Part shown: positions 1 to 42,219 of the stretch, piece after piece | Layout of the letters: each line of letters begins with the position of its first letter | Numbering within the stretch: the first letter of the stretch is position 1 | Assembly: GCA_014860115.1 (NCBI GenBank) | Contig: JACZKK010000167.1 | Coordinates: 1-42,219, forward strand | Direction of reading: 5' to 3' | DNA from: Ignavibacteriaceae bacterium | GTDB taxonomy: Bacteria; Bacteroidota; Ignavibacteria; Ignavibacteriales; Ignavibacteriaceae | Length of the DNA stretch: 42,219 bases | Made by a program: the position numbers and the translations under genes | Notes under the pieces: generated by a model | What the model was told of the DNA's origin: nothing | The model's database searches: none | The model's input: the letters and a program-made list of their open reading frames with translations, nothing else

Positions 1-260
1 TTAGTTTTATCAGTGTGGTGAAGTTTCTTAATTAGCCTGAATTCATTTCCAAAAAGAAGATCAAGTGAATAATCGACCATATCCTTTTCCATTATTCCCC
101 CGCCGATAGTTCCAGACTGTTCCGCATCTTGAGTAATAACCATTTTAAATCCCTGTCTTCCGGGAGAAGAATTAGATGATTCAGCAACAACAAGCAGCAC
201 AGCTTTTTTATCTGAGCTGATTGTTTGTAATACAAAATTCCAGAGTGTTGCTTCATTCAT
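1..260 (-). CDS. xdhC: XdhC/CoxI family accessory protein (N-terminal part; runs off the window)
   Basis: The reading frame starts at ATG 258-260 and stays open to the window edge, giving about 86 residues. Visible motifs are SSPGRQGFKMVI followed by TIGGGIMEKD, the pattern at the start of the XdhC/CoxI domain. In the family, XdhC binds molybdenum cofactor, helps its sulfuration and inserts it into xanthine dehydrogenase. It is the third gene after xdhA and xdhB, 48 bp below the xdhB stop, so the order xdhA-xdhB-xdhC matches known xanthine dehydrogenase operons. No Shine-Dalgarno sequence is visible before the ATG, so the start is less certain. The C-terminal Rossmann part is outside the window. 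Confidence 0.85.
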   Translation of the reverse strand, partial: MNEATLWNFVLQTISSDKKAVLLVVAESSNSSPGRQGFKMVITQDAEQSGTIGGGIMEKDMVDYSLDLLFGNEFRLIKKLHHTDKT

Positions 261-308
261 AAATTTTATAGGATTAAATATTGATCAAGCAGTTATCGCT
301 TTATCAAC

Positions 309-2561
309 TTAATTGTAAAGATTCATTAATACCTTTTCCGGTGTTAAAGGAGCGGAAATCTCAAAATCCTTTTCAGGTCTGAATGCTTTCATCGCATTTA
401 ATATGGCAAAGTAAGCACTTATACCATACATCAATGGCGGTTCACCGATGGCTTTTGAATTAAATGGTCCGTACTGATTTTCTGTATCTTCTAAAAAGGA
501 TACTTCAACTTCTTTTGCAGCAGAATAAATATCAGGAATTTTATAAGTAGATAAACTATTTGATAACAATTTACCTTCATCCGAATGACTTACTTCTTCA
601 ACTGTCAGCCAGCCAATTCCCTGAGCGATTCCTCCTTCAACCTGACCAATATCAATAACAGGATTTAGACTTTTCCCAAAGTCATGAACAACTTTTACCG
701 AATCGATTGTATAAGTACCACGAAGACAATCTACAGTAACGGTTGTAATTCCGGTCCCATAAACGTGATATGCAAATGGGCTTCCTGTATTTTTTTCTCT
801 ATCAAAATTGATGTTTGGTGTTGCGTATGATGCCTGTGAAGAAAGATTTATTCTTTTTATATAGGCAAGTTTAATTAATTCATCCCAAATTAAATTTGTT
901 TTTATTCCTTGATTATAAAGCACTTCATTTCTTATTTCTAATTCACTTGTGTCAGATACTTTCAACTCCTCTGCCGCAACTTTTAATAATCTATCGAGAA
1001 TATTTTTGCAAGCAAGAATTGCTGCATTGCCATTTAGATCAGCACCGCTGCTTGCCGCAGTTGCTGATGTGTTGGCTACCCGTGTAGTGTTTGTAGTTTC
1101 AATCCTGATTCTTTCCTGCGAAACAGAGAATGTTCTTGAGACTACTATTTTAATTTTCTCATTTACACCCTGCCCCATTTCAACTGCTGCTGTACTGACT
1201 CCAATGCTGCCATCGGTATAAACATGGACAAGTGCACTCGCTTGATTAAGGAAAGTGTTTGTGAAAGAAATGCCAAAACATATCGGCATAACAGCAATGC
1301 CTTTTTTGAATTGATAATTCTTTCTGTTAAAATCTTCTACTTCTTGTTTTAATTTTTTAAGATCATATTTCTCTTCGGCCTTGGTCCAGCATTTCTCAGC
1401 GTAACTGTTTTCTACTAGCTGACCGTAATAAAAAGTCTTGTCATCTTTCAGCAAATTTTTTCTTTGAATCTCAGAAGCATCCATTCCCATTTTTTCAGCA
1501 GCTTTATAAATAGCTGCCTCGATAACAAATTTTCCTTGCGGACCGCCAAATCCTCTGAACGCAGTGTTTGGAGGTAAATTTGTTTTACAGCTAATTCCGG
1601 TTGTCTTTACATTCGGAATGTAATAGCTATTTGTAGCATGAAATAACGTTCTATCAAGTATTGCAGGAGAAAGATCAGCAAACGCACCAGCGTTTTGAAA
1701 GTAAGTTGCCTCGAACGCTAAAATTTTTCCTTCAGATGTTAAACCGATTTTATAGTCTGATGAGTATGGATGCCGCTTGCCAGTCATTCTAATATCATCC
1801 ATACGGCTGAGAACAAGTTTTACTGGCTTGTTTAACTTATGTGCAGCAAGTGCAGCCATTGCAGCCCAGTGCGTTGCCTGATCTTCTTTACCGCCAAACG
1901 CACCGCCTAATCTCAAAACATCTACTTCGATGTTATTCATTTCCACACCAAGAATTCTAGCGACGGTTCTTTGAACTGTTGTCGGGCTTTGTGTTGCAGA
2001 AATTAGCTTAATCTTTCCGCCTTCTTCCGGAATTGCAACAGAACCCTGAGTTTCCAGATAGATATGTTCCTGACCTCCGGTTTCAACTTTGCCTTCTACA
2101 ATAATATCACATTTATCCCAGATTTCATCAACATTACCAAAAGAAAATATTCGCGGCGGCATTATTAACTCACCTTTTTCAAATGCTTCCCGTGGATCAA
2201 AAACGGCTGGTAATTTTTCGTAATCAATCTTGATTTTATTAACTGCTTTTCTTGCGATATCATAAGAATCGGCAACGACAATTCCAATTGGTTCACCAAC
2301 AAAATGAACTTCACCTTCTGCAAAGAGAGTTTCGTCTGGAATAATTCCACCAACCTGATTAATACCTGGAATATCTTTCGAGGTAAGAATAGCTCTAACA
2401 CCAAAAATTGATTTTGCTTCATCAACATTAATATTTAAAATTTCCCCGTGAGCAATCTTCGAATCAAACGCAGCAGCATAAAGTGTTCCTTCGGGAACAT
2501 TTATGTCATCAATAAATTGTGATTCGCCGCGTACGTGTTTTTCAATATCTGTTTTTCTCAT
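309..2561 (-). CDS. xdhB: Xanthine dehydrogenase, molybdenum-binding subunit
   Basis: This is the large catalytic subunit of a xanthine dehydrogenase-family molybdo-hydroxylase, 750 aa, close to the usual length for a separate Mo subunit. The a/b hammerhead domain covers about residues 5-120 and the Mo-binding domains about 130-745. Conserved active-site elements are Q191 in TQSPTTVQ, LGGAFGGKE with E226, NTAFRGFGGPQ with R336, and the C-terminal GEPPLMYG with E707, the expected catalytic base. The CoxL signature AYRCSFR of CO dehydrogenase is absent. The start codon overlaps the xdhA stop by 4 bp (ATGA), so the two are translationally coupled. Purine oxidation is the best guess, but the family also oxidises other N-heterocycles and aldehydes, so the substrate is not proven. 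Confidence 0.92.
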   Translation of the reverse strand: MRKTDIEKHVRGESQFIDDINVPEGTLYAAAFDSKIAHGEILNINVDEAKSIFGVRAILTSKDIPGINQVGGIIPDETLFAEGEVHFVGEPIGIVVADSYDIARKAVNKIKIDYEKLPAVFDPREAFEKGELIMPPRIFSFGNVDEIWDKCDIIVEGKVETGGQEHIYLETQGSVAIPEEGGKIKLISATQSPTTVQRTVARILGVEMNNIEVDVLRLGGAFGGKEDQATHWAAMAALAAHKLNKPVKLVLSRMDDIRMTGKRHPYSSDYKIGLTSEGKILAFEATYFQNAGAFADLSPAILDRTLFHATNSYYIPNVKTTGISCKTNLPPNTAFRGFGGPQGKFVIEAAIYKAAEKMGMDASEIQRKNLLKDDKTFYYGQLVENSYAEKCWTKAEEKYDLKKLKQEVEDFNRKNYQFKKGIAVMPICFGISFTNTFLNQASALVHVYTDGSIGVSTAAVEMGQGVNEKIKIVVSRTFSVSQERIRIETTNTTRVANTSATAASSGADLNGNAAILACKNILDRLLKVAAEELKVSDTSELEIRNEVLYNQGIKTNLIWDELIKLAYIKRINLSSQASYATPNINFDREKNTGSPFAYHVYGTGITTVTVDCLRGTYTIDSVKVVHDFGKSLNPVIDIGQVEGGIAQGIGWLTVEEVSHSDEGKLLSNSLSTYKIPDIYSAAKEVEVSFLEDTENQYGPFNSKAIGEPPLMYGISAYFAILNAMKAFRPEKDFEISAPLTPEKVLMNLYN

Positions 2562-3976
2562 ATCAATTCTTCAACATTAATCAGTTCAGGAAAAAGTTCA
2601 ATAAAATGAGCTTTATATAATTGATTTAATAATAATCGCTTATACTCCGCACTGCCTCTTATATCATTAATCGGAGATATTTCTGATTGAATAACTGGAA
2701 GCGACTCAAACAATGTGTCCTTTGTAATTTTTTTCCCAAGCAAAAATCTTGAAGTGTTTTCCAGATAAAGAGGAATTGGGGCAACACCGCCAGCAGAGAT
2801 GTGAATTCTTGAAATTATATCGTTATTTGTCTCAATACACATTGCTGAATTTACACTTGCGATATCAAGATGCGTTCGCTTTGATACTTTTTCAAAATTA
2901 AAGCGTGAATCTCTTGAGGGTAATTGAAATTCAACAAATTCAAGAAATTCATCATTATTTATATTTAGCTGCTTGTAACCTTTATAAAAATCTTTCAATA
3001 TTATCTTTCTTTTCTTAACACCATTACTTAAAACAACAGAAGCATTTAATGCCAGGAAGAATATTGTCAAATCACCAATCGGTGAAGCATTAATAATGTT
3101 TCCTCCAACAGTAGCACTATTCCTGATTGGTAAAGATGCAATTAAATCAAAATAGTTTTTTAATCGTGGAAAGTGGTTTTGAAAAATTTTAGAGTTGTTA
3201 ATCATTTCAAAAGTAGCAGTTGCACCAACTGAACAAATATTGCCATCAACGTTGATATAAGACAGCTTTTTATTTTTTATAAAAATTATCTCCTGCTCTA
3301 AAAGTTCATCCGGTTTCTGAACATACAGATCCGTACCACCGGCAATAATATATTTCGCTCCATTGTGTTGTCCATATGATTTTTCGGTTTTTAGTTTTAT
3401 TAATCGTTCTGCAACAGTAGAAAAATAATCGGGCAGGATACCATTTTCTATCAGAAATGAAATTCTATCTGAGTCATTGTGATTAGTTGATTTCAATTTA
3501 TTCAGCACATTATTTATTGCTCTCTTAACAGAAATATAACCTGTACAGCGGCAGATATTTCCGGCAATGGCATTTAAAGCTGCATCTGTATCATAAACTT
3601 GATTGTTGATTAAGTAACCCGAAAGTGACACAATAAATCCGGGAGTGCAGAATCCACACTGAGATGCACCTTCTTTTATAAACTCAGTTTGGATGTTAGA
3701 AAGATTATTCGAATTTAAACCTTCGATAGTAACTATGTGAGTATTGTTAACATTCCCTAATGGAAGCAGGCAGGAATTAACGGTTTGATAGCCAAGTTTG
3801 CCATTTTGAAGATTACAGATTAAAACAGTACAAGCACCGCAGTCACCTTCTTTACAACCTTCTTTCGTTCCTGTTAAATGTTTTTGCTTCCTTATAAAAT
3901 CCAGAAGCACAATTGCAGAATCAATATTTACGGAAACAAAGTCGTTATTTAGTATGAAGGTTATTTCTTCTTTCAT
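2558..3976 (-). CDS. xdhA: Xanthine dehydrogenase, FeS/FAD subunit
   Basis: This 472-aa protein combines the electron-transfer domains, as in the Rhodobacter-type two-subunit enzyme. A plant-type [2Fe-2S] domain has C41, C46, C49 (EGCKEGDCGAC) and C69. The second [2Fe-2S] domain has C107, C110 (QCGFC) and C142, C144 (ICRC). An FAD-binding domain follows from about residue 195, with AGGTDLYV at 212-219 and ATVGGNIINASPIGD near 290-302. A CODH-flavoprotein-like C-terminal domain covers about 375-470. It passes electrons from the Mo centre to FAD and then NAD or another acceptor. It is the first gene of a minus-strand operon with xdhB and xdhC, transcribed divergently from the GH85 gene. No strong Shine-Dalgarno sequence is seen. 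Confidence 0.93.
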   Translation of the reverse strand: MKEEITFILNNDFVSVNIDSAIVLLDFIRKQKHLTGTKEGCKEGDCGACTVLICNLQNGKLGYQTVNSCLLPLGNVNNTHIVTIEGLNSNNLSNIQTEFIKEGASQCGFCTPGFIVSLSGYLINNQVYDTDAALNAIAGNICRCTGYISVKRAINNVLNKLKSTNHNDSDRISFLIENGILPDYFSTVAERLIKLKTEKSYGQHNGAKYIIAGGTDLYVQKPDELLEQEIIFIKNKKLSYINVDGNICSVGATATFEMINNSKIFQNHFPRLKNYFDLIASLPIRNSATVGGNIINASPIGDLTIFFLALNASVVLSNGVKKRKIILKDFYKGYKQLNINNDEFLEFVEFQLPSRDSRFNFEKVSKRTHLDIASVNSAMCIETNNDIISRIHISAGGVAPIPLYLENTSRFLLGKKITKDTLFESLPVIQSEISPINDIRGSAEYKRLLLNQLYKAHFIELFPELINVEELI

Positions 3977-4042
3977 TTTATAAACAACTATATAATGTGG
4001 AATGTAATTTATCTAAAATTATTTAAAGGACATTATTATCAC

Positions 4043-4051
4043 CTGAGAGAG
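4043..4051 (+). promoter_or_regulatory. CTGAGAGAG motif upstream of the GH85 gene
   Basis: The 9-mer CTGAGAGAG lies about 100 bp before the GH85 start, in the 170-bp divergent region shared with xdhA. The same 9-mer is the core of a longer element upstream of the 5'-nucleotidase gene, and a one-base variant is found upstream of another T9SS cargo gene. With only nine shared bases it may be chance. Confidence 0.2.
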
Positions 4052-4146
4052 AATAATTTTCATTACCCAACAAATTATTTCTATTTTTTTTCTAATCGAA
4101 ATGAATCAGTATATTTTTTCATTAAATAAATATACTTGGTGTAACT

Positions 4147-7100
4147 ATGAGCCTGTCAAAATTTCTTCAAATACTTGCATTAACATATTTCCTCTGCGAA
4201 ATATTTCTTAGTGATATTAACGCACAGATTGAACCAATAAATTATTCGGGAAACAATGAAGCCAACTTTTACTCTTCCGATCAACCGTTTGCTTCATACT
4301 GGTTTCCTCTGGAAATATTGAACTGGTCTCCATCCATTGATCCTGATGCTCCATACAATCGTTCCGGTGTACCGTTAAAAAATAAATATGTTGACAGCAT
4401 AACTGTTGTAAATCCGAATGCAAGAGTGAATGAAGCGAAAGTAAATCCATTATCAGCTTTTGCACCAACAAGTGATAATCCTTCACAGGGATCGTTAAAT
4501 ATTAATTATTACACATTCAGCTACTGGCAATATGTTGATCAATTAGTTTTTTGGGGCGGCTCTGCCGGCGAAGGATTAATACTCGCACCCAATGCCACAA
4601 TCATTGATGCTGCACACAGGAATGGTGTTAAAGTTCTTGGAAATGTTTTTTTTCCTCCAATAGCTTATGGCGGCCAGTTTCAATGGGTGAATGATTTTCT
4701 ACAAAAAAATGGAAATACTTTTCCTGTAGCTGATAAACTTATTGAAGTTGCTGAATATTATGGTTTTGACGGCTGGTTTATCAACCAGGAAACTGCAGGA
4801 GGGAATTCACAGACTGCTACTAATATGAGAGATTTTATGATTTACTTTCAGAAAAATTCTGACCTTGAAATTGAATGGTACGATGCTATGACTGAAAACG
4901 GAAATGTCAGCTGGCAAAATCAACTAAATAGTTTAAATGATTGGTATTTTCAGTGGGGTGATACTCTCGTATCTGAAACTATATTCCTCAACTTTTGGTG
5001 GAATGCAGCCGGATTAAATAATTCAAGAACTCTTGCACAAAGTTTAAATAGAAGTGAGTTCGAATTGTTTGCTGGAATTGATGTTGAAGCTAATGGATAT
5101 AACAGCAGTATAACCTGGTCAGCTTTATTTCCAAATAACCTTCCGCACGTTACTTCTCTGGGAATTTACAGACCAGACTGGTGTTATAATTCTTCCACCA
5201 ACCTTGCAAACTATTATAACAAGTCAAGTATTTTCTGGGTTGGCTGGAATCACGATCCAAGCAACACAACAACAACAAACAACTGGAAAGGCATTGCAAA
5301 CTACATTCCTGCCTTCACTCCGATAATAGAAATTCCATTTGCCACAAATTTTTGTACAGGACAGGGATATGATTTTTATGTCAACGGAGAAAAATTATCT
5401 TACCCAGAATTATCTGCTGATGGCTGGAATAATTTATCGCTGCAGGATGTTCTTCCAACCTGGAGGTGGATTGTTCAAAGCAGTGGAACCAGACTAACTC
5501 CGGAGTTTGACTTTACAGATGCCTATTACGGAGGTAATTGTTTAAAAATCTCAGGAAATTTAACCAGCGATAATCTTATAAAATTATACAAATCGAATTG
5601 TCTTATTTCCTCAGACACAAAACTTGATATTTCATTTAAAACCGGAAATGTTGGTTCAACAAATATGAAAGTCGGTTTAGCTTTTTATAATGACCCATCC
5701 TCTTTTACTTATTTTGATGTTGGAAGTACAACTACAGTTGACTGGGATTTAAAAACTATTGACCTCAGTGCTTTCAATGGCCAAAGAATCGCAGTCATTG
5801 CACTTTTCTTCGAAGGTGGTTTTGGAAGTGGTTACGAAATTAAATTAGGAAGATTAAGAATTTATAGCGGTACTATTGATGTGCCTAATCCGCCAACAAA
5901 TCTATATGTTGAAAACAAAGTTGATGAATCCGGATTTGTAACTCTAAGGCTACGCTGGGATCATTCAACCAGTGAAAACTATTACTATAACATCTTCAGA
6001 AAGAATCAGGATAATTCTTTGACTTATCTTGGCGGAACTTCTAATAACGCTTACTTTGTACCATTCATTAAATATGAGCAGGGAGATAGTTCAGTAATAA
6101 TTTACGTGCAAAGTATCGGTCGTGAGTTTGGCGAATCTTCATATGCTGAAACTTCTTTCGAATGGTTTTCTCCTCCGGGAATAGCTTCCAATCCATCACC
6201 AGAGAATGGTGATTCTTCAGTAGTAAGAAATGTAACACTTGAATGGACACCAGGTAACGGGGCAACATCCAGTGATGTATATCTTGGTTTGACTAATCCC
6301 CCACCATTTCTAACCAATGTCTCAACAAATTATTTTCATTCTCAATTGCTTGACGCAAACACAACTTATTTCTGGCGCATTGATTCAAAGAATCAGTATT
6401 ACACCACGGAAGGAAATGTCTGGAGTTTTACTACCGGAGCTTCAATTGCAGATACGAGTGGCTTTGCACTTCAGTTTGATGGAATAGATGATCTTCTGGA
6501 TTGCGGAAACGGAAGTTCATTACAGATTACAGGAAATACAATCTCACTTGAAGCATGGATAAATGTTACTGAATTTAAAAGTCAACCATTTGCCGGAAGT
6601 GTTATTGTTAAAGATCAGGGCGGAATTGATGCGGGATATATGATTCGTTGTGGTGGTAATGGAATTATTAATTTTAATCTTGGAACAGGAACCTGGCAGG
6701 AAATTAATTCTCCGGCTAATTCAGTTCAATTAAATAACTGGCACCACATTGCTGCGACTTACGATGGTATAAATATGAAAATTTATGTCGATGGAGCAGT
6801 TACAGCAGAAGCTAACCGTCCCGGATTAAGTATAGCTAATGCTGTAAGTGAAAATTTATTTATAGGTGAGTCACCCGGATTTCCAGGAAGAGTTTTTAAT
6901 GGGAAAATAGATGAAGTAAGAATTTGGGATGTTGCTCGCACTCAATCACAAATTCAAAGTACTATGAATATTATGCTTTCTTCAGAATATTATTCATCGC
7001 CCGATAGTGGACTCATTGGATATTGGAGACTGGATGAAGGTGCCGGACAAACTTCAGAAGATTTATCTTACTTTGCAAATAACGCAACACTTGGTAATTC

Positions 7101-7458
7101 ACCCAATCCCGATCCGGGTGATCCACAATGGATTGAATCAAACATCCTTATTGTAGAAGTTGAAAATGAAAATAATAGGATCTTTGTTCCCAATTACTTT
7201 GCACTTATGCAGAACTATCCGAATCCATTCAACCCAATCACGGTGATAAAGTTCTCATTGCCGGAAGATGTAAGTAATGCGAAGCTATCTATCTACAATG
7301 CATTGGGAGAGAAGGTGGCAGAGTTAGTGAACACTGCATTGACAGCTGGAAAATATCAGTATCAATGGAATGCAAGTAAAGTTGCAACCGGAATTTATAT
7401 TTATGAACTGAGGGCTGACAAATTTGTATCAGTTAAAAAAATGATGTTGTTAAAATAA
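4147..7458 (+). CDS. Secreted GH85 endo-beta-N-acetylglucosaminidase with LamG-like domain and T9SS sorting domain
   Basis: 1103 aa. A signal peptide covers about residues 1-27 (cleavage after DINAQ). Residues about 50-400 match glycoside hydrolase family 85: YWFPLEILNW, GNVFFPP at 165-171, and FDGWFINQET, where N213 and E215 correspond to the catalytic Asn/Glu pair. GH85 enzymes cleave the chitobiose core of N-glycans. Beta-rich regions follow: a carbohydrate-binding-like segment (about 410-580), two FN3-like segments (about 585-770), and a LamG/concanavalin-like domain (about 775-960). The last 85 residues are a T9SS type A sorting domain (QNYPNPFNP). It is therefore probably exported across the outer membrane to act on glycoproteins outside the cell. 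It stands alone, divergent from xdhA. Confidence 0.88.
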   Translation: MSLSKFLQILALTYFLCEIFLSDINAQIEPINYSGNNEANFYSSDQPFASYWFPLEILNWSPSIDPDAPYNRSGVPLKNKYVDSITVVNPNARVNEAKVNPLSAFAPTSDNPSQGSLNINYYTFSYWQYVDQLVFWGGSAGEGLILAPNATIIDAAHRNGVKVLGNVFFPPIAYGGQFQWVNDFLQKNGNTFPVADKLIEVAEYYGFDGWFINQETAGGNSQTATNMRDFMIYFQKNSDLEIEWYDAMTENGNVSWQNQLNSLNDWYFQWGDTLVSETIFLNFWWNAAGLNNSRTLAQSLNRSEFELFAGIDVEANGYNSSITWSALFPNNLPHVTSLGIYRPDWCYNSSTNLANYYNKSSIFWVGWNHDPSNTTTTNNWKGIANYIPAFTPIIEIPFATNFCTGQGYDFYVNGEKLSYPELSADGWNNLSLQDVLPTWRWIVQSSGTRLTPEFDFTDAYYGGNCLKISGNLTSDNLIKLYKSNCLISSDTKLDISFKTGNVGSTNMKVGLAFYNDPSSFTYFDVGSTTTVDWDLKTIDLSAFNGQRIAVIALFFEGGFGSGYEIKLGRLRIYSGTIDVPNPPTNLYVENKVDESGFVTLRLRWDHSTSENYYYNIFRKNQDNSLTYLGGTSNNAYFVPFIKYEQGDSSVIIYVQSIGREFGESSYAETSFEWFSPPGIASNPSPENGDSSVVRNVTLEWTPGNGATSSDVYLGLTNPPPFLTNVSTNYFHSQLLDANTTYFWRIDSKNQYYTTEGNVWSFTTGASIADTSGFALQFDGIDDLLDCGNGSSLQITGNTISLEAWINVTEFKSQPFAGSVIVKDQGGIDAGYMIRCGGNGIINFNLGTGTWQEINSPANSVQLNNWHHIAATYDGINMKIYVDGAVTAEANRPGLSIANAVSENLFIGESPGFPGRVFNGKIDEVRIWDVARTQSQIQSTMNIMLSSEYYSSPDSGLIGYWRLDEGAGQTSEDLSYFANNATLGNSPNPDPGDPQWIESNILIVEVENENNRIFVPNYFALMQNYPNPFNPITVIKFSLPEDVSNAKLSIYNALGEKVAELVNTALTAGKYQYQWNASKVATGIYIYELRADKFVSVKKMMLLK

Positions 7459-7478
7459 AATTATGGAACAACTACTAC

Positions 7479-7518
7479 CCTATTTAATCCCACTTAGCGA
7501 TGAATAGGTTTTTTTTTT
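7479..7518 (+). terminator. Possible intrinsic terminator of the GH85 gene
   Basis: CCTATT and AATAGG can pair across an 18-nt loop and are followed directly by ten T residues. The stem is short and the loop long, so this is a moderate call. A second weak candidate lies at 7678-7710 (GCGGA/TCCGC, then a T run). The rest of the 296-bp gap before the next gene shows nothing clear. Confidence 0.5.
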
Positions 7519-7754
7519 GCCCTGTTTATTTATCCCCATTAACTAAACACTTTTCTATTAAAAATAATCTAGATGAGAGTGACAGAAGAGTATAAAGTTT
7601 TAAAAAGAAGGAGACTTTTTGTAGACCATCCCAAAAAAGTTTTATTCTTAATTAAAATTCAAATCTTTTTAGGAATAGCGGATTGTCCCTTTTTTCTCCG
7701 CACATTTTTTTAAGTGAATTGTTTTCTTTCCGGTAATTTATAATCTTTTTGGTT

Positions 7755-8003
7755 TTACCAGTTTTTAACCTTTTCCGGATCGAACTGAACCAAACCTATT
7801 GCCTTACCTTTTTTCCTTATCATCGTCGGGATAGAAAGAAGAGCTTCATCAGCATTGTTGGCTTCAATCATTGCATATCCAGTATGGTCTCCTGATTTAC
7901 ACCCCCAGTAAAAATGAATGAGATACCCAATCGCTAGAGTCTGTTTTACTACCATTGTACATTCTTCATGGGTATGTGGGGAAATGATCATAAATTTCTG
8001 CAT
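7755..8003 (-). CDS. Small conserved-looking hypothetical protein (82 aa)
   Basis: A short soluble protein with no signal peptide or membrane segment. It opens with KFMIISPHTHEEC and contains FYWGCKSGDHTGYAMIEANN; the pattern suggests a small ferredoxin-like alpha/beta fold, but I cannot name the family. The start is supported by AAGGAG seven bases before the ATG. It lies 74 bp below the response-regulator/flavoprotein gene on the same strand and may be the last gene of that operon. Two cysteines (C15, C35) are present but not in a CxxC motif. Function unknown. Confidence 0.75.
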   Translation of the reverse strand: MQKFMIISPHTHEECTMVVKQTLAIGYLIHFYWGCKSGDHTGYAMIEANNADEALLSIPTMIRKKGKAIGLVQFDPEKVKNW

Positions 8004-8077
8004 AGCAAGCTCCTTATAAATATTTGTGAATAAAATAGTTCTTTTCTTGGTGCGATAATTTTTGATTATAGCTAAGT

Positions 8078-9739
8078 TTACTTCTCTTCAAGATATTTGC
8101 GAACGAACCGTATTGCCATTGCACCTTCACCTACTGCTGAAGATATTCCTGTCAATGCAGTTGACCGCACATCACCGGAAGCAAATATTCCAGGTACACT
8201 TGTTTCAGGCAAATATGGTTTTCTTTCCAGTTTCCAGAAAGTATTAAATGATTTTTTTTTCATTAGATCAGTTCCTGTTATAATGAATCCCTTTTCATCT
8301 TTAAGAACAACATCGTTCAACCATGATGTACCGGGTTTTGCTCCAATATATATAAATAGTGCTTTTGCAGACACACTTTTTTCTTCACCTAAATTTGAAT
8401 CTTTGAAAGTAATTTTTTCTAAAACATTATCGCCTTCAACTGATACGATTTCAGTACTCGTTTGAACTTTAATGTTTGGTGTTTTGCTTATATTTTCAAT
8501 TAGATAGCTTGCGGCAGTTTTATTTATCGAGTCTCGTCTGATGACAATATTTACTTCTTTAGCAAATTTACTTATATGCATCGCTGCCTGGCAGGCTGAA
8601 TTTCCGCCACCGACGATATAAACGATTTCATCCTTGCAAGCATGTGCTTCTACCGAAGCAGAGCCATAATACACCCCAGCTCCTGTAAATTTTTCCAGAC
8701 CCGGAATTTCCAGCTGTGTATATTGAATACCTGTGGCAATGATTATTGATTTGCTGTGTACCTCCGAACCATCCGTCATCTCAGTAATTTTATATCCATC
8801 CTTCAACCGTATATTTTTTACTGTCTTGGGAGTGAGAATTTCTGTGCCGAAACGTAGAGTTTGTGTTATCGCCCTACGACTAAGATCAGCTCCCGAAATG
8901 CCAGTTGGAAAACCCAAATAATTTTCAATCCGTGCACTGCTGCTTGCCTGTCCGCCCGGATTGCTCTTTTCAATTAATATTGTTTTCAGTCCTTCGCACG
9001 AACCATATACCGAAGCAGCTAGTCCAGCCGGACCGCCGCCAATAATCAGGACATCATATATTTTTTGAGTTGCAGCCTGTTGAAGTCCGATGCGCTGAGC
9101 CAGTTGAGGTAATGATGGATCAATCATTGAAGTACCATCCTTCAGCACGACTAATGGCAGACTTTCCCTATTTACTTCAGCACTGACAAGATATTTCTCA
9201 GCGTCAGGATTGTTCTCTACATCCATCCATAAATAAGGGATTAAATTTCCTGAAAGAAATTCTTTTAGACTATGAGATTTCGGCGACCATTGAAAACCTA
9301 TAATGCGAATGCCTTCATGATCGGGTTTGTACTGCGCCTGCCATTCGTCTAACAGATCATCCACAACAGGATAAAGTTTTTCTTCAGGAGGATTCCACGG
9401 TTTCAACAAATAGTAATTGAGCTTAATATCGTTTATAGCTTTTATCGCCACTTCAGTATCGGAGTATGCAGTTAGAAGAACTGATTTTGCATCAGGAAAG
9501 ATCTCTTTTGTTTTTTCCAGAAATGCTGTGCCTTCCATTTCAGGCATACGCTGATCTGAAATAAACAGCGCAACTGTTTCGTTCTTCAGCTTTAAATCTT
9601 TTATCAGCTCAAGGGCTTCTATAGCTGAATCGGTCGCACTTGTCCTGTAATCATTATGATACTTATGGCGAATATCGCGCTGAATTGCCCGAAGCACCTG
9701 CTCGTCGTCATCCACAATTATTATAAATGGTAGTTTCAT
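8078..9739 (-). CDS. Response regulator fused to a thioredoxin-reductase-like flavoprotein, lacking redox cysteine pairs
   Basis: 553 aa, three parts. Residues 1-125 are a receiver domain: acidic DDD at 10-12, phospho-acceptor D62 (ISDQRMPEMEG), T90 and K113 (LLKPW). Residues about 143-215 resemble a glutaredoxin-like fold, but the active-site position reads WSPKSH instead of CxxC. Residues 226-553 are a thioredoxin-reductase-like FAD/NAD(P)H oxidoreductase: GGGPAG at 234-239, GGGNSA at 377-382, and GIFASGDVR near the C-terminus. Where thioredoxin reductase has CATC, this protein has YYGSASVEA (358-366). A phosphorelay probably controls the flavoprotein, but dithiol reductase activity is not expected. 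It follows the histidine kinase gene by 14 bp. Fused response regulator/reductase proteins are a known annotation class; the substrate is unknown. Confidence 0.9.
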   Translation of the reverse strand: MKLPFIIIVDDDEQVLRAIQRDIRHKYHNDYRTSATDSAIEALELIKDLKLKNETVALFISDQRMPEMEGTAFLEKTKEIFPDAKSVLLTAYSDTEVAIKAINDIKLNYYLLKPWNPPEEKLYPVVDDLLDEWQAQYKPDHEGIRIIGFQWSPKSHSLKEFLSGNLIPYLWMDVENNPDAEKYLVSAEVNRESLPLVVLKDGTSMIDPSLPQLAQRIGLQQAATQKIYDVLIIGGGPAGLAASVYGSCEGLKTILIEKSNPGGQASSSARIENYLGFPTGISGADLSRRAITQTLRFGTEILTPKTVKNIRLKDGYKITEMTDGSEVHSKSIIIATGIQYTQLEIPGLEKFTGAGVYYGSASVEAHACKDEIVYIVGGGNSACQAAMHISKFAKEVNIVIRRDSINKTAASYLIENISKTPNIKVQTSTEIVSVEGDNVLEKITFKDSNLGEEKSVSAKALFIYIGAKPGTSWLNDVVLKDEKGFIITGTDLMKKKSFNTFWKLERKPYLPETSVPGIFASGDVRSTALTGISSAVGEGAMAIRFVRKYLEEK

Positions 9740-9753
9740 TAATATGATTTCCT

Positions 9754-11157
9754 TTACTCAGTAAGAGGCAGACAAACATGAAATTCTGTTCGGCCTGGTT
9801 TTGAATGGACTTTTATTTCACCACTGTGATGTTTGATGATTCTGTTTACAAGATCCAGTCCGATACCTGTTCCTTCACCAACTGTCTTCGTAGTAAAAAA
9901 AGGATCAAATATTCTTGATTGAATTTCAGCAGGGATGCCACTACCATTATCAATGATCTTCACATAAACATTTTTAGTATCACAAGTTGTTTCAATGGTA
10001 ATTTCTCCATCCTTATTCAAAGCATAAATTGCATTATCAATAATATTTGTCCAAACCTGGTTAAGCTCTCCAATGTATGCCGGGACATTTTCTAGATTTT
10101 TGCAGAATGATTTTTTGACACTGATATTTTTTTCACGAAGCTTGTGCCCCAGTAGTGTAAGTGTATTCTCGATATCTTTATGAATATCTGTATGCTGCTT
10201 TTCATTCGTTCTGTCCATATGAACGTGGCTCTTGATTGCACCAACCAAAGTTGATATGCGGGTCGAAGCTTCTGCCAGATCTTTAATTATTCTTTGCGAG
10301 CTGAGTAAATTTTCTACCCAGAGTAGAATTTGAACTAGCTCATCAGTTGGAACTTTATTGGATAAGGTCTCAAGGTCTTCGTAGTTAAAGCCAGCTTCAA
10401 TGAATGTTTCAACAACCTGCTGATCAGTTGGAAGTCCCTTAGCTTCAAGCCATTCCATCAGTCCGTCCTCATTTTTCATTCGCTGCAATGCACTCAGTTT
10501 TTGCTTTGATGTAATCTCCTTAGCCTCAATCTTTTCTCTGAGATGTTTAATATGATTTGCGTTGATATTTTGTCGGAGTATTTTTTCTGTGAGCTCAATA
10601 TTCAGAAATAACCTATTAGTTAATTCATAGGATATCCGGTTGATTGCAGATGCGGGATTATTAAGTTCGTGAGCAATTCCGGCAGCAAGATTACCCAATG
10701 CACTTACCTTTTCGTGCTGCATTTGTGTTGTCGCAAAAGATCTGGCACGTTCTGTCATATAACTGATAAGTCGTTGGATAAAGTCAGGATTAAGCTGTTC
10801 AAGTTCCTGGAAATGATCCTTATGAATTTGGATTCCACGAAGCTTCCCGACAACAACTGAATTACCCGCATACACTTTCATCCTCGAATAGGGAAGAAGA
10901 CCAGTTACTCCACCCGAGTCGGCATCATTTGTAAAATAATGATAGAACACCAGCCTGCCATTTATATCCCTATAATAATCAATCCTGCCTTCTGTAATGA
11001 AGAACATCCATTCGGCCGGATCACCGGTTTTAGCAACTAATTCACCATCCTCATATTCTATGCTCCTCGAATTATCCAGAATCCATTGCAGATGTTCATC
11101 AGGCAAATCGCTTAGAGCAATCACTTTTTTTAATTCTTCAATTGTTATGGGTTGCAT
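9754..11157 (-). CDS. Histidine kinase with N-terminal cyclic-nucleotide-binding-like domain
   Basis: 467 aa, no membrane segment, so probably cytosolic. Residues about 10-135 form a cNMP-binding-like beta-roll (GELVAKTGDPAEWMFFITEG). The phosphate-binding cassette is atypical: GGVTGLLPYSRMKV lacks the usual conserved Glu. The H-box is LAAGIAHELNNPAS with H163. A helical region of more than 100 residues then separates it from the ATPase domain: N-box NQVWTNIIDNAIYAL, G1 DNGSGIP, FDPFFTTK, G2 GEGTGIGL. It lies 14 bp upstream of the response-regulator/flavoprotein gene and is almost certainly its partner kinase. The input signal is unknown; binding of cAMP or c-di-GMP should not be assumed from the altered cassette. 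Confidence 0.92.
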   Translation of the reverse strand: MQPITIEELKKVIALSDLPDEHLQWILDNSRSIEYEDGELVAKTGDPAEWMFFITEGRIDYYRDINGRLVFYHYFTNDADSGGVTGLLPYSRMKVYAGNSVVVGKLRGIQIHKDHFQELEQLNPDFIQRLISYMTERARSFATTQMQHEKVSALGNLAAGIAHELNNPASAINRISYELTNRLFLNIELTEKILRQNINANHIKHLREKIEAKEITSKQKLSALQRMKNEDGLMEWLEAKGLPTDQQVVETFIEAGFNYEDLETLSNKVPTDELVQILLWVENLLSSQRIIKDLAEASTRISTLVGAIKSHVHMDRTNEKQHTDIHKDIENTLTLLGHKLREKNISVKKSFCKNLENVPAYIGELNQVWTNIIDNAIYALNKDGEITIETTCDTKNVYVKIIDNGSGIPAEIQSRIFDPFFTTKTVGEGTGIGLDLVNRIIKHHSGEIKVHSKPGRTEFHVCLPLTE

Positions 11158-11489
11158 TCTTAAATATAGTTGGTTTATTAATGAAGATGCGGAACTTTTG
11201 CTTACTGTTAAGAATTATTAGGGCTAAAGTATTAACAAATAATTCTGTGTTGTTAAGATTGTCATAAAAATAACTATAAGTCAAGTGACATATACAGTTT
11301 ATGTGTCTCTGAAAAAGATATCTTTGAAAGCTGGAAAAGATTTTTTTAACAAAAAAAACACAGGTTATTTTTCTATAGAAAATTGATTTTGGTCATTCTG
11401 ATATTTGGCTGTGATTGTTTCTAAGTGCGATGTTTAGACAGAACGGGTTGTGAAGAATTTTATATGGAGGAAATAAAAAGTTTTACTGT
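11158..11489. other. Intergenic region upstream of the kinase operon
   Basis: 332 bp without a convincing gene. It should hold the promoter of the leftward kinase operon and the 3' end of the leftward TlpA-like gene. An imperfect inverted repeat, GTGACAT at 11285-11291 and ATGTGTC at 11301-11307, lies about 130 bp before the kinase start and could be a regulator site. No clear terminator was seen. Confidence 0.4.
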
Positions 11490-12842
11490 TTATTGAATGA
11501 AAGATTTTATTTCATCGACATTCATTAACATGCCAATTAAATTCATTTTCTTATCAACTAAAAACATCGTCGGTGTTGCGTATAAATAATAATCTGAAGC
11601 AGCTTGACCATCCCATCCTTTAAGATCAGAGACATTCATCCAGTCAAGATTATTTTTTCTTATAAAGTTCAACCAATCTGTTCTTGCTGTATCAATCGAT
11701 ACCGCAACTACTTCATACTTTTTTTCTTTTTGGTTTTTGTATAGTTTGTAGACTTGCGGGAGAAGTGTCTGGCAATGCGGACACCAGCTTGCGTAGAATA
11801 TTATTAAAATCTTTTCTGAATTTATTTTATTCAGCTCAATCATTGAGCTCGTTGAATCAGGCAAAATGATATTTGGGACAATACTTCCGACCTTGAAAAT
11901 CTTCGCTTGCTGAATTCTTCTTTCAAGTGTCGTGGTTAGTTTTTGATCCAGACACAGATCATCTTTAATAACATAATTCTCGACTATGTAATTGAGTACA
12001 TTATCAAAACCGAATTTCTTAAATCCATCTAGCAGGTATTCTACAATATGAGTATAAACTATTTCGTTAACTTTTGCTTTATTAAGAATTGAATCTATTG
12101 CTGCCATAAATTCTTTTTCAAGTAGCTCTAATGGCAACTGTGGATTTCGATAATAAGTTAAATATTCAATAGTCTTGTTTGTGAAAGCATCTGAGTAAAT
12201 CAATCCGTCATCGTAAAAATTTACATTATCGAGTGAATGAGTTTTAAGATATGTCAGTTGTTCTTCGGCAGGAATTTCAACATCAGCTACAGGTAGTTGT
12301 GCAGATCGAACATATCTTGCAATAAAAGAATTTGGATTTATCTGTGCTGTAACATTCACAAAATAAAGATAAGCTTCCTGAACCCAAGTTAGTTTTTCTT
12401 TTGTTGTGAGATAATAGTCGTCATTTTGAGGATAACGGGCAAGAATTAACTGAAGCAGTTCTGATTTAGTTTTGTAACCTTTGTTAAGCTTGATGAACTC
12501 ATAATAAATTTTATTTGATTCAGATTTAATGACTTGAAGACTATCAAGAATGTTGTTTGCATCTGTTTCTATCTCTACATCTTCATTGTCGTAAATGAAA
12601 TCAAGCCAAGCTTTGTTCTTAACTGTAAGACGGAAGAAACCAAAATGTTTATCTTCTAAGTCAAATCTAAAAGTTCCATCTTGGTGAACATTAACAGAAT
12701 CAATAAATGAAATCTTTTCACCTGTGAGAGAAGCCAGGGCTACTTTTTTCTCAACAAGGTTATCAATCCTAACTGTGATAATTTGTGCAAAAGCAAAATT
12801 GACACCTAATAATAGAAATATACTTAGAGCAAAATTTTTCAT
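11490..12842 (-). CDS. TlpA-like periplasmic thioredoxin-fold protein
   Basis: 450 aa with a signal peptide (about residues 1-19, ending AFAQ). The N-terminal part (20-130) is beta-rich and resembles the DUF4369-type domains found in Bacteroidota TlpA proteins; the middle (130-310) is helical. The C-terminal thioredoxin fold (about 318-450) has the redox motif WCPHC (C354, C357) and a cis-proline in ATPT (P424). Such proteins act as extracytoplasmic thiol-disulfide oxidoreductases, often for cytochrome or envelope protein maturation. It starts 6 bp after the stop of the FISUMP lipoprotein gene, so the two are very probably co-transcribed, and that lipoprotein, which has several cysteines, is a possible client. 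Confidence 0.85.
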   Translation of the reverse strand: MKNFALSIFLLLGVNFAFAQIITVRIDNLVEKKVALASLTGEKISFIDSVNVHQDGTFRFDLEDKHFGFFRLTVKNKAWLDFIYDNEDVEIETDANNILDSLQVIKSESNKIYYEFIKLNKGYKTKSELLQLILARYPQNDDYYLTTKEKLTWVQEAYLYFVNVTAQINPNSFIARYVRSAQLPVADVEIPAEEQLTYLKTHSLDNVNFYDDGLIYSDAFTNKTIEYLTYYRNPQLPLELLEKEFMAAIDSILNKAKVNEIVYTHIVEYLLDGFKKFGFDNVLNYIVENYVIKDDLCLDQKLTTTLERRIQQAKIFKVGSIVPNIILPDSTSSMIELNKINSEKILIIFYASWCPHCQTLLPQVYKLYKNQKEKKYEVVAVSIDTARTDWLNFIRKNNLDWMNVSDLKGWDGQAASDYYLYATPTMFLVDKKMNLIGMLMNVDEIKSFIQ

Positions 12843-12848
12843 TCCTAA

Positions 12849-14621
12849 TTAATCTTTTATGCACCGCACACTAAAACCGTATTGCTTGTCATCGTTTAAT
12901 CCCAGGTAGAAAATATCATCATCGTAATAGAGGTTAAGATTGCCAGCACCCGTTGCATCATACTGTTGAGAGCTCCAGAAGTAAGCATCGACTGCTAAAT
13001 TCTCAAAGTAGCCAGTGTCAAAACGGTCACCTGCCAATAATGCGGTAAATCCACTTGCATTTGTTCCTGCGCCATTGCCTGTTCCCTGTAAAACTGCTTT
13101 AAGTGCGTTTGCATCTCCAGCTACGGTTGAACCTAATGTCATAAATTCTGATAGTGTTGGTATGTGCCAGCCAGCAGGACATATTCCTTTAGCTCCTTGT
13201 GTAGTAACATATTGCATCGCTTCATCCCATTGATACAATCCACCATATGTATTGCAGTTAGCAGAATTGTCATTATAACAATACTTTTCAATTGTACTAT
13301 TATTAGTTTGTAGTTGTGAACCGTTAATTCTTGTTCCAATATTCAGATTTTCTCTTAACCAGCATTGATTACCAATTAAAACAGTATGGTAAACTTTCCC
13401 GTCTCGTGAATCAGTAATTGAGGGAAGTCCCGGACATGGATCAAGCAAATTACCACTACCCTGAGCAAGCAGCCATCTTAGTTCAAAAACATTCGTTTCA
13501 AAATCGAATATTTCAATGCCCAAAATTTTTGCTCTGGCTCCAACTCCAAAATCTAATCCTGCATAAAGCTCCCACCAGGGATTATTAAAGAAGTCAACCA
13601 GAATTTCTCCGTAAGCTTGTGCATTTGCATACCCAGCAAGTACACCATAAACACCAACACTTATTTCTGGCTTTACAAATACTCTTGCACCAGCATTAGC
13701 TGTTAACGTCGGAGGATTATAATTAAATTGATTGTTGAAATTACTATAGGGATCCCAGCCTTGTCCTCTTACATAACTTATTCCCGCTTCAAAAGAGACC
13801 GTATTTTCAAAGCCAACATTCAGAGTTGCGTTTGCATAACCGCTTCCTCCTGCTTTAATATCGAGTTTGATAACAATAACAACTGGTATTGGTCCTAACT
13901 GAAAATATATCGGTGAAAAATGAACTGTCGCTAAAGTAATCTCTTTTGTAATTGAATAATTCAGTTGTGCTATTAGTTCAAGACTTTCACTGTTAGTTGC
14001 CTCCAACCCTATTTTTGCATTTCGTAATTTGAATGATGATATCCTGGCTTCAAATACAACATCAGCATCTAAAGTAAAATTGCCGACTAACTTGACCTGG
14101 TCATTTGTTGTGTTGTGATTCCCGTCTAGATCATATAAGATAATATCCAGATCAAATTCAAAATTAGATTCCTGCCCTTTATTGATTTTATACTCAATGC
14201 CCTCATAATAATAATCTACCTTGCTGATTTGTGCTTTTTGTAAATTTTGTTTGAGGGATATATTCCCTTCTTCAATCGCATCTTCCAATGTTGCTTGCTC
14301 TGTAGTAAGCACTACGGTACTTCCCGATGAATCAATATCAGTAATTTTTCTAAGCAATCCGGAACCATTCGGAATTACCAGCACATCGTTTACAGCAGGT
14401 TTGTATTCGGATGTAAATCCGCTTTGAAAAGTAAATGTCAAACTATCGTACGAGATACTAACAAGGTTTGTTTTATAATCAGTACTATCTACTGATTTAG
14501 TTGTCTCTGGTATTTTTACTTCGTTTCCATCCGGTGGTTCTACCGGATTTTCTTCTGAACAACTTTGAATAAGGAATAAAATAAAAACGATGATTGTAAG
14601 AAATGAAAGTAACTTTTTCAT
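12849..14621 (-). CDS. Lipoprotein with C-terminal FISUMP (major paralogous) domain
   Basis: 590 aa. A lipoprotein signal ends at LIQSC (C21). A long beta-rich region of unknown family (about 40-385) follows. The C-terminal about 190 residues match the Fibrobacter succinogenes major paralogous domain: DSRDGKVYHTVLIGNQCW, LRENLNIGT, GGLYQWDEAMQY, GICPAGWHIPT, FWSSQ and the final GFSVRCIKD. This domain is common on exported proteins of Bacteroidota and Fibrobacteres; its molecular role is not established. GGAGG precedes the ATG with good spacing. It is the first gene of a two-gene unit with the TlpA-like protein. Surface location is inferred from the lipobox and domain type. Confidence 0.87.
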   Translation of the reverse strand: MKKLLSFLTIIVFILFLIQSCSEENPVEPPDGNEVKIPETTKSVDSTDYKTNLVSISYDSLTFTFQSGFTSEYKPAVNDVLVIPNGSGLLRKITDIDSSGSTVVLTTEQATLEDAIEEGNISLKQNLQKAQISKVDYYYEGIEYKINKGQESNFEFDLDIILYDLDGNHNTTNDQVKLVGNFTLDADVVFEARISSFKLRNAKIGLEATNSESLELIAQLNYSITKEITLATVHFSPIYFQLGPIPVVIVIKLDIKAGGSGYANATLNVGFENTVSFEAGISYVRGQGWDPYSNFNNQFNYNPPTLTANAGARVFVKPEISVGVYGVLAGYANAQAYGEILVDFFNNPWWELYAGLDFGVGARAKILGIEIFDFETNVFELRWLLAQGSGNLLDPCPGLPSITDSRDGKVYHTVLIGNQCWLRENLNIGTRINGSQLQTNNSTIEKYCYNDNSANCNTYGGLYQWDEAMQYVTTQGAKGICPAGWHIPTLSEFMTLGSTVAGDANALKAVLQGTGNGAGTNASGFTALLAGDRFDTGYFENLAVDAYFWSSQQYDATGAGNLNLYYDDDIFYLGLNDDKQYGFSVRCIKD

Positions 14622-15259
14622 AATTCGCCTCCGGAAAAACTTATTGAATTAGACTTTTCATATATATGATGATTAAAATTGGATGTACGCTTGAAGTGTT
14701 CTGGATGATAAGTATTTTTACTGACGATACACATTTAACCCTCATTGCTCTAGCCTTGAGCAAAATAAATGATTAAGTAGTCCGATTACATAACCATAAA
14801 GAAATGCAATGCAATTAATAACAAATTAAATATCCAATCACAAAAAAATCTTGATTGTCAAAATTGCATTGTTGATGAGTAGCATCTTTATATGAGACAG
14901 TTAGCTAAATGATCTCTTTAACAGTATCTTTTTAAAAATTGAAATTGAAAAACTTAAACAGAGATTTTCTATCAATGCGAATTGTTAGACTTTTTAATTT
15001 CTCAGAAGGTTCTTAATTATATCTATCACCATTGGAATAAGATAATTTTTCTTTTTTAGTTGTCGTTTATAAAAAGTTGCTGGATTATCTGGATAGATTT
15101 TAGCAACTTTAGATAGGTTAATTTGCTCCTTAGGAGAAATATTAAGATTACTGATCCATTATTCTCCTTCCAGAATATAGTAATTCCCCAAGGAGTAGTT
15201 TTTGAAGAGATTGTACTTTCACTTTAAATAAATGACTCAATAAAAATTTGGGGGAAGCT
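14622..15259. other. Long intergenic region with a possible broken small ORF
   Basis: About 640 bp between divergent genes, so it should hold both promoters. On the minus strand 14994-15168 there is a coding-like stretch: AAGGAG, then ATG, then a stop after three codons. A neighbouring frame then reads about 53 residues without a stop (INLSKVAKIYPDNPATFYKR, IPMVIDIIKNLL). This could be a frameshifted remnant gene. The remainder is AT-rich with no clear RNA, repeat or terminator. Confidence 0.4.
14994..15159 (-). pseudogene. Possible frameshifted small gene remnant
   Basis: The minus strand has a good ribosome-binding site (AAGGAG at 15163-15168) and ATG at 15157-15159, but this frame stops after three codons. 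A single shift joins it to an open frame of about 53 codons ending at TAA 14994-14996. The codon choice (AAA, ATT, CCA, GAT, AAT) and the charged, amphipathic sequence look like protein. No family recognised. It could equally be chance in AT-rich DNA. Confidence 0.3.
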
Positions 15260-16255
15260 ATGTTCTATAAATTTTCTCTATTTGGTCTCATATCTTTCTT
15301 TGTTCTGTTAATTTCTTCATTCTCACCAGCACAAAATAATTCTGTTATTTTATATGAAAATGATTTCGAATCATATACCGTAGGCGGACAACTAGCTTGC
15401 CAGGATACGATACACTGGAATACGTGGGAAGGCATTCCTTGTGATTGGATGGAAGACCCTCTAGTATCTAACAATAAAGCACATAGTGGCTCGAACTCAG
15501 TCTGGATACAACCATATAATGATCTCATAAAAATATTTCCAAAATATACCGCCGGAAAGTATAGTATAGAGTTCTATTTGTATATACCTTCGGGTTATAC
15601 CGGGAGTTGGTCACAGTTTGGGGTTTTTATTAACTCTGATTCAACAGAATGGGGCTTTATTGCAATGTTCGATCCATCCGGAAGTGGCAATATAGCTGCC
15701 GGTGGATGGGGTTCAGCGCAATTTTCTTTTTCTTACGATACATGGATGCACAATGAACTGATTGTAGATTTAAATTCAGATTGGGCTGAATATTATTTTG
15801 AAGGGAACCGGGTTCATAGCTGGCAATGGACACTTGGTGCTGGTGGTGACATAATACCTAATCAATTATCAGCGACGAATATAATGGGGTTTGACTTTCC
15901 AAATCCTATCGAGTTTGCACAATGGTATATGGATGATTATAAACTGGTGCGAATAGATACTACAGTTGGAGTAAATGATTTTTCTGTTCCTGAAAATTTT
16001 CAACTCTATCAAAACTACCCCAATCCCTTTAATCCTTCAACATCAATTAAGTTTGAAATTTCGGAACTAACTTTTGTTACATTGAAAGTATATGATGTTT
16101 TAGGGAATGAAGTTGCAATTCTTGTCAATGAAGAAAAACCGAGTGGTATTTATTCTGCTGAATTTAAAGCTACGGGAATGTCCAGCGGGATCTACTTCTA
16201 CAAGTTACAAGCAGGAGGATTCGTTAGTACTAAGAAAATGATATTAACAAAGTAA
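15260..16255 (+). CDS. Secreted T9SS cargo protein with jelly-roll-like domain
   Basis: About 331 aa from ATG 15260, chosen because GGGGGA lies at the right distance before it; an in-frame TTG at 15248 is less likely. A signal peptide ends near SFSPAQ. The mature part starts YENDFESYTVGGQLACQD and is a beta-rich domain (about 25-235) of the kind seen in Bacteroidota extracellular proteins, with many Trp and Tyr; sugar binding is a guess. The last 80 residues are a T9SS type A sorting domain (QNYPNPFNPSTSIKFEI and SSGIYFYKLQAGGF). It is monocistronic and followed by a strong terminator. No catalytic motif recognised. Confidence 0.8.
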   Translation: MFYKFSLFGLISFFVLLISSFSPAQNNSVILYENDFESYTVGGQLACQDTIHWNTWEGIPCDWMEDPLVSNNKAHSGSNSVWIQPYNDLIKIFPKYTAGKYSIEFYLYIPSGYTGSWSQFGVFINSDSTEWGFIAMFDPSGSGNIAAGGWGSAQFSFSYDTWMHNELIVDLNSDWAEYYFEGNRVHSWQWTLGAGGDIIPNQLSATNIMGFDFPNPIEFAQWYMDDYKLVRIDTTVGVNDFSVPENFQLYQNYPNPFNPSTSIKFEISELTFVTLKVYDVLGNEVAILVNEEKPSGIYSAEFKATGMSSGIYFYKLQAGGFVSTKKMILTK

Positions 16256-16662
16256 TTTGACTTTTATCAAAGAAATAAATATTGTTGTACCAACATCCTC
16301 TCACAAAAAGTGAGTAGAGATTAATTACTGTACCCACGCCAATGTCCTCTGCGTGGGTATTTTTTTTCCCATTTAAACTACTCATTTCAACCAATCTTAT
16401 TCCAAACAAATAACCTGGATTTTGAAAATATGAACCTGGTTCTTAAAAGAAACTTTAGTTACTACGCTACTGCCGAACAAAGCTTCTGAAAAATTTGGGC
16501 ACTCCCACTTAATACTTAAAGTTTCTTGCGCTTTTAGTTACCGTTCATTTATTATTAGTTGATTTCGTTGAATCTTATTTCTATAATTCGACAAGTAATT
16601 TATTTCAAAAAACAATAATCACTTCAACAAAACATTTATCTAACATCTTCCGGGAGCTTGTA
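16256..16662. other. Intergenic region before the M3 peptidase
   Basis: 407 bp. The first third holds the terminator at 16331-16367. The rest is AT-rich and should contain the peptidase promoter; I see no clear promoter consensus, gene or repeat in it. Confidence 0.5.
16331..16367 (+). terminator. Strong intrinsic terminator
   Basis: A perfect 9-bp stem, TACCCACGC and GCGTGGGTA, with an 11-nt loop and eight T residues directly after. It lies 75 bp after the T9SS cargo gene stop. Confidence 0.9.
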
Positions 16663-18765
16663 ATGAAAAAGTCTTTCTACCTTTTGTCCCTCTTTATATT
16701 ATCGCTTATGTTTAATTATCAAGCACAATCTCAAAACACGGACAATCCATTCTTCAAAGAATGGGAGACGCCATTTCAAACGCCACCCTTCAGCGAAATC
16801 AAAGCTGTACACTTTCTGCCAGCTTATGAAGAAGGAATTCGACTACAGAATTTAGAGTTTGAAGCAATCGTCAGCAACCAGAACAAACCAACATTTGAAA
16901 ACACTATCACCGCTGTTGAGAAAAGCGGACAGCTGCTCACTAAGGTCAATAAAGTATTCAGCTCTCTCAACGGTACTGATTCTGACGATGAGATGCAAAA
17001 AATTGCAGAACAATCAACTTCTATGTTATCAAAACATATTGATGATTTTTATTTAAACGAAAAACTATTTAAACGAATTAAAGTTTTATACGATGAAAAG
17101 GAAAGTCTTAATCTGACAACGGAACAAAGCAGGGTTCTTGAAAATTACTACATCGATTTTGTAAGAGGCGGCGCAAATCTCGGCGATGATGGAAAAGAGC
17201 AGCTGAGAAAAATTAATGATGAACTCTCCCAGCTTGTTCTGAAATTCGGAGATAACGTTCGTAAAGAAAATAATAAATTTGAATTGATCGTAGATCAAGA
17301 AAAAAATCTAGCCGGACTTCCTGATGCTTCAATTCAGGCTGCAAAAGAAAAAGCTGAAGCAAAGGGATATAGTGGGAAATGGCTGTTTACTATCGATAAG
17401 CCAACTTTAATTCCTTTCTTACAATTCGCTGAGAACAGAGCATTGAGAGAAAAAATGTACAGAGCCTACATGAATCGCGGCAATAACAATGACGAGTTGG
17501 ATAACAAGAAAATATTTTCAAGGATAATTGTATTGAGAGTTGATAAAGCCAACCTGTTAGGTTTTAAAACATATTCTGATTTCGTACTTCAAAAGAAAAT
17601 GGCTAAGACACCTGAGAACGTATACTCATTCTTAAATGATATTTGGAATCCTACACTTTTAAGGGCACAATCAGAAGTTGCAGAGATGCAGAAGATAATT
17701 GATGCTGAAGACGGAAAATTCAGCTTGGAGCCCTGGGACTGGTGGTATTATGCAGAAAAAGTTAAGAAGGAAAAATATGCTCTCGATGAGGAGATGCTGC
17801 GTCCGTACTTCAAACTTGAAAATGTGATTGACGGTGTGTTTGCAGTTGCAACCAAGCTTTGGGGATTGCAATTTGTCGAAAGAACAGATATCCAGGTTTA
17901 TAATCCTGAAGTAAAAGTTTTTGAAGTTAAAGAAGCTGATGGTAAGCATATTGGAATTTTGTACACTGATTACTTCCCGCGTGCAGGAAAAACAAATGGC
18001 GCATGGTGCGGTGATTTCAGAGGTCAAAGTAATATGGGTGGAGATTATATTACTCCTCTGGTGACTAATGTCGGCAACTTCTCAAAACCAACATCTGACA
18101 AACCTGCACTGATTAGTCTGGATGAAGTCAGAACTTTATTTCACGAATTCGGACATGCACTCCACGTGTTATTTCAGAATGTAACTTATCCGAGTGCGGG
18201 AAATGTTCCCTCTGATTTTGTAGAGCTTCCATCACAGATTATGGAAAAGTGGGCTATGCAGCCAGAAGTTCTAAAAATGTATGCAAAGCATTATGAGACC
18301 GGCGAAATTATTCCGCAGGAATTAATTGATAAGATTGATAACTCAAGATTTTTCAACCAGGGATTTGAAACATTGGAATACATTGCTGCTTCTTTGCTTG
18401 ATATGGATTGGCACGTAATAACAGATGCAGTTGAAAAAGACGTAGCTCAGTTTGAAAAAGAATCAATCACTAAAATGGGATTGATACCACAAATCTGGCC
18501 TCGATACTTAACTACAAATTTCATTCATATTGCAACCTGGGGGTACGAATCAGGATATTATAGTTATCTGTGGTCTGCTGTTCTGGATGCAGATGCATTT
18601 GAATCATTCATGGAAACAAGTTTATTCGATAAAGCTAATGCTGAATCATTCAGAAATTATATACTTGCAAAAGGAGGCAGCGAAGATTTGATGGAACTTT
18701 ACATTAAGTTTAAAGGAAGGAAACCTATGGTTGAAGCCTTGCTGAAAAATCGTGGATTAAATTAG
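16663..18765 (+). CDS. dcp: Secreted M3 family metallopeptidase (peptidyl-dipeptidase Dcp-like)
   Basis: 700 aa, the usual length for Dcp/oligopeptidase A. A signal peptide covers about residues 1-23 (YQAQSQ), so it is exported, probably to the periplasm. The zinc site is HEFGHALH with H494, E495 and H498, and the third ligand is E521 in DFVELPSQ, spaced as in thimet oligopeptidase. Other family blocks are NTITAVEKSG, NMGGDYITPLVTNV and the C-terminal GYESGYYSYLWS. The enzyme releases dipeptides or cleaves short peptides and probably helps digest imported or secreted peptides. It is a single gene with a strong terminator behind it. Dcp and OpdA cannot be separated by eye; the symbol follows the signal peptide and length. 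Confidence 0.9.
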   Translation: MKKSFYLLSLFILSLMFNYQAQSQNTDNPFFKEWETPFQTPPFSEIKAVHFLPAYEEGIRLQNLEFEAIVSNQNKPTFENTITAVEKSGQLLTKVNKVFSSLNGTDSDDEMQKIAEQSTSMLSKHIDDFYLNEKLFKRIKVLYDEKESLNLTTEQSRVLENYYIDFVRGGANLGDDGKEQLRKINDELSQLVLKFGDNVRKENNKFELIVDQEKNLAGLPDASIQAAKEKAEAKGYSGKWLFTIDKPTLIPFLQFAENRALREKMYRAYMNRGNNNDELDNKKIFSRIIVLRVDKANLLGFKTYSDFVLQKKMAKTPENVYSFLNDIWNPTLLRAQSEVAEMQKIIDAEDGKFSLEPWDWWYYAEKVKKEKYALDEEMLRPYFKLENVIDGVFAVATKLWGLQFVERTDIQVYNPEVKVFEVKEADGKHIGILYTDYFPRAGKTNGAWCGDFRGQSNMGGDYITPLVTNVGNFSKPTSDKPALISLDEVRTLFHEFGHALHVLFQNVTYPSAGNVPSDFVELPSQIMEKWAMQPEVLKMYAKHYETGEIIPQELIDKIDNSRFFNQGFETLEYIAASLLDMDWHVITDAVEKDVAQFEKESITKMGLIPQIWPRYLTTNFIHIATWGYESGYYSYLWSAVLDADAFESFMETSLFDKANAESFRNYILAKGGSEDLMELYIKFKGRKPMVEALLKNRGLN

Positions 18766-18811
18766 TAGAATTATTTTGGGAATGATATTAATCATTCTTT
18801 CTAATATTACG

Positions 18812-18846
18812 ATCCCACTTAGCTAAAGTTGAGTGGGATTTTTATT
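18812..18846 (+). terminator. Strong intrinsic terminator of the M3 peptidase gene
   Basis: ATCCCACT and AGTGGGAT form an 8-bp stem with a 12-nt loop, followed by TTTTATTT. The 12 bases ATCCCACTTAGC also occur at 7486-7497, inside the loop region of the GH85 terminator candidate. There is no T run for the leftward direction, so this serves the plus strand. Confidence 0.88.
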
Positions 18847-18868
18847 TACATCAAACACCTGGCTTTAT

Positions 18869-19792
18869 TTAAAGTTCAGGCCAGCTAATTTTAAGTACAG
18901 CTGCTGTTTGTGGACCTACAATTCCATCATCTGCATTCGGACCGAAAGATGATGTTTGAAAATTTAGTACTGCACGAAGAGTACGTTCGCCAAAATCGCC
19001 ATCAATATTTCCTTCATAAAATGATTTAGTCTGTAAGGCTTTCTGCAGTTTTTTGACAAGCTCACCCTGTGAACCAAATCGTAATCGGGCTGATACTTTT
19101 GAATTACCCGCCGATGCAATTCGATATACTTCCCGTCCATCAAGAAGTATATATCCAAAACTCTTCTGTACTAAATCGTATGCATTTTTTTTGAAAATTT
19201 TCCATGGACCTGTTGCCGGCTGTGATCCACGCTTTTCGCACTGCGGATATCCAACAAGCACCTGACATCCTGCACTCGCATAATTTGTAGAATTAACTCC
19301 CATACACCAACCAGCATGAATATTATCATTAGGATTTTCATACTCGACTCTATCATCATTATCAAAGTCAAGATCATCACTTGTTCGCTGGACCGGGTGA
19401 GAATTCACCTGCCGGAAAGCATCGTGTCCGGTTGGGCCTCCTGCTTTATGAACTCCCTTTCTGTAATCCGAATAATATCCTGTCATCAATTGATTTGCAC
19501 CTTCGCCTCCCTTTTGAACCGATTTACTTATATAATCGCGGTGCGGTATTGTGCTGCCTGGAAAAATTGCAAATTCTTTTTCTTTAGTCAACCATTGTCC
19601 CAAAGTACATCGAGGATTGATGTAATTAATATCTGTCAGTACAACTTTATGTTCTGTTCCGAACTGATAATCCTCGACATTATCTGGCAGCGTTCCGCGT
19701 AAGCCAAAGAAGACCATCTCATTTTTACGTGCTTCAAAATTGTTTACTTCACACATTCTGCGAATAATATTATCAGTAAGCTCAAACTCCAT
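18869..19792 (-). CDS. YkuD-like protein with C-terminal peptidoglycan-binding domain
   Basis: 307 aa, no signal peptide or membrane segment. The N-terminal about 225 residues include VFFGLRG, NPRCTLGQWL, GANQLMTGYYSDYRKG and then NIHAGW (H159) and YASAGCQVLVGYP (S173, C176). The His and SxGC pattern resembles the catalytic site of YkuD-fold L,D-transpeptidases; this is inferred, not certain. Residues about 238-305 are a PF01471-type peptidoglycan-binding domain (GDFGERTLRAVLNFQ, DGIVGPQTAAVL). A cell-wall-binding enzyme without a signal peptide is odd; it may leave the cell by lysis, by an injection machine or by a nonclassical route. It is the last gene of a five-gene operon. Confidence 0.75.
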   Translation of the reverse strand: MEFELTDNIIRRMCEVNNFEARKNEMVFFGLRGTLPDNVEDYQFGTEHKVVLTDINYINPRCTLGQWLTKEKEFAIFPGSTIPHRDYISKSVQKGGEGANQLMTGYYSDYRKGVHKAGGPTGHDAFRQVNSHPVQRTSDDLDFDNDDRVEYENPNDNIHAGWCMGVNSTNYASAGCQVLVGYPQCEKRGSQPATGPWKIFKKNAYDLVQKSFGYILLDGREVYRIASAGNSKVSARLRFGSQGELVKKLQKALQTKSFYEGNIDGDFGERTLRAVLNFQTSSFGPNADDGIVGPQTAAVLKISWPEL

Positions 19793-19866
19793 AATTTTTT
19801 CCCTCCTTAATTAATAAACTTTTGTTGTGAACAGCATGATAATTTAACTTGATAATTTTTCATTCA

Positions 19867-20793
19867 TCATCTTTGATAACAACAGATGGCAAGTTCCTCA
19901 TTAGTAATAACCACAAAATCAGAACGACCCGAAGTCCACGCGCCCGCATCAATAAAAATATGCTTGCCGTTGTTTACATCAGTTTTAATATACGGATGAT
20001 GCGTGTGCCCGATGACTGTAATTTTTGTTTCTTTATTTTCCGGATTTTTTTTCATTCGTTCAGCAAAGTAATTCAAACAATGTCCGTAGTTTTTGATGTA
20101 CTCCTTTTCAGATGGGTAATCATACACCGGTTCTTTTCCTGACGCGACTCCCCAGGAATAATGTTCATCTTTTTCAATTACGCTTGCTTTTACAAGAAGA
20201 TGTGCAAAGAATTCGTTTATTTCTCTGATGCTTAAAAATAGAAATTGACTTACCTCCCAAAGCGGTGCATTCGGATTGGAAAAATCCTTCCAGCTATCCG
20301 GAGTGAAACCATGCTCAACGTAAACTTTACCTTCGAGTGCGGCAAAACGAAAACCAGGAAAGTGCCTGAGTTCAAAATCATGATTGCCGTACAGAAAGTG
20401 AGTACGAATCAGATTCATCGAATTAACTATCTGATCATAGCTTGGATGAGACATACGGATTTCTATTGCCGTGGCATTTGGACCATGCAAACCCGGAAAT
20501 CGCTGTTCATATAGATCACCAAGCTGGTAAATTCTTAAAGTCTGATCTTCTAATTCCATTTCTTCTTTCAAAACGCTTAAATGATTTAAGAATTTTATCA
20601 TCGCATCAGCACCATATTTGAAATTATCAAGATGGGAATTGTAGATGTACATATGCATATCGGGAATGACCACAAGCATATCGCATTTACTCAGAACCGG
20701 CTGCCAGCTTTCAGGAATAGGATACGGCTTACCGTCGTTTGAAATAATTTTAATCTTCTTGTTGCCTTTAATAAAATCTTTTTTAATCTTCAT
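19867..20793 (-). CDS. Calcineurin-like metallophosphoesterase
   Basis: 308 aa, cytosolic by sequence. The dinuclear-metal phosphoesterase motifs are in order: VIPDMHMY, QLGDLYE, LYGNHDFE, VEHGF and VIGHTHHP. The substrate cannot be read from the motifs; members act on phosphoproteins, nucleotides or phospholipid headgroups. It overlaps the upstream lipoprotein gene by 11 bp and is followed after 74 bp by the YkuD-like gene. In this operon with a ceramidase and a DUF2235 hydrolase, a phospholipid or sphingolipid headgroup is an attractive but unproven substrate. Confidence 0.87.
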   Translation of the reverse strand: MKIKKDFIKGNKKIKIISNDGKPYPIPESWQPVLSKCDMLVVIPDMHMYIYNSHLDNFKYGADAMIKFLNHLSVLKEEMELEDQTLRIYQLGDLYEQRFPGLHGPNATAIEIRMSHPSYDQIVNSMNLIRTHFLYGNHDFELRHFPGFRFAALEGKVYVEHGFTPDSWKDFSNPNAPLWEVSQFLFLSIREINEFFAHLLVKASVIEKDEHYSWGVASGKEPVYDYPSEKEYIKNYGHCLNYFAERMKKNPENKETKITVIGHTHHPYIKTDVNNGKHIFIDAGAWTSGRSDFVVITNEELAICCYQR

Positions 20794-21505
20794 TTTTATT
20801 TACTTCCCTCCATTTAAAGGATGTTACAGGTTCATTGTCAAATTCTAAAAGTTCAATTGGGTATAATTCATAATTAGTATCTCCAAGCTTGAAAGTTTTT
20901 GCATTGCTGAGTATTTCGATGCTGTACCAATAAGAAACTTCCCGCCACGGATGGTCATTGTAACGGATTTCAGCATACAAGGTTGTGTCTGTTGGTAATT
21001 GTTTAAGTGAGTCTCTCACTGTCAACACAGAAGATTTGTTCAGATAATTTATCACCGAACAATAAACTGTGTCTTCATAAAACACACACAGCGTATCGCG
21101 TTGAGATACATCCATTGTATAAAAATCAGGTCGCTGATACCAGACATAAAGTCTGCCTTCGGAAGTTTCGTACTTGTCAAGAAAAATATTTATGTTGGGA
21201 TCAACATATTTTCTGCTCCAGCCTTCTTCCTCTTCAAGACGCTGCTTGCTGCCAAGTGTTGCAACAGGAATTTTTAAGTCTTTTGAACTACTTTCATTTT
21301 TGTTAAACAATTGGTTGGCAACAAACCACGGCATTCCGGTTGTAAGTTTTCCTTTGAGAAGACTATCGCGAAGCGATTCGGAACCTACCACTTCATAAAA
21401 TTTTTGGGTATCCGGCTCCTGTAAAACAGGATAGTGGCTGCAGCCAACATGCAAAAGAATCAAGATTAAAGTAAAAAGTAAAAAGTAGGGTTTGATTATT
21501 TTCAT
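20783..21505 (-). CDS. Lipoprotein of unknown function
   Basis: 240 aa. The signal peptide ends in a good lipobox, LHVGC (C22). The mature protein is soluble, rich in Tyr and Trp (YVWYQRPDFYTM, RYNDHPWREVSYWY) and has a mixed alpha/beta look. No family recognised. It lies 33 bp below the ceramidase gene and overlaps the phosphoesterase gene by 11 bp. It is the only product of the operon with an export signal, so it may anchor or protect at the envelope, for example as an immunity or binding partner, but there is no direct evidence for this. Confidence 0.8.
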   Translation of the reverse strand: MKIIKPYFLLFTLILILLHVGCSHYPVLQEPDTQKFYEVVGSESLRDSLLKGKLTTGMPWFVANQLFNKNESSSKDLKIPVATLGSKQRLEEEEGWSRKYVDPNINIFLDKYETSEGRLYVWYQRPDFYTMDVSQRDTLCVFYEDTVYCSVINYLNKSSVLTVRDSLKQLPTDTTLYAEIRYNDHPWREVSYWYSIEILSNAKTFKLGDTNYELYPIELLEFDNEPVTSFKWREVNKNED

Positions 21506-21538
21506 ATACTAATTCCTTTATGTAAAATCGACTTTTTT

Positions 21539-23785
21539 TTATGAGTCTAAGTTTTTTATTTCGCCGTTGAGATTAATGATAATTGATTCACCGCCGGAAA
21601 CAGTTTTCCATTTTCCCGGACCTGTAAATCTAACCTGGGCTTTTCCCCATCCGGAAGGTAATTTCCAAACATAATTTTCATCCTTCTTTAAAATGTGGTG
21701 TGAATATGCACTCCACCTCAGCCAGTCATTTGGATGATAGAACCACAATTCAACTTGCTTGCCAGATGAATTCTTAAAACTAATTTCATTCACCGCTGCT
21801 GATTCTCCAATTTTAAACGTACCTGAAATTCCAGTATAAGGTTTTATGTTACCTGAAACGTCACGATAATCGCCGAAGTGACAAATTCGGTACTCCCCTT
21901 GCTTTGTATCTGCAGGAATATTCCACGTTACTGTGATCTTTGAGTTAGCTATAAAATCTCTTTTCCACTCATAGATTGTGCAGGAATCATTATCGTTAAA
22001 AATAGTTATCCACTTGTCGCCTACTTTCATCTGCACTTCTAAAAAAGTTCCTTGAGTTCTTAAATTATTTTTTGGATGAGCTCCCCAGAAAATTACTTTA
22101 ACAGTTGATCCTGCTTTGTAAAATGAATCAACATCCGTTTGAGGAGTTCCGAATGGGATCCATGGCCACGGCTGGGTATCGGTTAAAACTCCTGTTTGCA
22201 AATTAGTTTGCTCTTTCGATAAATCTTTCGGCTCAGGTCCTGCGGGTACAGACTTTCCATCCTTCATCGCAATAGCAAGTTTTCCAAATTCCTGCTGCAA
22301 TGCCATAAGTGTGTAAGGACCGAAATGAGTAGAAGCTCCTTCATAATGTTGAATATCGTATTCCTCTTTTGTTGTAACATATCCTGCGTATGCATTTGCG
22401 TATGTTGCTAATGCAACAGAATCAACTCCTGAACTTTTAAGAATATTTAGAGTTGTTTCTCTTAATCGTCTCCCTGCCATAGTGGTCAATTCAAAGGGGG
22501 TTCCAAGTAAAACTAAATTTCCGATCCTGAGAATCTGCAACGGTAAAATCTCAGGTGAAAGAGGAAAAGGTTCAGCTAATCCTTGTGCAAGTATGATCGG
22601 CTTGGGTTTGTGACCGTTCTTCATTTCATCTTCAAGAATTCCAGGAACTTTGAAACCAGTGAGTAATCCTGATAGAAGATTAATAGCTTCAAGAATAATA
22701 TTTTTTTGTCCTGCTGGATAATCTCCAGTAATCGTAGCTTTTATACCTTCAATAATTCCGAACTCCGATTTGCTGTCCTCTGTGCTTCCTGCAAACATTG
22801 AAGCACCTAATGCCGCAGGATCCGTTCGGTTATTTGTTCCTTCAATTTGAATTTTAGAAAAATCAATATGAGTATGCCGGTAGTCAACACTTCCTGTTAA
22901 ATGATTACTTGCAGAAGAATAAAGTTCCTTAGCTTTACTAAATTGTTTCTCACCATATTCTTTCATCCTTTCAAAATCATGAACCAGATCTGGAATGCCA
23001 TACTTTACATTTCCAGATATATCACCGCAGTTTGAATTTGCAAATGCAGCAATGAAGGTCTCTTTATTCTGGATGTTAGTTCCTTTTTCTTTTTCAAAAA
23101 GATAAGAAGCATATCCTTTATTATCGCCAGTTATTAATTTGTTTTTATTTCCACGGTTTGTTGGGTGAATTGCATACCAGTTGATGCAGCCAATTTCCGT
23201 CCCATCAATCTTAACAAATTTTATGAGAAGCATTTCTTTATCGGTGTTAGCACCGTATTTTGCTTTCTCGCTGGCTGGATTCTGGTCATAAGCAATTGGA
23301 GAACGATTATTTCCACAATCTTCAACATCACCCCGGTTTATAAAAATTTTTCCGGGAGCTAAATTTTCGTGTGCTTTTTTTATCGCCTGAACCATTCCGT
23401 TTACTATACATTCAAAATTCTGCTTATCGAAACCAAGGATTGATAAATTATAAAGTGCATAATGAGAATAACCGCCGGGACCGCTGTGTGTATGTGTTCC
23501 GCTTAATAAAACATTTTCAATTGTGTAAAGATCGTTTCCATAAATTGATCTCAATCTTTTTACTACTTCAACTTTTATTGCAAGCGTACATGACCAAATA
23601 TCTGCTGATATTATCACAACTCGTTTGCCGGAACTTTGATCATGAACAATGAAAGCTCTTGCAAAAAGTCTGGAATGAATTCCTTCAGTCTTCTGATCGA
23701 TGCTTGCCATTCCCATCATTCCAAGCTCTGCAGCAGGACCGGTTACATCATAAATTCCTGTACCGATTAAATAATCATTTGGCAT
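21539..23785 (-). CDS. Neutral/alkaline ceramidase-family hydrolase
   Basis: 748 aa, in the usual range. The N-terminal part starts YLIGTGIYDVTGPAAELGMMG. The zinc site shows GTHTHSGPGGY (H98, H100), WYAIHPT (H207), and the later GTPFELTTMAGRR and NAYAGYVTTKEEY. The catalytic serine is S257 in NCGDISGN. Known relatives hydrolyse ceramide to sphingosine and fatty acid. A C-terminal Ig-like domain covers about 580-748. Most bacterial neutral ceramidases are secreted, but this one has no signal peptide, and an in-frame stop only eight codons upstream rules out a longer N-terminal form. It is the second gene of the operon, 64 bp below the DUF2235 gene. Confidence 0.88.
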   Translation of the reverse strand: MPNDYLIGTGIYDVTGPAAELGMMGMASIDQKTEGIHSRLFARAFIVHDQSSGKRVVIISADIWSCTLAIKVEVVKRLRSIYGNDLYTIENVLLSGTHTHSGPGGYSHYALYNLSILGFDKQNFECIVNGMVQAIKKAHENLAPGKIFINRGDVEDCGNNRSPIAYDQNPASEKAKYGANTDKEMLLIKFVKIDGTEIGCINWYAIHPTNRGNKNKLITGDNKGYASYLFEKEKGTNIQNKETFIAAFANSNCGDISGNVKYGIPDLVHDFERMKEYGEKQFSKAKELYSSASNHLTGSVDYRHTHIDFSKIQIEGTNNRTDPAALGASMFAGSTEDSKSEFGIIEGIKATITGDYPAGQKNIILEAINLLSGLLTGFKVPGILEDEMKNGHKPKPIILAQGLAEPFPLSPEILPLQILRIGNLVLLGTPFELTTMAGRRLRETTLNILKSSGVDSVALATYANAYAGYVTTKEEYDIQHYEGASTHFGPYTLMALQQEFGKLAIAMKDGKSVPAGPEPKDLSKEQTNLQTGVLTDTQPWPWIPFGTPQTDVDSFYKAGSTVKVIFWGAHPKNNLRTQGTFLEVQMKVGDKWITIFNDNDSCTIYEWKRDFIANSKITVTWNIPADTKQGEYRICHFGDYRDVSGNIKPYTGISGTFKIGESAAVNEISFKNSSGKQVELWFYHPNDWLRWSAYSHHILKKDENYVWKLPSGWGKAQVRFTGPGKWKTVSGGESIIINLNGEIKNLDS

Positions 23786-23849
23786 TTGTTTGTATCCTGT
23801 AGAAAATGTTTATAAAAATTCTTGTGTTGACTCTTGTATTTTTAAGTAT

Positions 23850-24905
23850 TCAAATAATATGTTCTAAATTTCTCTGAGATTCAGACCATGGCTCAATTTC
23901 ATGTTCAAAGTCAAAAATCCAGGGTTTGTATGGCGGAGTTGATGTGTTGTCTTTAAAGAGTTTTCTTAAAAGAGCACTCTGATGAATAACCGGCTTGCCA
24001 TGTGTCTGCTTATTCCATGTTCTTGTTGCTTTCCTGAAAAGAAATCCTGGAAAACCTTTTCGCGAATCGTGCATGAAACCATCTGCATCCGGGTGAGTTT
24101 TTACTTTATGCTTTGGATAAATCCTGAGACCAAATTGTTTTGCTTCTTCAATCATCCAGAGTAATGGAATGTCTGATAAATCCTGTTCTTTGTATCCACC
24201 ACCAACATCAGTGTGCATTCCACCGAACCAGACCTGCTTCATCGTCTGGTATGATTTTATTTCTTTATCCCATATCTTCGGATGAAAAGTTAATCGTTCA
24301 TCGTCAATTGCTAAAGCGTGACGTGCATGTTCTACACTTTCACTTAAAGTCAGATTGTGAAATTTATGTCTGAAGAAAGGAAACCAGTCGACAAGTGTAC
24401 CTAAACTTTTTATTGGTAATCCAAGAGCATCGACAGTATCCCAAACACCAAGGAATTTAACTTTAGTCCATTGATTATGATGACGTGATACGAAATCATC
24501 TGCAGCAACTTTTCGAATTTTACCATCAGATATTTTATAAATCTTGTACGCTTGCTTGATTAGTTCTGGTCTTGATTTTGGTAAGATTCCGAATAGATGG
24601 ATGAAAGCAGACAAGCTTCTTACGGTAGTTGCACCTCTGCTGAAACCTAATAGAAAAATGTTATCTCCAGCTATGTAGTTATCAAAAATGAAATGATAAC
24701 ACTCATAGATATTCTGCGATATTCCCATCCCGCTGATATTTCCGGTAATTTTCCGGAAGCCGGTTCCGAGTCCTCGATCGTAAAATGTGATTTGATCTGC
24801 TGTCCGGTCTTCCACCATATTGAATAGCTTGTAGACGTTGGTATTATTCCCCTTCCCGCCTTCCTGTCCGGTACCGTCAGAAAGTACTACAATGTTTTTT
24901 GGCAT
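23850..24905 (-). CDS. DUF2235 / Tle1-like alpha/beta hydrolase
   Basis: 351 aa from ATG 24903-24905, chosen because AAGGAG lies six bases before it; the preceding TTG codon is less likely. It opens IVVLSDGTGQ, and the nucleophile elbow is GFSRGA (S89). Conserved VWDTVDALG (D156) and HTDVGGGY (H231, D233) complete the DUF2235 pattern. Tle1 phospholipase effectors of type VI secretion belong to this family, but stand-alone members are widespread and no T6SS gene is present here. No signal peptide is seen. It is the first gene of the operon, so its product and the ceramidase probably act on related lipid substrates. Confidence 0.87.
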   Translation of the reverse strand: MPKNIVVLSDGTGQEGGKGNNTNVYKLFNMVEDRTADQITFYDRGLGTGFRKITGNISGMGISQNIYECYHFIFDNYIAGDNIFLLGFSRGATTVRSLSAFIHLFGILPKSRPELIKQAYKIYKISDGKIRKVAADDFVSRHHNQWTKVKFLGVWDTVDALGLPIKSLGTLVDWFPFFRHKFHNLTLSESVEHARHALAIDDERLTFHPKIWDKEIKSYQTMKQVWFGGMHTDVGGGYKEQDLSDIPLLWMIEEAKQFGLRIYPKHKVKTHPDADGFMHDSRKGFPGFLFRKATRTWNKQTHGKPVIHQSALLRKLFKDNTSTPPYKPWIFDFEHEIEPWSESQRNLEHII

Positions 24906-25322
24906 CAAGCTCTCCTTAGTTGTTAGCCTAAATACAAAGACTTCTTTGCTGTATGAATATAGGAAAAATTAATAAATAATTAGCAAGTGTTTCAATTGTG
25001 TTTGAGTTTGAAAAAATAATAAATAGTAACTGGATTCAAGCTTTTTTTCCATTTTAAGTGAAATAACGAATAATCCTTAAACCATTAATTTACTGCAGCA
25101 ATATTGATTTTTGTATTCTAAATAGTTTTTAATTGTGAGCCATCAACAGTTGATTGTTTGTCAAGCAAAATTTTTGCAACTTATATCAAGTAGTTCTAAA
25201 TCTTAGGAGAATCATAAAGAATTACTCATCTCTTTCCGGAATATTAAGCCGAATGGTTCCCAAAAGATGTTTTAACACTAACGAATAATTATAATTTCTT
25301 TATAAAAATTATGGGGGCTGTT
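24906..25322. other. Divergent promoter region between the hydrolase operon and marR
   Basis: About 417 bp, AT-rich. It contains the 13-bp palindrome ATCAACAGTTGAT at 25142-25154, a candidate operator for the divergent MarR regulator, though MarR sites are usually longer. No gene or RNA recognised. Confidence 0.4.
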
Positions 25323-25772
25323 ATGAGTGAAAATTATCGGGCAGAAAGTCTGGCTAATCTTACATTTAACCTGCTTGCTAGATGCCAGGAAAAGGAAAAT
25401 CATATCGCAGAAGCGCACGGCTTACTGGAAGCTGAATTCAAATGTTTTAGATTGATGAGTTCAGAAGAAAGCCTTAACAATCAGGAAATTGCAAAAAGAA
25501 TGAAACTTTCACCTGGCAGAGTAACCAGAATTATGGATGGACTGGTTGAAAAAGGTTATATGGAACGCGAGATTAATAAAAAAGATAGAAGGAATATGAT
25601 ATTAAGTTTATCGCGGAAAGGAAAAATCCTTGCACATAAAATAAATGGAGCTTATGTCAAGGTTCATCAAGATATTTTGCAGGAGATTAAAGTATCTCAA
25701 CACTTACCATTACTGATTGCTATGGAACATCTTCTTGCAGCCGTTGAAAGATGGCTTCAGAAGCCAAGGTAA
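25323..25772 (+). CDS. MarR-family transcriptional regulator
   Basis: About 149 aa from ATG 25323, preferred over ATG 25311 because GGGGG sits five bases before it. The winged helix-turn-helix is clear: LNNQEIAKRMKLSPGRVTRI, then MDGLVEKGYMEREINKKDRRNMILSLSRKG, the typical MarR wing with DxR. The flanking helices (ENHIAEAHGLLEAEF and the C-terminal LPLLIAMEHLLAAVERWL) form the dimer interface. It is divergent from the ceramidase/DUF2235 operon, so it may control that operon and itself. The ligand is unknown. Confidence 0.9.
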   Translation: MSENYRAESLANLTFNLLARCQEKENHIAEAHGLLEAEFKCFRLMSSEESLNNQEIAKRMKLSPGRVTRIMDGLVEKGYMEREINKKDRRNMILSLSRKGKILAHKINGAYVKVHQDILQEIKVSQHLPLLIAMEHLLAAVERWLQKPR

Positions 25773-26103
25773 TTATTCCATAGATACTTGGAAGTAAAAT
25801 CTTTTCCTGCGGGGTTCTTGACTTTTATAAAAATTATATGCAGTTTCAAAATGAAAATATTCAGTACTCTGAGGGAGTTAGAATTTCCGAAGATAATAAA
25901 AACGAACGTTATCCCTGATTAGTTAAGATGTTGATTCTATCTCCTGTAAATTTTCTTTGGTGATACCTTAGTCTGATTGTGCAAATAACTTTCTTACTGA
26001 ATGATATGGTGAGGGAAATCATAAGTTCAATTACCGATATTGTTCGTACTTAAGATTACTTAATAATTAATACTATCTATAAACAAAAATAAAGGAAGGC
26101 TAA
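25773..26103. other. Intergenic region with a repeated element
   Basis: 331 bp between marR and a T9SS cargo gene. It holds the 21-bp element at 25865-25885 that recurs at 27417-27437, and a purine-rich ribosome-binding site (AAAGGAAGG) just before the next ATG. No gene is seen. Confidence 0.45.
25865..25885 (+). repeat. Repeated 21-bp element, copy 1
   Basis: TACTCTGAGGGAGTTAGAATT, 19 of 21 bases identical to 27417-27437. The core ACTCT-GAG-GGAGT can form a 5-bp stem (one G-T pair). It lies about 220 bp before the next T9SS cargo start. Confidence 0.5.
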
Positions 26104-27288
26104 ATGAAACACTTTCACAAATTGCTTATTACTGCACTTATTGCATACGGCAGTATAAGTTTATTATTTGCACAATCGGAAGTTAATCCACCAATCACTG
26201 ATGATCCCTTTGTTCTGTTGGCAAATCCCGGTCCTTCAAACAACGGTGGATCGGCTGGATGGGCTATGTTTTTAAATCTCATCGCAGCTCCTACTCATCA
26301 AGTCACTATTTCAGCGATGACAACTGCAAGTGCTGCAGCGGCAAATGCCAGTTTTAATATTGAATTTTTTGTACGCCAGGGAAATGCATTAGGTGGACCA
26401 GTTGGCTCCGGCCCCGGAAGTTCATCTGTTGGATGGACTTCTCTTGGCATAGTTCCAGTAACACAGGGTCCAACCGCAAGCGGTGTTTCATTACTTTTTG
26501 CAACCCCTGTCATCACCATCAATCCGGGTGATACAACCGGAGTTGCTATGGTATTCACCGGTGCAGGTCCTCGCTATTTTGGAACAGGAACACCACCTTA
26601 TGAAATATATTCTAACACTGGTTTGACTCTGGTTACCGGAGATGTTCGCTCGGCACCCTTTACACCAAGCGGAAGTTTTTTTACCTCACGTGCACTCGTT
26701 GGTGAAGTTCATTATGACGCTGTTGTTCCTGTAGAACTAGCTTCATTTACTGCATCAGTTAATGAAAATGCTGTTGAGCTAAGCTGGATAACAGCTACAG
26801 AGGTAAACAATTCTGGATTTAATGTTGAAAGAAAAACCCAGAATACTGAATGGGATAATGTCGGTTTTGTTAAAGGACATGGAACAACCACTGAAACTCA
26901 GTCTTATTCTTTTATTGATAAAGATTTAAGTTCAGGTTCTTATTCATACAGACTGAAACAAGTAGACTTCGATGGGACATTCATGTATCACGAACTTGCA
27001 GAAACCATCGAAATAGGCTCAATAAAAACTTTTACTCTTCAACAGAATTACCCCAATCCGTTTAACCCAGCTACGACGATTATTTATCAACTGCCAACCG
27101 AAGGTCAGGTATCACTTAAGATTTACGATATGCTTGGCAACGAAGTAGCAACACTGGTTAACGAAATGAAAACCGCGGGTGAATATCAGGTTGACTTTAA
27201 TGCTGCTGCCCTATCAAGTGGAATTTACTTCTACAGATTACAGGCCGGCAATTTTGTAGAAACTAAGAGAATGATGTTGATGAAGTAA
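26104..27288 (+). CDS. Secreted T9SS cargo protein of unknown function
   Basis: 394 aa. The signal peptide is about residues 1-23 (SISLLFAQ). The N-terminal half (25-205) is low in charge, rich in Gly, Ser, Thr and Ala, and without a recognised family. Residues about 210-305 form an FN3-like module common in Bacteroidota T9SS proteins (PVELASFTASVNENAVELSW, NSGFNVERKT, YSYRLKQVDFDG). The last about 80 residues are the T9SS type A sorting domain (QQNYPNPFNPATTI, FNAAALSSGIYFYRL). It is monocistronic, with a terminator behind. No catalytic motif. Confidence 0.8.
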   Translation: MKHFHKLLITALIAYGSISLLFAQSEVNPPITDDPFVLLANPGPSNNGGSAGWAMFLNLIAAPTHQVTISAMTTASAAAANASFNIEFFVRQGNALGGPVGSGPGSSSVGWTSLGIVPVTQGPTASGVSLLFATPVITINPGDTTGVAMVFTGAGPRYFGTGTPPYEIYSNTGLTLVTGDVRSAPFTPSGSFFTSRALVGEVHYDAVVPVELASFTASVNENAVELSWITATEVNNSGFNVERKTQNTEWDNVGFVKGHGTTTETQSYSFIDKDLSSGSYSYRLKQVDFDGTFMYHELAETIEIGSIKTFTLQQNYPNPFNPATTIIYQLPTEGQVSLKIYDMLGNEVATLVNEMKTAGEYQVDFNAAALSSGIYFYRLQAGNFVETKRMMLMK

Positions 27289-27308
27289 CATCTTATTTCT
27301 TTTTACTC

Positions 27309-27343
27309 AAACCCCTATCAATAAAGGTTGGTAGGGGTTTTTA
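27309..27343 (+). terminator. Intrinsic terminator
   Basis: AAACCCCTA and TAGGGGTTT pair in a 9-bp stem with a 14-nt loop, leading into TTTATTT. It lies 21 bp after the T9SS cargo stop. Confidence 0.87.
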
Positions 27344-27416
27344 TTTGCCAATTACTAATCGATTGTACTTGACTTTAAACAAAATTCTTACATTTTAATA
27401 CTTAGTAATTATTCTC

Positions 27417-27437
27417 TACTCTGAGAGAGTTAGAGTT
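27417..27437 (+). repeat. Repeated 21-bp element, copy 2
   Basis: TACTCTGAGAGAGTTAGAGTT; ACTCT and AGAGT are perfect inverted arms around GAG. It lies 240 bp before the 5'-nucleotidase start, a placement similar to copy 1. Confidence 0.5.
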
Positions 27438-27546
27438 GCAGAGTTTGGTTGCTGAATAAATTCCTGAAGATTTCACCCCTGATACTCTCCCAAAGCAGAC
27501 TGAAAAACAAATTTTTAAAAATTATTTAGTCGAGCCATAAACGATT

Positions 27547-27585
27547 TTTACAATAACATGACAATTGATTGACAATCGCCTGATA
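27547..27585 (+). promoter_or_regulatory. Pho-box-like array of four direct repeats
   Basis: TTTACA (27547), ATGACA (27558), TTGACA (27569) and CTGATA (27580) recur at exactly 11-bp spacing, one helical turn apart. This is the layout bound by OmpR/PhoB-type response regulators, and it resembles the Bacillus PhoP consensus TTAACA. TTGACA with TAGTAG 17 bp later could be the promoter. Phosphate control is inferred from this layout and the 5'-nucleotidase downstream. Confidence 0.6.
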
Positions 27586-27606
27586 ATAGTGTAGTAGTTT
27601 TTTACC

Positions 27607-27634
27607 TGAAGGATTGCTGCTTTAAAATCCTTCA
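27607..27634 (+). promoter_or_regulatory. Stem-loop in the 5' leader of the nucleotidase gene
   Basis: TGAAGGATT and AATCCTTCA form a perfect 9-bp stem with a 10-nt loop, 43 bp before the ATG. It has no T run after it, so it is more likely an mRNA-stability or regulatory structure than a terminator. Confidence 0.45.
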
Positions 27635-27676
27635 ATAATAAATAATTATTCACAATACCAATTCCGGAGGTACAAA

Positions 27677-30019
27677 ATGCAAAAGATTTATTTCTACTTC
27701 ATTCCTTTCTTTCTTTTCCTGGCTTCAAATATCTTTCCACAACCAGATACATTAACGATTCTGCACGTCAATGATTCACATTCAACTCTTGAGGCAATTG
27801 GGGCAAGAGATGCAAATCTTAAAGGAACTTTAGGCGGAGTTTCAAGAGTTGCAACTTTAGTGGGAATGACTAAAATGACAGAATCAAATGTTCTTTTCCT
27901 TCACGCAGGTGATATCTCTATCGGAGATATTTTCTTCAACAAAAATTTTCACGTTCCTGAACTTCAGATTCTTGATGCACTTGGTGTTGATGCAATGACA
28001 CTTGGCAATCACGAATTTGATTTGGGACCACTGGCTTTGTTAGGTTCATTACAGTATGCTTTCCCAACGGCAACAGATGCGTTCCCGATTTTAACAGCTA
28101 ATGTTGATTTTTCTGATCCGACAATCTCAGGTCTGGAAGACTATGTTGATACTTATACTGTTAAGGAGTTTGGTGATTTGAAAATTGGAATATTTGGTTT
28201 AACAACTCCAGCTACAAACTTGCTTTCAAATCCTTACCCGGCAGTAGTAAGCGAAGACATCGTTAACATTGCCGCAACAATGGTCGGAACTTTACGCACT
28301 GTAGAAAATTGTGATGTTGTAATTCTACTTTCTCATCTTGGAGTTAATTTTGATCAGCTAATTGTCAGTTATGTTCCGGGAATAAACGTAATTGTTGGTG
28401 GACATGATCATTATATGTATGAAGAACCAATAACTATGATCGATCCAATGGGCGGAACGACGTGGATTGTTCAAGCAAAATCAAATTATATGTACGCCGG
28501 TAAGATGAAACTGGTTGTTGATGGTGTAAATGTTCAATTGCTTGACTATCAGCTAATTCCAATTGATACAAACATTCCGCAAGAGCCATCTGTGCAGGGA
28601 ATGGTAGATTATTTAATTACGGACATAGAAAATTTCTACTCAATTCCTTTTTATACTCAGCAGATGGGCTACGCAAGTTCATTCTTTGCAGAAGAGACAA
28701 AAGATTTGTTAGCGCTTGGTGTGCATGACACTCCATTGGGAAATTTAGTTGCCGATGCTTTTCGTTTTAAAACATCAACGAATGTTGCACTTCAAGCCGG
28801 AGGATCGATTGCTCTTCCACTGTGGGAAGGCGCATTTACTCCGGGTGATTTATTCAGAACTAATGGTTATGGATTTAACCTGGTGAACACTCTTGGATTC
28901 CAGCTTGCAACTTTTGATTTAAGCGGAATGGATATTCTAACAGGACTTACATTCGGTCTTTCTGAAATAGAATTGAATGATGAATTCTTACTCCAGGTTT
29001 CCGGGATGGAATATACTTATGATGGAACGAAGCCTGCAGAAGAAAGATTAGTTTCAGTTAATATTAACGGAATGCCGATCGATCCTGCTGCAACTTACTC
29101 AGTTACAACAAATGAAATGGTTTTAGGAATTCTTGATTACATTGGAATTATTCCCTCAAACATTACCATTCTTCAGGGAATTACAGAATTTCAGGCATTA
29201 TCTGAATATGTAATGAGTCAAGATAATTTCATTCAGCCAAAAACGTTGGGTAGAGTCTTAAATGTTGGAAACAGAGAAGCAAGAAGCACAGTTATAGGCG
29301 CAGGATGGATGGATTCTCCTCAGGGTTCTTATCAACCCAATAAATTATTATGTGATAAATTATTCTTCGAATTTCATATGATGGATCGCGGTTTTAATTA
29401 CGATCCAACTGGTAAAGTTACAATCCGATATCCTCAGGCAAATTTCACTTTTAAAAGTAATGTGTGTAACTGGCTGCTTTTAGAAAACCAGACTGCAACC
29501 CTCAGAGGTAAAGGAAAAATTAATAACCAAGGTAACTTTGGATTTTTGCTGATCGTCGAAGACTCACCTGATAAACTTAGAATTGTAATCTGGGATAAAA
29601 ATGATGGAGATAGAATAGTTTATGATAATCTCAATCCGCAAAGCATTCACGGTGCTATCGTAATGCACAACAGATGTGTATTTGCTAAGGAAGGTGATGA
29701 TGAAATATTAACTACTCCTATTGAGTTTGCACTCGAACAGAATTATCCAAATCCTTTCAATCCATCAACAATAATAAATTATTCAATACCTGAAGCAGGA
29801 AAAGTTGAGCTGAAGGTCTGTGACATACTTGGGAATGAAGTTGCAACTCTTGTTGATGAATATAAAACAGAAGGAAAATATGAAGTAGAATTTAACAGTC
29901 ATTCCGGCGAAGTCCGGAACCTGCCTACCGGTAGGCAAGGTCTGACAAGCGGAGTTTACATTTATACATTAAGAACAAACAATTTTGTTCAGACGAAGAA
30001 GATGATACTTATTAAGTAA
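27677..30019 (+). CDS. Secreted 5'-nucleotidase (UshA family) with T9SS sorting domain
   Basis: 780 aa. A signal peptide covers about residues 1-22 (NIFPQ). The metallophosphatase domain has HVNDSH (D33, H35), HAGDI (D79), GNHEFD (N111, H112), LLSHLG (H220) and GGHDHY (243, 245). The 5'-nucleotidase C-terminal substrate domain covers about 340-525. A beta-rich stretch of unknown family (540-690) precedes a T9SS type A sorting domain (EQNYPNPFNPSTII). It likely releases phosphate and nucleosides from extracellular nucleotides at the cell surface. The sorting domain carries an in-frame palindromic insertion encoding HSGEVRNLPTGRQG. GGAGG precedes the start, and upstream repeats suggest phosphate control. 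Confidence 0.9.
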   Translation: MQKIYFYFIPFFLFLASNIFPQPDTLTILHVNDSHSTLEAIGARDANLKGTLGGVSRVATLVGMTKMTESNVLFLHAGDISIGDIFFNKNFHVPELQILDALGVDAMTLGNHEFDLGPLALLGSLQYAFPTATDAFPILTANVDFSDPTISGLEDYVDTYTVKEFGDLKIGIFGLTTPATNLLSNPYPAVVSEDIVNIAATMVGTLRTVENCDVVILLSHLGVNFDQLIVSYVPGINVIVGGHDHYMYEEPITMIDPMGGTTWIVQAKSNYMYAGKMKLVVDGVNVQLLDYQLIPIDTNIPQEPSVQGMVDYLITDIENFYSIPFYTQQMGYASSFFAEETKDLLALGVHDTPLGNLVADAFRFKTSTNVALQAGGSIALPLWEGAFTPGDLFRTNGYGFNLVNTLGFQLATFDLSGMDILTGLTFGLSEIELNDEFLLQVSGMEYTYDGTKPAEERLVSVNINGMPIDPAATYSVTTNEMVLGILDYIGIIPSNITILQGITEFQALSEYVMSQDNFIQPKTLGRVLNVGNREARSTVIGAGWMDSPQGSYQPNKLLCDKLFFEFHMMDRGFNYDPTGKVTIRYPQANFTFKSNVCNWLLLENQTATLRGKGKINNQGNFGFLLIVEDSPDKLRIVIWDKNDGDRIVYDNLNPQSIHGAIVMHNRCVFAKEGDDEILTTPIEFALEQNYPNPFNPSTIINYSIPEAGKVELKVCDILGNEVATLVDEYKTEGKYEVEFNSHSGEVRNLPTGRQGLTSGVYIYTLRTNNFVQTKKMILIK
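29902..29937 (+). repeat. Two palindromic elements inside the nucleotidase sorting domain
   Basis: TTCCGG-cgaagt-CCGGAA at 29902-29919 is followed by the perfect 16-bp palindrome TGCCTACCGGTAGGCA at 29922-29937. The frame stays open. They encode extra residues in a loop that is short in the other sorting domains here. The LPTGRQ peptide encoded by the second one is, from memory, a recurrent insert in Bacteroidota-like metagenome proteins. Confidence 0.75.
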
Positions 30020-30027
30020 AATATTCC

Positions 30028-30060
30028 AAGCCTCCCTTAAAGGGAGGCTTTTATTTCTTT
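30028..30060 (+). terminator. Intrinsic terminator
   Basis: AAGCCTCCC and GGGAGGCTT make a perfect 9-bp stem with a 5-nt loop, followed by TTATTTCTTT. It lies 8 bp after the nucleotidase stop and its tail is the start of the repeated leader module. Confidence 0.9.
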
Positions 30061-30080
30061 AATAAAAAAATTAAAGGAGA
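30051..30080 (+). repeat. Leader module, copy 1
   Basis: TTATTTCTTTAATAAAAAAA followed by TTAAAGGAGA, just before the ATG at 30086. It is nearly identical to the modules before three later genes and includes the ribosome-binding site. Confidence 0.7.
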
Positions 30081-30085
30081 AGAAA

Positions 30086-31837
30086 ATGAAACTTAAAATT
30101 TTAGCAATTGTTTTAATTCTTTTCTGCTGGGTAGATCTATTCCCACAAAAAGTGGGTGATGCTTATGCATTGGATATTAATAATATCTATATGCCATTGA
30201 ACAGAAAAGGTGTTCTTGCAGATGTTAACGTCCCGCCTAATGGTACAGGAGGTCAGTTTGGAGGACACACATTTCTCTTTTCTGGGGGATTCTTTTTAAG
30301 CGGTTACAGCAACGGAGTTTTATGGGCAAATGCTGTTGCTTCAGCTACACTAGTTGAAGATTATTTGCCGGGAACAGTCGGATTTCCCAATAATCCGGAT
30401 GCTCAATTGTATAAGATCAGAATTGACGATACTCCTTTTGGATTAAGTTGGCAGGATTGGAATGATGCTGTATCCCTTGGTGCAGATTTTTATGATGGAG
30501 ATGGGGATGGTATTTACAATCCTGTTGACAAGAACGTTAATGGAATTTGGGATCCTGATGAAGACTGTCCCGATCTTCTAGGCGATGAAATGCTGTGGTG
30601 TGTATTTCATGACGGATTACCAGTTGCTCAAAGGAGATGGAATACAACGATTGAGGTTGGGGTTGAAGTTCGTCAAACAGTTTTTGCTTATTCCAGTATT
30701 TCCGAGTTGCAGAACATTATCTTTATCAGATACCGAATTAAATACGTCGGACTAACACCCTCTGATCCTGATATTTTGACGGATGTTTATTTCGGTGTTT
30801 GGGGAGATCCCGATCTAGGCACCAGCAATAATGACCTGGTTGGCTGCGATACTATGTTAACTGGTCAGTACACCTATAATTGGTATTCAGATCCGATCTA
30901 TGGCAACAATCCACCAAGCTTCTTTGTAAAAAATTTGAATGGACCTGCCACGTATATACCCGGAGTTACTTTTGTAGACAATAATGGTAATGGTATTTAC
31001 GACGAAGGAATTGATACACCAATTGATACTGCTTACGTTCATCGCGGACAAGTTATCGGAGTAAAAATATACCCTGGCGCAACTAACCAAAATCTTTCTT
31101 CAGCTATTGGATATATAAATGGTGACGTAAATTTAAATGATCCAAACAGTAAGGATGAAGCACGAAATTATATGCTTGGCCTTACAAGACTTGGAGACGT
31201 AGTTGACCCTTGCACATGGCTATATGGAACAGTTCAGGGTGGTGTAGATTGTTCTCAAATCAATCCTATGTTTTGGTACTCCGGTGATAGGGTGAACAAT
31301 TATGGGTGGATAAATAATACACCCAGAGATCAAAGACAATTACTGAATGTTGGTCCGTTTACTCTTTTAAAAGACAAAGAATATGAAGTATTTGTAGCTT
31401 ATAGTGTTGGACAAGGTACTGATTGGCTGACATCAATAACAGAATCAAAAAACATCGCAGGAATAGCAGGAGTTTTATACGAATCAAACTTTGATACATT
31501 ATCTGTGTTATCAGTTGAGGAAATACATTCTGGTAATATTCCTGAAGAATATTATCTCTCACAGAATTATCCTAATCCTTTTAATCCCATTACGACCATA
31601 GAATTCTCAATTCCTGAAGAGGGGCTAGTATCTTTAGTGATCTATGATCTGCTGGGAAATGAGGTAACAACATTAGTAAACGAAAATCTTAAAGCGGGAA
31701 CTTATAAAACAGAATTCTCCGCCAAAGGCGGATCCGTTTCTGGCGGAAATGCTATCAACCTTCCGAGCGGCGTGTATTTCTATACTTTGAAAACAGAAAA
31801 CTTTATCCAAACTAAAAAAATGATATTACTTAAATAA
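30086..31837 (+). CDS. Secreted T9SS cargo protein with EF-hand-like calcium motifs
   Basis: 583 aa. A signal peptide ends near WVDLFPQ. The mature protein contains Asp-rich calcium-loop motifs DGDGDGIYNPVDKNVNG and DNNGNGIYDEGID, like those of thrombospondin type 3 or dockerin loops, set in a large beta-rich region without a recognised catalytic family. The end is a T9SS type A sorting domain (SQNYPNPFNPITTIEFS). Between EFSA and INLPSGVYFY it carries ten extra residues from a 30-bp palindromic insertion; without it the sequence would read EFNAINLPSG, a normal sorting domain. The terminator behind the nucleotidase gene suggests its own transcript. Surface or adhesive role is a guess. Confidence 0.82.
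   Translation: MKLKILAIVLILFCWVDLFPQKVGDAYALDINNIYMPLNRKGVLADVNVPPNGTGGQFGGHTFLFSGGFFLSGYSNGVLWANAVASATLVEDYLPGTVGFPNNPDAQLYKIRIDDTPFGLSWQDWNDAVSLGADFYDGDGDGIYNPVDKNVNGIWDPDEDCPDLLGDEMLWCVFHDGLPVAQRRWNTTIEVGVEVRQTVFAYSSISELQNIIFIRYRIKYVGLTPSDPDILTDVYFGVWGDPDLGTSNNDLVGCDTMLTGQYTYNWYSDPIYGNNPPSFFVKNLNGPATYIPGVTFVDNNGNGIYDEGIDTPIDTAYVHRGQVIGVKIYPGATNQNLSSAIGYINGDVNLNDPNSKDEARNYMLGLTRLGDVVDPCTWLYGTVQGGVDCSQINPMFWYSGDRVNNYGWINNTPRDQRQLLNVGPFTLLKDKEYEVFVAYSVGQGTDWLTSITESKNIAGIAGVLYESNFDTLSVLSVEEIHSGNIPEEYYLSQNYPNPFNPITTIEFSIPEEGLVSLVIYDLLGNEVTTLVNENLKAGTYKTEFSAKGGSVSGGNAINLPSGVYFYTLKTENFIQTKKMILLK
31718..31747 (+). repeat. 30-bp double palindrome inserted in frame
   Basis: Two 15-bp units in tandem: TCCGCCAAAGGCGGA (perfect 6-bp arms) and TCCGTTTCTGGCGGA (related, degenerate centre). 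The total is 30 bp, exactly ten codons. Removing it joins GAATTC to AATGCTATCAACCTT and restores the canonical FNAINLPSG loop. Confidence 0.8.
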
Positions 31838-31847
31838 AAAATTAACA

Positions 31848-31880
31848 AAGCTTCTCAAAGTGGGAGGCTTTTATTTCTTT
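31848..31880 (+). terminator. Intrinsic terminator
   Basis: AAGCTTCTC and GGGAGGCTT pair over 9 bp with two G-T pairs and a 5-nt loop, followed by TTATTTCTTT. It is a diverged relative of the hairpin at 30028-30050. Confidence 0.78.
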
Positions 31881-31900
31881 AACTAAAAATTAAAGGAGGA
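31871..31900 (+). repeat. Leader module, copy 2
   Basis: TTATTTCTTTAACTAAAAAT then TAAAGGAGGA, 4 bp before the ATG of the DUF2846 lipoprotein. It differs from copy 4 at one position. Confidence 0.72.
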
Positions 31901-31904
31901 TGAA

Positions 31905-32363
31905 ATGAAAAAATTAATTAGCGCTGTTTTAATTATCTGTTCAGTACTTCTGCTATTCGGATGCGCTTCAGTAAAGATGGCATCCAAAGAAGAAGACACA
32001 GCATTAAAGAAATTTGAAATGCCCTCAGAAGGTAAAGCTGGTTTATACCTCTATAGAAATAGTTTTTTGGGTCAAGCACTATACAAAGATCTTTATGTAG
32101 ATAGTGTTTTTATAGGTGAAACTGCGAACGGAGTTTATTTCTATTTGCAAATTTTACCTGGCATACATACAATTTCAACCGAATCTGAATTCGGTGAAAA
32201 TTCTGTGAGTTTTGAAGCCGAAGAAGGTAAGAATTATTTTGCTGAACAGTATGTAAAAGCGGGAGTTTTCGTAGGCGGTGCAGGCATCGAGATGGTTGAT
32301 GAAAGTGTTGGTATGCAACAGGTAATTGATTGTGAATTGGCTGAACAGCAAAATCCCAGGTAA
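31905..32363 (+). CDS. DUF2846-type lipoprotein
   Basis: 152 aa with lipobox LLFGC (C20). The mature part contains GKAGLYLYRNSFLGQA, YVDSVFIGETANGVYFYLQI and PGIHTISTESEFGEN, the pattern of the DUF2846 family of small lipoproteins with a PEGA-like beta domain. Function unknown; probably envelope-anchored. GGAGG within the repeated leader module gives strong initiation. It is the first of a long series of lipoproteins and beta-barrels on this strand. Confidence 0.83.
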   Translation: MKKLISAVLIICSVLLLFGCASVKMASKEEDTALKKFEMPSEGKAGLYLYRNSFLGQALYKDLYVDSVFIGETANGVYFYLQILPGIHTISTESEFGENSVSFEAEEGKNYFAEQYVKAGVFVGGAGIEMVDESVGMQQVIDCELAEQQNPR

Positions 32364-32434
32364 CTGTTAGGGCTTTGAAATAAATTTAGTTCGAATGTTG
32401 ATTCCATCAGGAAGGTAGCAAAACTTTGGTAAAG

Positions 32435-32450
32435 TGTTTCGACTGAAACA
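32435..32450 (+). terminator. Weak hairpin after the DUF2846 gene
   Basis: TGTTTC and GAAACA around the loop GACT, then TTCATATTTCTTT. It sits directly before leader module copy 3, as the terminators do before copies 1 and 2, but the stem is short and AT-rich. Confidence 0.4.
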
Positions 32451-32454
32451 TTCA

Positions 32455-32484
32455 TATTTCTTTAATTAAAACTTAAGGGAGGAA
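32455..32484 (+). repeat. Leader module, copy 3
   Basis: TATTTCTTTAATTAAAACTT then AAGGGAGGAA, 3 bp before the ATG. It is the most diverged copy but keeps the TTTCTTTAATTAAAA core and GGAGG. Confidence 0.65.
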
Positions 32485-32487
32485 AAA

Positions 32488-33096
32488 ATGAAAAAGATTT
32501 TAATTATAACCGCTATAATTATTGCCAGCATTAACGGAACTGCCCTTGGACAGTTTGGATATCATGAGCATGATGGTTTCTTTTTAAGGATGTTATATGG
32601 ATTCGGTTACGCAGAATTAGTTGAAAAAGATGTTCTTGGGAGTGATATGAAATTTTCTGGTCTCGCTCAAAATTTACGTTTCCAAATTGGTGCTACTGTG
32701 GCCGAGAATCTGATGCTTTATGGGGAGTTTGGAGGTGTGATGCAATTTGATCCTGAATTTGAATGGATGGGTCAGTCAGGAACAGCAGAAGATGTTACAG
32801 TATCAGTGTTTGATTTTGGAGGTGGTATTACGTACTACCTAATGCCTTCAAACTTCTATTTCTCACTAAGTCTTTTGGCAAGCCAAGCTGAATTTGAATT
32901 TAACGGAACGAAGGGCGAGTCTCAATATGGAGTTGGTATTAATGGAATGTTCGGAAAGGAATGGTGGGTGGATGCACAATGGGCTTTAGGTGCAGCTATT
33001 TATGGTTATTACAGCACGATGAAAGATAAAGGTGGTGATGAAAATGAAATAAATAATTTTTCTGTCGGTTTACTTTTTTCAGTGACGTATAACTAA
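32488..33096 (+). CDS. Small outer-membrane beta-barrel-like protein
   Basis: 202 aa with a signal peptide (about 1-21, TALGQ). The mature part is made of alternating hydrophobic/polar strands with Gly and aromatic residues (LRMLYGFGYAEL, LMLYGEFGGVM, FYFSLSLLASQ, WALGAAIYGYY) and ends in FSVGLLFSVTYN, as expected for a small barrel of about eight strands. No specific family recognised. It has its own leader module copy and lies downstream of the DUF2846 lipoprotein. Confidence 0.75.
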   Translation: MKKILIITAIIIASINGTALGQFGYHEHDGFFLRMLYGFGYAELVEKDVLGSDMKFSGLAQNLRFQIGATVAENLMLYGEFGGVMQFDPEFEWMGQSGTAEDVTVSVFDFGGGITYYLMPSNFYFSLSLLASQAEFEFNGTKGESQYGVGINGMFGKEWWVDAQWALGAAIYGYYSTMKDKGGDENEINNFSVGLLFSVTYN

Positions 33097-33130
33097 AAAT
33101 TCACTGAGTTTCTCTTTTAAAGAAGGGCAC

Positions 33131-33160
33131 TTATTTCTTTAATTAAAAATTAAAGGAGGA
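33131..33160 (+). repeat. Leader module, copy 4
   Basis: TTATTTCTTTAATTAAAAAT then TAAAGGAGGA, 3 bp before the ATG. The preceding GAGTTTCTCTTTTAAAGAAG looks like a decayed form of the hairpins before copies 1 and 2. Confidence 0.72.
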
Positions 33161-33163
33161 GTT

Positions 33164-33925
33164 ATGAAAAAAATTATCAAAGGTTTTTTTACTTTTTTAT
33201 TGGCTTCTTCATTTTTTCTACTTGCTCAGGAAGAAAATGCTTCTGATTCAACTAAAATCTACTTTCCGGCAGACACAGCAGAAAAATATTTCATCTCCTA
33301 TTTCTATGAACCATATCCCTTAAAAGTTGGTGAATCAATTTTACAATTAGGCGGATCGTTTACTCTCCTTCCAATCCCCGTTATGGAAAATGAATATCCT
33401 GCACCTGCATTGGACTTGCAGTATAAACTCGGCATCTTTGAAAATATTTCTCTCAATGCTTCCCTGTCCACAAACATTTTTAGCAACCTTCTTCACACAG
33501 GCGTTCAGTGGAATACAAATTCAAACCGATTCAGTTTTGGTTTCGCAAATCACATCGGCTGCTTCTTTGGTTTCTTCAATACAGAAGGACAGTTTGATAG
33601 GAACTCTGCTTATGCAATCTATTATCTACCAATATTGAGATTCGGTTATCGTCTGGATGATTTCTCCATAACAATGTCGTGGGCAGCTTCCTATATTTTT
33701 AAAAGTACAAGCAGGGTGAGTGGATTAAAGGCACCAGGTCCTGAACATACAGTGAACGATTACTTCTGCACGATTGCAATTGAACAGCCATTCCTGAAAC
33801 ATTCATTGGTTTCAATCGGCTTCAGCTTAACTTACTCAATAACACCATATCAATCCTGGATGATGTTCAATACAATTGATCAAAGACTTTTTATTCCTGA
33901 ATTTTTCTTTGCGTTTCAGCTATGA
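33164..33925 (+). CDS. Predicted outer-membrane beta-barrel protein
   Basis: 253 aa, signal peptide about 1-21 (FFLLAQ). The mature part has many amphipathic strands (ESILQLGGSFTLLPIP, FSFGFANHIGCFFGFF, LVSIGFSLTYSI) and ends in FFFAFQL, a C-terminal aromatic-rich strand fitting a barrel of about ten strands. No named family. The stop overlaps the next start by 4 bp (ATGA), so the two are translationally coupled and may form a pair. Confidence 0.75.
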   Translation: MKKIIKGFFTFLLASSFFLLAQEENASDSTKIYFPADTAEKYFISYFYEPYPLKVGESILQLGGSFTLLPIPVMENEYPAPALDLQYKLGIFENISLNASLSTNIFSNLLHTGVQWNTNSNRFSFGFANHIGCFFGFFNTEGQFDRNSAYAIYYLPILRFGYRLDDFSITMSWAASYIFKSTSRVSGLKAPGPEHTVNDYFCTIAIEQPFLKHSLVSIGFSLTYSITPYQSWMMFNTIDQRLFIPEFFFAFQL

Positions 33926-34515
33926 AAATTTTTATACTCATATTATTTGTTGCCAGCTTCGTAACAAGCTATTCACAAACGGATATTGATACCACATACC
34001 GTGTTGAGATAAGTACAACAGCAAGTTCTTCAATTAATTTTTTCAGGGATGAAAGATATCCGGGAGGTTCGTCCGGCAGTTCCTTAGGTTATGGAGTTTT
34101 TATCAGGGGAATGTGGCACCCGGGAAGAATGCTTGCTGTTGGTTTAATGTCTGGTTATTCATTTGTAGTTAGTGATGAATTTGAAGTTGACACTGTTTAC
34201 TCAAATCAAGATGAAGAAAAAGCATCAGCTAATTTAAAGGCTATTCCGCTTCAACTAGTAATTTCAATGCAATATAAAGGACTTGAACTTGGAGTTGGAA
34301 TGGGTCCTTATCTGATGCGGACGACTATAAATTATGGTTCTACTGCTGAATCTCAAAGAATAGAACTCGGATTAACTTTTATAGGATTATATCGTTTTTC
34401 AATCGGTGAAAATTTTTCCCTGGGACCGGAACTGCGCGTTCTTTATTTAAGTTACCGGGGAATTATTTCAGTTATGCCTTCAATTACTTTACAATTAGAT
34501 CTTTGGAGATATTGA
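33922..34515 (+). CDS. Predicted outer-membrane beta-barrel protein
   Basis: 197 aa with a signal peptide (about 1-18, TSYSQ). The strand pattern includes LGYGVFIRGMWHPGRMLAVG, LELGVGMGPYLM and IELGLTFIGLYRFSIG, ending ITLQLDLWRY, typical of an outer-membrane barrel with C-terminal aromatic residue. Coupled by 4-bp overlap to the preceding barrel gene; the GDPD gene starts 2 bp after its stop. These three genes form a tight unit with leader module copy 4. Confidence 0.75.
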   Translation: MKIFILILFVASFVTSYSQTDIDTTYRVEISTTASSSINFFRDERYPGGSSGSSLGYGVFIRGMWHPGRMLAVGLMSGYSFVVSDEFEVDTVYSNQDEEKASANLKAIPLQLVISMQYKGLELGVGMGPYLMRTTINYGSTAESQRIELGLTFIGLYRFSIGENFSLGPELRVLYLSYRGIISVMPSITLQLDLWRY

Positions 34516-34517
34516 TT

Positions 34518-35729
34518 ATGAAACGATTTACATTTTTGTTTCTAGTGATCTTAAACTCCTGCTTAATGCATCTACCAACAGAGCCGGAGTTATATGTTGA
34601 CGATAAATATTCAGTACAATTATCAGACAGTTCTAAATCTGCAATGAATGGAGTCTATGCAGTCGATATGGGTAACGACCTTTTAGGTGATGAGGTTGTT
34701 GGGATCTGGAAAGATCGCAGATGGTGCATGTATGCAAAGCACGATGTTCACTTTTCAGAATGTGCGGGTGGACCAATTGGAGACTTGATTGAAATTAATG
34801 GATACATTCGAATCGTTCGTTCAGGTTCAGGACAAAATCTTAATCTTACAATTTCACCCGAAGAAGGAGCAACTGAATTAATAGAAGGAACAATTCCACA
34901 AGAAATAACTCTCCGCGGAAATGCATCCGATGGCACTCAGATAGTGCTTAGGAAAGTAAGATCGATAAATAATAATTCGCCTGCTGAATTTTATGTAATA
35001 GCCCATCGCGGAGGTGGACGTAATTCGGAACGGCTTGCAAGATCTGAAAACAGTCTCGAGATGATCAGATTCGCTGAGATATTAGGTGCTAACGGAGTCG
35101 AGATTGATGTTAAACGTACAAGAGACGGACATTTAATCGTATTCCATGATAATACCTTTTCTCCAAGAACTGTGCAAGGAGCGTACCTTCTTGGCAAAGT
35201 TGAAAACTTTGATATTGAACAAATAAAAATATTTGGTCAGTTAAAATATGGTGAATCGATTCCTACACTTGATGAAGCTTTGAGCACCATAATAAATGAA
35301 ACAAAATTATCATTGATCTGGATTGACTTGAAAGATCCTGAAATAGTAGATGCGGTAATTCTGGCCCAGCAAAATGCTATCAACTATGCTTTGTCAATCG
35401 GCAGAGACATTAAAATATTGATGGGAATTCCTACTGATGAAATTTTTAATGCATATAACTTAAGTGAAAATAAAAATACAACACCAACACTCGTCGAGTT
35501 AAATGCTAACAAAGCGAAGTCATTACAAACTTGTGAAGCCTGGGCGCCAAGATGGACGAATGGAATTCCATCGCAAAGTATGCTTGATGAAATGCACTCA
35601 AGGAATATTTTTGTATTTACATGGACACTTGACGTTCGCGATTACATAAATGATTTTCTTGACGCTGAGGTTGATGGGATACTCAGCAATTATCCTTCGT
35701 TGGTAGCTGGGATGTATTATTCACGATAA
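34518..35729 (+). CDS. Glycerophosphodiester phosphodiesterase-family lipoprotein
   Basis: 403 aa from ATG 34518; an in-frame TTG at 34503 inside the previous gene is less likely. A short lipoprotein signal, MKRFTFLFLVILNSC, gives C15. An N-terminal domain of unknown family covers about 30-150. The GDPD domain follows: IAHRGGGRNSE (H163), ENSLEM (E177), GVEIDVKRTRDGHLIVFHDN (E195, D197, H210) and a late FVFTWTLD. It should hydrolyse glycerophosphodiesters from phospholipid breakdown to glycerol-3-phosphate at the envelope. It fits the phosphorus-scavenging theme with the nearby 5'-nucleotidase. Confidence 0.87.
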   Translation: MKRFTFLFLVILNSCLMHLPTEPELYVDDKYSVQLSDSSKSAMNGVYAVDMGNDLLGDEVVGIWKDRRWCMYAKHDVHFSECAGGPIGDLIEINGYIRIVRSGSGQNLNLTISPEEGATELIEGTIPQEITLRGNASDGTQIVLRKVRSINNNSPAEFYVIAHRGGGRNSERLARSENSLEMIRFAEILGANGVEIDVKRTRDGHLIVFHDNTFSPRTVQGAYLLGKVENFDIEQIKIFGQLKYGESIPTLDEALSTIINETKLSLIWIDLKDPEIVDAVILAQQNAINYALSIGRDIKILMGIPTDEIFNAYNLSENKNTTPTLVELNANKAKSLQTCEAWAPRWTNGIPSQSMLDEMHSRNIFVFTWTLDVRDYINDFLDAEVDGILSNYPSLVAGMYYSR

Positions 35730-35750
35730 AAGTTAATACAGGCAGAACTA

Positions 35751-35773
35751 TTAGATTTTGGGGTAAAATCTAA
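35751..35773 (+). terminator. AT-rich hairpin after the GDPD gene
   Basis: TTAGATTTT and AAAATCTAA form a perfect 9-bp stem with a 5-nt loop, followed by TTATTGG. It is possibly a terminator. A second hairpin, AGTGCAA/TTGCACT at 35794-35822, follows, 34 bp before the next ATG. Confidence 0.5.
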
Positions 35774-35856
35774 TTATTGGTTTATTAATTTTTAGTGCAA
35801 TATTTGCTTCTGATTTTGCACTATCATTTAGTCCAAATTAAAAAAGGGAAAAAACA

Positions 35857-36765
35857 ATGAGACATTCAATAAACTTTTTCAAAATTATTTTCATCTGCAT
35901 TTCCGTGCTAACTCTTTTTGGCTGTGCAACAATTAACGAAACCCTTTATCTCCGTGAAGCCGAAGTAACAGGGCCAATTATGCCTGTACCAATCCATATT
36001 ACCGATACAACCGATGTACCATCATTCACAATTTCACCAACTTTTTCGTACAACTCAAAAAAATTATTTACAGGAGAAATTACCGAGTATACAAGCTTAT
36101 ATTGGCTTGACACCGCATTTGTTCCATCTGAGCATAGTTTAATCTGGAATGTCCCAACAGTGAACGCAGGAATTAATTTTGACCTTGTAGTTATGAGAGG
36201 ATTTGCTTTATCATTTGGTGCGAACTATTCATCACAACATAATTTTAATTCCTGGGGTGGGCATTTCGGACTTGGGCTCTTTAGTTATAATAATGGTCTG
36301 TGTCTTCGACTGGATGGTGGTTTGCAAATTCATTCAATGAGCTACGAGGCTTACACGGTAAGCAAAGTTATAGTAGAATACTGGTGGGGTGACAGAGAAG
36401 AAAACATTTCGTTTTATCACGATATTGGTGAGTCTACACACTTTGATCCTTATATGACACTTACTTTTAATACAGCATATAAATCCTGGCCTGTCAATAT
36501 TTTTATAAATGGCGGTTACGTCGTTCAGACATTATTTTCGTTCATACCCGAGACATCGTATTACTATTTTCCACTTTATACCCGGACAGATAAACGGGGA
36601 TCCAGTACAGCAGGCTTTATAAATTTAACACCGGGCGTCTATTTTAATTTTTCTGAAGTAACACGGGTTTTATTGGGCTGCCGCTTTTATATAGAAACTC
36701 AAATAGGTGGTGCTGATCCCAAATCATTCATTATGCCAATGATGCAGGTGGATTTTAACTTGTAA
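35857..36765 (+). CDS. Predicted outer-membrane protein with lipobox and beta-barrel
   Basis: 302 aa. A lipobox-like end of signal, LFGCA (C23), is followed by a beta-rich body with barrel-type strands (FALSFGANYSSQHNF, GHFGLGLFSYNNG, VNIFINGGYVVQTLF, LLGCRFYIETQI) and the final MMQVDFNL. A lipid-anchored N-terminus plus a barrel is known in other lipoprotein porin-like families, but I cannot name this one. It is preceded by two hairpins and probably has its own promoter. Confidence 0.7.
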   Translation: MRHSINFFKIIFICISVLTLFGCATINETLYLREAEVTGPIMPVPIHITDTTDVPSFTISPTFSYNSKKLFTGEITEYTSLYWLDTAFVPSEHSLIWNVPTVNAGINFDLVVMRGFALSFGANYSSQHNFNSWGGHFGLGLFSYNNGLCLRLDGGLQIHSMSYEAYTVSKVIVEYWWGDREENISFYHDIGESTHFDPYMTLTFNTAYKSWPVNIFINGGYVVQTLFSFIPETSYYYFPLYTRTDKRGSSTAGFINLTPGVYFNFSEVTRVLLGCRFYIETQIGGADPKSFIMPMMQVDFNL

Positions 36766-36772
36766 TTAAAAT

Positions 36773-36811
36773 TTTACAATTCTGTGACAATCATATGACA
36801 TTGGCTGAGAG
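36773..36811 (+). promoter_or_regulatory. Pho-box-like array of three direct repeats
   Basis: TTTACA (36773), GTGACA (36784) and ATGACA (36795) at exact 11-bp spacing, with a weak fourth (TGAGAG, 36806). Both this site and 27547-27585 start TTTTACAAT, continue TGACAAT, and are followed by ATAATAGTG (36825 here). TTGGCT (36801) and CATAAT (36824) are 17 bp apart and may be the promoter. Confidence 0.55.
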
Positions 36812-36854
36812 GAAAATGTTTAACATAATAGTGAAGATTTAACTGGAGATTGAA

Positions 36855-37529
36855 ATGAAAAAAATAATACTGCTTTGTGTAATAATTCCTGTAATGTATA
36901 TACATCCTCAGGTGAGAGAAATAGAATCCCGATCTTACTTCAAACAAGGTAACGTTGAGTTTAATTTCTCAACCAACCTTGGAGTAGGATTTTCAACATC
37001 CAATGTTTTTCAGACAACTCAGAATTTTTCTCCATATGATTCATCTTATAGTGAGTATTCCTATAATTATTCTGACCGTCCCTTTAATTTATTGTTTACT
37101 GCTTCAATCGGTTATTGTATTATTGATGGTTTAAGCATCGAGCCTGAACTGGATATAAATCTGATTACAGATGAAGAAACATCAATATCATTAATAGGTA
37201 ATCTTACATACAATTTTAACATTCCAAAGAAAAACACTTTCCCATTTATTAAGCTAGGGTATGGTTTAAGCAATTACTATTCTGATCCTTATTTTGGATA
37301 TTCAAATGAATCGGGCGGTAGTTCCCTGGACACAAGAGTTATAAATGCCGGGGCAGGATTAAAGTTTTTATATTCGTCCGGCATGGCACTGAAGTTAGAA
37401 ATTAACTTCAAAAATTATAATTATTCGAAGTCCAGTTCATTTTCCAACGAATATTCTGAGAGTAATAACAAAACAGATAACGACATGAACGTTATATCGT
37501 TATCTATTGGCTTTTCAATTTTGCTGTAA
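36855..37529 (+). CDS. Predicted outer-membrane beta-barrel protein
   Basis: 224 aa with a short signal peptide (about 1-18). It is rich in Ser, Tyr and Asn, with strand-like segments (VEFNFSTNLGVGFSTS, FNLLFTASIGYCIIDG, FPFIKLGYGLSNYY, GAGLKFLYSSGMALKLEINF) and a C-terminal VISLSIGFSILL, typical of OmpA/Omp-like eight-strand barrels. Loops are rich in Ser, Tyr and Asn. The Pho-box-like repeats directly upstream suggest induction by the same regulator as the 5'-nucleotidase, possibly as a channel for phosphate or nucleosides; this is inference. Confidence 0.75.
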   Translation: MKKIILLCVIIPVMYIHPQVREIESRSYFKQGNVEFNFSTNLGVGFSTSNVFQTTQNFSPYDSSYSEYSYNYSDRPFNLLFTASIGYCIIDGLSIEPELDINLITDEETSISLIGNLTYNFNIPKKNTFPFIKLGYGLSNYYSDPYFGYSNESGGSSLDTRVINAGAGLKFLYSSGMALKLEINFKNYNYSKSSSFSNEYSESNNKTDNDMNVISLSIGFSILL

Positions 37530-37550
37530 ATTTCATTTAGGGAGGATTAA

Positions 37551-39140
37551 ATGAAATCAATATCATATTTTATCAAACCTGCCATCAGTAGAATTTTACT
37601 GTTTCTGATTTCAGTAAGCTTGATCTTCTATCCAAATTGTGGTTCACGGATTGAAAGAATTTCTGAATCACCTAAGCAATTTCCAGTTCCCAAAAGTTCA
37701 CAAGATCTTCCGTTTCTGAAATTGCATATGAAGAATGGTGATTTATACGTACTTGAAAATTGGAATTTCATTACATCAAAAGATTCTGTAAGTGGTTCCG
37801 GTAAACTTTTTAATCCAAATAGAGAACTCATCTTTGAAGATAAATTTACTGTGCCAGTATCGCAGGTTGTATTAGCAGAAACAAATCAAATTAACGCCTC
37901 AGCCGGAGCTGGTGCACTGGTAGCCTTAACCGTAGTAACAGGAATTTTTACAATTGTATGTATCGCAAATCCAAAAGCATGTTTTGGTTCCTGCCCGACT
38001 TTTTACGCATATAATGGTTATGATTATATAGTACAGTCGGAAGGGTTTTCATCAAGTATTTCTCCTGCACTGGAGGAACGAGATGTTGACGCATTATACA
38101 GAATTAAACCAGTTAGTGAAGATTTTGAAGTTCAATTGAGAAATGAAGCATATGAAACTCATATCATACGGTCAGCAAATATCCTGGCAGCACCAAAACC
38201 GGAGGGAGGAAGAGTCTTTGCTACGCCGGATGGTAAGTATTTGCAGGCAATAAATATTACGGAGGCAAGTTCAATTACTGCCGCTGAAGGTGATATCTCT
38301 GAAAAACTCTGCTCGTTTGATGGAACCGAAAGATTCAGTGAAGCTGACTCAACCGATCTCGTAGCAAAGGAAACAATCGAAGTTACATTTTACAGACCCG
38401 CATCAGATAGCATGGGAATTGTTATAGCTGCCAGACAAACTTTACTAACAACTTTTCTATTTTATCAGACATTGTCCTACATGGGAACAACTGCAGGTGA
38501 TTGGTTAGCTAATGTTGAACGTAACAAAAATCAGTTCAAACAACTTCTTGATAATCCGCGAAATGTCCTTGGAAATATTGATGTTCTAATTCAGAACGAA
38601 AACGATGAATGGGAAAAAATTGGTGAAGTTGGTGAAACTGGTCCAATTGCAACAGATATTAAAATTGTTCCTCTGACAAAAATTTCAACGTGTGAATCCG
38701 AAGATTCTGCAATCAAGCTAAAACTCAGAATGGCTAAAGGATTATGGAGAATTGATTACGTAGCTCTTGCAGACATAATAGATGAAGCAACACCTCAAAT
38801 TATTTTTCCTTCAACATCGTCGCCAGAATTTGCAAATAATAGTAGTGTGACAGAACTTTTAGCTAATCCTGATTCCGTTTTGGTAACATATCCCGGCGAC
38901 AAGTATCTTCTGAATTATAAACTGCCTCCTGATTATAAAAATTATGAGTTATTTGTTGAAACTCAGGGTTACTATCTGGAGTGGATGAGGAACGAATGGC
39001 TTGGAGAAGAGAATGTAGAAAGAGTTTACCAAATGTTCTTAAATCCAAAACAATTTTATAAAGATCTTGCACCACAATTCAAAAAAGTTGAAGCAGAAAT
39101 GGAAGAAACTTTTTGGAGTAGTAAATATGTCTATCCATAA
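37551..39140 (+). CDS. Large envelope protein of unknown function (529 aa)
   Basis: The N-terminal signal runs to FYPNC (C30); the -1 Asn is unusual, so lipidation is uncertain. KLHMKNGDLYVLENW follows. A second hydrophobic stretch (about 117-138) is followed by a Cys cluster (C137, C144, C148) and CFGSCPTFYAYNGYDYIVQSEGF. The rest is soluble and mixed alpha/beta. I do not recognise the family. GGGAGG precedes the ATG. Its end overlaps the next lipoprotein gene by 14 bp, and that protein shares a hydrophobic mid-segment, so the two probably work together in the envelope. Confidence 0.7.
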   Translation: MKSISYFIKPAISRILLFLISVSLIFYPNCGSRIERISESPKQFPVPKSSQDLPFLKLHMKNGDLYVLENWNFITSKDSVSGSGKLFNPNRELIFEDKFTVPVSQVVLAETNQINASAGAGALVALTVVTGIFTIVCIANPKACFGSCPTFYAYNGYDYIVQSEGFSSSISPALEERDVDALYRIKPVSEDFEVQLRNEAYETHIIRSANILAAPKPEGGRVFATPDGKYLQAINITEASSITAAEGDISEKLCSFDGTERFSEADSTDLVAKETIEVTFYRPASDSMGIVIAARQTLLTTFLFYQTLSYMGTTAGDWLANVERNKNQFKQLLDNPRNVLGNIDVLIQNENDEWEKIGEVGETGPIATDIKIVPLTKISTCESEDSAIKLKLRMAKGLWRIDYVALADIIDEATPQIIFPSTSSPEFANNSSVTELLANPDSVLVTYPGDKYLLNYKLPPDYKNYELFVETQGYYLEWMRNEWLGEENVERVYQMFLNPKQFYKDLAPQFKKVEAEMEETFWSSKYVYP

Positions 39141-39693
39141 CAAAATCATTTTTACAATAGTATCAATTTCTTTTCTGCTATTTACTGGTTGTGCAGCCAG
39201 CTATGCGCCGGATAACTGGCTTCCCGATACTGATGATGTACCACAGAATATATATGGTGGCTGGATAACTGTAATCACGGCACCCGATAGTCTAAGTCCC
39301 GAAGAAAAATGGATGCAGTACGGCGGAGAGTTCATCTCATATGATGAAAGCAATATTTATTTGCTTTATGATTCATTATACCAAATTCGCAAAAGCAAAA
39401 TAGGAAATTGCACCCTGGAATTAGATCAGAAAAATGCAACTGCTTATGGAGTGTGGGTTTTTCTAGGAACAGTTAGCACTATTTCACATGGATATTATTC
39501 GGTAATAACAGCACCGCTCTGGCTTGCAACTGGAATACCTTCAGCTGTAGGGGAATCAGTGAGGGACAGATACGAAGAAGAACCGCCAACACAGGAATAC
39601 TGGGACAGTATAAATAAATTTGCCAGGTTTCCACAAGGTATTTCTGATATAGACTTAACAACCATTAAGCCTGTTTTCGTCTTTCCTAAGTGA
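39127..39693 (+). CDS. Lipoprotein of unknown function (188 aa)
   Basis: The start ATG 39127 is chosen because it gives a clean lipoprotein signal ending LLFTGC (C22); an upstream in-frame ATG at 39067 would bury it. The mature part has FISYDESNIYLLYDSLYQI and a hydrophobic segment (about residues 105-140, YGVWVFLGTVSTISHGYY). No family recognised. It overlaps the 529-aa protein gene by 14 bp, so translation is coupled. Confidence 0.72.
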   Translation: MSIHNKIIFTIVSISFLLFTGCAASYAPDNWLPDTDDVPQNIYGGWITVITAPDSLSPEEKWMQYGGEFISYDESNIYLLYDSLYQIRKSKIGNCTLELDQKNATAYGVWVFLGTVSTISHGYYSVITAPLWLATGIPSAVGESVRDRYEEEPPTQEYWDSINKFARFPQGISDIDLTTIKPVFVFPK

Positions 39694-39891
39694 AACTAGG
39701 ATTTAATCAATGCTCAAGTAATCGGATTTTATTCATTTTGCATATGCTGCTTGTGGATTTTATCGTGTAATTAGGAAAAGTCTAAATAAGTACTATTTTG
39801 GAATTAAAGTATTTTTTCGGTTTTACACTTTTAATTTTTTCGAATCTAAATGATGTTAATTCAGTAATATCAACTCGGAGAGGAAAATATT

Positions 39892-41502
39892 ATGTGCCGG
39901 ACATTTATTTTAATCACTAAACTCAGCTTGGTAATTATTCTGATAATATATTTTATTAGCTGCAGTTCTTCTCTCTCCAATATTGAATTAAAAAAAGAAT
40001 ACGGCTTTGCTGGTAAAAAATCTATTATTACGTATGTAATTCCCACAGGAAATATCGAGCGGGATGAATCATACATTCATGTGCTTTTTTTAGATCTTCA
40101 GGCACGTGGTTATAATGTGATTGATGCAAATAACTTACTAATAGAGAACTCAGATAAAATAACCAGCACAAATCATCGGATAATTGCGGATTCATTACAA
40201 TCAAAAAAATATCTGCCTGACACCGATGTGTATGTTATTGCTCAGCCAGCCTGGGATAGTGCATTCGTTTTAACTTACTATTCAGAATCATCAACTCGCG
40301 ATTGGTTATTTTATGCTTTCAACGGAATGTTTGTACCAACGCTTACATCTCAAGTAGCATTTTTTGATCGTTCAATCAAAGAACCAATTAAAAGTTACAG
40401 TGCAACTGATACGACTTACGTGTATTCTGAAGATGAAAATAAAAATCTCTTTTACTCTGAAGATCCCTGGATGGTTGTTGCGAAACAATTAACACGTGAA
40501 TTTTTAGACATCCCCATCTGCACCATTGAAAATTTGACCCCTGCTCCACATAAATTTAAAGTTAACCTATGGGTTGATAAGTCATATCGGGAAGCCTTCC
40601 CAAATACATGGAAAGAGCGATTAAAACTGCGTGTTCTTTATGCAAATGATATTCTTCGTTCTCAATTCAATATTGAATTAATTATTTCTGAGCTTATAGA
40701 ATGGGACTCACGATTTCAAATGACTTTGGATAAGACTTTGCAAAAACTGTATCAAACGAGTGTTTCAAAAACTAAATCTTTACAAATAGGTATTACTCTC
40801 GATAAAAATCTAAAACGAAACTGGTTTGACAGAGCAAATATTGGATTCGCCTATCTTCTTGGTAATACTGCGGTGATTACTGCCCAACCTTCGTTTCCAT
40901 CAGTTGGTCAATTCTGGAATCCCATTGAAGAAGCAATTACCATAGCTCACGAAGTTGGGCATATATTAGGAGCAATTCATACTCCAGAAGAAAGTTCAAT
41001 AATGTTTCCTAATTCTGGTTCACTATCTTATGAATTTGACGATGTGAATAGAAGATTAATAGAGTCTACCAAGGCAAATTTTTTTGCTGAAGATGAAAAA
41101 GTAATCTTGCAGAATTATACACGGGAGCTTATCGCAATAAAGGATTTTCCTTCGCCAAATTCAAATCCTATCTTAGTGCCCATGGCAAACGGCCTTATTC
41201 AAAAATATTTTAAGAACTGTCAAGGAATTGATGAGCCGGAAGAAATCTATTCTTCCTTGTCAAAAATAATTCCAGATTCAATCTACTCACTAGCTGTCTT
41301 AGGCTATATTGAGCTTAATTTTGAACATTATGAGGAAGCAAAAAATATATTTATTAATGTTCTTGAGATTGAGCCTAAATTTGCAGAAGTACACTGGTAT
41401 CTGAGTAAAGTATATAGAAAGCTGGGGGATAAATTAAAATCAGATGAACATCGCAAATTAGCCAACCCGTATAAAAATCTTTGGATACTAGATGAAAAGT
41501 GA
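39892..41502 (+). CDS. Metzincin-type zinc metalloprotease lipoprotein with TPR-like C-terminus
   Basis: 536 aa. The signal ends at FISC (C24), so probably lipid-anchored. The zinc site HEVGHILGAIH has H353, E354, H357 and H363, with a Met-turn SIMF (M371) close behind, together the HExxHxxGxxH metzincin pattern. The N-terminal region (30-210) is unfamiliar and may be a binding or pro-domain. The C-terminal about 110 residues look like TPR helices (AVLGYIELNFEHYEEAKNIF, IEPKFAEVHWYLSKVYRKLGD). It is likely a surface or periplasmic protease. Metzincins are mostly secreted; a TPR tail is unusual. It is a separate gene with a 198-bp upstream gap. Confidence 0.82.
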   Translation: MCRTFILITKLSLVIILIIYFISCSSSLSNIELKKEYGFAGKKSIITYVIPTGNIERDESYIHVLFLDLQARGYNVIDANNLLIENSDKITSTNHRIIADSLQSKKYLPDTDVYVIAQPAWDSAFVLTYYSESSTRDWLFYAFNGMFVPTLTSQVAFFDRSIKEPIKSYSATDTTYVYSEDENKNLFYSEDPWMVVAKQLTREFLDIPICTIENLTPAPHKFKVNLWVDKSYREAFPNTWKERLKLRVLYANDILRSQFNIELIISELIEWDSRFQMTLDKTLQKLYQTSVSKTKSLQIGITLDKNLKRNWFDRANIGFAYLLGNTAVITAQPSFPSVGQFWNPIEEAITIAHEVGHILGAIHTPEESSIMFPNSGSLSYEFDDVNRRLIESTKANFFAEDEKVILQNYTRELIAIKDFPSPNSNPILVPMANGLIQKYFKNCQGIDEPEEIYSSLSKIIPDSIYSLAVLGYIELNFEHYEEAKNIFINVLEIEPKFAEVHWYLSKVYRKLGDKLKSDEHRKLANPYKNLWILDEK

Positions 41503-41620
41503 TGCTGTGAAGGCAGAATCTCACAAACTTTGACACTCAATTTACTTTCCTTTGACAATTGAATATTTCTTGATTACTATTCTTATATCGTAATTTAAAA
41601 GATTATGCAAGGAGTGTGTC

Positions 41621-42219
41621 GTGAGTACAAATCAAAATAAACTTCAGTTATTTGAAGTCCCGCAAATTGAATCAATTCAGGATTTGCTGATTAAGTCAAC
41701 AAAGACTTATGCAAATAAGATTGCATTGGAAGACTTGAACGACTTTCCAATTTCAAAACTAACCTATTCTGAACTTTACGATCATACAGTAAGGTTTGGT
41801 ATTGCCCTGCAAAAAATTGGGATTAAACCCAGAGATCATATTGCTGTAATAGGTGAAAACCGTGTTCAGTGGGCAATTGCATTTCTGTCTGCAATGATGT
41901 TTGACTTTGTAGTAGTTCCTGTTGATAAAGGTCTCCCTCCCGGAGATATATTAAATATAATCCACGAATCTGATGCAACTACTTTGATCTTCTCCGGTTC
42001 ACTGATGGAATTGTTCAAATACAAAGTGGATGTGCTGGTTAAAGTTAAATATTACATATGCATGGATACTGAGAAAAAAGAGAATGATATTTTTTCAATG
42101 ACGGAACTGATAAAAAATGAATCGAGTATAAATTTCCAGTTACCAAAAATTAATCCTAATGATGTTGCTGAGATTATCTACACTTCCGGTTCGCTTGGCA
42201 GAGCAAAAGGTGTAATGCT
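41621..42219 (+). CDS. Long-chain acyl-CoA synthetase / AMP-binding enzyme (N-terminal part)
   Basis: Open from GTG 41621 to the window edge, about 199 residues; the start is supported by AAGGAG seven bases upstream. The sequence opens MSTNQNKLQLFEVPQIESIQ and shows the AMP-binding fold: LTYSELYDHTVRFGIALQKI, IKPRDHIAVIGENRVQWAIA, VVPVDKGLPPGDI, and the P-loop YTSGSLGRAKGVM. The family norm is SGTTGxPKG, so Leu replaces Thr and Ala replaces Pro. It activates fatty acids to acyl-CoA via acyl-AMP. The catalytic C-terminal part is outside the window. Confidence 0.88.
   Translation, partial: MSTNQNKLQLFEVPQIESIQDLLIKSTKTYANKIALEDLNDFPISKLTYSELYDHTVRFGIALQKIGIKPRDHIAVIGENRVQWAIAFLSAMMFDFVVVPVDKGLPPGDILNIIHESDATTLIFSGSLMELFKYKVDVLVKVKYYICMDTEKKENDIFSMTELIKNESSINFQLPKINPNDVAEIIYTSGSLGRAKGVM

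Follow-up and report, generated by a model that had tools for sequence, protein, structure and literature searches.

Among the closest described counterparts of the elements reported here are Rickettsia palindromic elements (RPEs), which are palindromic inserts read as parts of proteins, and REPINs or RAYT-mobilised REPs, i.e. paired short palindromes that travel together. Intragenic REPs of the GTAG and CGTC super-families encode peptides, and Di Nocera et al. 2013 (PMC3733652) report one shared site, in recB of two Xanthomonas. As defined there, CGTC REPs harbour a CGTC tag (often TGTC or CCTC), an 8-9 bp stem starting with AT, a loop of 4-5 nt and an unpaired 3-nt tail, mostly CCA. The paper also describes RAYT genes flanked by their matching REPs, and CGTC repeats without a dedicated transposase (PMC3733652).

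We analysed a stretch of 42,219 nucleotides, hereafter the window, which is contig C8 of an Ignavibacteriales-like genome of 222 contigs and 3.93 Mb. Different palindromes lie in the corresponding loop of the C-terminal sorting domains (CTDs) of two adjacent genes of the window.

Palindromes in the sorting domains of two adjacent genes

The nearest named homologues of the 5'-nucleotidase, at 76% and 75% identity over the best segment, both belong to Ignavibacteriales MAGs. The features of the window are as follows.

27677..30019, + strand: 5'-nucleotidase precursor (Metallophos, 5_nucleotid_C and C-terminal Por_Secre_tail), from profile matches and ORF
29741..30016, + strand: T9SS type A-like CTD of the 5'-nucleotidase (PF18962, predicted six-strand sandwich)
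29898..29943, + strand: 46-bp composite unit GTCATT...TCT (GTCATT-hairpin A, AA, B, TCT) in the beta4-beta5 loop, edges from the comparison of copies
29898..29919, + strand: palindrome A, GTCATTCCGG-cgaagt-CCGGAA, GTCATT-type, CGTC-REP-like
29920..29940, + strand: palindrome B, CC-TGCCTACCGGTAGGCA-AGG, 21 bp, with the core TGCCTACCGGTAGGCA at 29922-29937
30086..31837, + strand: putative secreted protein, neighbour gene, with its own CTD at 31565-31834
31718..31747, + strand: palindrome C, TCCGCCAAAGGCGGA (31718-31732) and a decayed second copy, same loop of the neighbour CTD
7213..7455, + strand: comparison CTD, loops of usual length
16013..16252, + strand: comparison CTD, loops of usual length
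27046..27285, + strand: comparison CTD, loops of usual length

The profile matches and the predicted Ig-like sandwich identify T9SS type A domains (PF18962). In the profile search P0002 scores 32.4 bits, above the cut-off of 27, and P0001, the CTD of the 5'-nucleotidase, 26.1 bits, slightly below it. The CTD matches 8glj_D, a Por sorting domain, in the PDB by sequence. Foldseek with the CTD model returned nothing at E <= 0.001; 8qb1, a T9SS-related CTD, and 8gl8_D, a T9SS translocon chain, rank 13 and 40 amid many Ig-like folds. The predicted model (64 CTDs from the window and its genome; mean pLDDT 84.9) has strands at residues 9-16, 20-28, 33-42, 45-52, 71-78 and 83-90. The insert falls in the long coil of residues 53-70, which links the fourth of these strands to the fifth, and the insert block has the lowest model confidence outside residues 1-10. 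A review (PMC10202324) describes the type A CTD as an Ig-like fold that displays the conserved residues of its motifs A, B, D and E on the surface. The inserts appear to keep clear of these four motifs.

The preliminary description had located two palindromes at 29902-29937 in the tail of the 5'-nucleotidase, and both are indeed read there. The A hairpin consists of TTCCGG (29902-29907), a cgaagt loop (29908-29913) and CCGGAA (29914-29919). The translated loop with its insert is F-NSHSGEVRNLPTGRQGLTSG, a net gain of 12 residues over the usual 8-residue loop, in agreement with the insert of roughly 12 residues proposed initially. Excising 15 and 21 bp does yield FNSHNLTSG, as was also proposed, but the comparison of copies gives a real unit of 46 bp, from 29898 to 29943. 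Likewise, the adjacent genes do carry different palindromes in the corresponding loop, A and B in one CTD and TCCGCCAAAGGCGGA in the other. Fuller double copies of palindrome C were found in L042 and L080.

A and B form repeat families

With up to two mismatches TGCCTNCCGGNAGGCA (B) occurs once in the window, against 0.05 expected. Allowing one mismatch, we found it at 11 places of the genome, and TCATTCCGGNNNNNNCCGGAA (A) at 20 distinct places in 21 rows, one place being matched on both strands; the reversed controls gave 0 for both. These genome-wide counts and the expectation for the window exclude a chance palindrome.

Thirteen of the 20 A places are beta4-beta5 loops of CTDs (contigs C8, C12, C33, C43, C63, C67, C95, C104, C105, C149, C168, C195 and C211), and the remaining seven are outside CTD loops, which make up well under 1% of the genome. 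The C149 CTD ends at the contig edge and was assigned from its flanks, and the A copies of C95 and C211 are degenerate. The A stem, ATTCCGG, has 7 bp, with a loop mostly of 6 nt (5 nt in two copies) and a tail that is mostly CTG or CTA, and once CCG. The copies begin with NGTC, mostly AGTC in CTD loops and TGTC in several places outside. All 16 GTCATT-type copies read in the beta4-beta5 loops of this genome share one orientation, and 14 of 15 A rows have AATCT or its B-split form as right junction. As A departs from the CGTC definition in stem and loop (7 bp, 6 nt) and in the CCA tail, we call it CGTC-like only. The L045 unit ATTCCCGC-gaaa, found in the same loop, conforms to the CGTC rule for stem and loop.

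Inserts cluster in specific CTD loops

We surveyed 80 stretches of the genome together with the window, i.e. 1.13 Mb containing 132 CTDs. Some stretches surround A, B or listed CTDs (150 of the 282 candidates in the genome were scored), and 40 come from contigs picked by number, a few of them near listed CTDs. CTDs were detected by a PNPF-to-stop pattern and genes called by a simple ORF rule, and six and seven of the 132 CTDs were unreadable for the beta4-beta5 loop (loop 1) and the beta1-beta2 loop (loop 2), respectively. Palindromes were assigned to families with patterns of our own making, which miss degenerate copies and read the GTCATT-type on the coding strand only; no GTCATT-type unit was found on the non-coding strand of loop 1 in this survey.

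In loop 1, 26 of 126 CTDs have a palindrome of some family (GTCATT-type, 12; GTCATT-type plus B, 4; B alone, 2; CCGCC, 6; GTAG-tagged, 2), 88 have the usual length and 12 have another length without an assigned palindrome. The latter include the 12-residue loops NTSAIKHLPSSG, NASSFKHFPSSG and NTSSINHHPSSG and loops of the NANDxxG/WDG kind. In loop 2, 19 of 125 have a palindrome (GTCATT-type, 7; CTTCGA..CTGAGC, 8; GTAG, 3; another hairpin, 1) and two inserts are unassigned. The 58 stretches picked without regard to A or B gave 7 of 81 for loop 1 and 5 of 79 for loop 2. The beta5-beta6 loop (loop 3) has a B-like palindrome in L040 and longer GC-rich inserts in L028, L023 and L041. Between loops 1 and 2, the segment with the two tight turns, which runs from beta2 up to the turn preceding beta4, contains no palindrome in the surveyed CTDs. 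It has 23 residues in 116 of 120 rows and 22, 24, 24 and 18 in the others, the last probably a misreading, and is thus never more than one residue longer.

The expectation that inserts would gather in the loop of the sorting domain rather than scatter at random through coding sequence is therefore borne out in this sample: they concentrate in the beta4-beta5 loop and belong to several unrelated families. This is not exclusive, as two other CTD loops and other proteins also take inserts. In L035 (2900-3560), GTCATT-type and B-like palindromes follow one another before a conserved-looking motif of an ORF that resembles a glycosyltransferase by eye. An 850-aa ORF of L024 that ends in a CTD has, at 15326 and outside that CTD, a palindrome of the GTCATTCTGAG type that is read in reverse as EILRFTQND. 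Hairpins of the GTCATT-type, ATTGC or GATCCTC kinds with B-like or CCGCC-like palindromes nested in them were observed at L075:231-518, L019:16673, L033:13798-13950, L038:9769 and L007:946-966.

Density against the genomic background

Hairpins whose arms reach 7 bp or more were counted in the stretches picked without regard to A or B. They number 3 in 2,400 b of loop 1 (1.25/kb), 76 in 90,323 b outside ORFs (0.84/kb) and 35 in 631,875 b of other coding sequence (0.055/kb). Loop 1 differs from other coding sequence (Fisher P 4e-4), also in the 40 number-picked stretches alone (2 in 855 b versus 19 in 395,358 b, P 0.001). To these elements, loop 1 thus resembles non-coding DNA. In the same stretches not chosen by A or B, we counted 12 GTCATT-type units in 90 kb of intergenic DNA, 4 in 21.7 kb of CTDs and 5 in 632 kb of other coding sequence, four of the latter being AT-rich and likely due to chance. 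By one rule, the loops, about 7.2 kb in all, contain 4 units where the intergenic rate predicts 0.96 (P 0.016); this small, approximate comparison rests on rough loop lengths. The preliminary description had called the loop a tolerated or preferred landing site. Tolerance is well supported, and preference only partly so: the number of units is small, copying between paralogues may contribute, and two other loops and other proteins receive inserts as well.

The unit in related genomes

Four distinct nucleotidase homologues (L091, L092, L094 and the partial gene of L175) have an empty loop 1 of the usual 8 residues; L092 and L171 are one genome. The homologue of Ignavibacterium sp. bin94 (L093) has a different palindrome in this loop, GGGTTTGAT-tc-ATCAAACCC, behind GTAG. 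L095 ends before the CTD. The similarity of L173 and L174 to the nucleotidase is limited to roughly its first 528 residues, so they were excluded as homologues; the CTD of the former is empty and that of the latter contains A'+B. Among 100 CTDs of named relatives, gathered by similarity to P0001 and not randomly, palindrome families are present in 11 of 98 readable loops 1 and at least 7 of 97 loops 2, several VIARSEATRQS-like inserts in loop 2 being left unassigned by the patterns.

Of 79 genomes, that of the window included, 33 contain B, 19 contain A and 73 contain Y1_Tnp. The congener G002, a single contig of 3.86 Mb, has 11 A places: five in loop 1, three in loop 2, two in a different repeated domain, present in two ORFs, and one outside ORFs of 150 aa. 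Eight of its 17 B places are in loop 1. B is also found in frame inside G002 ORFs that resemble, by eye, valyl-tRNA synthetase and ABC-F proteins (L187:4878 and L192:2056), and GTCATT-type palindromes occupy an apparent loop of a fibronectin-like domain in two ORFs (L181:2062 and 3542; TYSFIT[SHSGLTGI]SSNELSV).

Six G002 CTDs harbour a 46-bp unit in which B sits at the junction known from the window but the stem differs, being GTCATTCTGA-cgaagg-TCAGAA (with a single change in one copy). Identity among the six is 99.3% inside the unit, 77.5% in the 45 bases to its left and 61.5% to its right, and this sharp drop at the edges indicates a discrete mobile unit. Only three of the 79 genomes, all congeneric, show the A+B junction pattern, at 10 places in total. 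Nine of these are A+B units in CTD loops, and at the tenth, in a G003 ORF resembling a membrane protein, B stands without A; no such junction was found outside ORFs in the 79 genomes. This concentration in CTD loops is more than tolerance alone predicts.

RAYT-like genes and GTAG-tagged hairpins

The preliminary description had proposed to look for a RAYT-like transposase gene elsewhere. Four RAYT-like (Y1_Tnp) genes exist, none with an evident link to A or B. Those of L009 and L010 are flanked on both sides by GTAG-tagged hairpins in a REPtron-like arrangement (L009:1330-1925, L010:1301-2358), and the GTAG stems differ from those found in CTDs. The L007 gene has a single GTAG hairpin at a distance of about 1 kb; L007 also contains a B-like palindrome and a CTD in which the peptide RTHSGEVRNL is A-like. 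Other palindromes adjoin the L008 gene. None of the four genes has an intact A next to it, which is in line with the CGTC repeats described without a dedicated transposase in PMC3733652.

GTAG hairpins are enriched in the surveyed 1.13 Mb: they give 22 rows, in which four perfect palindromes count on both strands, against 0-10 for 14 other tetramers and 18 for GTCA. Inserts of both loops 1 and 2 include GTAG-tagged ones, and in L031, L040, L018 and L042 GTAG adjoins a stem of 5-13 bp, as in GTAG REPs. A GTAG-stem pattern had no match in the genome of the window and one place in a relative, its reversed control also giving 1. Across the 79 genomes, with kinship ignored, Y1_Tnp counts correlate weakly with those of B (Spearman 0.28, P 0.012) and not with those of A (0.17, P 0.14).

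Discussion

We consider it likely that REP-class units survive in frame in CTD loops by tolerance. Short REP-class palindromic units (A, B, C and the GTAG-tagged hairpins) would move as pieces of about 15-50 bp, the GTAG-tagged ones possibly by single-strand transposition of the Y1/HUH, RAYT type, and their landings in most coding sequence would be purged by selection. The beta4-beta5 and beta1-beta2 loops, and rarely the beta5-beta6 loop, of numerous T9SS CTDs would accept additional residues without harm to the fold, so that in-frame insertions would survive and persist there with the conserved strands unharmed. The repeat families, their clustering in particular loops, the empty and differently filled homologues and the sharp edges of one unit are observed directly, whereas survival by tolerance is inferred from them. 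Tolerance accounts for most observations, and some targeting or copying among paralogues is possible in addition.

A few original insertions might instead have spread among CTD paralogues by ectopic recombination or CTD duplication, which we regard as unlikely. The confinement of the A+B junction to three congeneric genomes, almost always in CTD loops, speaks for copying, as does a tree of 120 of the 132 CTDs, which does not include the 5'-nucleotidase CTD. On this tree the 14 A rows are slightly clustered, yet scattered: the A label takes at least 11 changes, whereas 178 of 200 shuffles take 13-14 and two need 11. Pairs of A-bearing CTDs are also closer than pairs of empty ones to the left of the insert (identity 0.661 versus 0.521) and in the middle segment (0.744 versus 0.610), probably because A-bearing CTDs form a more uniform subgroup; in the right flank they are not (0.630 versus 0.627). 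Several unrelated families in one loop and differences in phase (HSGEVRNL versus SSFRLFRNL) rule out a single copied insert. Homologues that fill the same loop differently also argue against copying, as does the abrupt change of identity where the unit begins and ends in six CTDs. For the A+B unit, transfer from CTD to CTD is possible, but then without flanks.

In L016, three CTDs (14434, 17366 and 19671) share a loop-2 insert, and their loops 1 contain A+B, B alone and no palindrome. These CTDs cluster on the tree (support 92, not starred), as expected from copying; as they differ in loop 1 and share loop 2, loop 1 probably changed after duplication.

A stronger version of mobility would make the CTD loops a genomic safe harbour, which REP-class units including the 46-bp double palindrome enter preferentially, spreading by their own movement through at least 150 paralogues. 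We hold this version to be doubtful; if true, it would represent protein-coding mobile palindromes that diversify a secretion signal.

More doubtful still is a sequence- or structure-guided enzyme that directs the units to the loops. It would fit the excess of GTCATT-type units over the intergenic rate by one rule, the single orientation and near-constant AATCT or B-split junction of loop-1 copies, and the presence of B and C within the hairpin loops of other palindromes. Nevertheless, the families differ in their junctions, three different loops and other proteins are also hit, and the three loop-2 A copies of G002 are oriented oppositely. We rejected a target-sequence idea (AGT|AATCT in the canonical loop), as none of the 88 empty loops holds AGTAATCT; ten hold AATCT.

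It is very improbable that the inserts are kept for a function, be it to form an mRNA hairpin close to the 3' end or to alter the surface of the CTD. In favour of a function, the hairpins are rich in GC although the window has 36% GC, and the insert of the window folds at -17.7 kcal/mol (RNA parameters, no shuffled control), but most paralogues and four of the five compared homologues have no insert, families and peptides vary, and some copies look decayed.

Many natural insertions of unrelated palindromes at one structural position can help to separate selection from targeting. They bound the size and edges of the units and map the loops of the T9SS signal that are free to change. A caution for annotation is that REPs can be the source of peptides such as LPAGRQ or HSGEVRNL in predicted proteins.

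Compared with known systems, RPEs belong to another phylum, and their descriptions, as far as accessible, report no preference for one domain loop. Unlike REPINs, the A+B unit joins two different palindromes and has no transposase tied to it. With the intragenic REPs of PMC3733652 the present elements share short tagged palindromes inside ORFs, GTAG tags and RAYT-like genes. The stem and loop of A, of 7 bp and 6 nt, fall outside the 8-9 bp and 4-5 nt given there. The hosts of those REPs are varied, many acting in DNA synthesis or repair, whereas here the families converge on the loops of one domain. REPs in T9SS sorting domains are not reported, nor the insert peptides mentioned, in the literature covered, which leaves out most subscription journals. 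Intragenic REPs as such are known; what is new is a loop hotspot to which several unrelated families return, both in this genome and in MAGs of relatives.
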